DNA of 64,000 bases from Planomonospora sp. ID82291 (GCF_015711645.1 NZ_JABTEX010000001.1:1426001-1490000); one strand, 5' to 3'; positions 1 through 64,000 are shown, counted from the stretch's first letter. Translations and numbers: made by a program. Notes: generated from the sequence alone by a model not told the origin.

Positions 1-1016
1 AGCTGGGCGCCGACTCGGCGCACCCGGCCGTCCGGGCGGTGGTGACCGTACTGCTCACCACGGTGTCGGACCCCGACAACGGCTTCGACAGGCTGATCGA
101 CGACCCCGACCCCCTGGTCCGCTCGACCGTGCTGCACTGGCTGTGCCACGGCCTGGAGAACACCGGCGATCCGGCCGGCGCGATCGAGGCGGCCCGGGCC
201 GCCCTCCGGCTCGTCGGCGAGGACCGCGGTCCCTGGCACCGGGCGGTGCTGCACACCCAGCTGGCCAGCCTGCACGCGAACTTCGGCGACTTCACCTCGG
301 CCGCCGCGCACGCGGCCGAGGCGCTCCCGGTGCTGGAGCGCCTCGGGGCGACGGACGACGCGATCCAGATCCGCGCCGTCCTCACCACGGCGGCGCTCGT
401 GGAGGGCCGCCGGGACGAGGCCGCACGGATGATCGACGACATGGAGGCGCTCGCCGTCCACGGCACCTACGGCGAGGTCCTGTCGCTCGCCGCCAGCAGA
501 GCCCAGCTGGCCCTCGCCGACGGCGACATCGCCGAGGGACTGCGGCGGCACCGCGAGGCCGCCGAGGCGCTCCGGAACCTGAGCGTCCCGGGCACGACGG
601 ACGGTTCGCCGTGGGACTTCGTGGGCGAGGCCGTCGCGCTCTCGGCGTTCGCGCAGTACGGCGAGGGCGACGACGGCGCGGACCTCTTCGAGTCGCTGCG
701 GGCCAAGGTCCTGGTCGCGTTCGACCCGGCCCGCACGTTCAGGGACTACCCGGTGGCGGGGATGCTGCTCGCCGGGCTGAGCATCTGGGGCCTGCTGAAG
801 GGGGCGCTGCCCGCCGAGGAGGCGGTCCGGTTGCTCGTGCTCGCCGACCGGTTCGCCTACAACCGGTTCACCCCGACGATGCAGTGGCCGCTGCTGGCCG
901 CGCACGCCGAGCGGGTCGCCCCCGGCGTCATGTCCCGGATCGGGGCCGAGTACGGCGAACGGCGCGGCCCCGACCTGCTGGACGAGGCCCGCGCCGTCCT
1001 GAAACGGCTGGCCTGA
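1..1016 (+). CDS. C-terminal part of a TPR-repeat regulator (AfsR/SARP or LuxR-ATPase type), 5' end cut by window
   Basis: The frame is open from the first bases, so the gene starts outside the window; the GTG at 39 is probably internal. What remains is about 335 residues of helical, Ala/Leu-rich sequence with TPR-like pairs of helices (for example around RSTVLHWLCHGLENTGD and AVLHTQLASLHANFGD). This type of helical tail follows the NB-ARC/AAA ATPase in large actinobacterial transcriptional activators and usually serves as a protein-binding or signal-sensing part. No DNA-binding domain is visible in the fragment. It ends with TGA at 1014-1016 and converges on the ABC exporter genes. The TPR fold is fairly clear; the exact regulator class is an inference because the N-terminus is missing. 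Confidence 0.6.
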   Translation, partial: LGADSAHPAVRAVVTVLLTTVSDPDNGFDRLIDDPDPLVRSTVLHWLCHGLENTGDPAGAIEAARAALRLVGEDRGPWHRAVLHTQLASLHANFGDFTSAAAHAAEALPVLERLGATDDAIQIRAVLTTAALVEGRRDEAARMIDDMEALAVHGTYGEVLSLAASRAQLALADGDIAEGLRRHREAAEALRNLSVPGTTDGSPWDFVGEAVALSAFAQYGEGDDGADLFESLRAKVLVAFDPARTFRDYPVAGMLLAGLSIWGLLKGALPAEEAVRLLVLADRFAYNRFTPTMQWPLLAAHAERVAPGVMSRIGAEYGERRGPDLLDEARAVLKRLA

Positions 1017-1123
1017 CGCCCGTCCCGGAACGGCCGGCCTGGCGTTCTCCGGCTGCCGGGTCCGGCGGGTCCGTCCCGGCCTGCCGGTGAAGCGGCCCGG
1101 CCGGGGAGCCCTCGTCTCCGGGC

Positions 1124-1187
1124 GGGAGGACGTCACATCTTGCAGGAGGACGCCACATCTTGCGGGAGGACGTCACATCTTGCGGGA
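1124..1187. repeat. Three tandem copies of a 20-bp unit at the 3' end of the ABC permease gene
   Basis: The unit GGGAGGACGTCACATCTTGC occurs three times with single-base changes. The right-hand copy contains the last codons and the stop of the permease gene (stop at 1175-1173, minus strand); the other two copies lie just beyond the stop. The gene end has therefore been duplicated in tandem. The rest of the 1017-1172 gap shows no gene. Confidence 0.85.
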
Positions 1188-2042
1188 GTACGAGCGGACC
1201 GCCAGCGGGGCGAAGACCGCGATGACGACCGCGCAGCCGACGACCGCCCAGCCGACCTCGGCCGTCACGGCCCCGTCGTTGAACAGGTCGCGCACCGCCG
1301 AGACGACGTGCGAGACCGGGTTGACCTTCACGAACGCCTCCAGCCAGCCGGGCAGCGTCTCGGCGGGGACGAAGGCGTTGGACAGGAAGGTGAGCGGGAA
1401 CATGATCATCATGGAGATGCCCTGGACGCTCTGCGCCGAACGCGCCATCGTGCCCAGCCAGGTGAAGATCCAGGCCAGCGACCAGCCCGCGAACACGGTG
1501 AGGGCGATTCCGCCGATGCAGCCGAGCACGCCGCCGCCGGGACGGTACCCGATGGCCAGGCCGGTGACGAGCGTCAGCACCGACGCGATGCCGTACCGGA
1601 TCAGGTCGGCGATCATCGGACCGGCCAGGGGTGCGATCCTCGCGATCGGCAGGGACTTGAAGCGGTCGAAGACCCCCTTGTCCATGTCCTCGCGCAGCTG
1701 CACGCCCGTCGCCATGCAGACGGTCAGGGCCGTCTGCGCGAGGATCCCGGGGATCAGCACCGGCAGGTAGTCCGCCACGCTGCCGGAGATCGCGCCGCCG
1801 AAGATGAACGCGAACATCGCGGTGAACAGCAGGGGCTGGATGAGGACGTCGAAGAACTGCTCGGGCTTGCGGCGCATCTTCTTCAGGGCCCGCCACGCCA
1901 TCGCCAGGGTCTGGGTCCAGGTCTCCTGGACCGAGCTGTGGGACGTGGTGCGGGCGACCGCCGCGGACGGGTCGATGCGCCGGGGGCCGGGGGCGACCCG
2001 GCTCGTCGGGGTCTTCGGGTTCACAGCGCTCGTGGTGGTCAT
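1173..2042 (-). CDS. ABC-2 type exporter permease (DrrB-like)
   Basis: This 289-residue protein has about 50 cytosolic residues followed by six predicted membrane segments, the pattern of ABC-2 permeases. The segment ALKKMRRKPEQFFDVLIQPL and the later QLREDMDKGVFDRFKSLPIA are characteristic of the DrrB/daunorubicin-resistance branch. It forms the membrane channel of an efflux pump with the ATPase encoded just upstream. Its ATG at 2042-2040 overlaps the ATPase stop codon by four bases (ATGA), so the two are translationally coupled. The substrate cannot be told from sequence; drugs, lipids or polyketides are usual for the family. Confidence 0.9.
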   Translation of the reverse strand: MTTTSAVNPKTPTSRVAPGPRRIDPSAAVARTTSHSSVQETWTQTLAMAWRALKKMRRKPEQFFDVLIQPLLFTAMFAFIFGGAISGSVADYLPVLIPGILAQTALTVCMATGVQLREDMDKGVFDRFKSLPIARIAPLAGPMIADLIRYGIASVLTLVTGLAIGYRPGGGVLGCIGGIALTVFAGWSLAWIFTWLGTMARSAQSVQGISMMIMFPLTFLSNAFVPAETLPGWLEAFVKVNPVSHVVSAVRDLFNDGAVTAEVGWAVVGCAVVIAVFAPLAVRSYSRKM

Positions 2043-3031
2043 CGGACCGCCTCCATCGGGGATTCGTCGTCGGCCGTGGGGGATTCGCCGTCGGCGCCGT
2101 GGCCGGTCAGCGCCAGGAAGACCTCGTCCAGCGTCGGCTTGGCGACGCTCATCGAGGAGATGGCCAGACCCGCCTCGCGCAAGCCGATCAGGACGTCCGC
2201 GGCCCGGTCGGGGTCGGGGAGGGGGACGTTCACCCGCCCCGACTCCGGAGTCAGGACCGGCTCCTCGCCCAGCAGCCGGCGGACGATGTCCGCGGCCAGG
2301 GCGATGTCGGAGCCGTCGGCGAGGCCGAGCTGCAGGGTCGCGTCGCCGACCTGGCTCTTCAGCGCGTCGGGGGTGTCCTCGGCGACCTTCCGGCCGTGGT
2401 CGATCACGGCCACGCGGTCGGCCAGCTGGTCGGCTTCGTCCAGGTACTGGGTGGTGAGCAGGATCGTGGAGCCGTCGGTGACCAGCTCGCGGATGGTGTC
2501 CCACATCTGGCCCCGGGTCCTCGGGTCGAGGCCGGTCGTGGGCTCGTCCAGGAAGATCAGGGGCGGGCGGGTGATCAGGCTCGACGCGAGGTCCAGCCGG
2601 CGGCGCATGCCCCCGCTGAACTGGGACAGGGGACGGTCGGCCGCCTCCTGCAGACCGAAGCGTTCGAGCAGGTCGCCGGCGATGGTCCTGGCCCTGCCAC
2701 CGGGCAGACCCTGCAGGCGGGCGAACAGCCAGAGGTTCTCCCGGGCGGTCAGATCCTCGTCCACCGAGGCGTACTGGCCGGTGACGCCCACCAGCTGCCG
2801 GATGCGGTGGTGCTCCCGCCGGACGTCGACGCCGAAGATCTCCGCGTGGCCGCCGTCGATCGGGAGCAGGGTGGCGAGCATCCGGAGCATCGTGGTCTTG
2901 CCCGCCCCGTTGGGGCCGAGGACTCCGAAGATCTCGCCCTGCCGTACATGGAGGTCGATTCCGTCCACGGCCCGGACGTCTCCGAACACCTTGACCAGGT
3001 TCTCGGTCCGGACGGCGCTGAGGTCCGCCAT
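2039..3031 (-). CDS. ABC transporter ATP-binding protein (DrrA-like)
   Basis: The 330-residue protein carries Walker A GPNGAGKT (residues 39-46), the ABC signature QFSGG (137-141), Walker B LIFLDEP (158-164), and a C-terminal extension typical of DrrA-type daunorubicin exporter ATPases. It powers export through the permease encoded next to it. The start ATG at 3031 has a good ribosome site (GGAGAGGAG) upstream. It is the first gene of a two-gene operon. No regulator is attached on this strand, although an AraC gene lies divergently about 300 bp away. Substrate unknown. Confidence 0.95.
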   Translation of the reverse strand: MADLSAVRTENLVKVFGDVRAVDGIDLHVRQGEIFGVLGPNGAGKTTMLRMLATLLPIDGGHAEIFGVDVRREHHRIRQLVGVTGQYASVDEDLTARENLWLFARLQGLPGGRARTIAGDLLERFGLQEAADRPLSQFSGGMRRRLDLASSLITRPPLIFLDEPTTGLDPRTRGQMWDTIRELVTDGSTILLTTQYLDEADQLADRVAVIDHGRKVAEDTPDALKSQVGDATLQLGLADGSDIALAADIVRRLLGEEPVLTPESGRVNVPLPDPDRAADVLIGLREAGLAISSMSVAKPTLDEVFLALTGHGADGESPTADDESPMEAVR

Positions 3032-3275
3032 GACGCGTCTCCTCTCCGCGCCGGGTACCTCCCGGCGTCTGAGGAGAGCATGCGCGTCGTCGGCTTCGCC
3101 GTGGCTTCACGCCGGTTTCGCCCCGGGTCCGGCGGTTTCACCGGCTCCGGCAGGACTCTCCGCCGCGGGGCCCGCACCGGGCCGGGACGAGCCGAACGGG
3201 CCGGCCCGCGGACAGCACACGCCCTCCGCGCCGCCGGCGTCCGGCCGCTGATCGCCCCCGCGCCCCCGCGCCCCC

Positions 3276-3323
3276 GCACCCCGCACCCCGCACCCCGCAC
3301 CCCGCACCCCGCACCCCGCACCC
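3276..3323. repeat. 7-bp tandem repeat (GCACCCC, nearly seven copies)
   Basis: Six full copies and one partial copy of GCACCCC end 16 bases before the GTG start of the AraC gene, preceded by related CCCCCGC runs. The array sits in the 308-bp divergent gap (3032-3339) between the DrrA-type ATPase and the AraC regulator. Copy-number change here would alter promoter spacing. No other feature is evident in the gap. Confidence 0.9.
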
Positions 3324-3339
3324 GTGGGATTCTGGAGGG

Positions 3340-3756
3340 GTGACGCCTGAGGAACTCGCCCGCCTGCGCCGGGCCCGCGATCTCATGGACCGGGAGTACG
3401 CCCGGCCCCTCGACGTCCCAGCCATGGCCCGCGCCGCGCTCATGTCACCGGCCCACTTCTCGCGCCGGTTCCGCGCGGCGTACGGCGAGACGCCCTACAA
3501 CTACCTGATGACCCGCCGCATCGAGCGGGCGAAGGCCCTGCTCCGGCGCGGCGACCTCACCGTGACGGAGGTCTGCATGGAGGTCGGCTGCACCTCGCTG
3601 GGCTCCTTCAGCTCGCGCTTCACCGAACTCGTGGGCGAGACCCCGAGCGCCTACCGCGCCCGCGACCACGCCGCGGGCGCCGCCGTACCGGCCTGCTACG
3701 CCAAGGCCGTCACCCGACCGAGCAGGATCGGAGAAGCCTCCGGCCGCACCGGCTGA
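3340..3756 (+). CDS. Small AraC-family transcriptional regulator
   Basis: This 138-residue protein consists almost entirely of the AraC DNA-binding region: two helix-turn-helix motifs spanning about residues 10-110, with PAHFSRRFRAAYGETPYNYL and the second-helix signature GCTSLGSFSSRFTELVGETP. There is no separate ligand-binding domain. GTG start at 3340 is preceded by GGAGGG. It lies 14 bp before a glyoxalase/VOC gene; AraC plus VOC is a common actinobacterial pair in which the regulator probably controls the VOC gene and itself. Inducer unknown. Confidence 0.9.
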   Translation: MTPEELARLRRARDLMDREYARPLDVPAMARAALMSPAHFSRRFRAAYGETPYNYLMTRRIERAKALLRRGDLTVTEVCMEVGCTSLGSFSSRFTELVGETPSAYRARDHAAGAAVPACYAKAVTRPSRIGEASGRTG

Positions 3757-3770
3757 GTAGCGTTGCGGCC

Positions 3771-4181
3771 ATGGATCTCACGCTCTCCCACACCTTCGTC
3801 CAGGTCCACGACCAGGACGAGGCCCTGGCCTTCTACCGCGACGTCCTCGGCCTCGAGGTGCGCGCCGACATGCCGTTCGAGGAGTACCGCTGGCTGGCCG
3901 TCGGCCCGGTCTCCCAGCCCGGCCTCGAGATCGTGCTCGAGGTGCCGGAGATGGGACGGGGGCCCGCGGACGGGGAGGCCCTCCGGGCGCTCCTGGCCAA
4001 GGGCTCGCTGTCCACCCTCATCTTCGCCACCGACGACTGCGCCACCACGTTCGAGAAGATCCGGGCCTCGGGCGCCGAGGTGCTGCAGGAACCGATCGAT
4101 CAGCCCTACGGCGTCCGCGACTGCGCCTTCCGCGACCCCTCGGGCAACGCGGTGCGCTTCTCCCAGCGCCTCGGCGGCTGA
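3771..4181 (+). CDS. VOC-superfamily (glyoxalase/dioxygenase fold) protein
   Basis: The 136-residue protein has the paired beta-alpha-beta-beta-beta modules of the vicinal-oxygen-chelate fold. It opens with LSHTFVQVHDQDEALAFYRD, and the second half ends in GVRDCAFRDPSGNAVRFSQ, both typical of glyoxalase-like proteins. Family members bind a metal and act in isomerase, dioxygenase or resistance reactions, but the subfamily is not clear here. It is co-transcribed with the AraC gene in front, which suggests a small inducible detoxification or catabolic unit. Confidence 0.88.
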   Translation: MDLTLSHTFVQVHDQDEALAFYRDVLGLEVRADMPFEEYRWLAVGPVSQPGLEIVLEVPEMGRGPADGEALRALLAKGSLSTLIFATDDCATTFEKIRASGAEVLQEPIDQPYGVRDCAFRDPSGNAVRFSQRLGG

Positions 4182-4208
4182 TCTCCGCGTCCCCGCTCCG
4201 GCGCCGGA

Positions 4209-4254
4209 CGCACTGCCGCACGCACTGCCGCACGCACTGCCGCACGCACTGCCG
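4209..4254. repeat. 12-bp tandem repeat between convergent genes
   Basis: Almost four copies of a 12-bp unit (CGCACTGCCGCA in one phase) follow the VOC gene, in the short gap before the 3' end of the ChaA-like gene. Confidence 0.85.
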
Positions 4255-4286
4255 ACCGGTCCCCGATCCGGACGCCCGGCGCCGGG

Positions 4287-5378
4287 TCAGGGGCTGACGG
4301 CGAGGAACAGGTAGCAGGCCAGCAGGGAGAGGTGGACCCCGCCCTGCAGCAGGGTCGCCCGCCCGGGGACCACGGTGAGGGTTCCCACCGCCACCGTCAG
4401 GCCGAGCAGGACCAGATGCGTGGCGTCGAGGCCGAGCAGCAGCGGCCCGTCGAGCCAGAACGACGCGACGGCGATGGTCGGGATGGTCAGCCCGATGCTG
4501 GCCATCGCCGAGCCCAGCGCGAGGTTGAGGCTGATCTGGATCCGGTCCCTGCGGGCGGCCCGCACCGCGGCGATGGTCTCGGGCAGCAGCACCAGCAGCG
4601 CGATCACGACGCCCACCACCGACTGCGGCAGCCGCGCGGCCGCGACCGCCGTCTCGATCACCGGCGACTCCACCTTCGCCAGCCCGACGACGGCGACGAG
4701 GGCCGTCATCAGCAGGCCGAGGCTCGCCGCGGCCTGCCGGGTGGTGGGCGGCGCGGCGTGCTCGTCGTCGGCGATGACGGAGCCGTCGGCCGTGATCGGG
4801 AGGAAGTAGTCGCGGTGCCGGATCGTCTGCGTGACCACGAACAGCCCGTACAGTCCGAGCGAGGCCACCGCGGCGAAGCCCAGCTGGGGCGCCGAGAAGA
4901 CCGGTCCCGGCGTACTCGTGGTGAACTTCGGCAGCACCAGGCTCAGCACGGCGAGCGTCGCCACGGTGGCGAGCGCGCCGCCCGTGCCCTCGGCGTTGAA
5001 CACCGCCACCTTCCGGCGCACCGCTCCGACCAGCAGCGACAGTCCGACGATGCCGTTGCAGGTGATCATCACCGCGGCGAAGACGGTGTCCCGGGCCAGG
5101 GAGGAGGTCTCCGGGCCGCCGGACGCCATCAGGCTGACGATCAGCGCCACCTCGATGACCGTCACCGCCACCGCCAGGATGAGCGAGCCGAACGGCTCCC
5201 CCACCCGGTGCGCGATCACCTCGGCGTGGTGCACGGCCGCCAGCACCGCGCCCGCCAGGAAGACGCCCGTGACCACCGCCCCGGCGACCGACAGCCCCCG
5301 GCCCCACGCGAGGGCCAGGACCGCGATCGCGAGCACGGGGACGGCGGTGGTCCAGCTGACGGCGGGCAGGCGGATCAT
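4287..5378 (-). CDS. chaA: ChaA-type calcium/sodium-proton antiporter
   Basis: This 363-residue membrane protein has about 11 hydrophobic segments. Two inverted-repeat signature regions of the CaCA superfamily are visible: GEPFGSLILAVAVTVIEVAL in the first half and SLNLALGSAMASIGLTIPT in the second, each with acidic or polar residues inside the membrane. It exchanges Ca2+ (or Na+/K+) for protons at the cytoplasmic membrane. An upstream ATG at 5411 is in frame, but the ATG at 5378 has a good ribosome site (GGAAGGA) and is preferred. It is monocistronic on the minus strand. Confidence 0.88.
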   Translation of the reverse strand: MIRLPAVSWTTAVPVLAIAVLALAWGRGLSVAGAVVTGVFLAGAVLAAVHHAEVIAHRVGEPFGSLILAVAVTVIEVALIVSLMASGGPETSSLARDTVFAAVMITCNGIVGLSLLVGAVRRKVAVFNAEGTGGALATVATLAVLSLVLPKFTTSTPGPVFSAPQLGFAAVASLGLYGLFVVTQTIRHRDYFLPITADGSVIADDEHAAPPTTRQAAASLGLLMTALVAVVGLAKVESPVIETAVAAARLPQSVVGVVIALLVLLPETIAAVRAARRDRIQISLNLALGSAMASIGLTIPTIAVASFWLDGPLLLGLDATHLVLLGLTVAVGTLTVVPGRATLLQGGVHLSLLACYLFLAVSP

Positions 5379-5588
5379 GCGCCTTATCCTTCCCGGCCGG
5401 ATGCGGTCCATGACCGCCGCGCCCGTGCGACGGCGTCCGCCCAGACCGGTTTTCCATGATTCCCGCCGCAGGCCGGTGACCTTGGCAAAGTTATTGGAGA
5501 TAAATGGGAAAAAGGCGCGCGTCCAACTGACAAGTGCGTCAAAATTTCCTTACCGGGTCTGTTCACTGCGCTTGAAGCCGAGGTCCCG

Positions 5589-6293
5589 ATGCGCAAGATG
5601 CTGCCGCGCATGAGCGCGGAATCCCTGCCCCAGAGCCTCGACGAGCTGCCCGTGGACGCCAAGGACTTCCTCCAGCTCGTCACCGTGGACTTCACCGGGA
5701 CCTACCACGTCTACCTCGCGGCGAAGGACGAGCGCATCAAGATGACCCGGCTCTCCATGAGCCTGCTCTCCGCCCCGTTCGCCGCCGCCGTAGCGCTGGC
5801 GAGCGCGAAGGTCGTCAGCCCGGCGCTGCTCACCTCCTGGAGCACCGTGCCCTGGTACCTGTTCGCGACCACCGCCGCGTTCGGGCTGCTGAGCGTCCTG
5901 CCGTTCCTGCGGCTGATCGAGGCGGTGAACGCGCACATGCGCACCGCGCGGGCGATCAACAATTTCCGGCTGCTCTACGTGGTCCAGCTCAAGGACCACT
6001 TCTCCGGTCTCGGCTGGTCGCCGAACCTGCCGGTGGACCCCCGCTATCCGGAGACCTACGCCCCGCTCGCCTGGCCGGGGATCAACGTGATGATGCTGGC
6101 CCTGGTCAACTCCACCTACATCGCGACCGGACTGCTCGGCCTCATCGGGGCCGACCCCACCGCGACCCTGCTCCTGCTGGTCATCGCGCTGCTCACGCTG
6201 GTCCACTACCTCGTCTACTACGTGCGCTCCAACGTCTCCCGCCAGCGCCGGCTCCCGCAGAACCCCTTCCATTTCCCCAACGTGGAGACCTGA
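5589..6293 (+). CDS. Four-helix membrane protein, first gene of a TS-like/HAD cassette
   Basis: I do not recognise a named family with confidence. The 234-residue protein has a soluble N-terminus of about 55 residues (LPVDAKDFLQLVTVDFTGTY), two membrane helices (about 57-76 and 88-108), a cytosolic stretch of about 55 residues, and two more helices (about 164-187 and 192-212). The short basic tail is RSNVSRQRR. The size and architecture recall small multi-pass effector proteins of nucleotide-signalling defence systems, but this is only an analogy. Its TGA is directly followed by the ATG of the TS-like gene, which indicates tight coupling. The start is uncertain: ATGs at 5589, 5598 and 5610 are possible. 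The upstream gap (5458-5570) is richer in A+T than its surroundings. Confidence 0.75.
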   Translation: MRKMLPRMSAESLPQSLDELPVDAKDFLQLVTVDFTGTYHVYLAAKDERIKMTRLSMSLLSAPFAAAVALASAKVVSPALLTSWSTVPWYLFATTAAFGLLSVLPFLRLIEAVNAHMRTARAINNFRLLYVVQLKDHFSGLGWSPNLPVDPRYPETYAPLAWPGINVMMLALVNSTYIATGLLGLIGADPTATLLLLVIALLTLVHYLVYYVRSNVSRQRRLPQNPFHFPNVET

Positions 6294-7013
6294 ATGGCAG
6301 ACCTCCTCCGATTCGCGTCTTGTGGGGAGACCTGGCTGTGGCTGATGCGCCACGTGTGGGACGAGGGCGGGCCCGCCGAGGACGACCGGGGCCCGATCAT
6401 CGAGGCGCCGGCCGTGCTGTTCGAGATCGCCGAACTCGGCTGGGACGACCCGGTCCTGAGATCGCACGGCGACCCCGGGAAGATCGCCCTGTACTCCAGC
6501 AAGTTCAGCGAGGTCGCGGTGGTCCCGCCGTTCAAGTACAGCTACGGCGGCAGGCTCCGCGGCCTGCAGGGCGTGGACCAGCTCGGCTGGGTCACCGGGC
6601 TGCTGCGCGCGCGGCCGTACAGCAAGAGCGGGTGGGTCTCGCTGACCGTGCCGGGCGAGCGGCCGGACGCCGTGCCCTGCCTGACCGGCCTGGCCTTCCG
6701 GATCCGGGACGGGCGGCTGGCGATGACCGCGACGTTCCGGTCGCAGAACGCGCTCACCTGCTACCTCAACTACGTGCCCCTGCGTAGTATCCAGAACGAG
6801 GTCGCCGACGACCTCGGGGTGGGTCGTGGGTCAATGAGGGTCTTCGTCGACGTTCCGCACATCTACGTCGCCGACGCGGCGGCGGTCGGGGAGATCCTCG
6901 GGTGTTCGGAGCGCGATGGGCTCGGCGAGGGAGAGGCGCTACCAGGTCCTGCTGGTCGATCTGGACGGGACCGTGGTCGACTACGCCCGGACGGAGGACT
7001 GCGCACTCCGTGA
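6294..7013 (+). CDS. Divergent thymidylate-synthase/pyrimidine hydroxymethylase-like protein
   Basis: The 239-residue protein can be aligned by eye along the thymidylate synthase fold. It has an N-terminal helix with EGG...DDRG (in place of the Arg-containing loop), SYGGRLRG (TS: YGxxWR), GVDQLGWVTGLLRARPYSKS (TS: DQL...L...P.SRR), then AVPC at Cys129 in the place of the catalytic PC(H), FRSQNA (TS: QRSxD), and VDVPHIY at 184-191 (TS: GDxHIY). Such enzymes methylate or hydroxymethylate C5 of dUMP, UMP or CMP using folate. Substrate residues differ from canonical ThyA, so the substrate is unknown. The last 98 bp overlap the HAD gene, and the C-terminal 35 residues look like out-of-frame sequence. 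ATG follows the previous stop directly, with GGAG upstream. Confidence 0.75.
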   Translation: MADLLRFASCGETWLWLMRHVWDEGGPAEDDRGPIIEAPAVLFEIAELGWDDPVLRSHGDPGKIALYSSKFSEVAVVPPFKYSYGGRLRGLQGVDQLGWVTGLLRARPYSKSGWVSLTVPGERPDAVPCLTGLAFRIRDGRLAMTATFRSQNALTCYLNYVPLRSIQNEVADDLGVGRGSMRVFVDVPHIYVADAAAVGEILGCSERDGLGEGEALPGPAGRSGRDRGRLRPDGGLRTP

Positions 7014-7632
7014 GGTCCACCGCCGCTTCTTCCGCGGCGACCCGCACAACCCGCACGGCCCGCACGGCCCGGACGGCCCGCCGGTCCTGCGGGACTTCCC
7101 CGCGTTCCTGCGCGCCTTCCACGCGGCCAACGAACCCCTCTGGGCCGCCTACCGCGAGCGCCGGATCGACCTGTCCGAGCTGCGCCTGGAGCGCTGGGTC
7201 CGGCTGGGCGCCGGCCCCGGGGTCGCCGCCGCGTTCGAGGAGGCCCTCGGCCGCGGGACCGTGCTGTTCCCGGAGGCGTACGGCGCCCTGCGGCGGCTGT
7301 CGCGGCGCTTCCGGCTGGCGCTGGTGACCGACGGCATCGCCCGCGTCCAGCGGGTCAAGCTCCGCCGTACCCGGATCGAGCGGTTCTTCGAGCACGTGGT
7401 GATCGCGCCCGAGGTGGGCCTGCGCAAGCCCGACGGCGCGCTGCTGCACCACGCGCTCTCCCTGCTGGAGGCCAAGCCCGACGAGGCCCTGATGGTCGGC
7501 GACTCCCCCGTGAGCGACGGCGGCTGCGCACGGGAGGCGGGGGTGGACTTCTGCTGGGTCGACCGGACCGGCGCCGCCCCGGTCCCCGGCGTCCCCGTCC
7601 ACCTGACCGTCCCGCACCTCGCCGCCCTGTGA
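6916..7632 (+). CDS. HAD-family phosphatase (YjjG-like, possible pyrimidine nucleotidase)
   Basis: The 238-residue protein has the four HAD motifs: DLDGT at 15-19 with the nucleophile Asp15 and Asp17, VTDG (motif II), GLRKPD with the motif III lysine, and MVGDS (motif IV). The cap region between motifs I and II is helical, as in subclass I enzymes such as YjjG and other 5'-nucleotidases. It begins inside the TS-like gene, with GGAG five bases before ATG 6916, giving a 98-bp overlap. Because DLDGT falls inside the overlap, the start cannot lie downstream. A GDPHNPHGPHGPDGPP insert in the cap is low-complexity. Acting after a pyrimidine-modifying enzyme, it could dephosphorylate the modified nucleotide (inference). 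Confidence 0.88.
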   Translation: MGSARERRYQVLLVDLDGTVVDYARTEDCALREVHRRFFRGDPHNPHGPHGPDGPPVLRDFPAFLRAFHAANEPLWAAYRERRIDLSELRLERWVRLGAGPGVAAAFEEALGRGTVLFPEAYGALRRLSRRFRLALVTDGIARVQRVKLRRTRIERFFEHVVIAPEVGLRKPDGALLHHALSLLEAKPDEALMVGDSPVSDGGCAREAGVDFCWVDRTGAAPVPGVPVHLTVPHLAAL

Positions 7633-7702
7633 ACCCGCGGATCCCGAACGGTTGGTGAATCTTTCGTCCGATAAGCCCTTTACCTACCAGTATGGTGTGC
7701 GA

Positions 7703-8359
7703 ATGAACGGGACGAACGCCTATCGAGTCGTGCTGGTCGCAGCGGGTCTGGCGGGACTGCTCTGCACCTGGCTGGCGGCCACCGATCCGCTCAACCCGCC
7801 GGTCTACTTCACCGTGCAGAGCAACATCATGCTGGTGGCCTACCACGTCTGGCAGCTGTCGGGCCGGGGCGTGCCGTCGGCGTTCATCAAGGGCGCGGTG
7901 ACCCTGTTCATCTCGATCACCGGCCTGGTCGCCCACTTCATCCTGACGCACGGCGCGAGTCCTCTGCTCCTGCTCCCCGACGGCCAGGGGAACGACGTCC
8001 AGGACATGGGCAACCTGCTGCTGCACTACGTGACACCGATCATGGCCTTCGCCGACTGGCTGCTCTTCGACCGCGCCCTGCGCCCGGGATGGAGCAGGCC
8101 GCTCGTGTGGCTCGCCTACCCGGCCGCCTACCTCGTCTTCGCGCTGACCCGCGGCGCCCTGCTCGCCCCGGGCACCGAGCGGCGCTACCCGTACCCCTTC
8201 CTCGACGTGGACCGGCTCGGCTACGACGGCGTCGCGCTCCAGGCGGTCCTCCTCACGGCCGGCTTCGCCGTCCTGGGCTACCTCCTCGTCGCCCTGCACC
8301 GCCTGGTCTCCCGTACGGCGACGCCCCGGCCCGCCGAGGAGAGCCGGGCCCTGCCGTGA
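7703..8359 (+). CDS. Pr6Pr-family integral membrane protein
   Basis: This 218-residue protein has six predicted membrane helices and the family features PVYFTVQSNIMLVAYHVWQL in the first third, LLHYVTPIMAFADWLLF in the middle, and a Tyr/Pro-rich YPYPFLDVDRLGY loop. Similar proteins are annotated Pr6Pr, related to FAR-17a/AIG1; the function is unknown. An in-frame TTG at 7652 would add 17 residues, but ATG 7703 begins just before the first hydrophobic stretch. TATGGT lies ten bases before this ATG, so a near-leaderless transcript is possible. It follows the HAD gene by 70 bp. Confidence 0.75.
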   Translation: MNGTNAYRVVLVAAGLAGLLCTWLAATDPLNPPVYFTVQSNIMLVAYHVWQLSGRGVPSAFIKGAVTLFISITGLVAHFILTHGASPLLLLPDGQGNDVQDMGNLLLHYVTPIMAFADWLLFDRALRPGWSRPLVWLAYPAAYLVFALTRGALLAPGTERRYPYPFLDVDRLGYDGVALQAVLLTAGFAVLGYLLVALHRLVSRTATPRPAEESRALP

Positions 8360-8462
8360 CACCGCCGACCGGCCGTCTCAGATCCCTACGACACGCAGGC
8401 GCTTCCGGCTTATGGCCGTGATGGCGTCGACGTCGGAGGTCAGCACGGTCGCCGGTCCGGGC

Positions 8463-10679
<2,217 letters not shown>

Positions 10680-10775
10680 GGCCTCTCCTCGTGCTCGTCG
10701 ATCCATCGTGCGCGGCCCGGAGCCGCAGGCGGTAATCGGGGTGTCCGCCGTTCCTCCCACTCCGGAGAACGTCCG

Positions 10776-10790
10776 ACCCCCCGGGGGTAT
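10776..10790. promoter_or_regulatory. CsoR-like G/C-tract palindrome before copA
   Basis: ACCCCCCGGGGGTAT is an inverted repeat of C and G tracts flanked by A/T, the kind of operator bound by copper-sensing CsoR repressors. It lies about 100 bp upstream of the copA start, in the gap after the His-rich protein gene. The assignment is from resemblance only. Confidence 0.5.
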
Positions 10791-10797
10791 TTCGCGG

Positions 10798-11853
10798 TCA
10801 GTGGCCGTGTCCGTCGGCGCCGTGCGACGCCTCGGGCGACGGGGTCGCATCCCGGGTCTCGCCCTTGTCCTCGGCCTTGTCCTCGGATCCGTCACCGGAC
10901 CGGTCGCCGGCGCCGTCTCCGGTCACCGCGGGCGCGCCCGCGGTGACCGCGGTGAACTCCGCGGTCCGGACCTTCCCGGCGTGCCGGAAGTCCAGGAAGA
11001 GGCGGTAGGCCCCCACGCTGGGCACCTCGGCGTGGAAGGTGATGCCGGGCCCGGCGGCGGTCTTCCCGTCACCGGGCTCGCCACCGGGGTGGACGTGCAG
11101 GTAGGCCAGGTCGCCGTCGCGCAGCGCGACGAGGTGGCCGTAGGCGCCGAGGTAGGGCTCCAGGTCGGTGACCGGCTCGCCGTCCCTGCTCACCGAGAGC
11201 GTCAGCGCGCTCGACCGGCCGGGGACCAGGTCGCCGGCCAGGGTGACCGTGTAACCGTCCACGGTCGCGGTGCGCTCGGGCGCACCGAGGGGGGCGGGCC
11301 GGTGGTCGCCGGGGGCCGACAGGTCCATGCCGAGCGTCATGCCCTCCGCGCCCGCGGGGGCGAAGTCGGCGAACGCGCGGTACTCCCCGGGCTCGGGGAG
11401 GGTCAGCGGGACCGACCAGGTGCCGTCGGCCCCCCGGACCGGGTGGAGGTGCTGGAAGCGGGTCAGGTCCCGGCGGACCACGATGAAGTGCAGTTCCTTC
11501 TCGTGCTCCACGGCGAACCGGGTCACCGGGCGCCCGTCGGGGCCGACGACCGAGAAGCGGAAGTCCGTCTTCTCCCCCGGCTCCACCACGTCCGTCCTCG
11601 GCACCAGCGTGTATCCGCCCGCCGACACCTGGAGCCCGCCGGGCAGCACGGCCGGCCCGGTGGATCCGGCGGCCTCGCCCGACGTCCCCGGCCCGGCGTG
11701 CGCGTCGCCCGCGTGGCCCGCGCCACCGGGGGTTCCGGCCGCCACGCGCCCGGTCTCCCCGACCGGCCCGGCGAGCCTTCCGGCGCCGAACGCGCCGCCG
11801 AAGACGACGGCCAGCCCGAGCACGTACGCCCCCACCTTGGTCGCGCCGTTCAT
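10798..11853 (-). CDS. Secreted or membrane-anchored His-rich protein of the copper locus
   Basis: The 351-residue protein starts with [19 protein letters not shown], an N-terminal membrane/signal helix, then a Gly/Ala/His linker. Two extracytoplasmic beta-sandwich-like repeats follow, each with His pairs: [10 protein letters not shown] in the first and [10 protein letters not shown] in the second. The tail is charged and ends GADGHGH. Similar proteins accompany copper ATPases in actinomycetes and are thought to bind metal outside the membrane; no enzyme motif is visible. A CsoR-like palindrome lies just upstream of its start (11870-11886), and copA follows downstream, so the two probably form one copper-inducible unit. 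A specific CopC or YtkA assignment is not secure. Confidence 0.75.
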
Positions 11854-11869
11854 CTCTCCTCCTCCCCAT

Positions 11870-11886
11870 ATACCCCTATAGGGTAT
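11870..11886. promoter_or_regulatory. CsoR-like operator (ATACCC-N5-GGGTAT)
   Basis: The inverted repeat ATACCC CTATA GGGTAT lies 17 bp upstream of the start of the His-rich protein gene and would overlap its promoter. A further C/G-tract palindrome with a TAT end lies at 11925-11940. Known CsoR operators have the same plan. Function inferred. Confidence 0.6.
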
Positions 11887-11956
11887 CTAGGCGCCTCAGC
11901 ATGCCACAGCGGATCACGAGGAGCAACCCCGGGGGGGTATGAACGGCATCGAGACG

Positions 11957-13756
11957 TCAGTGAACGAACGGCGTCAGCAGACCGGGGACCGACTCCTCGG
12001 CGAAGGCCAGGCCCTCCGCGACGGAGACGTCCCTGACCTTGTACGACCCCGAGCCCGCCGCCGTCGTCGCCGCCAGGGTGACCAGGCCCGACCGGCGCTG
12101 GAAGGGCGACCGGCTGACCGTCCAGCCGATGATCGCGGTACGGCGCAGCGCCACGGTCCTGCGCCGGGCGGTGCCGTACCGCGTGACGAGGTAGGGCCCG
12201 TGCAGGCCGTGGCCCAGGTTCCGGTAGGCGTCCAGGGCCAGGAGCAGCGCGGCCGGAAGCAGGGCGGGACCGGCCAGCCACAGGAGGCCGGGGACCCAAC
12301 TCAGCCAGACGGCGAGGCCGCCCAGGACCGCGGAGACGACCGCCGACGGCCAGAGCGCCCGGACGATCCTGCGGCGGAGCGCGGCACGGGGATGCGCGGC
12401 CAGCGGAGCCAGGGTAGGCGACGCCTCCGCGGACGGCCCGACGGACGGCCCCGCGGACGGCCCGACGGACGGCCCCGCGGACGGCCCGACGGACGGCCCC
12501 GCGGACGGCCCGACGGCGAGCACGGCCGCGGCGACCCGGTGCGCCTCGGCGCGCGGGGCGGGCGGCAGCAGGACGACCGACTCGTCCTCCTTGAGACCGG
12601 TGGCCACGGCCTTCAGCCTGGCCCCGCCGCCCCAGCGCAGCGGCAGCGGCTCGGCCAGCTCGACCCCGTACAGCCGGCGCTCCTCCAGCGCCATGGACCG
12701 CGTGGTCAGCAGGCCGCGCCGTACCGAGAACGCGCGGTCGGGCTCGCGGGTCAGGCGGAAGTCCCACCACGACTCCACGTACAGCAGCAGGGCGCCCGCC
12801 AGACCGATGGAGAGCACGATCCCGACCGCGACGGCCGCGACCACGACCGGGTCGGCCGCGGTGACGCGGCTCCAGAGGTCGCCGAGGAAGCCGACCTCGG
12901 CCGGGTCGATCCCGACGATGTCCAGCACCCGGAAGAACACCCCGAACGGGGCCAGACCGATCAGCAGCGACCAGCTGCTCAGCAGGGCGTAGCCGATCCA
13001 GGCGGGACGCAGTTCCGCGACGACCGCGTCCGCCGGAGCCGTACGGCCCAGCAGCTCCACCCGGAGCAGCCGGGCGCCGGCGCGGGAGACCCCGTCGAGG
13101 ACGAGGCCCTTCTCGTCGTCGGTCCGGCCCGTGCCGATGACGACCGTGGCCAGACCGAAGAACCGCTGGAGCGGGTCGGCGGTGAGGTCGACGCTGCGCA
13201 CCCGGTCGCGCGCGATCGAGCGGCGCCGCCGGAAGACGAGCCCGGAGCGGAGCTCCACCCGCTCGGCGGTGACCCGGTACCGGGTGGTCGCGTAGCGGAC
13301 GAGGCCGGCCACCGCGATCACGGCGAAGACCACGAGGATCACACCGAGCGTGACGGCCGCCTGGAGGCCGAGCCCGTCACGGGCGAACGGCAGCGTCACC
13401 GCGACGGGCACCGCCGGCCCGAGCGACCGGGTCATGGTGAACCGGAGCAGCCGCGGGTCGAGCCGCGACCACCGCGCCCCGGCCCCGTCGTCCCCCGCGG
13501 CGGCGTTCCCGGCGTTCCCGGCGTCTTCGGCGTTCCCTGCGCCGACGACGGTCCCGGAGCCTCCGGCGCTTACGGTGCTTTCGGCCGCCCCGGCGCTTAC
13601 GGTGCTTTCGGCCGCCCCGGCGCTTACGGCGCTTTCGGCCGCCCCGGCGCTTACGGCGCTTTCGGCCGCCCCGGCGCTTACGGCGCTTTCGGCCGCCCCG
13701 GCGCTTACGGCGCCGGCGGTGATCCCGGTGTCTCCGTCGTACTCGTCCCGTCTCAT
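11957..13756 (-). CDS. Large bacterial PH-domain membrane protein (YdbT-like)
   Basis: The 599-residue protein has paired membrane helices followed by bPH2 modules: RYRVTAERVELRSGLVFRR with RVRSVDL, then DFRLTREPDRAFSVRRGLL, then PYLVTRYGTARRRTVALRRT. This repeated plan is that of YdbT. Two low-complexity segments are encoded by tandem DNA repeats: an Ala/Ser/Glu-rich N-terminus (13564-13712) and a GPSAGPSV linker (12429-12515). The start ATG at 13756 overlaps the stop of the smaller PH protein by four bases. YdbS/YdbT pairs are membrane proteins of uncertain role; in Bacillus they have been linked to resistance to peptides. C-terminus DVSVAEGLAFAEESVPGLL is intact. Confidence 0.82.
   Translation of the reverse strand: MRRDEYDGDTGITAGAVSAGAAESAVSAGAAESAVSAGAAESAVSAGAAESTVSAGAAESTVSAGGSGTVVGAGNAEDAGNAGNAAAGDDGAGARWSRLDPRLLRFTMTRSLGPAVPVAVTLPFARDGLGLQAAVTLGVILVVFAVIAVAGLVRYATTRYRVTAERVELRSGLVFRRRRSIARDRVRSVDLTADPLQRFFGLATVVIGTGRTDDEKGLVLDGVSRAGARLLRVELLGRTAPADAVVAELRPAWIGYALLSSWSLLIGLAPFGVFFRVLDIVGIDPAEVGFLGDLWSRVTAADPVVVAAVAVGIVLSIGLAGALLLYVESWWDFRLTREPDRAFSVRRGLLTTRSMALEERRLYGVELAEPLPLRWGGGARLKAVATGLKEDESVVLLPPAPRAEAHRVAAAVLAVGPSAGPSVGPSAGPSVGPSAGPSVGPSAEASPTLAPLAAHPRAALRRRIVRALWPSAVVSAVLGGLAVWLSWVPGLLWLAGPALLPAALLLALDAYRNLGHGLHGPYLVTRYGTARRRTVALRRTAIIGWTVSRSPFQRRSGLVTLAATTAAGSGSYKVRDVSVAEGLAFAEESVPGLLTPFVH
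12429..12515. repeat. 24-bp tandem repeat inside the YdbT-like gene
   Basis: About 3.6 copies of a 24-bp unit (GCGGACGGCCCGACGGACGG plus CCCC) encode a GPSAGPSV linker between PH-domain modules. The unit length is a multiple of three, so copy changes keep the frame. Confidence 0.9.
13564..13712. repeat. 27-bp tandem repeat inside the YdbT-like gene
   Basis: About 5.5 copies of a 27-bp unit encode a nine-residue Ala/Ser/Gly/Glu repeat (SAGAAESAV-like) near the N-terminus, before the first membrane helix. The frame is preserved in every copy. Confidence 0.92.
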
Positions 13757-14400
13757 GCGGCGTCCTCCGGAACGGCCTGGGCGCGGGCGGTGAGACGCTC
13801 GACGAGGTCGGCGGCGAGAGCCCGGTCGATCCCGTTGATCCTGACGGCTCCGGCGGCCGAGGCGGTGGTCACGGTCACCCCGGCCAGGCCGAAGATCTGC
13901 TGGATCGGACCCCTGAGCGTGTCCACGGTCTGGATCCGGGACATCGGAGCGACCCGCCACTTGTGCCAGATCCACCCGGAGGCGGTGTAGACGGCGTCGT
14001 CCGTGACCTCCCAGCGGTGCACGCGATAGCGCACCCGGGGCATCACCAGCGTGTAGACCAGGCCGGGCACGGCGATGACCAGGGCCGGGAGCAGGAGCCA
14101 GAACCGGGCCGGCGGGATCAGCAGGCCGAGCAGGACCAGGACCAGCACGGGCGGGGCGACCAGCACCAGCGCCTGGCCCGTCCACCAACCGACGGCACGG
14201 GTGTCCACCGGGTTGCGCGGAGGCCGGAGACCGGACGGCCGCTCCACGCCCGCGGGCGGGCCCGGCGGGGAGCCGGGCGGGACGGGGAGCCGGGAACCGG
14301 GCTCGGGCGGGGAGCCGAGCGGGACGGGGAGCCGGGAACCGGGCTCGGGCGGGGAGTCGGGCGGGGAGGGAAGCCGGGGGCCGGGCTCGGGGGACATCAT
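13753..14400 (-). CDS. Small bacterial PH-domain membrane protein (YdbS-like)
   Basis: The 215-residue protein has a Pro/Gly-rich N-terminus (repeats of PPEPGSRLPVP-type sequence, about residues 5-45), two membrane helices (about 75-115), and one bPH2 module with VRYRVHRWEVTDDAVYTASG and PMSRIQTVDTLRGPIQQIFG. This is the smaller partner of a YdbS/YdbT pair. Its first ATG (14400) overlaps the TetR stop codon and its own stop overlaps the next ATG, so three genes are chained by four-base overlaps. Confidence 0.85.
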   Translation of the reverse strand: MMSPEPGPRLPSPPDSPPEPGSRLPVPLGSPPEPGSRLPVPPGSPPGPPAGVERPSGLRPPRNPVDTRAVGWWTGQALVLVAPPVLVLVLLGLLIPPARFWLLLPALVIAVPGLVYTLVMPRVRYRVHRWEVTDDAVYTASGWIWHKWRVAPMSRIQTVDTLRGPIQQIFGLAGVTVTTASAAGAVRINGIDRALAADLVERLTARAQAVPEDAA

Positions 14401-15023
14401 CGTTCCTTCCGGGTCGCGACGTCGAAGGTCGTGACGAGTTCGCGCGCGTAGGCGTCGAAGTCGAGATCGGGATGGGCCGCCAACTGGATGAACACGCCGT
14501 CGACCGCCTGCTTGACCGTGACGGCCATCACCCGGGGGGAGAACTCGCGGAACTCGCCCGCGAGCTGCCCGAACCGCAGGATCTCCTCGACGGAGGACAC
14601 CTCCGGCTCGTTGGCGGTCAGGTCGAGCCTCGGCCTGCCGTCGGCGTGCCGGAAGGCCGACCAGATGTCCGACAGGGCGATCATGTGGGCCCGATGGGTC
14701 CGGTAGAACTCGACGGTCGACTCGATGTAGGCGGCGAGCATGGCCGCGGCGGTGGTCTGGGCCTCGACCCGCGGGCGCGTGAAGGCGTCGCCCAGGGCGA
14801 ACGCCTCGTCGACCACCTGCTGGATCAGCTCGTCCTTGCCCTTGAAGTGGTAGGAGATCACCCCCTTGCTGATCCCGGCCCGCCTGGCGATCAGCGCCAG
14901 CGACGCCTGCGCGTAGCCCACTTCGGCGATCACCTCGATCGCGCAGGCGACGATCTGCGCCCGCCGGGCCGTCTCGATGAAGGATCGCCCCTCTTGGCCG
15001 ACCGGATCATTTTTTGACCGCAT
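14397..15023 (-). CDS. TetR-family transcriptional regulator
   Basis: The 208-residue protein begins MRSKNDPVGQEGRSFIETAR and has a TetR helix-turn-helix in residues about 20-65 (AIEVIAEVGYAQASLALIAR, AGISKGVISYHFKGKDELI). The ligand domain includes ESTVEFYRTHRAHMIALSDI. Frame-open sequence upstream is not coding; ATG 15023 gives normal family length. Its start region holds two GGCCAGA direct repeats 20 bp apart (15024-15050), possible operator halves. It overlaps the PH-domain genes downstream and may regulate them or the FAD/GcvT locus upstream. Confidence 0.9.
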   Translation of the reverse strand: MRSKNDPVGQEGRSFIETARRAQIVACAIEVIAEVGYAQASLALIARRAGISKGVISYHFKGKDELIQQVVDEAFALGDAFTRPRVEAQTTAAAMLAAYIESTVEFYRTHRAHMIALSDIWSAFRHADGRPRLDLTANEPEVSSVEEILRFGQLAGEFREFSPRVMAVTVKQAVDGVFIQLAAHPDLDFDAYARELVTTFDVATRKER

Positions 15024-15177
15024 GGCCAGAAAATAACACATACGGCCAGACGCCTGCCCCTCGGGAACCCGGTTCCGGTCCGGGCGCCGAGCCGCCCGGG
15101 CGCCGAGCCGCCCGGGTGCCGAGCCGCTCAGGGGACGGAACCCCGCCGACCGGCGAGCCGCCACGAGGAGCCTGCGA

Positions 15178-15240
15178 CGTATGACCCGAGGGAACCCGCG
15201 GCGTACGACCCGGGGGAACCCGCGGCGTACGACCCGGGGA
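15178..15240. repeat. 24-bp tandem repeat between the FAD/GcvT gene and tetR
   Basis: Nearly three copies of a 24-bp unit (CGTACGACCCGGGGGAACCC plus GCGG) lie just past the end of the FAD/GcvT gene. A shorter GCCGAGCCGCCCGGGC duplication lies at about 15087-15125. The rest of the 236-bp gap is plain. Confidence 0.85.
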
Positions 15241-15259
15241 GGCGGCCCTCGCCGCCGGG

Positions 15260-17959
15260 TCAGCCCGGCGGCCTCCTGACCCGCTCGGAGGCCGGATCGT
15301 AGAGCGGCTCGGCGACCACGGTGGCGTCCACCCAGGTCCCGGTGACCCCCACCTGGACCCGCTCCCCCGGGGCCGGGCGGTCGGGCAGGTAGGCGTAGGC
15401 GATCGAGCGGTCCACCCGGTGGCCGTATCCGCCGCTCGTCACCCGGGAGGCCGGCTCGCCGCCGACCCGGACCGGCTCCCCGCCCAGGCAGACCTGCCGC
15501 GGGTCGTCGAGGACCAGGCAGCGCAGCCGCCGCGCGGGTTCGGCGTCCCGCGACAGGGCCGCGCGGCCGAGGAAGTCCTTGTCCCACGCGACCGCGAAGC
15601 CCAGTCCCGCCTCCAGTGGGGTGGTCTCCGGGGTGATGTCCAGACCCCAGACCCGGTAGCCCTTCTCCAGGCGCATCGAGTCGATCGCCCGGTACCCGCC
15701 CGGGCGCAGGCCGTACGGCGCACCGGCCCGCAGGAGCGCGTCCCAGAGCGTCAGGCCGTACTCCGACGGGCAGTACAGCTCCCAGCCGAACTCGCCGACG
15801 AACGTGACCCGCTGGGCCAGCACCGGCACGCTCCCCACGCTGATCTCCCGGGCCCGCAGGTGGCCGAAGGCCAGGTCGTCGGGGGAGAGCGCGCCGAGGA
15901 CGGCCGGCGCGCGCGGGCCCCACAGGCAGTAGCAGGCGTAGGCGGAGGTGACGTCGCGCACGTCCAGGCCGTGCCCGCGCAGCCAGGCGGCGTCGCGCAC
16001 GCCGAAGGCGGTCCCGGTGACCAGCCGGAAGCGGTCGGCGGCCAGGCGGGTGACGGTCAGGTCGGCCTCGATGCCGCCGCGGGCGTTGAGCACCTGGGTG
16101 TAGACGACCGAACCGACGGGCCGGTCCAGTTCCCCGGCGCAGGCCCGCTGGAGCCGTTCCAGCGCGTCGGGGCCGGAGACCTCCAGCTTGGCGAACGAGG
16201 TCTGGTCGAACAGTCCGGCCGCGTCCCGCGTGGCCAGGCACTCGGCGCGTACGGCCGGCGACCAGATCCGCCCGGCCCACCCCTCCGGCCGGACCCCCCT
16301 CCCCCGCGCCCCGCGGGCCTCCCCGGCACCGCCCGCGACCGCGCCCTCCGCACCCGCGCCGCCCGGCCCGGCACCACCCGCACCGTCCCGCCCCGCGCCG
16401 CCCGGCCCGGCACCACCCGCACCGCGCAGCTCCGCGCCGTCCTCCGGCGGAGCGTCCCCGGTGTTCGACTCGAACCAGTCGACCCGCTCCCAGCCCGCCT
16501 TCTCGCCGAACGCGGCGCCCAGCTCCGCGTGCCGCATCCAGGCGGGGGAACGGCGCAGCGGCCGGGCGGCGGTGCGGTCCTCTCCCGGGTAGACGATGTC
16601 GTAGTACGTCGCGTAGGCGTCCAGGGCCCTGGCCCGCGCCCAGGCGGCCGACCGGGCGTGGCCGCCGAAGCGGCGCAGGTCCATGCCGAACAGGTCGTAC
16701 TCGGGCGTGCCGTCCGTGATCCACTCGGCCATGACCTTGCCCACGCCGCCCGCCGCGGCCAGCCCGTGCACGCAGAACCCGGCCGCCGCCCACAGGCCGC
16801 GCACCGGGGTCGGGCCGAGCAGGAACTCGCCGTCCGGGGTGAACGCCTCGGGGCCGTGCACGACCCTCACGATCTCCGTACGGCCCAGCGCCGGGACCCG
16901 CCGGACCGCCGACTCCCACGACTCCCGGAATCCCGGCAGGTCGGCGGGGAACAGCGTCCGGGGCTCCGCCAGGGGCGCGGGCGTGTCCCAGACCCCGGGG
17001 CTGCGGCTGTACCCCCCGACGAGGATCCCCCCGCCCTCCTGGCGGAAGTACACGATGTTGTCCGGGTCCCGGACCGTGGGAACCGCGGAGGGGACCCCGA
17101 ACGGCGCGGTGACGACGTACTGGTGCTTGATCGGCACGACCGGGATGTCCACCCCGGCCAGCCGTCCCAGCCGCCCGCCGGCCGCCCCCGCGGCGATGAC
17201 GACCGTCCCGGTCCGGACGGACCACTCCTCGGACTCGGTCCTGAACCCCGTCCCGGACCCGGACCCGGACCCGGGAGCCGCCCCCGCGCCCGTCGCCGTG
17301 CCCGTGCCGAGCTCCCCGCCCGCCCCCGCGCCCGTGCCCGGCCGCACGGTCCGGGACAGCCGCACCCCGGTGACCTCGCCGTCCTCGATGTCGAACCCGG
17401 TCACCTCCACCCCGGTGAGGATCCGCGCACCCAGTTTCTCCGCCCCGGCGGCCAGCGCCCGGGCCAGCAGCGCCGGGTCGAGCCAGCCGTCACCCGGCAG
17501 CCAGAGCGCGGCCCGCACGTCGGCCGTCTCCAGCAGCGGCAGCCGCTCCCCGGCCTCCGCCCCGGAGAGCACCGCGACGTCCAGCCCGTAGGTCTCCGCC
17601 GCCCCGGCCAGGCGCAGCGACTCCTCCACCCGCTCCGGCGTGGTCGCCAGCCGCAGTCCGCCCACCCCGCGCCAGCCGGGGTCCAGCCCGGTGAGCTCGG
17701 CCAGCTCGGGATAGAGGCCGGCCGAATACATGATCATCTTCGTCTGGGCGACGGTGGAGCGGAGCTGCCCCACGAACCCGGCCGAGTGCCAGGTGGTCCC
17801 CTCGGTGAGCCCGTGCCGCTCGACCAGGAGCACCTCGGTCCAGCCGAGCCTCGCCAGGTGGTAGGCCACGCTGCAACCGGCCACGCCGCCGCCGATCACG
17901 ACGGCCCTCGCGGAGTCGGGGTGTCCCACGTCCGGCCCCCTCTGTAACGACTCGTCCAC
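15260..17959 (-). CDS. FAD-dependent oxidoreductase/GcvT fusion (dimethylglycine/sarcosine dehydrogenase type)
   Basis: The 899-residue protein starts with a DAO-type FAD domain: VVIGGGVAGCSVAYHLARLG as the Rossmann motif, then TTWHSAGFVGQL near the flavin. A middle domain follows, and then a GcvT aminomethyltransferase half (DQTSFAKLEVSGPDALERLQ) with a C-terminal barrel. This layout oxidises N-methyl glycines (dimethylglycine, sarcosine) and passes the one-carbon unit to tetrahydrofolate. Two low-complexity inserts, at about residues 210-240 and 515-555 (Gly/Ala-rich), are unusual. GTG 17959 lacks a clear ribosome site; GTG 17929 has AGAGGGGG upstream and may be the true start. It is divergent from the kinase-permease pair 43 bp away, which supports a shared methylated-amine pathway. 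Confidence 0.85.
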   Translation of the reverse strand: MDESLQRGPDVGHPDSARAVVIGGGVAGCSVAYHLARLGWTEVLLVERHGLTEGTTWHSAGFVGQLRSTVAQTKMIMYSAGLYPELAELTGLDPGWRGVGGLRLATTPERVEESLRLAGAAETYGLDVAVLSGAEAGERLPLLETADVRAALWLPGDGWLDPALLARALAAGAEKLGARILTGVEVTGFDIEDGEVTGVRLSRTVRPGTGAGAGGELGTGTATGAGAAPGSGSGSGTGFRTESEEWSVRTGTVVIAAGAAGGRLGRLAGVDIPVVPIKHQYVVTAPFGVPSAVPTVRDPDNIVYFRQEGGGILVGGYSRSPGVWDTPAPLAEPRTLFPADLPGFRESWESAVRRVPALGRTEIVRVVHGPEAFTPDGEFLLGPTPVRGLWAAAGFCVHGLAAAGGVGKVMAEWITDGTPEYDLFGMDLRRFGGHARSAAWARARALDAYATYYDIVYPGEDRTAARPLRRSPAWMRHAELGAAFGEKAGWERVDWFESNTGDAPPEDGAELRGAGGAGPGGAGRDGAGGAGPGGAGAEGAVAGGAGEARGARGRGVRPEGWAGRIWSPAVRAECLATRDAAGLFDQTSFAKLEVSGPDALERLQRACAGELDRPVGSVVYTQVLNARGGIEADLTVTRLAADRFRLVTGTAFGVRDAAWLRGHGLDVRDVTSAYACYCLWGPRAPAVLGALSPDDLAFGHLRAREISVGSVPVLAQRVTFVGEFGWELYCPSEYGLTLWDALLRAGAPYGLRPGGYRAIDSMRLEKGYRVWGLDITPETTPLEAGLGFAVAWDKDFLGRAALSRDAEPARRLRCLVLDDPRQVCLGGEPVRVGGEPASRVTSGGYGHRVDRSIAYAYLPDRPAPGERVQVGVTGTWVDATVVAEPLYDPASERVRRPPG

Positions 17960-18002
17960 GGAATCGGATCAATGGTCTGAAGGTAGGCCAAAGGAGTGCG
18001 GC

Positions 18003-18953
18003 ATGCCAGACGCTCTCACGCACGTCCGCGAGTGGGCGGGGCAACCCGTCACCGAGACGCCCCTGCCGGGCGGTCTCAGCCACCGGATCGCCCGCGTGGA
18101 CGCCGCCGACGGGCGGCGCTGGCTGCTGCGGGTCCTCGACCCCCGCGTCTCCGCCGCGGGCCTCGGCATCCCGCTCGACGACGAGATCGCCAACACCCTC
18201 CGGGCCGCCGAGGCCGGGGTCGGCCCGCGGGTCCTGCACCGCATGCCCGGCGCCCTGCTGCTGGAGTACCTCGACGGCGTCACGCTGGACGCCCCGGCCG
18301 TGCGGGCCCTGCCCGGCCCGATCGCCGCCGCCTGCCGCCGCCTGCACGCCGGGCCCCCGTTCGTCGGCGGTTTCTCGGTCTTCCGCAAGCTGGAGGAGTT
18401 CCTCGCCCTGTGCCGCAGGCACGGCCTGCGCACGCCCGGCGGCTACGAGGACGTGCTCCCGGCCGTCGCCGAGATCGAGCGCGCGCTCGCCGTACGCCCG
18501 CTGCCGGCCGTGCCCTGCCACAACGACCTGCTCCCGGCGAACCTCATCCGCTGCGGCGAGCAGGTGCGGATCGTCGACTACCAGCTCTCCGGGAACGGCG
18601 ACCCGGCCTTCGAACTGGGCGACATCGCCGCCGAGGCGGAGTACGACCCGGACCTCACCCGCCGGCTGGCCCGGGAGTACTTCGGCGAGGACAGCCCGCG
18701 GCTCGCCGCCCGGGTCCGGCTCAACCTGATCATGTCGAACGTCACCTGGACCCTCTGGTTCTCCGTGCACCGCGGGCTGCTGCGCGAGCAGGCCGCCGCC
18801 GCCGGTTTCGACTACGGGGCCGAGGCGGCGGTGAAGTTCGCGCGGGCCGTACGGGACCTCGGCGATCCGGGGTTCGGACGGCTGATCGACGACGTCCGGG
18901 GCGCGCGCCCCGGATCCCCCCACCCCCCGCACGACGCAAGGAGGCTTGCATGA
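18003..18953 (+). CDS. Choline-kinase/aminoglycoside-phosphotransferase-like protein
   Basis: The 316-residue protein has an APH-fold N-lobe, then PAVPCHNDLLPANLIRCGEQ (Brenner-type HxDxxxxN catalytic loop) and VRIVDYQLSGNGDPAFELGD (metal-binding Asp). These features match choline/ethanolamine kinases and related small-molecule phosphotransferases. It overlaps the permease by ATGA (18950-18953). Next to a dimethylglycine-type dehydrogenase, choline or a related amino alcohol is the likely substrate; this rests on context. Confidence 0.85.
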   Translation: MPDALTHVREWAGQPVTETPLPGGLSHRIARVDAADGRRWLLRVLDPRVSAAGLGIPLDDEIANTLRAAEAGVGPRVLHRMPGALLLEYLDGVTLDAPAVRALPGPIAAACRRLHAGPPFVGGFSVFRKLEEFLALCRRHGLRTPGGYEDVLPAVAEIERALAVRPLPAVPCHNDLLPANLIRCGEQVRIVDYQLSGNGDPAFELGDIAAEAEYDPDLTRRLAREYFGEDSPRLAARVRLNLIMSNVTWTLWFSVHRGLLREQAAAAGFDYGAEAAVKFARAVRDLGDPGFGRLIDDVRGARPGSPHPPHDARRLA

Positions 18954-20491
18954 CCGAGCCGGCCCCGGTGGACGAGGACGCGAGGCGACTCGCCGAACTC
19001 GGCTACAAGCAGGAGCTCTCCCGGACCTGGAGCGGCTTCTCCAACTTCGCCATCTCCTTCTCGATCATCTCCATCCTCGCCGGCTGCTTCACCACCTTCG
19101 GCCAGGCCTGGAACAACGGCGGCCCGGTCGCCATCTCCTGGGGCTGGCCGCTGATCTCGGTCTTCATCCTGATCATCGGCCTGTGCATGTCCGAGCTGGT
19201 CTCGGCCTACCCGACCGCCGGCGGCATCTACTGGTGGGCCGCGAAGATGGGCCGGCCGGTGCACGGCTGGTTCACCGGGTGGTTCAACCTCATCGGCCTG
19301 ATCGCGGTCACCGCCTCGGTCGACTACGGCTGCGCGACGTTCATGAACATCACGGTCAACCGGTTCGCGCCGGGGTTCGAGGTCTCGCTCGGCAACACCT
19401 TCCTCCTGTTCGCGGCCGTCCTGGTGCTGCACGCGCTGATCAACGTCTACAGCCACCGGCTGATCTCGGTGCTGCAGAACGTCTCGGTGTGGTGGCACGT
19501 GTTCGGCGCCGCCGCCGTCGTGCTGATCCTGGTCTTCGGGCCGGACTCGCACCAGTCGATGGCGTTCGTCTTCACCGAGACGATCAACAACTCCGGCTTC
19601 TCCGACACCTCCTACTGGTTCTACGTGCTCCCGCTCGGCTTCCTGCTGACCCAGTACACGATCACCGGCTTCGACGCGTGCGCGCACGTGTCGGAGGAGA
19701 CCCAGGGCGCGGCCACGGCCGCCGCCCGGGGCCTGTGGCAGTCGATCTTCTACTCGGCGATCGGCGGCTGGATCGTGCTGCTGGCCTTCCTGTTCGCGGC
19801 CACCGACGTGCCGGCGGTCAACGCGGCGGGCGGCTTCGTGGGGGCGATCTTCGACTCGGCGCTCCCCGGCAACCTGGCCACCGCGGTCTTCGCGATCTCC
19901 ACCGTCGGCCAGTTCTTCTGCGGCATGAGCTGCGTGACCTCGATGTCCCGGATGACCTACGCGTTCTCCCGGGACGGCGCGATCCCCGGCTGGCGGCTCT
20001 GGTCGAGGGTCGACGCCAACCGGACGCCGGTCAACGCGATCGTCTTCGGCTGCGTACTGGCCCTGCTCCTGACCCTGCCCGCGCTCTACGAGGCGCCGAA
20101 CGGCCTGCCGCTCGCGTTCTACGCGGTCGTCTCGGTCGCGGTCATCGGGCTCTACCTGGCGTTCCTGATCCCGATCTGGCTCCGGCTGCGGATGGGCGAC
20201 CGGTTCGAGCCGGGCCCGTGGACGCTGGGGCGCAGGTACAAGGCGCTGTGCTGGATCGCGATCGTCGAGATCGCGGTCGTCTCGGTCTACTTCGTCATGC
20301 CGCTGGTCCCGCAGGCGGTGCCGTTCAGCGCGGACTTCACCTGGACCGCGGTGAACTACGCGCCCATCGTGGTGGGCGTCATGGTCCTGTGCGTGGGCCT
20401 GTGGTGGGCGCTGTCGGCCCGGCACTGGTTCACCGGGCCGCGCCGTACGGTCGACGACGTCACCACCGACGAGCCCGAGCCCGTCGCCTGA
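18950..20491 (+). CDS. APC-family amino acid/choline permease
   Basis: The 513-residue protein has 12 predicted membrane helices. It opens with a cytosolic ARRLAELGYKQELSRTWSGF, the characteristic start of the eukaryotic-type GABA/choline permease branch (BAT1/Hnm1-like), and later has SEETQGAATAAARGLWQSI, also typical. Start ATG 18950 has a strong AAGGAGG. It is coupled to the kinase gene. It probably imports choline, betaine or another amino compound for the locus. Confidence 0.9.
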   Translation: MTEPAPVDEDARRLAELGYKQELSRTWSGFSNFAISFSIISILAGCFTTFGQAWNNGGPVAISWGWPLISVFILIIGLCMSELVSAYPTAGGIYWWAAKMGRPVHGWFTGWFNLIGLIAVTASVDYGCATFMNITVNRFAPGFEVSLGNTFLLFAAVLVLHALINVYSHRLISVLQNVSVWWHVFGAAAVVLILVFGPDSHQSMAFVFTETINNSGFSDTSYWFYVLPLGFLLTQYTITGFDACAHVSEETQGAATAAARGLWQSIFYSAIGGWIVLLAFLFAATDVPAVNAAGGFVGAIFDSALPGNLATAVFAISTVGQFFCGMSCVTSMSRMTYAFSRDGAIPGWRLWSRVDANRTPVNAIVFGCVLALLLTLPALYEAPNGLPLAFYAVVSVAVIGLYLAFLIPIWLRLRMGDRFEPGPWTLGRRYKALCWIAIVEIAVVSVYFVMPLVPQAVPFSADFTWTAVNYAPIVVGVMVLCVGLWWALSARHWFTGPRRTVDDVTTDEPEPVA

Positions 20492-20621
20492 TCCGGCCGG
20501 GGCGCTCCGGGCCCGCCGGGTCCCTCCCCCGGCCCGCCGGACCCGGAGCGCCCGGGCCCCCCGCCGTGCTCCCACCGGACCCCCGTCGCGCCTCGAAGGC
20601 CCACGGAAGGCCCGCCGGAGG

Positions 20622-21257
20622 TCAGCGCGCCTCGAAGGCCGCCGCCACCTCGGTGCGCACGCCGTCCATCGCGGTCGCCACGCCCTCGTTGGCCAGCGAG
20701 GTCATCTCCACCTCGGGCATGCCGCAGGGCACCGCCCAGTTCCACGGGGTCAGGTCGCCGTCGACGTTGAGGGCGAACCCGTGGCTGGTGACGCCCCGGC
20801 TCTGGCGCATGCCGATCGAGACGATCTTCCGCCCGGTCGTGCGCGTCCAGACCCCGGTGAGCAGTTCGGAGCCGGGCGGGGTGTCCCGCCGCTCCGCCGG
20901 GACCCCCAGGGCCTCCAGCGCGCGGACGAGCCGGAGCTCGACCTCGCGCACGTAGTCGACGATCCCCTCGCCCTCGCCGAGCTTGACGACGAGGTAGCCG
21001 ACCAGCTGGCCGGGGCCGTGGTAGGTGAGCTGGCCGCCGCGCCCCGTGCTCACCACGGGGATGCCCCGGGACGGGTCGGGCAGGTGCTGCTCCGGCGTGC
21101 GCCTGCCGATGGTGTAGACGGGATGGTGGCTGAGCAGCCAGAGCGTGTCCGGCCGCTCGTCGCGCTGCCGTTCGCCGACCAGCTCGGCCATCCGGTCCAT
21201 GGCCTTCTCGTAGTCGACCAGGTCGTCCTGGATCAGTGACAGGGGGCGTTGCCTCAT
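20622..21257 (-). CDS. lipB: Octanoyltransferase LipB
   Basis: The 211-residue protein transfers octanoyl groups from acyl carrier protein to lipoyl domains of 2-oxoacid dehydrogenases and GcvH. It has the RGGQLTYHGPGQLVGY motif, the catalytic lysine in GRKIVSIGMR, and the catalytic cysteine in WAVPCGMPEVEMTSL. Length is normal. The gene stands alone; lipA, which often follows, is not present in the window. The 130-bp gap between the permease stop and lipB holds only GC-rich sequence. Confidence 0.96.
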   Translation of the reverse strand: MRQRPLSLIQDDLVDYEKAMDRMAELVGERQRDERPDTLWLLSHHPVYTIGRRTPEQHLPDPSRGIPVVSTGRGGQLTYHGPGQLVGYLVVKLGEGEGIVDYVREVELRLVRALEALGVPAERRDTPPGSELLTGVWTRTTGRKIVSIGMRQSRGVTSHGFALNVDGDLTPWNWAVPCGMPEVEMTSLANEGVATAMDGVRTEVAAAFEAR

Positions 21258-21270
21258 GCCCCGAGTCTAT

Positions 21271-21462
21271 TTACCGCCCGTAGACGGTCTCCGGCGCCTT
21301 CGGCATGAAAATCCACAGGGCCACGTAGGCGATCCAGAGCGGCCCCGGGATGAGCGAGAGCAGCAGCCAGAGCACCCGGACGAGCGTGGGCGGCAGGCCG
21401 AGGCTGTCCGCGATCCCACCGCAGACGCCAGCGATGATCTTGTGGTTCCTCGAACGGTGCAT
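21271..21462 (-). CDS. PspC-domain small membrane protein
   Basis: The 63-residue protein is a bare PspC domain: HKIIAGVCGGIADSLGLPPT followed by a membrane helix (VRVLWLLLSLIPGPLWIAYV). PspC proteins sense or stabilise the membrane under envelope stress. An ATG at 21492 would add ten residues, but ATG 21462 has GGGGAGAG at good spacing and is preferred. It lies immediately upstream of lipB on the same strand (13 bp apart). Confidence 0.88.
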   Translation of the reverse strand: MHRSRNHKIIAGVCGGIADSLGLPPTLVRVLWLLLSLIPGPLWIAYVALWIFMPKAPETVYGR

Positions 21463-21731
21463 GGTGTCTCTCCCCGGTTCGTCGGTCTTCATCTCTCAGA
21501 ACGAGCGACGGAGAGACCCCCGTTCCCCGGACATCCCTGAGAAAACCCTGACAGGGTCGAGCACCGGACACCCAACCCGGAAAGAGACATGACACCCAAG
21601 CCCCATATCAACCGAATTCTGTAACTATTCGCGCAACTCCGCGTCAGCTCCTCTAGGCGTTGGCGATTGATCACGGTACGTTCCGCTCTAGTACGGAGTG
21701 GGACCCCCCACGCACACTCCCGAGGAGCGTT

Positions 21732-23318
21732 ATGCGCCTGACATTCCGACGCGGGACGGCCCGAGGACTCACGGTGGCCACCCTGGCCACGGCCCTCGCC
21801 CTTCCCCTCGCCCTCACCACCCCGGCGAGCGCGTCCGCGGTCGACGTCCCCGACGTCCTCGCCACCGCCCTGACCTACCAGGTCAAGGGCAAGAACGTGC
21901 ACAAGCACCTGGAGAGGTTCCAGGAGATCGCCACCGCCAACGGCGGCAACCGCGCCGCGGGCACCCCCGGCTACGACGCCTCCCTCGCCTACGTGCAGGA
22001 CAAGCTGCGCCGCGCCGGATACAGGACCTCGACCACCGACGTCGAGTTCCCGGTCAAGTGGGAGGAGTTCTCCCCCTCGGTCCTGCAGCAGACCGCGCCC
22101 GAGGCCACGACCTACGCCAACGGCACCGACTTCGTGACCGTGCACTCCTCCGCCGGCGGGGACGTCACCGCGGAGATCCAGGTGGTCGACGCGGTCATCC
22201 CGACCCCGCCGACCCCCAACACCTCCACCGCCGGCTGCGAGGACGCCGACTTCGCGGGCTTCGTGCCCGGCCGGATCGCGCTGATCCAGCGCGGCACCTG
22301 CCCGTTCGTCGACAAGGCCACCAACGCCAAGGAGGCGGGCGCGGCCGGTGTGATCTTCTTCAACGAGGGCCAGCCGGGCCGCACCGACCCGCTGGAGTTC
22401 GACATCGTCGAGTGGCGCTTCGGCTTCCCGATCGTGATGGCGAGCACCGCCGTCGGCCTCGACCTGGCCGACAGCCCCGGCACCACCGTGCGCCTGAAGG
22501 TCGACGCCGCCACCACGGTCGGCACGACCAAGAACCTCATCGCCGACTCGCGGTGGGGCAAGCGGGGCGAGATCGTGATGGTCGGCGCCCACCTGGACGG
22601 AGTGCCCGAGGGCGCCGGCATCAACGACAACGGCTCCGGCAGCGCCGCCATCCTGGAGACCGCGCTGAAGCTGGCCAAGGTGCCCACCAAGCACCGGCTC
22701 CGCTTCGCCTTCTGGGGCGCCGAGGAGCTCGGCCTGCTCGGCTCCGAGCAGTACGTCGCGGGCCTGTCGGCGGCGGAGAAGGACAAGATCCGGCTCTACC
22801 TGAACTTCGACATGGTCGCCTCCCCGAACGACGTCACCTTCCTCTACGACGGCGACGACTCCGACGCCGAGGGCGCGGGCGCGGGCCCGGCGGGCTCCGC
22901 CGAGATCGAGAAGCTCTTCGAGAAGTACTACGCCAAGCGCGGTCTGGGCTTCGAGGGCACCGACTTCGACGGCCGCTCCGACTACGGCCCGTTCATCGCC
23001 AACGGCATCCCCTCCGGCGGCGTCTTCACCGGCGCCGAGGGCGTCAAGACCGAGGAGCAGGCGGCGAAGTTCGGCGGCACCGCCGGCGCGCCGTACGACC
23101 CCTGCTACCACGCGGCCTGCGACGGCATCACCAACATCAACGCCGCCGCGCTGGAGCGCAACTCCAAGGCCGTCGCCTACGCGACCGCCTTCTACGCCTA
23201 CGACCTGTCCACCATCCCCGACCGGGACGCCGCCGCGTCGGCGAAGTCCGCCGCCGCCCCCGCCGCGCACGCGCACGCGCACGGCAAGGACGGCAAGCAC
23301 GTCGAGCCCGCCAAGTGA
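21732..23318 (+). CDS. Secreted M28-family aminopeptidase with PA domain
   Basis: The 528-residue protein has a signal peptide (MRLTFRRGTARGLTVATLAT... ending ASASA), a protease-associated domain at about 145-260 (RIALIQRGTCPFVDKATNAK), then the M28 zinc peptidase domain. Metal-site residues fit the family: GAHLDG (His287), GINDNGSGS (Asp299), WGAEELG (Glu331/332), NFDMV (Asp360), and the late His in PCYHAACD. ATG 21732 has GAGGAG upstream; the in-frame TTG at 21660 is too early. It has a His/Ala/Lys-rich tail (HAHAHGKDGKHVEPAK). A shorter paralogue follows at 23566. Confidence 0.93.
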   Translation: MRLTFRRGTARGLTVATLATALALPLALTTPASASAVDVPDVLATALTYQVKGKNVHKHLERFQEIATANGGNRAAGTPGYDASLAYVQDKLRRAGYRTSTTDVEFPVKWEEFSPSVLQQTAPEATTYANGTDFVTVHSSAGGDVTAEIQVVDAVIPTPPTPNTSTAGCEDADFAGFVPGRIALIQRGTCPFVDKATNAKEAGAAGVIFFNEGQPGRTDPLEFDIVEWRFGFPIVMASTAVGLDLADSPGTTVRLKVDAATTVGTTKNLIADSRWGKRGEIVMVGAHLDGVPEGAGINDNGSGSAAILETALKLAKVPTKHRLRFAFWGAEELGLLGSEQYVAGLSAAEKDKIRLYLNFDMVASPNDVTFLYDGDDSDAEGAGAGPAGSAEIEKLFEKYYAKRGLGFEGTDFDGRSDYGPFIANGIPSGGVFTGAEGVKTEEQAAKFGGTAGAPYDPCYHAACDGITNINAAALERNSKAVAYATAFYAYDLSTIPDRDAAASAKSAAAPAAHAHAHGKDGKHVEPAK

Positions 23319-23340
23319 CCCTCCCGGGGCGGTCCGCGGC

Positions 23341-25089
<1,749 letters not shown>

Positions 25090-25322
25090 GGGATCCCGCC
25101 GGTGCGCGACACGGTCGCCGGGCGGCGGGTGGAGATCTCCGCCGCCCGGCGACCGCCGCACACCGGCGGGCAGCACATCTCTTCCATGCCCTGACAGGTC
25201 TTTTTAATCTCAAAGAGGGCATATATCCCGATTCGTCCCCTCATCTCGCGGGCACCCTCCAGACGGAACGGACCCTTTCATGTGGAACAGGGAATCCGGC
25301 AACGCGAGCAGAGGAGGACCCC

Positions 25323-25739
25323 ATGAGCAAGACGGTGGCCGATGTGATGACGGCCGATCCGGCGACCCTCGACGCGAGCCGGCCCGTATCCGCCGCGGCT
25401 CAGCTGATGGTCAGCGAGGACACCGGCGCGGTGATCCTCACCGATGACGGCCATGTCAGCGGGATCGTGACCGACCGCGACATCACCGTCCGCGTCGTGG
25501 CCCAGGGCAAGGGTCCCGACACCCCGGTCCGGGAGGCGTGCAGCGAGGAGCTCACGACGGTCGGGCCCGACACCGGCATCGAGCAGGTCGTGCAGCTGAT
25601 GCGCGACAAGGCGATCCGGCGGGTGCCGGTGGTCGAGAACGACCACGCCGTCGGCATCGTGAGCATCGGAGACCTGGCGATCGACCGCGACTCCGACTCG
25701 GCTCTGGCCGACATCTCCGCGGCGAAGGGCAACCGCTGA
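25323..25739 (+). CDS. CBS-domain protein
   Basis: This 138-residue protein is a tandem CBS pair (Bateman module): VADVMTADPATLDASRPVSA to VSGIVTDRDITVRVVA, then EELTTVGPDTGIEQVVQLM to AVGIVSIGDLAID. Such stand-alone modules bind adenosine ligands and sense energy or stress. Start ATG 25323 has GAGGAGG upstream. The gap before it contains AT-richer sequence (TCTTTTTAATCTCAAAG, GGGCATATATCCC) that probably carries its promoter. Confidence 0.92.
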   Translation: MSKTVADVMTADPATLDASRPVSAAAQLMVSEDTGAVILTDDGHVSGIVTDRDITVRVVAQGKGPDTPVREACSEELTTVGPDTGIEQVVQLMRDKAIRRVPVVENDHAVGIVSIGDLAIDRDSDSALADISAAKGNR

Positions 25740-25910
25740 CGCCGCCGGCGGCCTCCGGCCGGGACCGCCCGTCCGCGGCCCCGGCCGTTGCGGTCCCCGT
25801 ACCGGATGATCGATATCACCCCATCTCATCCCCATGGCCGAGTCACAGCCGTACCATGCCTCCGCTAACCTCGCCTAGGTCACGCAGGCGCGGCACGGAA
25901 GGCATCAACG

Positions 25911-26747
25911 TTGATCGGCTGGTTCGAAGCGGTGGTCCTCGGACTGCTCCAGGGACTGACGGAGTTCCTGCCCATCTCCTCCAGCGCCCACATCCGGGTC
26001 GTCTCCGCGTTCCTCGGCTGGGAGGATCCGGGCGCCGCCTTCACCGCGGTGATCCAGCTCGGCACCGAGGCCGCGGTGCTCATCTACTTCCGCAAGGACA
26101 TCTGGGAGATCATCTCCACCTGGACCCGGGCCCTGTGGACACCCGCGCTGCGCACGCACCACGCCGCCCGGATGGGCTGGTACGTGATCGTCGGCACGCT
26201 CCCGATCCTCGTCCTGGGCCTCCTCTTCGAGGAGAAGATCGACACGATCTTCCGGGACCTGCGCCTGATCGGCACCACGCTGATCGTCTTCGGCCTGGTC
26301 CTCTGGCTCGCCGACCGCAAGGCCCGCGACAAGCTCACCCTGGAGCGGCACCTCAGCTTCACCCACTCCATCGTCTACGGCCTCGCCCAGTCCCTCGCGC
26401 TGATCCCGGGCGTCTCCCGCTCCGGCGGCACGATCACCGCGGGCCTGCTGCTCGACTACCGCCGCGAGGAGGCCGCGAAGTACTCCTTCCTGCTGGCCAT
26501 CCCCGCCGTCCTGGGCGCGGGCGTGCTGAAGCTGTTCGACATCGGCGGGGAGCAGGCCCCCGCCTGGGGGCCGACCATCCTGGCGACCGTGATCTCGTTC
26601 GCGGTCGGCTACGCGGCGGTCTCCTGGTTCCTGAAGTACATCAGCACCCACCGCTTCACCGGCTTCGTGATCTACCGGGTGGTCCTCGGCGTGGCGATCA
26701 TCGCCCTGGTGAGCCTCGGCGTCCTGGACCCCTCCGCCGGTCAGTGA
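25911..26747 (+). CDS. uppP: Undecaprenyl-diphosphatase UppP (BacA)
   Basis: The 278-residue multi-pass membrane protein recycles undecaprenyl diphosphate to the monophosphate carrier for peptidoglycan synthesis, and its overproduction gives bacitracin resistance. The signature LQGLTEFLPISSSAH near the N-terminus carries the catalytic Glu/Ser/His, and IPGVSRSGGTIT is the second conserved motif. TTG start at 25911 is preceded by GGAAGG, with homology beginning at residue 2. It is transcribed alone. Confidence 0.96.
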   Translation: MIGWFEAVVLGLLQGLTEFLPISSSAHIRVVSAFLGWEDPGAAFTAVIQLGTEAAVLIYFRKDIWEIISTWTRALWTPALRTHHAARMGWYVIVGTLPILVLGLLFEEKIDTIFRDLRLIGTTLIVFGLVLWLADRKARDKLTLERHLSFTHSIVYGLAQSLALIPGVSRSGGTITAGLLLDYRREEAAKYSFLLAIPAVLGAGVLKLFDIGGEQAPAWGPTILATVISFAVGYAAVSWFLKYISTHRFTGFVIYRVVLGVAIIALVSLGVLDPSAGQ

Positions 26748-26845
26748 CCGTCCGCCCGGCTCCGGCTCGCCGGACCGCGCGGGCGAACGGGCGAACGGGC
26801 GCCTGGAACCGCCGGGTGGAACGAGCGGTCGGATGAGCGGGTTGA

Positions 26846-29821
26846 ATGGGGGACGTGACGGGGAAGGCCGATCGGGCGCGCGCGGGAGAGCCCCCGTCCC
26901 GGCGGCCGGACGGCTCCGGCGGGCTCCGCGCCGCGTGGTCCGCCCTGCCGGTCCGGCACGCCCTGCCCGAACTGCGCGCGGCCCTGGACGCCCACGGCGC
27001 CGCCGTGCTCGTCGCGCCTCCCGGCACCGGCAAGACCACCCTCGTCCCGCTCGCCCTCGCCGGGCTCCTCGACGGCTCGGCCCCGAAACGGGTGGTCGTG
27101 GCCGAACCGCGCCGGATGGCGGTGCGGGCGGCGGCCCGGCGCATGGCCTGGCTGCTGGGCTCGGAGGTCGGCGCCGAGGTGGGCTTCTCGGTCCGGGGTG
27201 AGCGCCGGACGGGCCCGGGCACCGTCGTCGAGGTCGTCACCACCGGCGTCCTCCTCCAGCGCCTCCAGCGCGATCCCGAGCTGGACGGCGTGCAGACGGT
27301 CCTGCTCGACGAGTGCCACGAACGCCACCTGGACGCCGACACCGCCCTGGCCTTCCTCCTCGACGTGCGCGCGGCCCTCCGTCCCGACCTTCGGATCCTC
27401 GCCGCCTCCGCCACCGCCGACGCCGGCCCCTGGGCCCGCCTGCTCGCCACCGGGACCGCCGCCCTCTCCGCGGCACCGGTCGTCCGCGCCTCCGGGACCG
27501 CGCACCCCGTCACCCCGGTCTGGGCCCCGCCCACCCGGCCGGTCGCCCCGCCGCACGGCCTGCGCGTCGACCCCGCCTTCCTGGCCCACGTCGCCGACGT
27601 CGTCCGGCGGGCGCTCGCCGAGCACGACGGGGACGTGCTGTGCTTCCTGCCGGGGGTCGGCGAGATCGGCCGCGTCGCCGGGATGCTCGCCGACCTCGAC
27701 CGTCCCGGCGGCCCGGCGGAAACCGACCTCGACCGTCCCGGCGGCTCGGCGGAGACCGGCCGCCCCGATCCCGGCGGCCCGGCGGAGACCGGCGGCCCGG
27801 ACCGTCCCGGCGGCCTGCGGATCCTCCAGGTCCACGGCCAGGCTCCGGCCCGCGTCCAGGACGAGGTCCTCTCCCCCGCCCCCGGCGGCGCCCGGCGCGT
27901 GGTCCTGGCGACCTCCGTCGCCGAGTCGAGCCTCACCGTGCCCGGCGTCCGGATCGTGGTCGACTCCGGGCTGGCCCGCGAGCCCCGCACCGACCACGCC
28001 CGCGGCCTCGGCTCGCTCACCACCGTCCGCGTCTCCCGGGCCTCCGCCGAGCAGCGGGCCGGGCGGGCGGGGCGGGAGGCCCCCGGCGTCGTCTACCGGT
28101 GCTGGTCCTCCGCCGAGCACGACCGCCTCCCCGAGCACGCCCGGCCCGAGATCGCCCTCGCCGACCTGACCGGCTTCGCCCTGCACGCCGCCTGCTGGGG
28201 CGACCCGTCGGCGGAGGGCCTGGCCCTGCTCGACCCGCCGCCGCCCGCCGCACTGGAGGCCGCGCACCGCACCCTGCGCGCCCTCGGCGCCCTGGTGACG
28301 CCGGACGCCCCGAACGCCTCCGGCGCCCTGAACACCCTGAGCACCGGAAGCGCCCCGAACACGCCGAGCACCACGGACACCCCCGGCACCGCAGCCGACA
28401 CGAGAACGACGGGCCTCCCCGTCCTCTCCGGGGCCCGCGTCACCGACCGGGGCCGGCGGATGGCCGCGGCCGGCGTCCACCCGCGGCTCGCCAGAGCCCT
28501 CCTCGACGGCGGCGACCGGGCCGCCGAGGTCGTCGCGCTGCTGTCCGAGCAGCTCCCCCGCGACGCGGGCGACGACCTGGTGGCGGTCTGGCGCGCGGCC
28601 CGCCGGGGCGGCGACGGGTTCTCCGCCCGCTGGCGCCGGGAGGCCGGGCGCCTGGCCCGCGCCGTACCGGGAGAGAGCCGCGCCGGGGGCGGGGCGGGAG
28701 GCCCGGGCACGCCCCCGGAGCGGACGCGACGGAGCGGGGCGGGAGGCACGGCCCCGGAGCGGACGCGACGGAGCGGGGCGGGAGGCACGGCCCCGGAGCG
28801 GACGCGACGGAGCGGGGCGGACCCCGGAAGGCCGCCCGGCGGCCGGACCGGGGAGCGCACCGACGACGAGACCGCCGGGCGGGTGGTGGCGCTGGCCTAC
28901 CCCGAGCGGGTGGCCCGACGGCGGGGCGGGGCCTACCTGATGGCCTCCGGGACCGCCGCGGAGCTGCCCGCGGGCTCCCGGCTCGGCAGCGCGGAGTGGC
29001 TCGCGGTCGCGGTCGCGGACCGGCCGGCGGGCTCGGCGGCGGCCCGGATCCGGCAGGCCGTCGTGATCGACGAGGAGACCGCCCGATCCGCCGCCGCGCC
29101 CCTGTACTCCGTCGCGGACGAGGTCGCCTGGCGGGTCCCGCCGGGAGAGCGGAAGGGGGACGTCACGGCCCGCCGCGTCGAGCGCCTCGGCGCCGTCGAG
29201 CTCTCCTCGATCCCCCTGCGCGACGCCGACGTCCGGCCCGCCCTCCTGGACGGCCTGCGCACCGAGGGCCCGTCGCTCCTGCGCTGGACGCCCGAGGCCG
29301 TCGCCCTGCGCGAACGCCTGGCCTTCTGCCGGCGCGCGCTCGGCGACCCCTGGCCCGCCGTGGACGACGCCGCGCTGGTCGAGGCCGCCGGCCTCTGGCT
29401 GGAGCCCGAGCTGTCCCGCGCCCGCCGCCGCGCCGACCTGGAGCGCCTCGACACGGCCGCGGCCCTGCACCGGCTGGTCCCGTGGAGCGCCCGCCTGGAC
29501 GCGACGGCCCCCGAGCGGATCGAGGTGCCGAGCGGGTCGCGGGTCAGGATCGACTACTCCGGCGAACGGCCGGTCCTCGCCGCCAAGCTGCAGGAGCTGT
29601 TCGGCTGGGACGACGCCCCGCGGATCGCCGGGGTCCCCCTGGTGGTGCACCTGCTCTCCCCGGCGGGCCGCCCGGCGGCGGTCACCTCGGACCTGGCGTC
29701 GTTCTGGCGCGAGGGCTACCGCGCGGTCCGCGCCGAGCTGCGGGGCCGCTACCCCCGGCACCCCTGGCCCGAGGATCCGCTGTCCGCCGCCGCCACCCGC
29801 CGCACCAACCCGCGCCGCTGA
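26846..29821 (+). CDS. hrpB: ATP-dependent RNA helicase HrpB
   Basis: The 991-residue DEAH-box helicase has Walker A APPGTGKTT (about residue 58), DECHERH as motif II, VVLATSVAESSLTVPGV and QRAGRAGR (motif VI), and the HrpB C-terminal domain ending in the family's RYPRHPWPEDP signature. HrpB is usually about 820 residues. The extra length comes from three low-complexity inserts (DNA about 27700-27815, 28310-28400 and 28712-28822), the last made of 39-bp tandem repeats. The biological role in actinobacteria is unclear. ATG 26846 is chosen; no strong ribosome site is visible. Confidence 0.93.
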   Translation: MGDVTGKADRARAGEPPSRRPDGSGGLRAAWSALPVRHALPELRAALDAHGAAVLVAPPGTGKTTLVPLALAGLLDGSAPKRVVVAEPRRMAVRAAARRMAWLLGSEVGAEVGFSVRGERRTGPGTVVEVVTTGVLLQRLQRDPELDGVQTVLLDECHERHLDADTALAFLLDVRAALRPDLRILAASATADAGPWARLLATGTAALSAAPVVRASGTAHPVTPVWAPPTRPVAPPHGLRVDPAFLAHVADVVRRALAEHDGDVLCFLPGVGEIGRVAGMLADLDRPGGPAETDLDRPGGSAETGRPDPGGPAETGGPDRPGGLRILQVHGQAPARVQDEVLSPAPGGARRVVLATSVAESSLTVPGVRIVVDSGLAREPRTDHARGLGSLTTVRVSRASAEQRAGRAGREAPGVVYRCWSSAEHDRLPEHARPEIALADLTGFALHAACWGDPSAEGLALLDPPPPAALEAAHRTLRALGALVTPDAPNASGALNTLSTGSAPNTPSTTDTPGTAADTRTTGLPVLSGARVTDRGRRMAAAGVHPRLARALLDGGDRAAEVVALLSEQLPRDAGDDLVAVWRAARRGGDGFSARWRREAGRLARAVPGESRAGGGAGGPGTPPERTRRSGAGGTAPERTRRSGAGGTAPERTRRSGADPGRPPGGRTGERTDDETAGRVVALAYPERVARRRGGAYLMASGTAAELPAGSRLGSAEWLAVAVADRPAGSAAARIRQAVVIDEETARSAAAPLYSVADEVAWRVPPGERKGDVTARRVERLGAVELSSIPLRDADVRPALLDGLRTEGPSLLRWTPEAVALRERLAFCRRALGDPWPAVDDAALVEAAGLWLEPELSRARRRADLERLDTAAALHRLVPWSARLDATAPERIEVPSGSRVRIDYSGERPVLAAKLQELFGWDDAPRIAGVPLVVHLLSPAGRPAAVTSDLASFWREGYRAVRAELRGRYPRHPWPEDPLSAAATRRTNPRR
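28712..28822. repeat. 39-bp tandem repeat inside hrpB
   Basis: Nearly three copies of a 39-bp unit encode ERTRRSGAGGTAP repeats in the linker of HrpB. The unit is a multiple of three and keeps the frame. Confidence 0.92.
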
Positions 29822-29846
29822 CCCCCGGCGACGACCCCGTGCCGCC

Positions 29847-29894
29847 GGCCCGTCAGGCGGCCCGTCAGGCGGCCCGTCAGGCGGCCCGTCAGGC
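29847..29894. repeat. 12-bp tandem repeat overlapping the end of a minus-strand gene
   Basis: Four copies of GGCCCGTCAGGC lie between hrpB and the convergent gene; the last copy contains that gene's stop codon. Confidence 0.92.
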
Positions 29895-30590
29895 GGGCAG
29901 GCGGTCCCGGGTGGGGACGATGTCCTCGAACCGGGTGACGGGCATGTCCCTGGAGCGGATGGTGCCGCCGAGGGCCGCGGCGAGGGCCACGGCGGCCTGG
30001 TAGAGGCGTTCCAGCTCCGGGTCGTCCGGGCCGTCGGGGCGCAGCTCCAGGTCGACCAGATGGTCGGTGTCGTCCGTCCAGTCCGGCTCGGGACGGCTGT
30101 AGTGCACCTGGAGGCGGTCGCCTTCGCCGCCGACCCGGCACAGGCCCAGGTCGTGGTCGTGGTCGACGGCCCGCGCACCGAGGACCGGGCGCACCAGGTG
30201 GGCCACCTCCTCGCAGTCGAGCGCGGCCCGCCCGCCCAGGTTCACCTCGACGTCCACATGGTCGTCGTGCTCCTCCGGCGGGTGCAGCGCCCCGCCCAGA
30301 CGGCTGGCCAGGCCGTTCAGCAGGAAGGTCCCCGCGGTCCGGTGCCCGCCGCCGCAGGCGATGATCGCCCCGCGCCGGTCGGCGGGCACGCGCGCCCTGG
30401 CGGCGAGGTCCTCGGTGAGCTCGGCCCAGCGGACCCTGGTCCCGCGCACGACGAACCAGTCCCCCGACGACGTCAGGCCGGGGTCGTACTGGCGGAGCAG
30501 GCGCTCCAGCCGGGCCGGCTCCGGGGGCCGGTGGGTGAGCAGGGCGGGATGACGTCGTAGCTGGCGTGCCGTGCGATCGAGGAACCACAT
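29889..30590 (-). CDS. Hypothetical protein, 233 residues
   Basis: I do not recognise the family. The protein is soluble with no signal peptide, begins MWFLDRTARQLRRHPALLTH, and is rich in acidic residues, including EEHDDHVDVEVNLGG and AVDHDHDLGLCRVGGEGDRL. A GAIIACGGGHRTAGTFLLNG stretch resembles a glycine loop but fits no family I can name. An in-frame start at 30707 would add a basic stretch with poor coding character, so ATG 30590 is preferred. The stop lies within a 12-bp tandem repeat. It is monocistronic and convergent with hrpB. Confidence 0.6.
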   Translation of the reverse strand: MWFLDRTARQLRRHPALLTHRPPEPARLERLLRQYDPGLTSSGDWFVVRGTRVRWAELTEDLAARARVPADRRGAIIACGGGHRTAGTFLLNGLASRLGGALHPPEEHDDHVDVEVNLGGRAALDCEEVAHLVRPVLGARAVDHDHDLGLCRVGGEGDRLQVHYSRPEPDWTDDTDHLVDLELRPDGPDDPELERLYQAAVALAAALGGTIRSRDMPVTRFEDIVPTRDRLPA

Positions 30591-30718
30591 GCCGCCCAGT
30601 GTGCCGGGGCGCACTTGGGACTCACTTGCAGGCCCGCGCCCGACCCGCGAGGCCGCCCGCCGTACGGCCCGCGCACCACAGCCCGCCGTACGGCTTGCGC
30701 GCACCACCGCCCGATGGG

Positions 30719-30744
30719 CTATCGTGGTGATATCACTTCGATAG
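30719..30744. promoter_or_regulatory. 26-bp palindrome upstream of the SPFH/RHH operon
   Basis: CTATCG TG GTGATATCAC TT CGATAG is palindromic apart from two central-flank pairs, with a perfect GTGATATCAC core. It ends 25 bp before the ATG at 30770, and another GATAG follows at 30751. A dimeric repressor is the obvious ligand; the ribbon-helix-helix protein encoded as the second gene of the operon is a candidate. Sequence is direct; function is inferred. Confidence 0.65.
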
Positions 30745-30769
30745 ACCCCCGATAGCAGAGGTGGGATTC

Positions 30770-31633
30770 ATGGAACGACGCGCATTCCGGATCAACGGCT
30801 TCCTCGTCCTGGTCGGCCTGCTGGTGCTGGGCGCGGCCCTGGCGGCGGTCGTGGTCGCGGCCGGCTGGACCGACTCGGTCGTGGCGCTGCTGGGCACCGC
30901 AGGCCCGTGGGGCCTGGCCGCGCTCGTCCTGCTCAGCGGGTTCACCGTGGTCAACCCCAACGAGGCGAAGGTCGTGCAGTTCCTCGGCCGCTACGTCGGC
31001 ACGGTGAAGGACACGGGCTTCCAGTGGGTCCTGCCGTTCACCACCAAGCAGCACGTCACCCTGAGGGTGCGCAACTTCGAGACGGCCAAGCTCAAGGTCA
31101 ACGACGCCGACGGCAACCCGGTCGAGATCGCCGCGGTCGTCGTCTACAAGGTCACCGACACCGCCAAGGCGGCCTTCTCCGTCGACGACTACGAGGAGTA
31201 CGTCGCGATCCAGTCCGAGGCGGCCGTCCGCCACCTGGCCACCAGCCACCCCTACGACGCCCACGAGGAGGGCCGGACCAGTCTGCGCGACGGCGCCGAG
31301 GTCGCCGGGGAGCTCACCACCGAGCTGCGCGAGCGCACCGAGCTCGCCGGTGTCGAGGTCCTGGAGGCGCGGATCACCCATCTCGCCTATGCTCCGGAGA
31401 TCGCCCAGGCGATGCTGGTCCGCCAGCAGGCCGCCCAGGTGGTCGCGGCCCGCACGCACATCGTGTCCGGCGCCGTGGGCATGGTCCGGCTCGCGCTGGA
31501 CAAGCTGGCCGAAGAGGGCGTGGTGGATCTGGACGAGGAGCGCAAGGCGCAGATGGTCTCCAACCTCCTGGTCGTCCTGTGCGGCGACCGGGCGACCCAG
31601 CCGGTGGTCAACGCCGGCAGCCTCTACTCCTGA
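30770..31633 (+). CDS. SPFH/band 7 domain membrane protein
   Basis: The 287-residue protein has two N-terminal membrane helices ([20 protein letters not shown] and [17 protein letters not shown]), then a band 7 domain ([56 protein letters not shown]) and a helical C-terminus. SPFH proteins form oligomeric membrane microdomain scaffolds. ATG 30770 has GAGGTGGG upstream; GTG 30761 is less likely. The next gene, encoding a small RHH protein, starts two bases after its stop. Confidence 0.92.
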
Positions 31634-31635
31634 GC

Positions 31636-31818
31636 ATGCCCGAGCGCAAGAAGCTCTTGCTCCGACTCGATCCGGCCGTCTACGAGGCGATCGCCCGATG
31701 GGCGGCCGACGACCTGCGCAGCATCAACGCCCAGATCGAGTACGCCCTGCGCCGGGCGCTCAAGGAGGCGGGCCGCGAGCCGCGCAGGGAGCCGGAGGCC
31801 GACAAGTCACCCGATTGA
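31636..31818 (+). CDS. Small ribbon-helix-helix (Arc/MetJ-type) DNA-binding protein
   Basis: The 60-residue protein KKLLLRLDPAVYEAIARWAA followed by SINAQIEYALRRAL shows the beta strand and two helices of the Arc/MetJ fold (RLDP...Y..I..WA....RS.NAQIEY.L). The ATG at 31636 follows the SPFH stop by two bases, so translation is coupled. Similar SPFH plus RHH pairs occur in actinomycetes. No toxin is encoded next to it. It may bind the 26-bp palindrome upstream of the operon. Its charged tail (GREPRREPEADKSPD) is probably disordered. Confidence 0.88.
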   Translation: MPERKKLLLRLDPAVYEAIARWAADDLRSINAQIEYALRRALKEAGREPRREPEADKSPD

Positions 31819-31865
31819 GACATAGGGCGCTTCCCTCGGAGTGCCCGCAGGACCACACTCGGTGT

Positions 31866-33299
31866 ATGTCGTGGGTGGGGAGATCCGCAGCGGAGATCGC
31901 GGAGGCCGTGCGGCAGGGGAAGGCCACGGCCCCGCGGGTCGTCGGGGAGCACCTCGACGCCATCGCCGAACGCGACGGGCGCATCGGGGCGTTCCGCACG
32001 GTCCGGGCCGAGGCCGCGCTCGCCGAGGCGCACGCCGTCCAGGAGCGCGGGGACCTGGCGGAGCTGCCGCTGGCCGGGGTGCCCGTGGCGGTCAAGGACA
32101 ACGTCGCGGTCCGCGGCGAGACGCTCCGCAACGGCTCGGCCGCCACCTCCGGCGCCCCCGCGCGCGAGGACCATCCCGTGGTGGCCCGGCTCCGCGCGGC
32201 GGGCGCGGTGGTCGTCGGGATCACCAACGTGCCGGAGCTCTGCCTGGCCGGGTTCTCCGACAGCGTGTACGGCACGGCGCGCAACCCCTGGGACCCCGCC
32301 CGCACCCCCGGCGGCTCGTCGGGCGGGAGCGCCGCGGCCGTGGCGGCGGGGATGGTCCCGCTGGCCCACGGCAACGACGGGCTCGGCTCGCTGCGCATCC
32401 CGGCGGCCTGCTGCGGCCTCGTCACGATCAAGCCCGGCCACGGACTGGTCCCGCCGCCGGAGCACGACTGGCACGCCCTGTCGGAGAACGGCCCGCTCGC
32501 CACGACGGTGGCCGACCTCGCCCTCGCCCTCGCCGTGATGGCCGGCGACATGTCCCTGGCCACGCCCGACCGGACCGAGTCCCTGCGGGTGGGGGAGACG
32601 ATCGACGACTATCCGGGCGGCCTGCTCCCGTCCGAGCCGGTGCGGCTCCGGGTCGCCGTCGCGCCGCGGCCGCTTCCGCCGGGGTTCGCGGTGGACGAGG
32701 AGTTCCAGCGGGCGGTGACCGACGCCGCCCGCACCCTCGGCGCGGCCGGGCACACGGTCGTGGAGCACGGCGCCCGGCTGCCCGTCTGGCTCGGCTCCGC
32801 GGCGGTGGCCACCTGGTTCGCGTGCGCCCGCGAGGACACCGCCGGCCTCGACCGCCGCCGGCTGGAACGGCGCACGAGGGCCCTGGCCCGCGCCGGCAGG
32901 CTCCTCGGCCGGTTCGGCCTGGACGGAGCCGCGGGACGCGACCGCTGGCGGGCCCACGGCGCCGACCAGTGGTTCGGCAACGCCGACGTGCTCGTCACCC
33001 CGGCACTCGCCGCGGTCCCGCCGCCCGCCGCCCGCTGGGGCGAACGCGGCCTGCTGGCCAACGCCCGCGCCAACCTGACCTACGCCCCCGCCACCGCCGC
33101 CTGGAACCTGGCCGGCTGGCCCGCCATGACCGTCCCGTACGACAGGCACTCCACCGGCCTGCCCATCGGCGTGCAGCTCGTCGCCGCCCCCGGAGGCGAG
33201 GCCCAGCTGCTCACCCTGGCCGCCCAGATCGAGGCCGCCCACCCATGGCCCCGCCACGCCGTACCTGGCAGCGCCCTGGATCCGAACAAGCGCCAATGA
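31866..33299 (+). CDS. Amidase-signature family amidase
   Basis: The 477-residue enzyme has the Ser-cisSer-Lys triad: lysine in PVAVKDNVAV, the cis-serine in TPGGSSGGSAAAVAAG, and the nucleophile in GLGSLRIPAACCGL. It hydrolyses amides, with the substrate not deducible. ATG 31866 lies in GGTGTATG without a clear ribosome site. Its end is 24 bp from the convergent DUF262 gene, at the left edge of the low-GC island. Confidence 0.92.
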   Translation: MSWVGRSAAEIAEAVRQGKATAPRVVGEHLDAIAERDGRIGAFRTVRAEAALAEAHAVQERGDLAELPLAGVPVAVKDNVAVRGETLRNGSAATSGAPAREDHPVVARLRAAGAVVVGITNVPELCLAGFSDSVYGTARNPWDPARTPGGSSGGSAAAVAAGMVPLAHGNDGLGSLRIPAACCGLVTIKPGHGLVPPPEHDWHALSENGPLATTVADLALALAVMAGDMSLATPDRTESLRVGETIDDYPGGLLPSEPVRLRVAVAPRPLPPGFAVDEEFQRAVTDAARTLGAAGHTVVEHGARLPVWLGSAAVATWFACAREDTAGLDRRRLERRTRALARAGRLLGRFGLDGAAGRDRWRAHGADQWFGNADVLVTPALAAVPPPAARWGERGLLANARANLTYAPATAAWNLAGWPAMTVPYDRHSTGLPIGVQLVAAPGGEAQLLTLAAQIEAAHPWPRHAVPGSALDPNKRQ

Positions 33300-33323
33300 T
33301 TCAAACCGATCCGCGTTCACTGA

Positions 33324-35057
33324 TCACTCAGTGTCGATCTCAGCGTTTCCCATGGATACGGGAGGAACGACAGCCCCCATGGATTCGATGAAGATCCGTT
33401 CTCGTCGGGCCAGCTCGGCCGCCCGAAGCCCGATGAAGGCCTCGTCGTCCCCGTCCGCCAGCCGCGCGAATGCCTCATCGGAGATGCCGAGATCACTTCC
33501 GCCGTCCGAGGACGAAGTGCGCGCGTCGAGCAGATATGACCGTGCGGTGACGCCAGAACTGGTTTCCAGTATCACGCGGTTGGCAGGGTTCGATCCGTTG
33601 ACCAGGCCGACCTTGTTCGAAACCCTTCGGAAGGCCGCCGTATCAAGGTTCCGGATAGCGTCGATCGCCTCATAGGGACGGCCTTTTGAGGTGTATCGGA
33701 CGGGGAACTCTCTGAGCTCCCACAGCAGATAGGCACGGACGCGTGCGCTGCGGAGGTCGAACCTGTCCGGGTAGGGGCGAGCCCGCTGGTCGGAGAAGTC
33801 GAACATGCCCTGCCCGCCCTCGAAATGAGAGAGGTTCTTCTCCCCGGTGGCGAACGCTCGCATGTCCTGGATGGACTGCCTGCTCGTGGTCGAGTTCACA
33901 CTGGCGAACTGCCCTGCCCACGAGGTGATCCAGAACCACCGGATCAATACATCGATCTGCTCATTGGAGGGATGCGGGCACAGATGGAAGAACAACGTGA
34001 GCAGCATGAGCTGATTATTATAGGGGATCAGGCGCGCAAGCGGAACTCCGACCCGGTGACGAAGAAATCCGACCGCCGAGGAAAGGGCGACGTCCATATC
34101 CTGAACCGCCTGGGAGACCTTGCCCTCCACCCGTCTGGCCAGCACGTCCCAGTGCGCACCTGTCACTTCCTCTTCTCCGGCGACGGCCAGCACCGCACGG
34201 AACCCCGTCGTCGAATTGATCTCCCCAAACCCCTCACCGGCGATCCGTTCCAGGATCGCGGCGATACTGTTGGCGAGACTTTCCTCACCCTGCCCCTTGT
34301 AGGTCAGTGCGGAGACCATCTGATCGGGGCTCATGGACTGCCCCTTGCTGTTCACCCGCGAGAATACTTCGACAGCCTGCTTCAGGCTCCCTCCGAGGAG
34401 GGTGACCACGGAGACCTTGTACGACTTGATCCGCTGGGCGACCTGCTCGCCTTCTTCGATCAGCTCGTCGTAGTGGGGGCTGTTGGCCATGTTCTTTGCC
34501 AGGCTTCGGGCGTAGGCGAGAAAATCAAGGGTCCGGAGCACCGATCGCACCGGCAGGTAGTTCGCAGGCGGTGGTCCCGGTTTCCGCCAATGGACATAGC
34601 GATTGGCACGGGAATCGCCTTCGCCGAGGACTCGGTAGACACGCCAGATCCAAGCGGCGGGATCGTCCATCAGATCGGCGTCAGGCCGATAGAGGCATGC
34701 GTACAGGGTCGACAAGCGCTGATGGCCATCAAGGATGTATGTGATGCTCTTTCCGGGCGTCGCATCAGGTATACGCAGGCCGCCGACATGCCCGAGGCTT
34801 TCGAGGCCCGCAGGCGTGTCCCACAGAAGCATGCTGCCGATCGGGTAACCGCGCTCGATGCTGTCGAACAGGTCCAGCATCTGATCAGGCCGCCAGACGA
34901 AAGGCCGCTGGAATTTCGGAACGCGTAGATGCCCCTTCTGCACATCGTCAAGAAAAGTCTCCAGAAGGTTGACGTCAGGCCGTACGCCGATTTCCCCCCC
35001 GGTTGCCGCATACTCTTCGGGACCATCCAGTCCACGCTCGTCCTGCCTGTCGGGCAT
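33324..35057 (-). CDS. DUF262 (GmrSD N-terminal/ParB-like) protein of a candidate defence island
   Basis: The 577-residue protein has the DUF262 hallmarks: VPKFQRPFVWR (46-56), SIERGYPIGSMLLWDTP (66-82), YILDGHQRLSTLYA with the DGxQR motif (107-120), and FSRVNSKGQSMSPDQM. DUF262 is the NTP-sensing, ParB/Srx-like part of the type IV restriction enzyme GmrSD and of BrxU-type proteins. No DUF1524/HNH nuclease domain is visible in the C-terminal half. It starts nine bases after the TOPRIM-like gene stop. The DNA is lower in GC than the neighbourhood and uses codons such as ATA and AGA, which supports transfer. It ends at the CACTGA/TCAGTG inverted repeat (33318-33333). Confidence 0.85.
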   Translation of the reverse strand: MPDRQDERGLDGPEEYAATGGEIGVRPDVNLLETFLDDVQKGHLRVPKFQRPFVWRPDQMLDLFDSIERGYPIGSMLLWDTPAGLESLGHVGGLRIPDATPGKSITYILDGHQRLSTLYACLYRPDADLMDDPAAWIWRVYRVLGEGDSRANRYVHWRKPGPPPANYLPVRSVLRTLDFLAYARSLAKNMANSPHYDELIEEGEQVAQRIKSYKVSVVTLLGGSLKQAVEVFSRVNSKGQSMSPDQMVSALTYKGQGEESLANSIAAILERIAGEGFGEINSTTGFRAVLAVAGEEEVTGAHWDVLARRVEGKVSQAVQDMDVALSSAVGFLRHRVGVPLARLIPYNNQLMLLTLFFHLCPHPSNEQIDVLIRWFWITSWAGQFASVNSTTSRQSIQDMRAFATGEKNLSHFEGGQGMFDFSDQRARPYPDRFDLRSARVRAYLLWELREFPVRYTSKGRPYEAIDAIRNLDTAAFRRVSNKVGLVNGSNPANRVILETSSGVTARSYLLDARTSSSDGGSDLGISDEAFARLADGDDEAFIGLRAAELARRERIFIESMGAVVPPVSMGNAEIDTE

Positions 35058-35066
35058 ACCTTTTCC

Positions 35067-36032
35067 CTAAATAATTTCTCGTATCAGTGCGAGCAGTTCT
35101 CGTAACTCCTGGCATACGGCCGGACCGAGGGCGGAGAAATCAGACTCGTCGATGTTACCCGCTTTCGCCTCCCGCTCGAGGAGCAGGGTGAGACCTTCAC
35201 CGAATCCGTTTCGCAAACCGATCTTCATCTGCTCCGAAAGCTGACCGTAAAGCTCTCTCTGAACGTCGGGAATGCTCACGCATTTATTCCTCCGATCAGA
35301 GAAACCGTTCTTGAAATCAAAGTGAGCACGCTGATCCGGATTGAGCGACTTCAAGCAATCGATCCTCGAAGCGAGTTCGCCTCTGCGCCCGGCCGCTGCG
35401 GCCAAGACTCGGTTCGGCACATAGTTTTCCGCCTCTCGAAAACGTAATACATGTCCAGCGAGGCCAGACTCGGACAGTTTCTCCACTGCGGAGTCGTGTT
35501 TCGACGGTGCGCCGGGCGTCAGACGATCGCTGTCGAGCAGAAAAGCCACGCGCTTCACCCTGCGGAAGGAGGACCCCTCGTTCTTCACGACTTTGGGGAC
35601 CTCGCCGCTACCGCCGCCTTGAACGAACTCCAGCCATCCCTTCGCGCACGCTTCCACGATCCCGTCCGCATCGAAGACATGGGCGAGAGCAAGAACGAAG
35701 GCCCTGTCGCCCTCCTGGTTCTCCACGACGAACCGCGCCGACTTACCGAGATCCCACACGTGATCGGCCAAGCTCTCACCAGTGATCGTGACCGTACGCG
35801 GCCTGGACCCCGCGGTACCCGTCCAGGCCTGGCTTACCAGACCCTTCCGGGCCAGCAGCCCATAGGTCTGGGACCTCTTCGGCGCATGATCTCGGAAGTA
35901 GCCGTCCACCAGATCAAGCTGACCTGGATCGACCACCCAGATGTGACGGCTCTCAACGAAATGCTGCATCAGCGTGACGATCAGGCCGAACCCGTCTTCG
36001 GTGAAGGCGTCACCTCCGATCTCAACCCTCAT
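35067..36032 (-). CDS. TOPRIM-like protein (AriB/DUF4435-like or OLD-like nuclease candidate)
   Basis: The 321-residue protein has weak but ordered TOPRIM features: FVVENQEGD (Glu104 to Asp109), a hydrophobic strand ending RVAFLLDSDR (Asp167, Asp169), then FREAENYVPNRVL (Glu200-Tyr204), resembling the R..ENY segment of DUF4435/AriB and some OLD TOPRIM domains. About 100 N-terminal residues form a separate module beginning MRVEIGGDAF. The catalytic assignment is an inference. The start ATG 36032 overlaps the AAA ATPase gene by 11 bp. This is among the lowest-GC coding sequence of the window (some 60-base stretches near 45-55%). Confidence 0.6.
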   Translation of the reverse strand: MRVEIGGDAFTEDGFGLIVTLMQHFVESRHIWVVDPGQLDLVDGYFRDHAPKRSQTYGLLARKGLVSQAWTGTAGSRPRTVTITGESLADHVWDLGKSARFVVENQEGDRAFVLALAHVFDADGIVEACAKGWLEFVQGGGSGEVPKVVKNEGSSFRRVKRVAFLLDSDRLTPGAPSKHDSAVEKLSESGLAGHVLRFREAENYVPNRVLAAAAGRRGELASRIDCLKSLNPDQRAHFDFKNGFSDRRNKCVSIPDVQRELYGQLSEQMKIGLRNGFGEGLTLLLEREAKAGNIDESDFSALGPAVCQELRELLALIREII

Positions 36033-37296
36033 GGCACTCTCGGGCGAACTGCGCCTCGGCCAGTTTCTTCGTCTCTTCGAAATCCTCCGAGAAGACTCCG
36101 CTGGGCCAGTAGTCGAGATTCCCGAGACGGTCTATTCCGATACGCCGCACCCATGACGAGCCCGCGTCGTGGTCCACGAAGTAGACAGCCACGTCGTCTG
36201 GTGGAATCCGCCCTTCTGCGATACGGCGGCGGATCCTGAGCAACATGGTCTCACTATGGGTCTCGATCAGGAAGCGGCCCGTCTGCTGCTGCGCTCCAGC
36301 GATGAACAGATCCGCCAGCAACGCATGGAATGCTGGATGCAGGTGCAGTTCGGGCTCCTCGATCACATGCAGTGTGCCTTGCCGGAGAGCCTTCCTGTTG
36401 ACCGTGTCGTACGCCCGCTGCACAAGCAGGGGCAAAACCTGTGCGACTCCGGTGCCCGAATCGAGGAGGTTCACGCTGAGTTCCGGATTGGTAAGCGACC
36501 GGAGGTTGACCGCGTACATCGGTCCCTGCTGCTCGATCTCAAGCCGCCAGCCTGCCAGGCTGTCCCCGAGAAGCCGGTTCACCTGATCCAGGAGAACACG
36601 TTCGCCCCGAACATGGTCGTTCACCAGCATGCCCGCCGCGTTCTCACCCACCGACCCGACGTCCGCTGCGATGCGGGACGGCAACCGGATGAGGCGAGAA
36701 GGCCGCTGCCGGTAGGCGCTCAGATACTGGATCTCCCCGAAGCACCGCCGCACATCGTATTCAAGGCCAGCGAGCCAGTCGATGTGGTCGGGATCCGTTC
36801 CCGATCTATCCGTTACCACGGGGATCAGACCGCGAAAACGAATTTTCATCTCAACGGGCGGTCGGCTTCTCAAGGTCATCGAATAGGAGCGTCCGGCGTC
36901 TTCCGCAAGCCACTCCAGCCGCAGAGAACGCCCGCCGTCGGCCACTCTCAGCTCCCTGACGAACTGTATCTGCCGCTCGGCGATATTCTGGATGGTCGCT
37001 TTGATCTCGATCGCCCTGCCCGGCCCGCCAACCACGAACTCGAATCTGAGCGCTCGATGCACATTCCGGCCGTAGACGAGGTCCAGATAATCAGGAGGAT
37101 CGTCGCCCAGGGCCTCCAAATCGAGAGGAAGAGTGGAGTCTGTGCGAACTCCGGTTTCAAGGAGAAGAGGAAGTCGGGTCAGCGCGCTTTTCCCGGAGTT
37201 GTTCTTGCCGAGGATGATCGTGATGGGACGGAGCTCGATCTCCTGTCGCTCTTTGAAGCAGCGATAGTTCTCAACCGCCATACGCAGCAGACCCAT
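36022..37296 (-). CDS. AAA/SMC-like ATPase with DUF3696-type C-terminus, defence island
   Basis: The 424-residue protein has a RecF/SMC-style ATPase: ENYRCFKERQEIELRP then Walker A LGKNNSGKS (29-37), ABC-like signature LLDSGTGVAQVLPLL (277-291), Walker B TLHVIEEPELHLHP (308-321), and an H-loop FLIETHSETMLLRIR. The C-terminal YWPSGVFSEDFEETKKL resembles DUF3696. In PARIS (AriA) and OLD/Gabija systems similar ATPases sense phage and control a TOPRIM nuclease. The gene heads a three-gene operon with the TOPRIM-like and DUF262 genes. ATG 37296 has no strong ribosome site; ATG 37281 is an alternative. Confidence 0.88.
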   Translation of the reverse strand: MGLLRMAVENYRCFKERQEIELRPITIILGKNNSGKSALTRLPLLLETGVRTDSTLPLDLEALGDDPPDYLDLVYGRNVHRALRFEFVVGGPGRAIEIKATIQNIAERQIQFVRELRVADGGRSLRLEWLAEDAGRSYSMTLRSRPPVEMKIRFRGLIPVVTDRSGTDPDHIDWLAGLEYDVRRCFGEIQYLSAYRQRPSRLIRLPSRIAADVGSVGENAAGMLVNDHVRGERVLLDQVNRLLGDSLAGWRLEIEQQGPMYAVNLRSLTNPELSVNLLDSGTGVAQVLPLLVQRAYDTVNRKALRQGTLHVIEEPELHLHPAFHALLADLFIAGAQQQTGRFLIETHSETMLLRIRRRIAEGRIPPDDVAVYFVDHDAGSSWVRRIGIDRLGNLDYWPSGVFSEDFEETKKLAEAQFARECHEG

Positions 37297-37561
37297 GAGG
37301 TAACTCTAGCCTGATCAAAGTGATCGGCATCGACCTTGCGACAATTGCTCAAAGCCCGCCTCGGCGAAGGACGGTCTCCGTCGGCCCCGGTGTCTTGCCG
37401 TGGAGCTTCGGGAGGGCATGAGCACGCAAGCCGGTCCGGTGAGGGCTCCGCGCTTCTCTTCGATGACCTCGACCGGCGATCGAAGACGGACGTTGCCCGG
37501 AGGCCCTCACCGCAGGCCGACAACGTGGCCACGCGTCGCGCCGATCTGTTGGGGCCAGAAG
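37297..37561. other. Gap upstream of the AAA ATPase gene
   Basis: This stretch must hold the promoter of the three-gene island. TGATCAAAGTGATCGGCATCGACC (37313-37335) contains a TGATC direct repeat. Short open frames here lack ribosome sites and coding character. No integrase, att-like repeat or tRNA was seen. Confidence 0.5.
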
Positions 37562-37595
37562 CCCGGTCAAGGGATACATGGATCTCTTGACCGGG
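37562..37595 (-). terminator. Strong hairpin after the truncated aldehyde dehydrogenase gene
   Basis: CCCGGTCAAGGGAT (37562-37575) and ATCTCTTGACCGGG (37582-37595) form a 14-bp stem with a six-base loop; one pair is G-T. It lies 37 bp beyond the stop of the truncated ALDH gene on the minus strand. There is no U tract, so termination rather than another hairpin role is an inference. Confidence 0.55.
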
Positions 37596-37631
37596 ATCCG
37601 GCTCTGCGGGAAGGGGCTCGACTCCGCGCGG

Positions 37632-38645
37632 TCAGACGCCCGTCGGGTGCCAGACCGTCTTGGTCTCCAGGAAGGCCGTCATCCGGCGGACGCCGGGGTC
37701 GGCCGACCAGTCCGGGACGGACGGGCGGAGCACCCGCTTGAGGTTCTCCGCGGCGGCCCGCTCGCACTCCGCCGCCAGGTCAGCGTCGGCCACGCCGGTG
37801 AGGTCGACGGCGTTGACGTCCATGTGCGCGGCCAGCCAGGGGGCGAGCTCCTTCACCGAGCCGGTGAGGACGTTCACCACGCCGCCGGGCAGGTCCGAGG
37901 TGGCGAGCACCTCGGCCAGCGTGATCGACGGCAGCGGCGCCCGCTCACTGGCGACCACCACGCACGTGTTGCCGGTCACGATCACCGGGGCGATCACCGA
38001 GACCAGTCCCAGCAGCGGCTCGTCCGGCGCGACCACCGCGACCACGCCGGTCGGCTCCGGCGAGGAGAGGTTGAGGTACGGCCCGGCGACCGGGTTGGCC
38101 GCCCCCGCCACCGAGGCGATCTTGTCCGACCACCCGGCGTACCAGACCAGCCGGTCGACCGCCGCGTCCACGACCTCGCCGGGCCGTTCGGCGCCGGTGT
38201 CGGCCAGCTCCGCGGCGAACTGCGCCCGGCGGCTCTCCAGCATCTCGGCGATCCGGTAGAGGATCTGCCCCCGGTTGTAGGCCGTCGCGCCCGACCAGCC
38301 GCCGAAGGCCTTGCGGGCCGCGACGACCGCGTCCCGGGCGTCCTTGCGGGAGGCCTTGGAGGCGTTGGCCAGGAACTCGCCCTCAGAGGAGGCCACGGCG
38401 TAGGACCTTCCGCTCTCCGACCGCGGGAACGCCCCGCCGATGTACAGCTTGTACGTCTTGCGCACGGCCAGCCGCGCGGCCAGCCGCGCGGACTCCTGCG
38501 AGCGCCCGCCGGGCCCCGCCTTCCCTGCGTCCTCGATCCTGCGCTTCCCGGCCCCGGGCTTCTCCGCCCGGCCCTGCGCGCTGGACCGGCGCCCGCTCGG
38601 CGCCTCGTCCGCCCGTGCCGTGCCCGGCTGCTCCGCGTCAGTCAT
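37632..38645 (-). CDS. Truncated aldehyde-dehydrogenase-like protein without catalytic residues
   Basis: The 337-residue protein has a charged, disordered N-terminus (about 60 residues) then ALDH sequence: KLYIGGAFPRSESGRSYAVA, YNRGQILYRIAEMLESRR, and GVVAVVAPDEPLLGLVSVIA. It stops soon after the segment equivalent to LTG in the Rossmann domain. The catalytic LELGG glutamate and the cysteine loop (GQxC) are absent. It begins downstream of a complete ALDH in the deoC cluster. It may be a non-catalytic partner. Start ATG 38645 has GGAGAGGG upstream. Since the reading frame is long and clean, it is unlikely to be recent decay. Confidence 0.85.
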   Translation of the reverse strand: MTDAEQPGTARADEAPSGRRSSAQGRAEKPGAGKRRIEDAGKAGPGGRSQESARLAARLAVRKTYKLYIGGAFPRSESGRSYAVASSEGEFLANASKASRKDARDAVVAARKAFGGWSGATAYNRGQILYRIAEMLESRRAQFAAELADTGAERPGEVVDAAVDRLVWYAGWSDKIASVAGAANPVAGPYLNLSSPEPTGVVAVVAPDEPLLGLVSVIAPVIVTGNTCVVVASERAPLPSITLAEVLATSDLPGGVVNVLTGSVKELAPWLAAHMDVNAVDLTGVADADLAAECERAAAENLKRVLRPSVPDWSADPGVRRMTAFLETKTVWHPTGV

Positions 38646-38836
38646 TTCCGCGCCCTCTCCACGTGCTCTGCTGCTGTGCCAGCCGTACCGGCACGAAGAC
38701 CTGTCCGCAGCGGCTGACCCCGCACCGGTGGGCGAACCAGCCCCGCAGCGCCGGACGGCCCGCGCGGGCGAACCCGTGGCCTCGGGTGCTCTGGGAGCGG
38801 CGGGCCCTGGGGCCGCCGCGTCCCGACCTCCGGTAC

Positions 38837-40261
38837 TCACACATCGAGGTACGCCTCCAGCCCGTGCCGCCCGCCCTCCCGGCCGTAGCCGGACTCCTTG
38901 TAGCCGCCGAACGGCGAGGCGGGGTCGAACTTGTTGAAGGTGTTGGCCCACACCACGCCCGCGCGGAGCCGCTCGGCCATCCACAGGATGCGCGAGCCCT
39001 TCTCCGTCCACACGCCGGCCGACAGGCCGTACGGGGTGTTGTTGGCCTTCTCCACGGCCTCGGCCGGGGTGCGGAAGGTCAGCATGGCCAGAACGGGGCC
39101 GAAGACCTCGTCCCGGGCGATCCGGTGCGACTGGGCGACATTGGTGAAGATCGTCGGCGGGAACCAGAAACCCCGGTCCGGGAGCTCGCAGGCCGGGGAC
39201 CAGCGCTCGGCGCCCTCGGCCTCGCCGACGGCGGACAGCTCGCGGACCCGGGCGAGCTGCTCGGCGGAGTTGATCGCGCCGATGTCGGTGTTCTTGTCCA
39301 GCGGGTCGCCGATCCGGAGCCTGCTCAGGCGGCGCTTGAGCGCCTCCAGCAGCTCGTCGGCGATCGACTCCTGCACCAGCAGCCGGGAGCCCGCGCAGCA
39401 GACGTGGCCCTGGTTGAAGAAGATGCCGTCGACGACGCCCTCGACGGCCTGGTCGATCGCGGCGTCGTCGAAGATGATGTTGGCGGCCTTGCCGCCCAGC
39501 TCCAGGGTGACCTTCTTGCCCGACCCCGCGACGCCCCGCGCGATGAGGCGGCCGACCTCGGTGGAGCCGGTGAAGGCGACCTTGTCCACGTCCGGGTGGT
39601 TCACCACGGCCGCGCCGGTCTCACCGGCGCCGGTGACGATGTTCACCACACCGGGCGGCAGCTCGGCCTGCCGGCAGATCTCCGCGAAGAGCAGGGCGGT
39701 CAGCGGCGTCGTCTCGGCGGGCTTGAGCACCACCGTGTTGCCGCAGGCCAGCGCCGGAGCGATCTTCCAGGAGAGCATGAGCAGCGGGAAGTTCCACGGG
39801 ATGACCTGGCCGGCCACGCCCAGCGGCCGGGGGTCCGGTCCGTAACCGGCGTGGTCGAGCTTGTCGGCCCAGCCGGCGTGGTAGAAGAAGTGCGCGGCGA
39901 CCAGCGGCAGGTCCACGTCGCGCGCCTCGCGGATCGGCTTGCCGTTGTCCAGCGTCTCCAGCACCGCCAGCTCGCGCGAGCGCTCCTGGATGATGCGGGC
40001 GATCCGGAACAGGTACTTGGCCCGCTCGGAGCCGGGCATCGCCGACCAGGTGCCGAACGCCCTGCGCGCGGCCCGGACGGCGCGGTCCACGTCGGCCTCG
40101 GAGGCCGTGGCCACCTCGGCCAGGGTCTCCTCGGTCGCCGGGTTGATCGTCTTGAACGGGGCGCCCGACCCGTCGGTGAACTCGCCGTCGATGAACAGGC
40201 CGTAGGACGGCTGGAGGTCGACGACGTCGCGGGACTCGGGTGCCGGTGCGTATTCGAACAT
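38837..40261 (-). CDS. Aldehyde dehydrogenase (NAD(P)+ dependent)
   Basis: The 474-residue enzyme has IPWNFPLLMLSWKIAPALAC, the Gly-rich FTGSTEVGRL, the catalytic glutamate in VTLELGGKAANI, and the catalytic cysteine region NQGHVCCAGSRL (two adjacent Cys). It lies directly after deoC (5-bp gap) and before the truncated ALDH. Acetaldehyde released by deoxyribose-phosphate aldolase is a plausible substrate. Confidence 0.93.
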   Translation of the reverse strand: MFEYAPAPESRDVVDLQPSYGLFIDGEFTDGSGAPFKTINPATEETLAEVATASEADVDRAVRAARRAFGTWSAMPGSERAKYLFRIARIIQERSRELAVLETLDNGKPIREARDVDLPLVAAHFFYHAGWADKLDHAGYGPDPRPLGVAGQVIPWNFPLLMLSWKIAPALACGNTVVLKPAETTPLTALLFAEICRQAELPPGVVNIVTGAGETGAAVVNHPDVDKVAFTGSTEVGRLIARGVAGSGKKVTLELGGKAANIIFDDAAIDQAVEGVVDGIFFNQGHVCCAGSRLLVQESIADELLEALKRRLSRLRIGDPLDKNTDIGAINSAEQLARVRELSAVGEAEGAERWSPACELPDRGFWFPPTIFTNVAQSHRIARDEVFGPVLAMLTFRTPAEAVEKANNTPYGLSAGVWTEKGSRILWMAERLRAGVVWANTFNKFDPASPFGGYKESGYGREGGRHGLEAYLDV

Positions 40262-40265
40262 CGCC

Positions 40266-41222
40266 TCAGTCCAGGGTGAAGTAGTCGGGGCCCGCGTACC
40301 GGCCGGTCGCCATCTTCTGGCGCTGCATCAGCAGGTCGTTGAGCAGGGTGGAGGCGCCCAGGCGGAACCAGTCGGGGTCCAGCCAGCCCTCGCCGACGGT
40401 CTCGTTGACCAGGACGAGCATCTTGATCGCGTCCTTGGTGGTCCGGATGCCGCCCGCGGGCTTCACGCCCACCTTGCGGCCGGTCGCCGCCAGGAAGTCC
40501 CGGACCGCCTCCAGCATGATCAGCGTGACCGGGGGCGTCGCGGCGGGCTGGACCTTGCCCGTGGAGGTCTTGATGAAGTCGGCGCCGGCCAGCATCGCCA
40601 GCCAGGACGCCCGCCGTACATTGTCGTAGGTCGCGAGCTCGCCGGTCTCCAGGATCACCTTGAGGTGCGCGTCGTGCCCGTCCCCGGGACGGGCGCAGGC
40701 GGCCTTGATCGCGGCGATCTCCTCGAAGACCTTCGCGTAGTCGCCCGACAGGAACGCGCCCCGGTCGATGACCATGTCGATCTCGTCGGCGCCGGCGGCC
40801 ACCGCGAGCGCGGTGTCGGCGACCTTGACGTCCAGCGACGAACGCCCGCTCGGGAACGCGGTGGCGACGCTGGCCACCTTCACGCCGGAGCCCGCGAGCG
40901 CGTCCACCGCCAGGGCGACCAGGTCGGGGTAGACGCAGACCGCGGCCACCTTGGGCACGGACGGGTCGCTCGGATCGGGGTGGACGGCCTTGGCGCACAT
41001 CGCGCGGACCTTGCCGGGCGTGTCCGCGCCCTCCAGGGTCGTCAGGTCCACCATGCGGATGGCCAGGTCGACGGCCTCCGCCTTGGCGGTCGCCTTGACC
41101 GACCGGGTACCGAGCATCGCGGCTCGCTGGTCCGCGCCCACCCGGTCGACACCGGGCAGGCCGTGCAGGAAGGCTCGCAGCGTGGCGTCGGACGAGGCCA
41201 CGTCAGCGAGCGGAGTAGTCAT
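40266..41222 (-). CDS. deoC: Deoxyribose-phosphate aldolase DeoC
   Basis: The 318-residue protein cleaves 2-deoxyribose-5-phosphate to glyceraldehyde-3-phosphate and acetaldehyde. The Schiff-base lysine lies in LAGADFIKTSTGKVQP and the second conserved lysine in VGVKPAGGIRTTKDA; DEIDMVIDRGAFLSG is also typical. It is longer than the usual 220-260 residues because of N-terminal (about 55 residues) and C-terminal (PDWFRLGASTLLNDLLMQRQ) extensions common in actinobacteria. In-frame GTGs at 41234 and 41231 lie upstream; ATG 41222 is preferred. First gene of a deoC-ALDH-ALDH operon. Confidence 0.94.
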   Translation of the reverse strand: MTTPLADVASSDATLRAFLHGLPGVDRVGADQRAAMLGTRSVKATAKAEAVDLAIRMVDLTTLEGADTPGKVRAMCAKAVHPDPSDPSVPKVAAVCVYPDLVALAVDALAGSGVKVASVATAFPSGRSSLDVKVADTALAVAAGADEIDMVIDRGAFLSGDYAKVFEEIAAIKAACARPGDGHDAHLKVILETGELATYDNVRRASWLAMLAGADFIKTSTGKVQPAATPPVTLIMLEAVRDFLAATGRKVGVKPAGGIRTTKDAIKMLVLVNETVGEGWLDPDWFRLGASTLLNDLLMQRQKMATGRYAGPDYFTLD

Positions 41223-41399
41223 GGTTGACACCACACCAGCATGCCGACTCGTGTGTTCAGTTCCAAACTGGACATGGCCGAGACCGGTAACGGGTTTTCG
41301 TGAACATTCGCCGAGTTCGGCGAAGGAACGGGTCGGACACGGTCACGGCACGCCCGGGATCCCCGGGAGGCGGCTCGATCCCTCCCGGGGACTCCTGTC

Positions 41400-41495
41400 C
41401 TCGCCGTCCTCACCGTCCTCGCCGTTCTCGCCGTCCTCGCCGTTCTCGCCGTCCTCGCCGTTCTCGCCGTCCTCACCGTTCTCGCCGTCCTCGCC
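41400..41495. repeat. 9-bp tandem repeat (CTCGCCGTC/CTCGCCGTT)
   Basis: About eleven copies of a 9-bp unit alternate between endings GTC and GTT, with three CTCACC variants. It lies in the 450-bp gap between deoC and the small gene at 41673. The only frames through it are repetitive and lack a ribosome site. Nothing else is evident in the gap except the strong ribosome site of the next gene. Confidence 0.92.
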
Positions 41496-41672
41496 AGGCC
41501 CGCCGTCCTCGCCGGACCCGCGGCCCGTCCTAGGTGCCCCGGGGGTGTCCTAGGCCGCAGGACCGGGTGATCTCCGCCTCGGGATAAGGCATCCGCCCGA
41601 TGCGGCGCCAGGGGCCTTAGGGCGAATCTTGAGTGTGTAAGGACATCGCACCGCTTCAAGGAGGAGCCCGAC

Positions 41673-41840
41673 ATGGGTCCCGAGATTCACTTCCAGGTAA
41701 TGATCAGCCGCAACGCCGAGCTCCGCGAGGAGGCGGCGGCGCACCGCCGGGCGCGCGAGGTCGAGGCCGCCCGCAAGGCGCGCTCCGCGGGCGAGCGCCG
41801 CAGGGGGCTGCGCTTCTTCGGCAAGCCCAGCGCCGCATGA
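41673..41840 (+). CDS. Small basic helical protein, 55 residues
   Basis: ATG 41673 has a very strong ribosome site, AAGGAGGAG, seven bases upstream. The protein, MGPEIHFQVMISRNAELREE then a highly charged Ala/Arg/Glu helix (HRRAREVEAARKARSAGERR), ends GLRFFGKPSAA. It has no membrane segment. I do not know its function. A small coiled-coil or nucleic-acid-binding role would fit the composition, but this is inference. The gene is followed by an AGGCCT-rich repeat and then the large LuxR gene. Confidence 0.75.
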   Translation: MGPEIHFQVMISRNAELREEAAAHRRAREVEAARKARSAGERRRGLRFFGKPSAA

Positions 41841-41888
41841 GGTCCGTACGAGAGCCCGGCCGCACGCCTCCGCCCGGCCGGGCATCTC

Positions 41889-42030
41889 TGCCTCCGTAGA
41901 AGCCTCCGCAGAGGCCTCCGCAGGGGCCTCCGTACTCCGTAGAGGCCTCCGCAGGGGCCTCCGTACTCCGTAGAGGCCTCCGTAGAAGGCCTCCGTACTC
42001 CGTAGAGGCCTCCGTACTCCGCAGGGGCCC
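41889..42030. repeat. Degenerate AGGCCTCCG repeat array
   Basis: Nine to ten copies of a unit of the form GGCCTCCGTAGA / GGCCTCCGCAGG, some with a TACTCCGTAGA insert (12- and 19-bp versions), fill most of the gap between the 55-residue gene and the LuxR gene. AGGCCT and related short palindromes recur in each unit. No start, stop or promoter can be assigned within it. Confidence 0.88.
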
Positions 42031-42136
42031 CTGGAGGGGATTTCCCGCTCCGCCTCCGTATGGGCTCTCCCGCGCGGGCCCCCACCTGCGGGGACCTCGC
42101 GCCGGCGGGGAGCGGACGGGCCTCCCGCGGATGGAT

Positions 42137-42153
42137 CTCCGGTTTAACCGGAG
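42137..42153. promoter_or_regulatory. Perfect 17-bp palindrome upstream of the LuxR regulator gene
   Basis: CTCCGGTTTAACCGGAG has perfect 8-bp arms around a central T. It lies 23 bp before ATG 42176 and would be inside the coding region only if ATG 42131 were used. A regulator operator, perhaps autoregulatory, is inferred. Confidence 0.5.
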
Positions 42154-42175
42154 GAATCACGACAGAAGACATGAC

Positions 42176-45061
42176 ATGCTGGAAAACATGATGGGTCGGG
42201 CGGTGAGCCCCGTCTTCGTGGGGCGGGAAGCGGAGCTCGCGAATCTGGCCGAGGCCTTCGAGCAGGCGCGCAGGAAGAACGCCGCCGCGGTGCTGCTCGG
42301 CGGCGAGGCGGGGGTCGGCAAGAGCCGCCTGGTCACGTGCTTCGCCGAACGGGCCGCGCTCGACGGCGCGCGGGTGCTGGTCGGCGGCTGCGTGGAGCTG
42401 TCCGCCGAAGGCCTGGCCTACGCGCCCTTCACCGCCGTGATCCGCCAGCTGGTCCGCGAGCGGGGGGCCGACGAGGTGGCGGCGCTGCTGCCGGAGGGCG
42501 CGGGCCGCGACCTGGCCCGGCTGCTGCCCGAGTTCGGCGAGCCCAGCGGCGCCGTGGAGGGCGAGACCGCGCGGGCCCGGCTCTTCGAGCAGATCCTGAC
42601 CCTGCTGGAGCGCCTGGCCGAGCAGCGCCCGGTCGTCCTCGTCGTCGAGGACATCCACTGGGCCGACCGGTCCAGCCGCGACCTGATCGCCTTCCTCAGC
42701 CGCAACCTGCGCACCGCGCCGGTCCTGATGGTCCTCACCTACCGCTCCGACGACCTGCACCGCCAGCACCCGCTCCGGCCGGTGCTCGCCGAGCTCGGCC
42801 GGGTGGACGGCGTCCTGCGGATGGACCTGCCCCGGCTCACCCAGGACGAGGTGGCCGCGCAGATGGCCGGCATCCTCGGCACGGTCCCGGAGTTCACCCG
42901 GGTCGGCGAGGTCTACCGGCGCAGCGAGGGCATCCCGCTGTTCGTCGAGGCGCTGACGGAGTGCGGCGACGGCGGCTCCTTCCCCGACTCCCTGCACGGC
43001 CTGATCATCGGCTCGGTCGAGCGCCTGCCGGACGAGACCCAGCGCGTGCTGCGCGTCGCCGCCGCGGGAGGCATCCGCGTCGGCCACGACCTGCTCGCCG
43101 CCGTCAGCGGCCTGTCCGACGTGGAGCTGGAGGACGCGATCCGGCCCGCCGTCGCGGCCAACGTGATCCAGGTCGCCGACGGCCGCGCGTACGCCTTCCG
43201 GCACGCGCTGATCCGCGAGGCCGTGCACGACGAGCTGCTGCCCGGCGAGCACGTACGGCTGCACGCCCGCTTCGCCGAGGAGATCGAGCGGGACCGCGCG
43301 CTGGTCCCGCCGGGCCGCGCCGCCATCGAGATCGCCCACCACTGGTACTCCGCCCGCGACGACCTGTGGGCCCTCGTCTCGGCCTGGGAGGCCGCGCAGA
43401 AGGCCGCCCGGACCTTCGCCTACAACGAGAAGGTGCAGCTGCTGGAGCGGGTGCTCGCACTGTGGAGCAAGGTCCCCGACGTCTCTGCGCGGATCGGCGC
43501 GGACCACACCACGGTGCTGGAGCAGGCGTCGGAGGCCGCCTACGCCTGCGGGGAGCTCGACCGCGGCATGAAGTTCGTCAAGGCCGCCCTCGCCGAACTG
43601 GACGAGGAGACCGAACCCGAGCGGGTGGCCGAGCTGGTCGTACGGCTCTCGCAGCTCAAGCTGGCCAAGCGGCGGCCCGGGGCGCTCGACGACCTCCGCT
43701 ACGCCGAACGGCTGGTGCCCGACCCCCGCCCGGCCCGCGCCCAGGTGCTGGCCAGGCTCGGCTCCTACCTGATGTTCCGCAGCGAGGTGGACGAGGGGAC
43801 CGCGCTCACCGAGGAGGCGCTGGCCATCGCCCGCGCCCACGGCGACGAGTGCCTGGAGGCCGACCTGATGCTCAACCTGGGGGTGGGCCACTCGATCGCG
43901 GGCCGGCTCCATCCCCTGGTCGAGGCCAACGAGACCGCTCTGGAGATCGGCAGGCGCCTGGGCTCCGGCCGGATCGTGCTGCGCGCCCTGGCCAACAACG
44001 TGGACGCGCTCAACAACCTGGGCCGCTCGGTCGAGGCCGTCGAACTCGCGCTGGAGGGCGAGAAGCTGGCCAGGAAGTACGGCCGCTACCGCGCCCAGGG
44101 GACCTTCATCGCCAACAACCGGGCCGAGGCGCTGGAGACGCTGGGCCGCTTCGACGAGGCGGCCGAGATGGTCGGCCGGGAACTGGCCAGGGATCCCTCC
44201 ACCCGCGACCGGCACCACCTGAAGCGGACCCGCGCGACGGTGGCCGCCGCCCGCGGCGAGACCGAGGTGCTCCGGGCCGTCCTGACCGAGCTGGCGCCCA
44301 CCACCGAGCAGGAGGGGTTCGCCCAGGAGACGGTGGTCACCGCCTGCCTGGCGATGCGGCTGCACCTGCTGGAGGGCGATCCCGCGGCCGCCCTCGGCGT
44401 GGCCGAGCGGGTCACGCTGGAGGCGCGCATCCCGAACAAGCCCGAACTGGGCTGGCGGCTGGCCGCCCAGGTCGCCGCCGTGTGCGACGCCGCCGGGCCG
44501 ATCGCCCCCGAGCGGGCCGCGGCGCTGCGCGGCCGGATCGAGGCGACCGCCGCCGCGATGACCGCGGAGGGCCCGGTCGCCGAGGCCTACCGGTTCTGCC
44601 TCACCGGTGACCACGACGCCGCGGCCTCCGCCTGGGAGCGGCTGGACCGGCCGTTCCAGCGTGCCTCGTCGCTGCTCCAGGCGGCCCGCGCCGCCGCGGC
44701 GGCGGGCGACCGCGAGGGCGCGGCCGTACGGCTCCGCGCGGCCCGCCCCGTCGCGGAGGCGCTGTCGGCCCGGCCGCTGGTCGCCGAGATCGAGTCCCTG
44801 GCCCGCCGGGTCGGCGCCGTGCTCGCACCGGAGGCGCGGGACGCGGCGGAGGGGACCGCGGACGCCGTCTCGCTCACCCCGCGCGAGCAGGAGGTGCTCC
44901 GGCTCGTCGCGCAGGGCCGGTCCAACCGGGACATCGCCGCGGAGCTGTTCATCTCGGCCAAGACGGCGAGCGTGCACGTCTCCAACATCCTGGGCAAGCT
45001 CGGCGTCTCGACCCGCGGCGAGGCCGCCGCGGCCGCCCACCGCCTGGCCCTGATCGGCTGA
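42176..45061 (+). CDS. Large ATP-binding LuxR-family transcriptional regulator (LAL)
   Basis: The 961-residue protein has an AAA_16 ATPase (VFVGREAELANL then GGEAGVGKSRLV Walker A; VVLVVEDIHWADRSSRDLIA Walker B), a long TPR-like middle, and a C-terminal LuxR helix-turn-helix (LTPREQEVLRLVAQGRSNRD, then ISAKTASVHVSNILGKLGVS). LAL proteins are slow, ATP-dependent activators of secondary metabolism or catabolism. ATG 42131 is in frame, but ATG 42176 lies downstream of a palindrome and is preferred; ATGs at 42188/42191 are also possible. Target genes unknown. Confidence 0.9.
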   Translation: MLENMMGRAVSPVFVGREAELANLAEAFEQARRKNAAAVLLGGEAGVGKSRLVTCFAERAALDGARVLVGGCVELSAEGLAYAPFTAVIRQLVRERGADEVAALLPEGAGRDLARLLPEFGEPSGAVEGETARARLFEQILTLLERLAEQRPVVLVVEDIHWADRSSRDLIAFLSRNLRTAPVLMVLTYRSDDLHRQHPLRPVLAELGRVDGVLRMDLPRLTQDEVAAQMAGILGTVPEFTRVGEVYRRSEGIPLFVEALTECGDGGSFPDSLHGLIIGSVERLPDETQRVLRVAAAGGIRVGHDLLAAVSGLSDVELEDAIRPAVAANVIQVADGRAYAFRHALIREAVHDELLPGEHVRLHARFAEEIERDRALVPPGRAAIEIAHHWYSARDDLWALVSAWEAAQKAARTFAYNEKVQLLERVLALWSKVPDVSARIGADHTTVLEQASEAAYACGELDRGMKFVKAALAELDEETEPERVAELVVRLSQLKLAKRRPGALDDLRYAERLVPDPRPARAQVLARLGSYLMFRSEVDEGTALTEEALAIARAHGDECLEADLMLNLGVGHSIAGRLHPLVEANETALEIGRRLGSGRIVLRALANNVDALNNLGRSVEAVELALEGEKLARKYGRYRAQGTFIANNRAEALETLGRFDEAAEMVGRELARDPSTRDRHHLKRTRATVAAARGETEVLRAVLTELAPTTEQEGFAQETVVTACLAMRLHLLEGDPAAALGVAERVTLEARIPNKPELGWRLAAQVAAVCDAAGPIAPERAAALRGRIEATAAAMTAEGPVAEAYRFCLTGDHDAAASAWERLDRPFQRASSLLQAARAAAAAGDREGAAVRLRAARPVAEALSARPLVAEIESLARRVGAVLAPEARDAAEGTADAVSLTPREQEVLRLVAQGRSNRDIAAELFISAKTASVHVSNILGKLGVSTRGEAAAAAHRLALIG

Positions 45062-45151
45062 GGCGCCGGACCGGGGCGGACCGCCGACCGGGTCGGACCG
45101 GACCAGGCGGGTGGACGGCCGCTCCGAGCCCCCGGGCGGGCCCGATCGGGG

Positions 45152-45230
45152 AGCCGCTCGGACCCGGGACGGCCCGACGGGAAGCCGCTCGGACCCGGGA
45201 CGGCCCGACGGGAAGCCGCTCGGACCCGGC
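45152..45230. repeat. 31-bp tandem repeat between luxR and the TMEM165-like gene
   Basis: About 2.5 copies of a unit containing GCCGCTCGGACCCGGGACGG and CCCGACGGGAA lie between convergent genes. Confidence 0.85.
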
Positions 45231-45231
45231 G

Positions 45232-45801
45232 TCAGGTGAGCGCGGGCTCGACCAGCAGGAGCACGCCGAAGACCGCGAACGCGGCGGCGGCGCCGTACCG
45301 GATGACCTTCTCCGGCAGGTTCCTGCCGAGCAGGCGGCCGACCCCGATGGCCAGCGCGTCGGCGGCCACCATGCCGACCGTCGAGCCGATCCAGGTGCCG
45401 AGCCAGCCGTGCTGGGTGGCCAGGGTGATGGTGGCGAGCATGGTCTTGTCGCCGAGCTCGGCCAGGAAGAACGCCACGGTCACCGCGATGATCGCCGACC
45501 GGGTGGTGCGCTTGGCCTTGCCCTCCTCCTCCTCGGTCAGCTCGTCACCGCGGAGCGTCCACAGGGCGAAGCCGAGGAAGGCGATGCCCGCCACGATCGT
45601 GATGGCGGTGGTGGGCAGGAAGTCGCCGACGAGCCCGCCGAGGCCGACGCTGACGAGGTGGACCACCGCGGTGGCCAGGGTGATGCCGGCCAGGACCGGC
45701 CACGGCTTGAACCGGGTGGCGAAGGTCATCGCCATGAGCTGGCTCTTGTCGCCGAGCTCGGCGACGAAGATCACAGCGAGACTGATCCAGAACGCTTCCA
45801 A
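45232..45801 (-). CDS. TMEM165/GDT1-family manganese (Ca2+/Mn2+) exporter
   Basis: The 189-residue protein has six membrane helices in two related halves, each with the family motif: VFVAELGDKSQLMAMTFATR and FFLAELGDKTMLATITLATQ. These E-x-G-D-K-[S/T] motifs line the cation path. Bacterial members (MneA-type) export Mn2+. The leader contains a yybP-ykoY manganese riboswitch (45860-46025), which strongly supports Mn homeostasis. Start ATG 45801 is at the beginning of the first helix. Confidence 0.94.
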   Translation of the reverse strand: MEAFWISLAVIFVAELGDKSQLMAMTFATRFKPWPVLAGITLATAVVHLVSVGLGGLVGDFLPTTAITIVAGIAFLGFALWTLRGDELTEEEEGKAKRTTRSAIIAVTVAFFLAELGDKTMLATITLATQHGWLGTWIGSTVGMVAADALAIGVGRLLGRNLPEKVIRYGAAAAFAVFGVLLLVEPALT

Positions 45802-45859
45802 CGGGGTCGCCCTTCACGCGCATGCGACCGGGCCGGAAGGGGCACCCGGGGAGTCTCGG

Positions 45860-46025
45860 GCGCGCTTCGGCCCGGCGGCATCGATTTCGGTATGCCTGCC
45901 AGGCCGAAGGTCTCGTCCGCCTGCGGATGCCAGGCCCGCGCGACCGGGCGCCCTGGGACGCCAGCATGTCGATCACGCGATTGGGACTACTCCCCTTCGG
46001 GTGTTTCCACTCGACCTTAACACCC
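45860..46025 (-). ncRNA. yybP-ykoY manganese riboswitch
   Basis: On the minus strand, the leader of the TMEM165-like gene contains the conserved 5' segment GGGGAGTAG (45995-45987). The 3' segment GAGACCTTCGGCC (45914-45902) follows, then GGCATACCGAAATCGATGCC. The spacing and order (GGGGAGUAG ... GAGACCUU ... GCAUACC) match the Mn2+-sensing yybP-ykoY class, which turns on Mn exporters when Mn2+ is high. Exact edges are approximate. Confidence 0.85.
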
Positions 46026-46086
46026 GGCGCCCGGGACTCATTCCGCCACCGGAGGGCGGGAGCCGGTGAGACCGGAAGCCGCAGAG

Positions 46087-46134
46087 GTGCCGCATGACGC
46101 GGCACGGGCGGAATCCCCGGCCCTCAGGCCGGGG
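46087..46134 (-). terminator. Two hairpins just after murB
   Basis: CCCCGGCC CTCA GGCCGGGG (46115-46134) is a perfect 8-bp stem starting seven bases past the murB stop; a second perfect stem GTGCCGC ATGAC GCGGCAC follows (46087-46105). No U tract is present. They probably end murB transcription and insulate the riboswitch leader. Confidence 0.55.
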
Positions 46135-46140
46135 AGCGCG

Positions 46141-47346
46141 TCAAAGCCGTGTGCCCGTCATCACCGGCTCGTTGACCAGCGTGACCCCGAACTTCTCGCG
46201 CACGCCGTCCCGGACCTCCCTGGCGAGGTCGAGCAGGTCCTCGGTGGTCGCCGCCAACTCCGGGTTGGTCAGGGCGAGGGTGTGCTTGGTGGAGATCGCG
46301 GCCGGACCGCGCCGGTAGCCCTTGGGGAAGCCGGCGTTCTCGATCAGCCAGGCCGCGGGGACCTTGACCGCGCCGCCGGGCATGTCCCAGCGGGGGAAGC
46401 CGGGGGCGCGCAGCTCCAGTTCGGCCGCCTCCTCGGCGGTCAGCACCGGGTTGGTGAAGAACGAGCCCGCGCTCCGGGTGTCCGGGTCGGCGGGGTCGAG
46501 GACCATGCCCTTGCCCGCGCGCAGCGCCAGGACCGCCCGCCGTACCTCCGCCAGCGGCGCCCGGTCGCCGAGGCCGACGCCCAGCCGGGCGGCGAGCTCC
46601 TTGTAGGCGATCGGGGCGGACAGGCCGCCGTCGCCGGCGGCCCGTGGGAGCGCGTAGGTGACCGCGAGCACGAGATGCCGCCCGGGCTCCTGCTTGAAGG
46701 CGCTGTGCCGGTAGGCGAACCCGCACTCGTCCGCGGTCAGGTCCCGCACCTCGCCCGCCACCCGGTCGTAGACCCGGACCGCGGTGATCGTCTGCGAGAC
46801 GTCCTGCCCGTAGGCGCCGACGTTCTGGATCGGGGTGGAACCCACCAGCCCGGGGATGCCCGACAGGCACTCGATCCCCGGCCGCCCCTCCATCACGGCC
46901 CGCGCGACCAGCGCGTCCCATTCCTCGCCGGCCTGCGCCGTGATCCTGTCCTCGCCGGGACCACCGCCGCCCCCGCTCAAGCCACCACCGCCGGAACCCG
47001 CGCCCCGTCCGCCGATGCCGGAGCCCGCTCCACCGGAACCCGCGCCCCGTCCGCCGATGCCGGAGCCCGCTCCACCGGAACCGACGGCACCGGAGTCCCC
47101 TCCGGTCACGTCGACGCCCCGCGATGCGACGCGCACGACCAGGCCGTCGAACCCCTCATCGGCCACGACCAGGTTGCTGCCCCCGCCGAGCACGAGCACC
47201 GGCTCACCCGCCCGGTCCGCCTCCGCGACCAGCCCGATGAGCTCCTCCGCCGACCTCGCCTCCACGAACGCCCGCGCCGGTCCGCCCAGCCCCAACGTCG
47301 TGTACGGCGCCAGCCGTACCCCTGCAACCCGCTCAGCCATGCCCAT
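46141..47346 (-). CDS. murB: UDP-N-acetylenolpyruvoylglucosamine reductase MurB, with Gly-rich insert
   Basis: The 401-residue protein carries out the second step of UDP-MurNAc synthesis (NADPH, FAD). It has LVLGGGSNLVVADEGFDG, SGIPGLVGSTPIQNVGAYGQ, the catalytic serine in SAGSFFTNPVL, and the C-terminal glutamate in WLIENAGFPKG. Type I MurB is usually about 345-370 residues; here an insert of about 50 Gly/Ser residues encoded by 42-bp tandem repeats (46991-47083) lies in the FAD domain after RVASRGVDVTG. ATG 47346 or 47340 may start the protein. It forms no clear operon with its neighbours. Confidence 0.95.
   Translation of the reverse strand: MGMAERVAGVRLAPYTTLGLGGPARAFVEARSAEELIGLVAEADRAGEPVLVLGGGSNLVVADEGFDGLVVRVASRGVDVTGGDSGAVGSGGAGSGIGGRGAGSGGAGSGIGGRGAGSGGGGLSGGGGGPGEDRITAQAGEEWDALVARAVMEGRPGIECLSGIPGLVGSTPIQNVGAYGQDVSQTITAVRVYDRVAGEVRDLTADECGFAYRHSAFKQEPGRHLVLAVTYALPRAAGDGGLSAPIAYKELAARLGVGLGDRAPLAEVRRAVLALRAGKGMVLDPADPDTRSAGSFFTNPVLTAEEAAELELRAPGFPRWDMPGGAVKVPAAWLIENAGFPKGYRRGPAAISTKHTLALTNPELAATTEDLLDLAREVRDGVREKFGVTLVNEPVMTGTRL
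46991..47083. repeat. 42-bp tandem repeat inside murB
   Basis: Slightly more than two copies of a 42-bp unit encode a 14-residue Gly/Ser/Arg repeat (GSGIGGRGAGSGGA) in the FAD-binding part of MurB. The frame is preserved. Confidence 0.92.
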
Positions 47347-47431
47347 CCCCAGCAGACCCGACAAAATGCGCGACCAGCCTATGTGGCCCCGAACACGCCG
47401 GAACACTCCCTCCCGGAAGGGCTCGGGACGG

Positions 47432-47803
47432 TCAGGTGGCCGCGCCGTCACGCCGGGACGGCCCCGGTGAACCCGCGGGGTCCTCGTCCTGACCCTGCGG
47501 CATGGTCTCGTCCAGCCGTGACACCGACAGGCTCCCGTCCCAGAGACGCTGGGAGGAGACCGCGCGTTCGGGGTCTCCCTCCAGTTCGTTGCCGCCTTCC
47601 CGGCCGACGAGCTCGGATCCCTCGGGCGCCTGCTCCGGCGCCGCCTCCTCGTCGGCGAGCAGCTTGGCGCCGGGCGGGTCGACCCTCTCGGGGGAGCCGC
47701 CCCGCCGAGCGGTTTCGGCGGCCTCCTCCACGGGCCGGTCGTGGACCTCCTCGCCGGCCCGCTCCTCGGCCCGTTCACTGACATGGCGTGGTGTTTCGCT
47801 CAT
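47432..47803 (-). CDS. Hypothetical acidic, disordered protein, 123 residues
   Basis: The protein starts MSETPRHVSERAEERAGEEV and is rich in Glu, Arg, Pro and Gly with almost no hydrophobic core; a short ordered piece may be SQRLWDGSLSVSRLDETMPQ. No signal peptide or membrane segment. I do not recognise the family. It is transcribed in the same direction as murB, upstream of it, 85 bp away. The ribosome site is weak. Codon use is typical of the genome, so it is probably real. Confidence 0.55.
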   Translation of the reverse strand: MSETPRHVSERAEERAGEEVHDRPVEEAAETARRGGSPERVDPPGAKLLADEEAAPEQAPEGSELVGREGGNELEGDPERAVSSQRLWDGSLSVSRLDETMPQGQDEDPAGSPGPSRRDGAAT

Positions 47804-48037
47804 GCCCAGACGCTACCCACGGACCGAGGGAAGATTCTCGCCTCGATCCACGCCCGGACCGCCCGGCCCGCCCGGCCCGCAGCGGTGCCGCGAGAGCGCC
47901 GGGCGCCCGTCAGGAGAACCGGACCCGCCGGGACCGTCAGGAGAACCGGACCCGCCGGAACCGCCGGAGAGGCGGGACCCGCCGGTAAGGACCGAGGTCC
48001 GCCGGAGCCCCGTAGCGGACCGGTCTCCGGCGGTCCA

Positions 48038-48466
48038 TCAGGAGAGCTGGACCACCGCGCGGGCCTTGGAGAGCACCCGCGAGCCGTCGCACCTGGCGGT
48101 CAGGCCGACCACCACGCGCTTGTCCTCGAGCTTCTCCTCGATCACGCCGCTCACCGTGATGACGGCGCCCTTCTCGTCGTCCGGGACGACCACCATGGAG
48201 GAGAACCGCACACCGTAGTCGACGACCGCGGCCGGATCCCCGACCCAGTCGGTGACGAAGCGTCCCCCCTGGGCCATGGTGAACATGCCGTGCGCGATGA
48301 CGTCGGGCAGCCCGACGGTCTTGGCGAAGCGCTCGTTCCAGTGGATGGGGTTGAAGTCGCCCGAGGCTCCGGCGTACATCACCAGGCTCGCGCGGCGGAC
48401 CGGGTAGTCGGCGGCCGGGATCTCCTGGCCCACCTCGATGTCGTCGTACTTGACCGTCGCGGCCAT
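48038..48466 (-). CDS. hadB: MaoC-type (3R)-hydroxyacyl dehydratase subunit, HadB-like
   Basis: The 142-residue single hot-dog protein has the hydratase-2 motif GDFNPIHWNERFAK with the catalytic Asp and His, and DVIAHGMFTMA. It pairs with the HadA-like protein encoded just upstream to form a (3R)-hydroxyacyl-ACP dehydratase of fatty acid synthesis. The two genes overlap by one base (TGATG at 48466). The order rpmG-hadA-hadB is the same as in mycobacteria. Confidence 0.92.
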   Translation of the reverse strand: MAATVKYDDIEVGQEIPAADYPVRRASLVMYAGASGDFNPIHWNERFAKTVGLPDVIAHGMFTMAQGGRFVTDWVGDPAAVVDYGVRFSSMVVVPDDEKGAVITVSGVIEEKLEDKRVVVGLTARCDGSRVLSKARAVVQLS

Positions 48467-48912
48467 CAGCCCGCTCCTCCACGCTCGACGATGGTGTTGT
48501 AGGTGGTGCAGACGGGCTCGCCCCCGACGGTCGTCACGTCACTGCGCACGGTGATGAACTCGTTGCGGCCGACGCTGCGGATGTCGGTCACGGTCGAGAC
48601 GCTGACCAACTCGTCACCGGCGTAGATGGGCCGCTGGTACTGGAAGCGCTGCTCGCCGTGGACGACCATCGCGAAGTTCAGGCCGAGCTCGGGATCGGCC
48701 AGGATCGCCCCTCCGGCCAGGCTGAACACGATGGGGAAGGTCGGCGGGGCCACGACGTCCGGATGACCGGCGGCCCGCGCGGCCTCCCTGTCCCGGTAGA
48801 TCGGGTTGTTGTCCCCGATCGCCGCCGCGAACTCTTTGATCTTCACGCGACTGACCTCGTAGGGCGAGGAGGGCGCGGACGCCCGCCCGACGAAATCACG
48901 GTTCAGAGCCAT
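48466..48912 (-). CDS. hadA: UPF0336/FAS1-like dehydratase, HadA-like
   Basis: The 148-residue hot-dog protein belongs to the UPF0336 family: MALNRDFVGRASAPSSPYEV at the start, KIKEFAAAIGDNNPIYRDRE, and VVAPPTFPIVFSLAGG. The family lacks the full catalytic dyad and acts as the partner of the MaoC-type subunit. It lies 3' of rpmG on the same strand, as in Mycobacterium hadA. Weak ribosome site (AAAGGAGC) before ATG 48912. Confidence 0.93.
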   Translation of the reverse strand: MALNRDFVGRASAPSSPYEVSRVKIKEFAAAIGDNNPIYRDREAARAAGHPDVVAPPTFPIVFSLAGGAILADPELGLNFAMVVHGEQRFQYQRPIYAGDELVSVSTVTDIRSVGRNEFITVRSDVTTVGGEPVCTTYNTIVERGGAG

Positions 48913-49070
48913 CGTGCTCCTTTACGGAATCCGAGCCGGTGAGGCCGACATTAACAGAACAACGTTCGAGAGAGCAGTCTCCCGACGGCCACCAGGAAAC
49001 CGTAGCCCGGCCGAAGGCCCGGCCGGGTGTGGAGCACGGTCAACACCGCCGGCGGAAAGCTGTCCGGAAA

Positions 49071-49108
49071 CGACAAACCGGCGCCCTCGACAAGGACGCC
49101 GGTCGTCG
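49071..49108 (-). terminator. Probable terminator after rpmG
   Basis: Nested inverted repeats CGAC...ACCGGCG and CGCCGGT...GTCG form an 11-bp interrupted stem about 80 bp beyond the rpmG stop. On the minus strand the hairpin is followed by TTTGTCGTTT. Confidence 0.5.
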
Positions 49109-49186
49109 AATGAATATGTGGATGCCGCAGAACTGTAGATCTGCAGAAGCGCTCATCCTCCAGCGGGGTGGAGGGCCGCGCGGAGA

Positions 49187-49351
49187 CTAGCGGGTCTCGC
49201 GGTGCGCCTGGTGCGTCTTGCAGTTCGGGCAGTACTTCTTGAGCTCAAGCCGGTCCGGGTCGTTACGCCGGTTCTTCCGCGTGATGTAGTTGCGGTGCTT
49301 GCACTCCTGGCAGGCCAGCGTGATCTTGGGCCTAACGTCGGTGGCAGCCAC
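49187..49351 (-). CDS. rpmG: 50S ribosomal protein L33
   Basis: The 54-residue protein is [20 protein letters not shown] onward, ending [14 protein letters not shown]. Two CxxC pairs make it a zinc-binding (C+) L33. GTG 49351 is the start, with AGAAAGG upstream; a longer frame-open extension is not coding. It follows tRNA-Thr and tRNA-Met and precedes hadA/hadB, the conserved actinobacterial order. Confidence 0.97.
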
Positions 49352-49430
49352 GTGGGAGTGCCTTTCTACGTTCGGGACTGGGACAACCCACGCCAGGGCT
49401 CCTTCTAGGGAAGGGAGCCCGGGAGGGTAG

Positions 49431-49504
49431 TAGCGGAGGCCGGACTTGAACCGGCGACACAACGATTATGAGCCGTTTGCTCTGCCTGACTGAGCTACTC
49501 CGCC
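49431..49504 (-). tRNA. tRNA-Met (CAT)
   Basis: On the minus strand a 74-base cloverleaf begins GGCGGAGTAGCTCAG, has anticodon CAT in the loop CTCATAA, a GGTTCAAGTCC T arm, and ends CTCCGCTA. No CCA is encoded. It lies between tRNA-Thr and rpmG, as metT does in mycobacteria. Confidence 0.95.
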
Positions 49505-49585
49505 TTGAGGCCGACGAAATCGACCGGCCTCCGCAAGGATACCCGACTCGCGGAGCGACCGCGTACCTGTGCAGGTCGGAGCCGC

Positions 49586-49606
49586 TATCAGGGGTTTGCC
49601 CTGATA
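49586..49606. other. Hairpin between tRNA-Thr and tRNA-Met
   Basis: TATCAGGG GTTTG CCCTGATA is a perfect 8-bp stem with a five-base loop in the 200-bp spacer between the two tRNA genes. It may be a processing signal, attenuator or operator. Confidence 0.6.
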
Positions 49607-49705
49607 TGCCCGCCCACGTGCCGGGAACCTTGAGCATTTCCGGGTGGCTACACCGAGCGCACCCAAGCCAAAAGCCCCAACCATAGGGCCAGGGCGTTCA
49701 GGCTG

Positions 49706-49781
49706 TGGAGCCCCCAAACGGAATCGAACCGTTGACCTTCTCCTTACCATGGAGACGCTCTGCCGACTGAGCTATAGGGGC
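49706..49781 (-). tRNA. tRNA-Thr (GGT)
   Basis: On the minus strand a 76-base cloverleaf begins GCCCCTATAGCTCAG. The anticodon stem is TCTCC/GGAGA around loop ATGGTAA, giving anticodon GGT. The T arm GGTTCGATTCC is followed by GGGGGC, discriminator T and encoded CCA. Confidence 0.95.
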
Positions 49782-50001
49782 CTGTCCGTCGTCGCTCTCG
49801 CGCTGCGGACAGGTGTAACCATACACGCCCGGCGCGCGCGATGTGAAATCAGATCGCGGCCCCCCGCCGACCGGCCGGGGCCCGGACGTCCCCCTCCCTT
49901 CCGCCGGATCCGGATGCCCTGGACGACGCCCCCGCGGGCGTTCCGGCCGATGGAGAATGAGCGGTGCAGGATCGGCGCGGAACCCACCCGCACCGGCCCG
50001 C

Positions 50002-50080
50002 GCACGGACGCACGGACGCACGGACGCACGGACGAACCTGCATACGCACGGACGAACCTGCACGCGCACGGACGCACGGA
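50002..50080. repeat. 8-bp and 16-bp tandem repeats upstream of the RidA gene
   Basis: Four copies of GCACGGAC (50002-50034) run into two copies of a longer unit containing GCACGGACGAACCTGCA. This fills part of the 338-bp gap (49782-50119); the remainder is plain except for the AGAGGAG ribosome site at 50109. Confidence 0.85.
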
Positions 50081-50119
50081 TCTGCACGTCACCGGCCGCA
50101 TCCGGAAGAAGAGGAGCAC

Positions 50120-50515
50120 ATGACGCACATCGAGTTCGGAACTCCGCCGACGCTGCCGACGCCCAACGGCTACAGCCACGTCGCGAGCGTTCCCCCGGGC
50201 AGCCGGCTCATCTGGACCTCGGGCCAGGTCCCGATCACCGCGGACGGCACTCCCGCCGTCGGCTGGGAGGCTCAGACCCGTCTGGTCATGCAGAACGTCG
50301 GCGCCGCCCTCGACGCGGCCGGAGCGGCCTGGGAGCACGTGTTCAAGCTGACCATCTTCGTCGTCGACACCTCGGCGCTGCCCGTCGTGCGAGCCGTACG
50401 CGACGAGTTCATCGATCTGGAGCGGCCGCCCACGAGCTCGCTCGTCCAGGTCGCGGGCCTGTTCCGGCCCGACCTGCTGATCGAGGTCGAGGCGGTCGCC
50501 GCGGTGCCCGCCTGA
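50120..50515 (+). CDS. RidA/YjgF/YER057c-family protein
   Basis: The 131-residue protein has the RidA pattern: GYSHVASVPPGSRLIWTSGQ with later QTRLVMQNVGAALDAAGAAW, and the C-terminal RPPTSSLVQVAGLFRPDLLI. RidA proteins deaminate reactive enamines/imines. The family-typical arginine in PPTSS.L is not obvious, so activity may differ. ATG 50120 has AGAGGAG. Confidence 0.9.
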   Translation: MTHIEFGTPPTLPTPNGYSHVASVPPGSRLIWTSGQVPITADGTPAVGWEAQTRLVMQNVGAALDAAGAAWEHVFKLTIFVVDTSALPVVRAVRDEFIDLERPPTSSLVQVAGLFRPDLLIEVEAVAAVPA

Positions 50516-50607
50516 CGTCCGGGCCGACGGCCTCCTCCTCCATGATGAGGAGGCGGACTCCGCGCCGAGGTCCGCCGTCCGCCCGCCTCCCGATCGGCGG
50601 AGGACCG

Positions 50608-50937
50608 ATGCAGGTGAACGGAGGACCGGTGCAGGAGCAGCGCAGGCAGGCGATCCGGGCGCTCGACGAGAGCGGCCGTCCCCACCTCTACTGGCACGGG
50701 GTCGACGCCGCCGGCCACGTGTGGCTGTTCGAGACGGTCATCGACGACGGCGGCGAGTACTGGCCGGTCAAGCACGCCGAACTCGGCGCCGACGGCCTCG
50801 CCCGGCAGTACTCGTGGAGCCGCATGGAGGACGAGCACGGTTTCCTGGCCGAAGGCCCGCTCTACCCGGACGACTTCGGCCTGAGCCCGCTGACCGCCGA
50901 GGAGTTCGCCACCCTGTGGGCCGCGCTCACCCGGTGA
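50608..50937 (+). CDS. Hypothetical protein, about 109 residues, with duplicated start region
   Basis: The protein RRQAIRALDESGRPHLYWHG through VWLFETVIDDGGEYWPVKHA ends PLTAEEFATLWAALTR. I do not recognise a family; it looks like a small soluble alpha/beta protein with many acidic and aromatic residues. Two start sites are usable: ATG 50608 and GTG 50629, each with CGGAGGACCG in front because a 21-bp unit is duplicated. It follows RidA in the same direction. Confidence 0.65.
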   Translation: MQVNGGPVQEQRRQAIRALDESGRPHLYWHGVDAAGHVWLFETVIDDGGEYWPVKHAELGADGLARQYSWSRMEDEHGFLAEGPLYPDDFGLSPLTAEEFATLWAALTR

Positions 50938-51182
50938 CGGGCGTCGCATCCGCCCGCCTCGGCCGCGGCGGCGCTCACCCGCCGCGTGCTCCCCGGTGGT
51001 GAAGGACATGACGTCCGCGCACCGATCTCGGTCCCGGCGACCTCGCGCCCCAGACCGGGACCCGAGCGGCAGACGGCGCACCGCCGTCGGATGCCTACGA
51101 GAACGATCCGGCGGCGCAGCCGGCCCGTTCCTCGTCGTAGCGTGGAGCAAGCGCACCGTGACGCTGAACGTGGGGCAAGCGC
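50938..51182. other. Gap before the IS remnant
   Basis: No gene can be supported. A partial duplication (GTGGAGCAAGCGCACCGTGA / GTGGGGCAAGCGCAGTGA) lies at about 51142-51187 at the junction with the IS3 fragment. Confidence 0.4.
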
Positions 51183-51896
51183 AGTGAGTTCGACGGCACT
51201 TACGGCAGTCCGCGCGTCACCGCCGAGCTGCGTGGCCAGGGCATGAGGATCAACCACAAGCGCGTCGAGCGCATCATGCGCCGGTTCGGCATCGTCGGGC
51301 TGCACTTGCGCAAGAAGATCCGCACCACCGTCACCGAGCCGTCCGCGTCCAAGGCGCCCGATCTGATCAGCCGGGACTTCACCGCGCCCGCGCCGAACCA
51401 GCGCTATGTGGGTGACATCACCTACCTGCCCCTGGCCGACGGCGCGTTCCTGTACCTGGCGACCGTGCTCGACCTGCATTCACGCCGCCTGGCGGGTTGG
51501 TCGATCGCTGATCACATGCGTACTGATCTGGTCGTTGATGCGCTGCGGGCCGCCGCTGCGACCCGGGACGGCCTGGACGGAGCGATCTTCCATTCCGATC
51601 ATGGCAGTCAGTACACCTCGCACCGGTTCGCCGAGGTCTGCGCCGAGCTGGGGGTGCATCAGTCGATGGGAGCGGTTGGCAGCAGCGCCGACAACAGCGC
51701 TGCCGAGGCGTTCAACGCCTCGCTCAAGCGCGAGACCCTGCAGGGCGCCCGGTCATGGCCCTCGGCCTGTCAGGCCCGTCTGGAGGTCTTCCGGTGGATC
51801 ACTCGATACAACACCCGAAGGAGACATTCCGCTCTCGGTCAGCTCAGCCCGATCGACTACGAGCAGACGTCCGATAAGGTGCTGCTCGCCGCATGA
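51183..51896 (+). pseudogene. 5'-truncated IS3-family transposase (OrfB)
   Basis: Reading in frame from 51183 the sequence is SEFDGTYGSPRVTAELRGQG, then MRINHKRVERIMRRFGIVG, the HTH-21 and rve integrase domain, and the DDE residues in VGDITYLP (Asp), IFHSDHGSQYTS (Asp) and NSAAEAFNASLKRE (Glu). The C-terminus NTRRRHSALGQLSPIDYEQ is intact. The first part of OrfB and all of OrfA are missing; an in-frame stop lies at 51165. A GTGTCCACAC sequence right after the stop may belong to the right inverted repeat. Probably inactive. Confidence 0.88.
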
Positions 51897-51927
51897 CAGC
51901 CGGTGTCCACACTTCGGGGGGAACCCC

Positions 51928-52785
51928 CAAGCGGTGTACGCGTTCTTCCTGCGCTGGTCCGGGCGGGGCCTGCCCGAGCGACTCGCCGGACGGTTGCGTG
52001 GCCGGCTGCGGATCCGGGCCGGGCGCGGCGAGCTGCCGACGGCCGGGTGCATCGATTCGCAGACCGTCAAGGCGGCCGAGACCGTCGGGGCCGCGGTGTG
52101 CGGCTATGACGGAGGAAAGAAGACGAAGGGGCAGAAGCGGCATATTGCGGTCGACACGCTCGGGCTGCTGCTGTGCGTGATGGTCACCGCCGCGTCCGTG
52201 CAGGACCGTGATGGCGCGCACCCGCTGCTGGCCCGGTTGCGGGAGAGGTGCTCCACCATCGCGCTGGTGTGGGCCGACGGCGGCTACGCCGGACGCCTGG
52301 TCTGCTGGGCGCGTGACGTCCTCGGTCTGGCCGTGGCGATCGTCAAGCGCTCCGACGACGTCCGCGGCTTCGTCGTACTGCCCCGCCGGTGGGTGGTCGA
52401 GAGGACGTTCGCCTGGCTGAGCCGCTACCGCCGGCTGGTGCGCGTCTACGAGCGCAGGCCCGACCATCACGAAGCCCTGATCTGGTGGGCCACCGTGCAT
52501 CAGATGGCCCGCCGCCTGGCCCGCGAGCTGTCCGGTGGGCCGCCCCACGGCCGCTGGAGCGACCCACCGCCGCTTCCGGCTCTGTCCAGCCCCGACCGGC
52601 GCGGCAAGGTCCTCGAGCTGCTGGCCGCCCAGCCCTGGCGGGCCTGGAGAGGGGCGGAGCTGGCCGCGATCCTCGGTATCGAGAACGTCAACAGCTTCCG
52701 TGTCCAGCTGTCCCAATGGTCCCATCAGGGCCACATCAACAAGATCGGGCCGGCCCTCTACGGTCCCGTGCCCGCGAACGCTTAA
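51928..52785 (+). pseudogene. 5'-truncated IS5-family transposase with extra C-terminal winged-helix-like segment
   Basis: The frame begins at the junction with the IS3 remnant: PQAVYAFFLRWSGRGLPERL, then the IS5 DDE core with DSQTVKAAETVGAAVCGYDG, KGQKRHIAVDTLGLLLCVMV, VWADGGYAG, and WVVERTFAWLSRYRRL. The usual N-terminal 60 or so residues are absent. After ARRLARELSGG, where IS5 transposases normally end, about 80 residues continue: SSPDRRGKVLELLAAQPWRA, then ELAAILGIENVNSFRVQLSQ, and GHINKIGPALYGP. That looks like a small winged helix and may be the tail of another gene fused by the insertion, or a subgroup feature. TTTGTCAGCAGGCTCTGA right after the stop may be the IS end. Confidence 0.85.
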
Positions 52786-52983
52786 GTCTTTGTCAGCAGG
52801 CTCTGAGGGATCCCGGAAACCACCAGGGACCCTTCGCCGCCTCCTGGAACCGATCTTCCCCTTGCCGGTCCGTAAAGCCCGCTCGACCGGGGGAACAGCG
52901 TCAAGATCATTGCTTGCATATCGGCGGACCGACGGCACGGTCGGTGTTCGGCTGCGCTGGACTGCGTGCCCGAGAAAAGCAGA

Positions 52984-53003
52984 AGAGGCCCCGGAGGGCC
53001 TCT
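52984..53003 (-). terminator. Terminator of tRNA-Tyr
   Basis: AGAGGCCC CGGA GGGCCTCT is a perfect 8-bp stem; on the minus strand it is followed by TCTGCTTTTCT. It lies 16 bp past the CCA end of tRNA-Tyr. Confidence 0.8.
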
Positions 53004-53019
53004 GATCTGCCAGTTCGGC

Positions 53020-53104
53020 TGGTGGCAGGTGCAGGACTTGAACCTGCGTAGGCTGAGCCGACGGTTTTACAGACCGCTCCCTTTGACCACTCGGGCAACC
53101 TGCC
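53020..53104 (-). tRNA. tRNA-Tyr (GTA)
   Basis: On the minus strand an 85-base class II tRNA begins GGCAGGTTGCCCGAGTGG, has anticodon GTA in loop CTGTAAA, a long variable arm (CGTCGGCTCAGCCTACG), and ends ACCTGCC, discriminator A, encoded CCA. Confidence 0.96.
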
Positions 53105-53450
53105 GCATCATCCGCGCGAGGCGGCGACATGAAGAAGAATAGCGGACTTCCGGACGCGACGTGACATCGGCGGCACCTCTCGCCGTCGGCCTGTCGCACC
53201 GGCGCCTCCGGGCCGCGACCACGGCCCGGCCTCGGCGTCCGGGGCACCGGACAGGAGCAGGTGAACCCGTTCCGAGCCGCCCGCCCTGCCGGCGCCGACC
53301 TCCCGACGCCGTCCCTTCATCTGGACCGGTTCAGGCTCCCGTGCCCTCATCGGAACCGGAACCATCATGATGTCTCGACGATCACCTTCATCATGGGTTG
53401 ACAGGCAAAGCGCTAGGGTCGTCGTGAGAGCTAGAGAGGACAGTCGACGC
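53105..53450. other. Divergent gap between tRNA-Tyr and yajQ
   Basis: This 346-bp gap must hold both promoters. On the minus strand TATTCT (53141-53136) is a possible tRNA -10 box. Near yajQ, TTGACA (about 53398) and CTAGGGT are promoter-like but their spacing is poor. GAGAGGA (53434-53440) is the yajQ ribosome site. No gene seen. Confidence 0.4.
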
Positions 53451-53945
53451 ATGGCCGACAGCAGTTTCGACATCGTCAGCAAGATCGACCATCAGGAGGC
53501 CGACAACGCGCTGAACCAGACGGTCAAGGAGATCGGGCACCGGTTCGACTTCAAGGGCACCGGCGCGAGCATCGCGTGGTCCGGCGGTCAGAAGGCCGTC
53601 GAGATCAAGGCCAACAGCGAGGAGCGCGCCAACGCCGTCCTTGACGTGTTCAAGGAGAAGCTGATCAAGCGGGGCCTGTCCCTCAAGATCCTTGACCCGG
53701 GCGAGCCCAAGCTGTCCGGCAAGGACTACCGCCTCGTGGTCACCCTCAAGGAGGGCATCGACCAGGAGAGCGCCAAGAAGATCTCGAAGATCATCCGAGA
53801 CGAGGGCCCCAAGGGGGTCAAGGCGCAGATCCAGGGCGACGAACTGCGGGTGAGCTCCAAGAAGAGGGACGAACTCCAGGAAGTCATCGCCCTCCTCAAG
53901 GGCAAGGACCTCGACCTCGCCCTCCAGTTCACGAACTACCGTTAA
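53451..53945 (+). CDS. yajQ: YajQ-family nucleotide-binding protein
   Basis: The 164-residue protein is a complete Yaj[36 protein letters not shown], and the C-terminal [20 protein letters not shown] with QFTNYR. Family members have two ferredoxin-like domains and bind nucleotides, in some species cyclic di-GMP or tRNA. It lies divergently from tRNA-Tyr, a conserved actinobacterial position. Confidence 0.95.
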
Positions 53946-54238
53946 CCAGGCGGGTCATCAGCCCTTTGACCTGGGGTTCCGTGATCCCCGTCCTTGATCA
54001 GGGCACATCCAGGGCACACGGCCGGGGCCGGAGACCTCCCAAGCCCCGGCCGCTTCCCCGCTCGAAGCAGCACGGCTGCCCGATGCCACGAGATCCGGGG
54101 GACATCAGAGCCATCGAGGCCGGAGCGGTTCGCCGCGGTGCTCGGAATCACCGGTCCGGGGGTCGGCACCGCAGAAAGACCTCGGCCTCGTACCCCTGCT
54201 CATCCTGCGAAGCCGCGCCCGGACCCGGCGGACGACGC

Positions 54239-54751
54239 CTACGCGGCCAGGCCGGCGAAGATGACGGCGAGGGTCCGTTCCTGCAGTTCCACGTCCCAGC
54301 CGCCCTGCAGGGCGCCTTGGCAGACGCACACCAGCAACGCCATCACCTCGGGCCGGCGGACGTCACCGCGCACCGTGCCCGCGGCCTGCGCCTGGCGCAG
54401 CAGCTCGCCCACCGCCTCGTCCAGCCCACCCACCGCCGCCGGGACGCTGACGCCGGCCAGGTCGACCACCGTGCGCTTGGCCGCCGACTGCGCGACCAGC
54501 CGACGGAAGAAGACGTGCAGGCCGTCCGCCCCGCCGAGCGTGGCCGCGTCCTCCGCCAGCCGCGCCAGCAGGCGCTTCAGGATCGCCGCCAGCAGGTCGT
54601 CCTTGGTCGGGAAGTGCCGGAAGACCGTGCCGATCGCCACGCCGGCCAGCCGGGCCACCTCCTCGGTGGACGCCGACGTGCCGTGGTGCGCGAACACCTC
54701 CTCGGCCGCGTCGAGGATGCGCTCCCGATTGCGCCGCGCGTCCGCCCGCAT
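54239..54751 (-). CDS. TetR-family repressor divergent from a SnoaL-like gene
   Basis: The 170-residue protein has the TetR HTH at its start (RERILDAAEEVFAHHGTSAS, EEVARLAGVAIGTVFRHFPT) followed by a ligand-binding domain (KDDLLAAILKRLLARLAEDA to the end). ATG 54751 with GAGAGGGCGGGG upstream gives normal length; the in-frame start at 54805 would lie beyond the palindromic operator. It probably represses itself and the SnoaL-like gene through the palindrome at 54771-54788. Confidence 0.92.
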   Translation of the reverse strand: MRADARRNRERILDAAEEVFAHHGTSASTEEVARLAGVAIGTVFRHFPTKDDLLAAILKRLLARLAEDAATLGGADGLHVFFRRLVAQSAAKRTVVDLAGVSVPAAVGGLDEAVGELLRQAQAAGTVRGDVRRPEVMALLVCVCQGALQGGWDVELQERTLAVIFAGLAA

Positions 54752-54770
54752 TCCCCGCCCTCTCTTGGAA

Positions 54771-54788
54771 AATGAGTCGCGACTCATT
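54771..54788. promoter_or_regulatory. Perfect 18-bp TetR-type operator palindrome
   Basis: AATGAGTCGCGACTCATT is a perfect palindrome in the 79-bp divergent gap between the tetR and SnoaL-like genes. A second, imperfect half (GAGTCACCGCTCATT) follows at 54800-54814. The arrangement is that of an autoregulated TetR pair. Confidence 0.75.
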
Positions 54789-54830
54789 ATCGTAAGTCGA
54801 GTCACCGCTCATTTTACCCCGGAGGCAGGC

Positions 54831-55241
54831 ATGACCCCACGCGAGGTCTTCGACCGCATGCGCGAGCGCTGGATCGCCAACGAGACCGTCTTCGACGACG
54901 ACTCGCTCACCGAGGACGTCATCGTGGAGATGCCGTTCGCCGCCCCCGGACGGCCCAGCCGGGTCGAAGGCCGGGCCGCGGTCCTGGCCTTCATCCGCGC
55001 CGGGCACGCCGACCTGCCCTTCCGCTTCGACGACTGCCGCGCGCTGGCCGTACACGACACCGCCGACCCCCGCACGATCGTCGTCGAGTACGAGCTGGCC
55101 GCGACGATGACCGCGACGGGGGTCTCCGCCGCGGCCCCGTTCGTCGGCGTGCTGACCGTCCGCGGGGGACGGATCGCCCGCTGGCGGGAGTATCAGAATC
55201 CGCTCGCGGTCGCCTCCGCGCTGCAGACCGCGGCGTCCTGA
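54831..55241 (+). CDS. SnoaL/NTF2-like protein
   Basis: The 136-residue protein begins TPREVFDRMRERWIANETVF, has DVIVEMPFAAPGRPSRVEGR in its middle and ends with ARWREYQNPLAVASALQ, the typical cone-fold pattern of SnoaL-like polyketide cyclase/isomerase relatives. Substrate unknown. ATG 54831 has GGAGGCAGGC in front. It is probably controlled by the divergent TetR through the operator palindrome. Confidence 0.9.
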   Translation: MTPREVFDRMRERWIANETVFDDDSLTEDVIVEMPFAAPGRPSRVEGRAAVLAFIRAGHADLPFRFDDCRALAVHDTADPRTIVVEYELAATMTATGVSAAAPFVGVLTVRGGRIARWREYQNPLAVASALQTAAS

Positions 55242-55390
55242 CCGCGCTCTCCCCCGGCTCGCCCCACCGCGCTCGCTCGGTCCGGTGGAGCGAGCCGTAC
55301 CAGCAGGTCCTTGGTGGCGTCGTCGAGATCGGACCGGAGGCGATCGTTGTTCACCGGGCCTGCAGCCCGGCAGGACGGTCACCCCGGCCG

Positions 55391-56611
55391 TCAGCCGGTG
55401 GCGAGCGAGTCCAGCACGTCCTGGGGCGCGGCGCCGAGCCGCTCCCGCTGGGGGAAGCGCCCCACCGGGATGCGGGCGACCTCCTCGGCGGTGGCGTAGT
55501 CGATCACGGAGACGACGTCCTGGTTGCTGAGGGAGACGAAGCAGTGCCGGCCGTCCACGCTGGTGGCGGTCCAGTACGGCAGGCTGTCGGCGGTGTAGTG
55601 GCGGTACCCGGCGACGGACAGCGAGGGCCGTTCGACGATCGCCACGTAGTCGTCGATCGTCCCCGCCATGCAGAGCTTCCGCTCGTCCCCGGAGAGCGCC
55701 ATGCCGTGGTGGGCGGAGTTCTGCGGGTAGGCGTCCGGGGACATGGACCGGGCCCTGTCGCTGAACGGCATGGTGACCGTGCGGACGGTCCTGCCGGTGG
55801 TCAGGTCGTACTCGATGAACCCGTTGAGGTAGGACAACTGGGCGTACATGTACCTGTTGTCGGCGGTGAACACCGAGGGCCGCACGCCGTAGGCGAACCG
55901 GTGGGTCCGCAGGACCTGATGCGTCCGGGCGTCGACCACCGTCACCCGCTTGTCGCCCTTGAGCAGGTTCATCGCCCTGGGCAGCGAGGTGACGCCGATG
56001 CTCTGGTTGTACAGCAGCGTCCCGTCCGGGGAGTAGTCGTTGCCGTGCGGATAGGTTCCGGTCGGGAAGGAGGCGACGGGTCGCCCGTCGGCGGTGTCCA
56101 GTACCACCGCCTTGGCGGCGGTCAGCGCGGAGACGACGAACTCCGTGCCATCCGGGGAGAGCGCGGCGTGGTCGGCCTTGAATCCCTCGATCTTGTGGCG
56201 CCACAGGATCCTGCGGGCCTTGACGTCGAAGGCGACGACGTCGGCGAGGTTGCCGCGGGAGACGTAGAGCGTCCGGCCGTCCGGGGAGAGCGCCATGTCG
56301 TCGACGAACTTCCGGTAGCCCTGCGCGGCGTTGACCGCCTCGTACCCGGCTCTCTCCACCGGGTTCATCGCCGCGAGCCGCTCCTCCAGGTCGGGGATCG
56401 CGTCGAGCGTGCCCAGGTTCCGGAAGGTGCGGCCGTCGATGAAGCTGACCGTGCCCGCCTGGGCGTTGCCGACCAGCAGCACGTCGCGCAGCGGCTCGGT
56501 GCGCGTCGCACCCCAGGCCGCGTTCGTGCCGGCGAGGGTCACGGCGGCGGCGCCCACCGATACGGCCAGCCGACGCAGACGCCTGCGGAGAGCGGTGCGG
56601 GTGACAGCCAT
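55391..56611 (-). CDS. Secreted YVTN/YncE-like beta-propeller protein
   Basis: The 406-residue protein has an Arg-rich signal peptide (TALRRRLRRLAVSVGAAAVT, ending AAWGA), then repeated blades: RDVLLVGNAQAGTVSFIDG, FVDDMALSPDGRTLYVSRGN, DHAALSPDGTEFVVSALTAA and HGNDYSPDGTLLYNQS. Such propellers bind ligands or act as surface proteins; function unknown. ATG 56611 has AAAGGA. A CRP-like site lies 50 bp upstream (56661-56676). Confidence 0.9.
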   Translation of the reverse strand: MAVTRTALRRRLRRLAVSVGAAAVTLAGTNAAWGATRTEPLRDVLLVGNAQAGTVSFIDGRTFRNLGTLDAIPDLEERLAAMNPVERAGYEAVNAAQGYRKFVDDMALSPDGRTLYVSRGNLADVVAFDVKARRILWRHKIEGFKADHAALSPDGTEFVVSALTAAKAVVLDTADGRPVASFPTGTYPHGNDYSPDGTLLYNQSIGVTSLPRAMNLLKGDKRVTVVDARTHQVLRTHRFAYGVRPSVFTADNRYMYAQLSYLNGFIEYDLTTGRTVRTVTMPFSDRARSMSPDAYPQNSAHHGMALSGDERKLCMAGTIDDYVAIVERPSLSVAGYRHYTADSLPYWTATSVDGRHCFVSLSNQDVVSVIDYATAEEVARIPVGRFPQRERLGAAPQDVLDSLATG

Positions 56612-56960
56612 CTCCGATCCTTTCGACGGCCCCCGACACCAGACATGATCGCTGATTCTGTGTGACCGACATCACAACGCCTAGACGCTCCGGAGCCAAA
56701 CTCCGGCCACCGGACTGTCATCCGGCGACAAGTCCGACCTCCGCCGCCCTCGTCCCCTCCGCCGCCCCGGCGCCCCTCCAGCGGACCGACGCCCTCCGGC
56801 GGACTGGGAGGCCCCCATCGCGGCGACGCCCTCCGGCGGGCCGGGAGGACCCCGCCACGGCGACGCCCTCCTCGGCCGGGAAACACCGGCCCGTGGCCGA
56901 TTCGTGACCCAACCTTTCGTGTCCCGGCCCCATCTATCCGGATGACGAAAGGATTCCCCG
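56612..56960. other. Divergent gap between two secreted-propeller genes
   Basis: It contains the CRP-like site at 56661-56676 and about 2.5 copies of a GCGACGCCCTCCGGCGGGCC-type repeat (about 56785-56880). Next to the right-hand gene lies ATCTATCCGGATGACGAAAGG with a ribosome site. No gene seen. Confidence 0.5.
56661..56676. promoter_or_regulatory. CRP-like binding site (TGTGA-N6-TCACA)
   Basis: TGTGACCGACATCACA matches the symmetric CRP half-sites exactly (TGTGA/TCACA, six-base spacer). It lies 50 bp upstream of the secreted propeller gene on the minus strand and could control either divergent gene. Functional assignment is inferred. Confidence 0.55.
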
Positions 56961-58013
56961 ATGGGCCACCTGATCTCCCCCTCACGCGCGCTCGCCGCGC
57001 TCGTCCTCGCCGCCGCGGCGGCCACGACCACGATCGCCACCCCGGCGCAGGCGAACACGGGAGCCGCCTCTGCCACCCGCCCCTCGCTCGCCTCGGCGGC
57101 CTCCGCCCCGGCCGACGCCGTACGGTACGCCTGGCTGAAGAACTGCACGAAGAAGGAGGACGAGGTCCCCTGCGGCGCCTGGACGTTGAGCCTGCGCAGT
57201 GGAAAGACCGTCGAACTGCCCGACGCCCGGGTCCACCCGGTGTCCGCCGGCGGCAAGCCCGACAAGAGCGTCGGCGCCCCTTTCGCGGTCAGCGGTGACG
57301 GCCGTGTCGTGAACTACTTCAAGGGCCGCCGGCTCGTCGTCCGGGACGTGGCGAGCGGGAAGGTCCGTCCGCTGCCGGGCAGGGCCGCCGCACTGCCCAA
57401 GGGGCTGGGCATGCACGAGGTGGACGTCGCGCTCTCCGCCGACGGCTCGATCGCCGCCGTCGACTACCTGGACACCGCCGCGAAACTGCCCACCCTGGTC
57501 GCCGACCTGAAGACCGGCGGAGTCGCCAAGCTGCCCGCGGGCGACACCGTGCTGGGGTTCAGCCCGGACGGCCGACACCTGCTCACCAGCCGGTTCACCG
57601 ACGACAACACCACCGAGTTCGTGGTCTTCGACACCGCCGGGCGCAGGACCGCCAACCAGGTCGTCCCGCAGGTCGTCTCCAACAACGCGCCGATCGCCCT
57701 GGCCGACGACGGCACCACGGTGGCGCTGATCGTCACCGGCGCTTCGGGCGTCTCCCGGCTGCGCACCTACGACCTGGCCTCCGACACCGTCTCCGACGCG
57801 GTCCCGCTCGGCATCCCCAAGGGGGAGACCACGCAGCGGCTCTTCTGGGACCCGGCCGGGACGCTGACGCTCTGGACCTCGCGGGAGGACGCGAACGGCA
57901 CCATCACCTCCGTCGTGCAGCGGACGGTCGCCACGGCGACCGGAACCACCCGCAGACTCGACTCCTTCAAGATCAAGTCCGGCCTCTGGACGTGGTGGTT
58001 GCCGGGCGAGTGA
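56961..58013 (+). CDS. Secreted TolB/WD40-like beta-propeller protein
   Basis: The 350-residue protein has a signal peptide (SRALAALVLAAAAATTTIAT, ending PAQA), a short Ala/Ser linker, then propeller-like repeats: VSGDGRVVNYFKGRRLVVRD, ALSADGSIAAVDYLDT, GFSPDGRHLLTSRF, and ALADDGTTVALIV. Two cysteines (NCTKKEDEVPCG) probably form a disulfide. Function unknown. AAAGGA precedes ATG 56961. Confidence 0.85.
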   Translation: MGHLISPSRALAALVLAAAAATTTIATPAQANTGAASATRPSLASAASAPADAVRYAWLKNCTKKEDEVPCGAWTLSLRSGKTVELPDARVHPVSAGGKPDKSVGAPFAVSGDGRVVNYFKGRRLVVRDVASGKVRPLPGRAAALPKGLGMHEVDVALSADGSIAAVDYLDTAAKLPTLVADLKTGGVAKLPAGDTVLGFSPDGRHLLTSRFTDDNTTEFVVFDTAGRRTANQVVPQVVSNNAPIALADDGTTVALIVTGASGVSRLRTYDLASDTVSDAVPLGIPKGETTQRLFWDPAGTLTLWTSREDANGTITSVVQRTVATATGTTRRLDSFKIKSGLWTWWLPGE

Positions 58014-58033
58014 GCTCGGCTATCTTCCCTTCC

Positions 58034-58609
58034 ATGGGGAAAATTCATGACAGGATCGACGACCGGCTGCGCGCGTTCATCGGGGCGCAGCCGGTCTACT
58101 TCGTTGCGACCGCCCCCGAGCGGGGCGGCCACGTCAACGTCTCCCCCAAGGGATACTCCGACACCTTCACCGTCATCGACGACACCACGGTCGCCTACCT
58201 CGATCTCGACGGAAGCGGTGTGGAGACCATCGCCCACCTCCGCCAGAACGGGCGCATCACGATCATGTTCTGCGCCTTCTCCGGCCCGCCCAACATCGTG
58301 CGCCTGTACGGCACGGGCCGCGTCGTCGTACCGGAGGACCCCGGCTTTCCCGAACTGCTCGCCAGGTTCGGCCCGCATCCGGGCGTGAGATCGGTCATCA
58401 TCGTCGACTGCGACCGCATCGCCGACTCCTGCGGCTTCTCCGTCCCCTTCATGTCCTACGACCAGGACCGCACCTTGCTGGACGAATGGGCCCAGCGCAA
58501 GGACTCCAAGGCCAAGCGCGCCTACCGCGCCAAGAACAACCGCGAGAGCATCGACGGCATCCCCGGCCTCTCGCCGGGCGAGACCGACCCCGCCGCCCTG
58601 CACTCGTAG
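58034..58609 (+). CDS. Pyridoxamine-5'-phosphate oxidase-fold (flavin-binding) protein
   Basis: The 191-residue protein has the split-barrel pattern FIGAQPVYFVATAPERGGHV, VSPKGYSDTFTVIDDTTVAY, GSGVETIAHLRQNGRITIMF, and RLYGTGRVVVPEDPG. Members bind FMN or F420; the reaction is not known. ATG 58034 (after CTTCCATGG) gives normal length; an in-frame GTG upstream is unlikely. It follows the secreted protein gene by 20 bp. Confidence 0.9.
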   Translation: MGKIHDRIDDRLRAFIGAQPVYFVATAPERGGHVNVSPKGYSDTFTVIDDTTVAYLDLDGSGVETIAHLRQNGRITIMFCAFSGPPNIVRLYGTGRVVVPEDPGFPELLARFGPHPGVRSVIIVDCDRIADSCGFSVPFMSYDQDRTLLDEWAQRKDSKAKRAYRAKNNRESIDGIPGLSPGETDPAALHS

Positions 58610-58690
58610 ATCCGGCCCCGGCCGCACCCGACCCGCGTTCCGACCGGCCACCGCCCGCACATCCGACGGGCCGACCGGAACAACCCGCCG

Positions 58691-58861
58691 CACCCGACAC
58701 CCCGCCCATCCGGCGGGCCGACCGGAACGCCTCACGCGCACCCGACACCCCGCCCATCCGGCGGGCCGACCGGAACGCCTCACGCTCACCCGACACCCCG
58801 CCCATCCGGCGGGCCGACCGGAACGCCTCACGCTCACCCGACACCCCGCCCATCCGGCGGT
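58691..58861. repeat. 48-bp tandem repeat array in the gap before htpX
   Basis: About 3.5 nearly identical copies of a 48-bp unit (containing CACCCGACACCCCGCCCATC and CGGCGGGCCGACCGGAACGC) follow a diverged copy at 58626-58690. The 366-bp gap (58610-58975) lies between convergent genes and holds no gene. All copies are contiguous, with no spacers between them. Confidence 0.92.
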
Positions 58862-58975
58862 CCCGTACCCGCCGGACGCGACACCTCACCCGGCGGGTAC
58901 GGGACCGCCGCCCTCCGCCGTACGGCGGGCCACCCGGGCGGCGGGTTCCCGGGACGACGGGTTCCCGGGCGGGGT

Positions 58976-59827
58976 TCAGCGGCGGTAGCCGGCCATGCGC
59001 TCCAGGCGGGCGACCCGCTCGGCGGTGGGCGGGTGGGTGGAGAACATCCGGCCGATCCCCGAACCCTGGAAGGGGTTGGCGATCATGAGGTGCGAGGCCG
59101 AGGCGAGACGGCCGTTCTCCGGGAGCGGAAGCCCTCTGGTCCCCATCTCGATCTTCCGTAGCGCCGAGGCGAGAGCCAGCGGGTCACCGGTCAGCCGGGC
59201 CCCCGACTCGTCCGCCTGGTACTCCCGGGAGCGGGAGATCGACATCTGGATCATGCCGGCCGCGACCGGGCCGAGCACCATCATCAGCAGCGCGCCGAGG
59301 AAGCCCGGCCCCTCGTCGTCGTCCCCGCCGCCGAAGAACACGCCGACGTAACCGAGGTACGTGATCATCGTGGCGAGCGCCCCGGCCACCGAGGAGGTCA
59401 GGATGTCCCGGTTGTAGACGTGTGACAGCTCGTGGCCGATGACCCCGCGCAGTTCCCGTTCGTCGAGGAGCCGGGTGATCCCGTAGGTGACGCAGATCGC
59501 GGCGTTGCGCGGGTTGCGTCCGGTGGCGAAGGCGTTGGGCTGCATGGTCGGGGAGAGGTAGAGCCTCGGCATGGGCCGGCGGGCATCGGTGGAGAGCTCG
59601 CGCACGATCCGGTAGAGGATCGGCTGCTCGACCTCGCCCACCGGCCGGGCGCGCATCGCGGACAGGGCGATGCGGTCGGAGAGGAAATAGGCGGAGCCGT
59701 TGCCCAGCAGGGCGATCACGACTGCGATCCGCACGCCGACGCCGCCCCCCAGCCACGCCCCCACCATGATGATCACCGCGGACAGCGCACCCAGGAGGAC
59801 CGCGGTGCGCAGACCGTTGTGCCGCAC
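58976..59827 (-). CDS. htpX: HtpX-family zinc metalloprotease
   Basis: The 283-residue membrane protease degrades damaged membrane proteins. It has two N-terminal membrane helices (RTAVLLGALSAVIIMVGAWL and GVRIAVVIALLGNGSAYFLS), the zinc motif HELSH in RGVIGHELSHVYNRDILTSS, and a second helix pair plus the third ligand region SRSREYQADESGARLTGDPL. The C-terminus includes FSTHPPTAERVARLERM. GTG 59827 has CAGGAG upstream. It lies downstream of nuoN on the same strand. Confidence 0.95.
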   Translation of the reverse strand: MRHNGLRTAVLLGALSAVIIMVGAWLGGGVGVRIAVVIALLGNGSAYFLSDRIALSAMRARPVGEVEQPILYRIVRELSTDARRPMPRLYLSPTMQPNAFATGRNPRNAAICVTYGITRLLDERELRGVIGHELSHVYNRDILTSSVAGALATMITYLGYVGVFFGGGDDDEGPGFLGALLMMVLGPVAAGMIQMSISRSREYQADESGARLTGDPLALASALRKIEMGTRGLPLPENGRLASASHLMIANPFQGSGIGRMFSTHPPTAERVARLERMAGYRR

Positions 59828-59872
59828 GGCATCTCCTGTCCGGATCGATGCTGCTTCTGCAGTGACGTTGAC

Positions 59873-59923
59873 GGTGGTTCTCCAGTGACGGTGGTTCTCC
59901 AGTGACGGTGGTTCTCCAGTGAC
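59873..59923. repeat. 17-bp tandem repeat upstream of htpX
   Basis: Three exact copies of GGTGGTTCTCCAGTGAC lie between nuoN and htpX, 46 bp upstream of the htpX start. They may be stacked regulator sites or simply another repeat. Confidence 0.9.
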
Positions 59924-59958
59924 AACGTCTCCGGCCCGGCCGAGCGTTCCCCGGAGCG

Positions 59959-61800
59959 CTAGCGGAAGGCGAGCAGGAACCCCGGCACCAGGTCGAGCAC
60001 CACCTGCGGAGCCACCGAGAAGGCCACGGCGGCGAGGCCGGACAGGATGATCGCCACCCCCACGGGCAGCCATCCGGCACGCGATCCGGGCTCTGCGCGG
60101 GTCGTGCCGGGCACCTCCCGAGTCGTGTCCGGCGGCCCCGCGCCGGGACCGGGAGCCCCGGGAGCCCCGATCACGCCGGATGCGCCGGCAGCCGTTCCGG
60201 ACGCTCCGGCGGTCATTCCGATGGTCGTCCCGGTCTCTTCGATGGTCGTCCCGGTCTCTCCGACGATCGGGACGTGCGCCGGGACCGGGGTGAGGATCCG
60301 CGCGGCCCAGGTGACGTAGTAGTAGAGACCGATCACGGTGTTGACCGCCATCACGGCGGCCGGCCACGCCCCGCCGCCGTCGACGATCTCCCGGAACACC
60401 ACGATCTTGGCGAACAGCCCGGCCAGACCCGGCGGCAGTCCGGCCAGGCAGATCAGGAAGAACACCAGCGACAGGCCCGCCACGGGACGGCGGAAGGCCA
60501 GCCCTCGGTAGCCGTCGATCTCCTCCTGCCCGTCCCGCCTCGACACGAGCATGACCACGGCGAACGCCCCCAGGTTCATCGCGGCGTAGAACACCAGGTA
60601 GGCGATCGAGGCGTTCGCCGCCTCGCGGGTCGGGACGCCGAGGGGGGCGAGGATGTAACCGGACTGGGCCACCGACGACCAGGCGAGCAGGCGGACCGCG
60701 TGGCGCTGCCGGAGGGCCAGGAGGTTTCCGGCGGTCATGGTCAGCGCCGCGACGATCGCGATGATCGGAGCCCAGAGCGCCGCCTGGGCGGGCAGGGCGG
60801 CCACCAGGATGAGGATCAGACCCGCGAACCCGGCGGCCTTGGAGATCACCGAGAGCAGCGCGGCGACCGGAACCGGCGCCCCCTGGTAGACGTCCGCGGC
60901 CCAGGCGTGGAACGGCACCGCCGCGACCTTGAAGGCGAACCCTGCCAGGACCAGCACCATGGCCACGGTGAGCACCGGTGGCAGGTCGTGGGAGATCTGC
61001 AGTGAGGAGGCGTAGGCCTGCCCGCTCTCCTGCACCGGACCGAGATCCGCGCCGGACCACGGCGCGTACTCCCGCAGGGCCCGCGCCAGCCGGTCGAGGT
61101 GGACGCTCCCGGTCACGCCGTAGAGCAGGGAGACCCCGAAGAGCATCACCGCCGTGGAGACCACCGAGACCAGGAAGAGCTTGACCGCCGCCTCCGAGGC
61201 GCGGCCGTCGTAGCGCCTCAGCGCGGTGAGCGCGAAGACCGGCAGGGACACCAGTTCCAGAGCGACCACCAGCATGACCAGGTCACGGGCCGCGGGCAGG
61301 GCCACCGCTCCGGTCAGCACGCAGAGCAGCAGGAAGTGCCACTCTCCGGCGGGGACGTCCTCACCGGAGGCGATCTCCGCCATCGACAGCAGCGCCACCA
61401 CGATCCCCGCCGCCAGCGCGAGCCCCGCGAAGACGAGCGTGAAACCGTCCACCACGAACGAGCAGGAGGGGCCCGCCGCGATGGCGGGCATGTCCCCCGC
61501 CGGGAGGATGTCCCCCGCCGGGAGGCCGCCGCCCACCGGACCGGACGGGATGAGGCCGGTTCGCGAGGGACCGGCCAGGCCCTCGGGCACGCAGAAGGTC
61601 CGCAGGGGGGCGCCGGTGCGCAGGGCCTGCGCCACGACCACGCCCAACGCCCCGAGCAGCCCGGCCAGCGTCACCCCGCCCAGCAGCGGCCGGGAGTACG
61701 GTCTGCGGGGCAGGAAGGCGTCCAGGAGCAGGACGAGACCCGCGACCAGCGCGAGGATCAGCGGCGGCGCGATCGCGTAGTAGTCGATCGACTGGATCAC
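59959..61800 (-). CDS. nuoN: NADH-quinone oxidoreductase subunit N
   Basis: The 613-residue membrane subunit of complex I pumps protons. It has 14 predicted helices, including KVAAVPFHAWAADVYQGAPV (with conserved Lys and His/Trp) and LLAWSSVAQSGYILAPLGV. GTG 61800 overlaps the nuoM stop by GTGA. About 80 C-terminal residues include a low-complexity insert between the last helices (GETGTTIEETGTTIGMTAGA then GAPGAPGPGAGPP), encoded partly by a 21-bp repeat at 60220-60261. Another insert follows GAPLRTFCVPEGL. Confidence 0.95.
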   Translation of the reverse strand: MIQSIDYYAIAPPLILALVAGLVLLLDAFLPRRPYSRPLLGGVTLAGLLGALGVVVAQALRTGAPLRTFCVPEGLAGPSRTGLIPSGPVGGGLPAGDILPAGDMPAIAAGPSCSFVVDGFTLVFAGLALAAGIVVALLSMAEIASGEDVPAGEWHFLLLCVLTGAVALPAARDLVMLVVALELVSLPVFALTALRRYDGRASEAAVKLFLVSVVSTAVMLFGVSLLYGVTGSVHLDRLARALREYAPWSGADLGPVQESGQAYASSLQISHDLPPVLTVAMVLVLAGFAFKVAAVPFHAWAADVYQGAPVPVAALLSVISKAAGFAGLILILVAALPAQAALWAPIIAIVAALTMTAGNLLALRQRHAVRLLAWSSVAQSGYILAPLGVPTREAANASIAYLVFYAAMNLGAFAVVMLVSRRDGQEEIDGYRGLAFRRPVAGLSLVFFLICLAGLPPGLAGLFAKIVVFREIVDGGGAWPAAVMAVNTVIGLYYYVTWAARILTPVPAHVPIVGETGTTIEETGTTIGMTAGASGTAAGASGVIGAPGAPGPGAGPPDTTREVPGTTRAEPGSRAGWLPVGVAIILSGLAAVAFSVAPQVVLDLVPGFLLAFR

Positions 61801-63515
61801 GGGGCCCCCACGAAGGTCCGGACCACCGGGTCGGTGATGAGCAGCAGCGCCTTCGGCCAGAGGCCGAACAGCAGGATCAGCCCGATCAGGGGAGCCCAGG
61901 CGACCGCCTCGTAGGCCCTGACGTCCCGGATCCCTCCTCCGCCGCCTCCGGATCCCGTCTCTTCGGCACCTCCACCTTCGGCACCTCCAGGTCCCGTCCC
62001 TCTGATGGCCGCGCTCGCCGTGCCGGCGTTCACGGTGCCTTCCGTCACGGTGCCTTCCGTCACGGCGCCGCCGGGGCCGGTTCCCACACCGGCACCGGCG
62101 AGCACCGGGGCGTGGACGGTCTCGGTGGGGCGGCCGTGCGTGACGCGGGAGAGCATGACCAGGAAGTAGGCGGCGGTCAGCACGGTGCCGAGGCCGCCGA
62201 CGGCCATGAAGGTCAGGAAGAGCGGGCGGGACAGGCCGGGGGCGGGATCGAAGGCGCCGAGGAGGGCGAGCATCTCCCCCCAGAAACCGGCCAGGCCGGG
62301 CAGTCCGAGGGAGGCGATGCAGGCGAAGGTCAGCACGGATCCGAGATGCGGCAGCCGGACCAGCAGGCCTCCGCCGAGCGTGGGCATGTCGGCGGTGCCG
62401 TACCGCTCCTTGACGGCCCCGGCGACGAAGAACAGCAGGCCGGTGATCAGGCCGTGCGCGATGTTGCCGAACAGCGCGGCGTTCACCCCGACCGGGGTGA
62501 GCGTGGCGAAGCCGAGCAGCACGAAGCCCATGTGGCCGATCGAAGAGTAGGCGATCATCCGTTTGAGGTCGCGCTGGGCCAGGCACGCGAGCGCGCCGTA
62601 GACGATGCCGACCACCGCGAGGGCACCGAGCCAGGGGGCGACGGCGGCGGCGCCGTCGGGCAGGACCGGGATCGCGATGCGGGCGAAACCGTAGGTGCCC
62701 ATCTTGAGCAGCACGCCGGCGAGCAGCACGGAACCGACCGTGGGCGCCTCGGTGTGGGCGTCCGGCAGCCAGGTGTGCAGCGGCCACATCGGGGTCTTGA
62801 CCGCCAGCCCGAGGCCGATCGCCAGGAAGGCGGTGATCTGCACCGCCCGGGACATCCCGGTGCCCTGCGCCCCGGCGAGGGCGACCAGGTCCAGCGTGCC
62901 GGTCTGCGTCCAGACGAGCAGCACGCCGATGAGGAGCACGACCGAGCCGAGCAGCGTGTAGAGGATGAACTTGGTCGCCGCCGCGCGCCGGGCCCGGCCG
63001 CCCCAGACGGCGATCACGAAGTACATCGGGATGAGGACGATCTCGAAGAAGACGAAGAAGAGCAGCAGGTCGAGTGCGAGGAACGTGCCGATCATGCCGA
63101 CTTCGAGGACCAGCAGGGTGAACACCAGGGCCCGGGGGCGGTTGCCGCCCGGCCGGGGCCGCAGCAGCTGCCCGGGGCCGTCGGACCGGCCCCAGCACAG
63201 GTAGACGAAACAGAGGAAGGTCAGCAGTGCGGTCAGCACGACCAGCGGGAGCGAGATCCCGTCCACGCCCAGGTGGAAGCGGAGGTCCAGGCCGGGGATC
63301 CAGACGAGGTCCGTCGTGAACTGCACGCGGGCGGGATCCGCGTGGTCGAACCCGGCCGCCAGCACCACGGCGAGCAGGAACGTGATCCCGGAGACCGCCA
63401 GTCCGTGCAGTCGCAGCAGCCGCCCCCTGGCCGCCGCGTCCGTCCGGAGCGGCGCCAGCAGCGCGGCGGCACCGGCGAGCGGCACCGCGAGAAGTGCGAT
63501 CGGCACCCAGTTCAT
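61797..63515 (-). CDS. nuoM: NADH-quinone oxidoreductase subunit M
   Basis: The 572-residue antiporter-like subunit has FVFFEIVLIPMYFVIAVWGG with the key Glu, KTPMWPLHTWLPDAHTEAPT, and LKRMIAYSSIGHMGFVLLGF. ATG 63515 starts at MNWVPIALLAVPLAG; a longer frame-open upstream segment (to 63614) is not coding. A Gly/Thr-rich insert (TVTEGTVNAG, then GGAEGGGAEETGSGGGG) lies before the last helix. Stop overlaps nuoN start. Confidence 0.96.
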   Translation of the reverse strand: MNWVPIALLAVPLAGAAALLAPLRTDAAARGRLLRLHGLAVSGITFLLAVVLAAGFDHADPARVQFTTDLVWIPGLDLRFHLGVDGISLPLVVLTALLTFLCFVYLCWGRSDGPGQLLRPRPGGNRPRALVFTLLVLEVGMIGTFLALDLLLFFVFFEIVLIPMYFVIAVWGGRARRAAATKFILYTLLGSVVLLIGVLLVWTQTGTLDLVALAGAQGTGMSRAVQITAFLAIGLGLAVKTPMWPLHTWLPDAHTEAPTVGSVLLAGVLLKMGTYGFARIAIPVLPDGAAAVAPWLGALAVVGIVYGALACLAQRDLKRMIAYSSIGHMGFVLLGFATLTPVGVNAALFGNIAHGLITGLLFFVAGAVKERYGTADMPTLGGGLLVRLPHLGSVLTFACIASLGLPGLAGFWGEMLALLGAFDPAPGLSRPLFLTFMAVGGLGTVLTAAYFLVMLSRVTHGRPTETVHAPVLAGAGVGTGPGGAVTEGTVTEGTVNAGTASAAIRGTGPGGAEGGGAEETGSGGGGGGIRDVRAYEAVAWAPLIGLILLFGLWPKALLLITDPVVRTFVGAP

Positions 63516-63627
63516 CGGCGCACCACCGCCCGGTGGACCCGGGGCGACCCCGCCGCGCCCGGCTCCCGTGGTAGGAGAGAGCCCACCCGTGGCAGGAAGG
63601 AGGGGCTCACCCATGGCAGGAGAGAAT
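63516..63627. repeat. nuoL-nuoM spacer with a repeated CCCGTGGCAGGA motif
   Basis: Three related copies of CCCGTGG(T/C)AGGA(G/A)GGA lie within 63569-63625 in an operon gap of 112 bp, unusually long for nuoL-nuoM. Confidence 0.6.
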
Positions 63628-64000
63628 TCACCCGAACACCACCGCCCCGACCGCGATGAGCAGGACGCCCGCGAGCAGGCCCGTCAGGTAGAGCTGGAGG
63701 TTGCCGTTCTGCGCCGGCCGCAGCAGGCCGGACAGCCCCAGGGCCGCCCGGCCGGAACCGCGCACCGCGCCGTCCACCGCGCGGTCGTCGGTGCGGACGA
63801 CCAGGCCGGCGAGGGCGAGGAACGGGCCGACGAACAGCGCCCGGTAGGCGGAGTCGACGGAGAAGGCCCGCTCGCAGGCGCCCCGGAAGGGACCGAGCAT
63901 GCGGGCGGGATCGCTCTGCGGATCGCTCCGCCACACGGCGTAGACCGCACCGGCGCCCAGCAGCGTCACCGCGACGCTCAGCGCGGCGGTGCCCCAGTGC
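63628..64000 (-). CDS. nuoL: NADH-quinone oxidoreductase subunit L, C-terminal part
   Basis: The reading frame runs off the window end (5' end missing). The fragment shows the last helices: VAVTLLGAGAVYAVWRSDP, the segment ARMLGPFRGACERAFSVDSA linked to the family's long lateral helix, AYRALFVGPFLALAGLVV, and NGNLQLYLTGLLAGVLLIA at the end. Order nuoL-nuoM-nuoN on the minus strand fits complex I. Confidence 0.9.
   Translation of the reverse strand, partial: HWGTAALSVAVTLLGAGAVYAVWRSDPQSDPARMLGPFRGACERAFSVDSAYRALFVGPFLALAGLVVRTDDRAVDGAVRGSGRAALGLSGLLRPAQNGNLQLYLTGLLAGVLLIAVGAVVFG

What the first reader, a model, noticed from the sequence alone, without database searches (positions are those of the whole stretch)
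33324..37296. Three-gene AAA ATPase / TOPRIM-like / DUF262 island, candidate new defence system
Seen: three overlapping or closely spaced genes on the minus strand (11-bp overlap, then 9-bp gap) with visibly lower GC and different codon use than the flanks. Known: ATPase-TOPRIM pairs form PARIS (AriA/AriB) and OLD/Gabija systems; DUF262 is the sensor/NTPase half of GmrSD and BrxU-type restriction. Inference: the ATPase holds a TOPRIM nuclease inactive and DUF262 adds a second sensing or restriction activity, as one combined abortive-infection or restriction system. I know no described system with this exact trio.
Basis: partly seen in the sequence, partly recalled or inferred. Interest (0 to 1): 0.88.

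Follow-up and report, generated by a model that had tools for sequence, protein, structure and literature searches.

The report
ATPase–TOPRIM–DUF262 phage-defence operon (PDC-M55)
A small, recently acquired set of three genes in an actinobacterium is very probably an anti-phage defence system, in which an ATPase and a DNA/nucleotide sensor control a TOPRIM nuclease; the same trio is already listed in a defence database as an untested candidate (PDC-M55), so its new value is the predicted mechanism and a version on enterobacterial plasmids and a prophage that could be tested in laboratory E. coli.

Summary
A congener has the empty site, so the genes arrived as one 4.37-kb insert. The middle protein is a TOPRIM of the OLD type, by invariant motifs, a predicted fold and a profile match. 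Linkage is strict: in all 24 independent loci with a full-length middle gene, ATPase-TOPRIM-DUF262 occur in that order on one strand, in Actinomycetota, on Leclercia IncFII plasmids and in a P2-like prophage. Several copies sit beside DISARM or BREX genes, and the prophage copy lies in the known P2 defence hotspot. The novelty claim fails: PADLOC-DB (2023) already holds full-length models of all three as PDC-M55A/B/C. I found no paper describing or testing it. Most likely it works like PARIS, an OLD-type ATPase restraining a TOPRIM effector, with DUF262 as an added sensor. DUF262 lacks the HNH nuclease of GmrSD/BrxU. It is neither PARIS nor Menshen.

The parts
33261..37629 (.). the acquired insert (4369 bp): trio plus about 330 bp of leader; no integrase or transposase inside
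   Evidence: flanks are contiguous in the congener G001, 36 bp apart; GC 0.610 against 0.729 for the rest
36022..37296 (-). gene A, OLD-type ABC/AAA_15 ATPase, 424 aa (PDC-M55A)
   Evidence: Pfam AAA_15 2.4e-21 and DUF3696 1.2e-7; PADLOC PDC-M55A 4e-182; Walker A GKNNSGKS, EEPELHLHP and ETHSE conserved; nearest solved sequence 6p74 OLD
37186..37209 (-). Walker A motif GKNNSGKS of gene A (residues 30-37)
   Evidence: sequence; G30, N32, N33, G35 and K36 invariant in 21 homologues
36022..36032 (-). 11-bp overlap of genes A and B, kept in related loci
   Evidence: coordinates in related loci
35067..36032 (-). gene B, TOPRIM protein, 321 aa (PDC-M55B); probable nuclease effector
   Evidence: PADLOC PDC-M55B 7.9e-119; AlphaFold2 pLDDT 84, pTM 0.83; top PDB fold match is the OLD C-terminal region 6nk8_B, prob 0.94; OLD-TOPRIM profile match
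35415..35738 (-). TOPRIM core of gene B (about residues 99-206): E104/D109, G140-G141, D167xD169, R199..E202-N203-Y204-P206
   Evidence: invariant in 22 actinobacterial homologues and in the Leclercia plasmid homologue; strand/helix order
33324..35057 (-). gene C, DUF262 (GmrSD_N) NTPase/sensor, 577 aa (PDC-M55C), without HNH
   Evidence: Pfam GmrSD_N 3.8e-25 at residues 32-250 only; PADLOC PDC-M55C 2e-253; nearest solved sequence BrxU 7p9k
34716..34730 (-). DUF262 nucleotide-pocket motif DGHQR (residues 110-114); canonical form DGQQR
   Evidence: invariant as DGHQR in 19 of 19 actinobacterial sequences; DGQQR in the Leclercia homologue

Best explanation
The trio is a mobile three-gene anti-phage system (candidate PDC-M55). 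Gene A, an OLD-type ABC ATPase, assembles with gene B, a TOPRIM nuclease, and keeps it inactive. Gene C, a DUF262 NTPase of the GmrSD/BrxU type without its own nuclease, senses infection (phage DNA, its modification or a phage protein) and, through NTP hydrolysis, signals to the A-B complex. Released or activated B then cuts nucleic acid (tRNA as in AriB, or DNA as in OLD/GajA) and stops phage growth, probably at the cost of the infected cell. Shown here: gene content, conserved order, TOPRIM identity of B, absence of a detectable HNH in C, mobility, and placement of several copies in defence neighbourhoods. Inferred: complex formation, direction of control, substrate, trigger, outcome for the cell.
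For: Each gene matches a dedicated defence-candidate model full length. All 24 independent loci with a full-length B keep A-B-C on one strand, in Actinomycetota, on Leclercia IncFII plasmids and in a P2-like prophage, so the three proteins very probably act together. B has invariant TOPRIM motifs, a confident model with the TOPRIM strand/helix order, a top PDB fold match to an OLD C-terminal region, and a profile match to OLD TOPRIMs with motifs aligned, against about 1% probability or less for unrelated controls. Its profile also hits the TOPRIM half of single-chain ATPase-TOPRIM proteins, so A and B look like the two halves of an OLD/PARIS-type module. Neighbourhood: DISARM DrmA next to three loci; BrxHI and PglZ next to L073; the prophage copy lies between gpA and gpQ, a hotspot that has yielded validated systems (PMC9122126). 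Mechanistic precedent: AriA sequesters AriB and releases it on a phage trigger (PMC12409363). DUF262 is a nucleotide-regulated sensor in BrxU and SspE and is needed in Menshen and Dazbog (PMC10952713).
Against: No phage assay exists for this family in anything I could read. The PDB fold match has a modest E-value (0.014) and low TM-scores (0.28/0.39), presumably because only the TOPRIM core is shared; the profile match has 60% probability; no Pfam TOPRIM family matches B. The structure model of C failed (pLDDT 51), so its C-terminal half is undefined. Two otherwise intact loci carry a C cut down to the DUF262 domain, so the C-terminal half may be dispensable. Many loci were not shown to sit in defence islands, including the window's own, which lies between metabolic genes.
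Confidence: 0.62

Rival explanations
1. Modification-dependent restriction: DUF262 recognises modified phage DNA, as GmrSD/BrxU do, and directs the ATPase-TOPRIM pair to nick or cut that DNA, so the infected cell survives. The TOPRIM domain replaces the missing HNH nuclease.
For: Outside its own family C is closest by sequence to BrxU/HEC-05 and keeps the three DUF262 motifs but has no HNH; OLD and GajA TOPRIMs act on DNA (PMC12409363).
Against: The best-studied pair with a free-standing TOPRIM, the arrangement seen here, is PARIS, where AriB is a tRNase and acts suicidally. Nothing links C to a particular modification.
Confidence: 0.25
2. A divergent subtype of Menshen (NsnABC) with a TOPRIM protein in place of NsnC.
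For: DUF262 and a DUF3696-bearing OLD-type ATPase are shared; gene A matches NsnB at 1.9e-41 and gene C matches NsnA at 3.3e-8.
Against: Gene order differs (Menshen DUF262-ATPase-NsnC; here ATPase-TOPRIM-DUF262). B shows no relation to NsnC (hhalign probability 1.0), and no TOPRIM-profile hit falls in 11 NsnA loci, five of them with a recognisable NsnB. The same genome carries a separate Menshen.
Confidence: 0.06
3. A toxin-antitoxin or plasmid/prophage-stabilising module, or competition between mobile elements, rather than immunity of the host cell.
For: It occurs on conjugative plasmids beside a tyrosine recombinase and in a prophage, and as a chromosomal insert with no other cargo.
Against: Three conserved genes with sensor-like domains; neighbours that are DISARM/BREX genes; the P2 hotspot carries anti-phage systems.
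Confidence: 0.07

Closest known systems
PDC-M55 (PADLOC-DB 2.0.0, 2023; candidate system without a published test that I could find)
   Same: all three proteins match full length at 1e-118 or better
   Different: no difference found; the database gives no mechanism, and TOPRIM identity, wide linkage and the P2-hotspot copy are added here
PARIS (AriA/AriB)
   Same: OLD-type ABC ATPase next to a free-standing TOPRIM protein; PADLOC AriA model matches A at 2.4e-22
   Different: no DUF262 gene is part of PARIS; B has no DUF4435 (PF14491) match and no AriB match
Menshen (NsnA/NsnB/NsnC)
   Same: DUF262 protein plus OLD-type ATPase with DUF3696
   Different: third gene NsnC shows no relation to B; gene order differs
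OLD nucleases and Gabija GajA
   Same: ABC ATPase and TOPRIM working together; B profile hits the TOPRIM half of single-chain ATPase-TOPRIM proteins
   Different: there one chain, here two; no GajB helicase; an added DUF262 protein
GmrSD / BrxU (HEC-05) type IV restriction
   Same: DUF262 domain with the QR, DGxQR and FxxxN motifs; BrxU 7p9k is the only solved relative of C
   Different: no DUF1524/HNH domain and no conserved C-terminal histidine in C

Membership tests
PDC-M55 | full-length match to the M55A, M55B and M55C models | tested here: met
   4e-182, 7.9e-119, 2e-253; best model for each protein
PDC-M55 | the three genes adjacent on one strand | tested here: met
   window and related loci
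PDC-M55 | anti-phage activity | not testable with these tools
   no assay; no paper names PDC-M55 in the held library
PARIS | OLD-type ATPase AriA | tested here: inconclusive
   AriA models match at 2.4e-22 and 7.4e-11, far below PDC-M55A
PARIS | AriB (DUF4435 TOPRIM) | tested here: not met
   no PF14491 match and no AriB model hit up to E 1, though B is a TOPRIM
PARIS | two-gene or fused system | tested here: not met
   a DUF262 gene is present at all 24 loci
Menshen | NsnA-type DUF262 protein | tested here: not met
   NsnA model only 3.3e-8 against PDC-M55C 2e-253
Menshen | NsnB-type ATPase | tested here: inconclusive
   NsnB 1.9e-41, clearly related, but PDC-M55A 4e-182
Menshen | NsnC | tested here: not met
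   no NsnC hit for B; hhalign probability 1.0
OLD-type TOPRIM | acidic E...DxD signature in a Rossmann-like TOPRIM fold | tested here: met
   E104, D167, D169 invariant; fold; profile
OLD-type TOPRIM | nuclease activity | not testable with these tools
   none
GmrSD / BrxU | DUF262 with QR, DGxQR, FxxxN motifs | tested here: met
   Pfam GmrSD_N 3.8e-25; motifs at Q50-R51, D110-R114, F232..N236
GmrSD / BrxU | DUF1524 His-Me nuclease domain | tested here: not met
   no Pfam match; no histidine conserved in at least 65% of sequences after residue 358

The most novel reading that the evidence does not exclude
A three-component immune system in which a nuclease-less DUF262 NTPase acts as a separate sensor, for example of modified phage DNA or of a DNA-mimicking anti-restriction protein, that licenses a PARIS-like OLD-ABC/TOPRIM pair. 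This would link type IV-style DNA sensing to a suicidal TOPRIM effector, and would be a second DUF262 + OLD-ABC chassis beside Menshen with a different third protein.
Probability: 0.35. Interest if true: 0.7.

Novelty: new member of a known kind. Interest (0 to 1): 0.45.

Why it matters
The family is catalogued but, as far as I could find, untested and undescribed. The results here make it testable: B is assigned as the TOPRIM effector with named catalytic residues, the trio is shown to be inseparable across two phyla, and intact enterobacterial copies exist on an IncFII plasmid and in the P2 defence hotspot that could be expressed in E. coli K-12. If it works as proposed it would show how a DUF262 protein without its own nuclease passes on its signal, an open question for Menshen and Dazbog too.

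Tried and rejected
Pfam and NCBIfam gave no family for B; PDB sequence search, single and profile, found nothing real. Fold search against viral structures found nothing. The model of C was too poor to use, so its C-terminal half stays unassigned. E. coli genomes hold no copy by blastn and deposited phages none by tblastn. Considered and rejected: that the genes are adjacent by chance (24 loci; empty site); that the system is PARIS (no DUF4435/AriB match, extra gene); that it is Menshen (third gene and order differ). The 2025 paper on Menshen domain polymorphism (Li et al., NAR, gkaf357, seen only as a reference in PMC12839542) is not held, so whether it mentions TOPRIM variants could not be checked. 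PMC10952713 says a Menshen component is a predicted OLD nuclease; I saw no TOPRIM match in the Menshen copy of this genome. A file of the whole genome was not available.

Full report
What is there. Their GC is 0.59-0.615 and GC3 0.69-0.74, against 0.70-0.78 and 0.88-0.97 in neighbouring genes, and the island is the lowest-GC 4.4-kb stretch of the window. The 11-bp overlap recurs in related loci (coordinates), which suggests translational coupling.

How it got there. In another species of the same genus (G001) the left flank (window up to 33260, 94% identity) and the right flank (window from 37630, 92%) are adjacent, 36 bp apart. The insert is therefore window 33261-37629: the trio and a leader of about 330 bp, between an amidase gene and an aldehyde dehydrogenase gene (names from the sequence, not searched), with no integrase, transposase or tRNA at the junction. 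The flank match is clean on both sides; I did not find a mobility gene to explain it.

The identity of genes A and C. Gene A has AAA_15 and DUF3696 matches and the conserved Walker A, EEPELHLHP and ETHSE motifs; its nearest solved sequence is an OLD-family nuclease, 6p74 (4e-12), then GajA. PMC12839542 argues that such ATPases are OLD-type ABC ATPases and not true AAA+. Gene C has GmrSD_N/DUF262 over residues 32-250 and nothing recognisable after it. The three DUF262 motifs (QR, DGQQR, FxxxN; listed in PMC11411939) are all there; the middle one is DGHQR in all 19 actinobacterial sequences, a family signature, and DGQQR in the Leclercia protein. Its only solved relative is 7p9k, which I take to be BrxU from the entry. 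There is no conserved C-terminal histidine for an HNH/His-Me site.

Gene B is a TOPRIM protein. Four lines agree. (i) Residues invariant in 22 actinobacterial homologues include E104, D109, G140-G141, D167, D169, R199, E202-N203-Y204 and P206, and these persist in the 22%-identical Leclercia protein. (ii) The AlphaFold2 model (pLDDT 84, pTM 0.83) has the alternating strand/helix order with E104 just after one strand (99-103) and D167-x-D169 at the end of another (162-167). (iii) The top PDB fold match is the C-terminal region of the Burkholderia OLD protein, 6nk8_B, probability 0.94, with every other listed hit at 0.14 or lower; the E-value is only 0.014 and the TM-scores are low. (iv) A profile comparison with OLD-type TOPRIM sequences aligns the VEN..D, GG and LxDxD motifs (probability 60%, E 8.8e-5 for one comparison); the controls, B against NsnC, A against B and C against the OLD TOPRIMs, gave 1.0% or less. 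In addition the B profile hits the TOPRIM half of three single-chain ATPase-TOPRIM proteins (L011, L012, L041), in one of them across all the motifs. The same kind of evidence, an ATPase-TOPRIM pair that occurs split and fused, was used for PARIS (PMC9122126). An N-terminal alpha/beta region of B (residues 1-97) has no assignment.

Linkage. A search of 343 genomes of the bacterium's own family found B in 23, of which 21 full length, in 15 of 68 genera; across the phylum it is sparse (4 of 396, two of these only partial hits to single-chain proteins). With the loci from genome contigs there are 22 distinct actinobacterial full-length loci. Every one has A before and C after B on the same strand. 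Beyond the phylum, the trio is on two Leclercia adecarboxylata IncFII conjugative plasmids beside a tyrosine recombinase, and all three of those proteins have PDC-M55 as best PADLOC model. It is also in a P2-like prophage contig. Counting the two plasmids once, that is 24 independent loci without exception. Broken copies exist: apparent frameshifts in A and C in Acrocarpospora corrugata, an IS1 inside B on the second Leclercia plasmid, and a remnant in G535 in which A and B are joined by an internal deletion.

Defence context. Of the flanking genes of 21 actinobacterial loci (123 proteins scanned), DISARM DrmA lies next to the trio in three, and DrmB and BrxD models are matched in two members each. 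L073 is flanked by BrxHI and PglZ, L079 by a Mokosh-like gene, L074 by a type I methyltransferase-like gene. The prophage copy lies between gpA (phrog_91) and the portal gene gpQ (phrog_68), exactly the locus where Rousset et al. describe old, tin and further systems and cloned several that protect (PMC9122126). The window's own copy is not in a visible defence island.

Is it new? No, as a trio. PADLOC-DB 2.0.0 of 2023 has three consecutive models, PDC-M55A, B and C, that match the three proteins almost end to end. PDC models are putative candidates from the guilt-by-embedding work and most lack validation (PMC12988326). No held paper names PDC-M55, and none combines DUF262, TOPRIM, AAA ATPase and anti-phage. 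Only three hold both DUF262 and TOPRIM, of which PMC10952713 treats them as separate shared domains and notes the DUF262 + OLD-nuclease pairing in Menshen. So the system is catalogued, with no published mechanism or test that I could find; subscription papers and preprints were not searchable.

How it most likely works. In PARIS the ATPase AriA binds and sequesters the TOPRIM AriB, and a phage trigger releases it to cut tRNA (PMC12409363). A and B have the same split arrangement, so sequestration is the natural reading, but complex formation was not tested. DUF262 in BrxU and SspE couples recognition of modified DNA to NTP hydrolysis and to the attached HNH nuclease (PMC10952713). Here the nuclease is absent and a TOPRIM protein is present instead, so C is most simply a sensor or regulator of the A-B pair. 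Two loci with a C reduced to the DUF262 domain and intact A and B (L068, L069) hint that this domain is the essential part, or that those copies are decaying. Whether the outcome is abortive or restrictive is open; I favour abortive.

Menshen as the nearest relative by composition. The same genome carries a Menshen locus (NsnA, NsnB, NsnC). Its ATPase is related to A, but the order is DUF262-ATPase-NsnC and NsnC shows no relation to B. Among eleven NsnA loci, five have a recognisable NsnB followed by an NsnC-position gene, and no locus gives a hit to the TOPRIM profile. The two systems look like two solutions built on a DUF262 + OLD-ABC pair with different third proteins; that is inference.

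Verdict. Interest is moderate: the identity of the effector, the breadth of linkage and the enterobacterial copies make a catalogued unknown directly testable.

Noticed in passing
G000:C7:1886920-1890157 (L019:3891-7158): The same genome holds a second DUF262 + OLD-type ATPase system, a full Menshen (NsnA, NsnB, NsnC).
   Followed up: yes
L085:4520-8225 (IMGVR_UViG_2884592472_000002): A P2-like prophage carries the trio in the gpA-gpQ defence hotspot.
   Followed up: yes
L083:5281-10264 and L086:7058-12818: Leclercia IncFII plasmids carry the trio beside a tyrosine recombinase; in the second plasmid an IS1 interrupts the TOPRIM gene.
   Followed up: partly
L068:7750-8433 and L069:7750-8508: Two loci of one genus have a DUF262 protein that stops after the DUF262 domain (about 230-250 aa) while ATPase and TOPRIM genes are intact; a similar stop occurs in the remnant L081.
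   Followed up: partly
L081:7887-8453: Remnant locus in which the start of the ATPase is joined in frame to the end of the TOPRIM gene by an internal deletion.
   Followed up: no
L009:6604-10626: In Acrocarpospora corrugata the ATPase and DUF262 genes are split by apparent frameshifts while the TOPRIM gene is open.
   Followed up: no
L080:11157-13130: A second OLD-like ATPase protein (658 aa) lies just downstream of one trio.
   Followed up: no
L006:3164-6661, L008:3160-6666, L078:9779-13333: DISARM DrmA genes directly beside the trio in three genomes, transcribed away from it.
   Followed up: partly
window 35742-36032 (gene B residues 1-97): The N-terminal alpha/beta region of the TOPRIM protein has no match in any library used.
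   Followed up: no
L014 (G150:C190:23924-24841): An NsnC homologue in another actinobacterium has one in-frame TGA stop.
   Followed up: no
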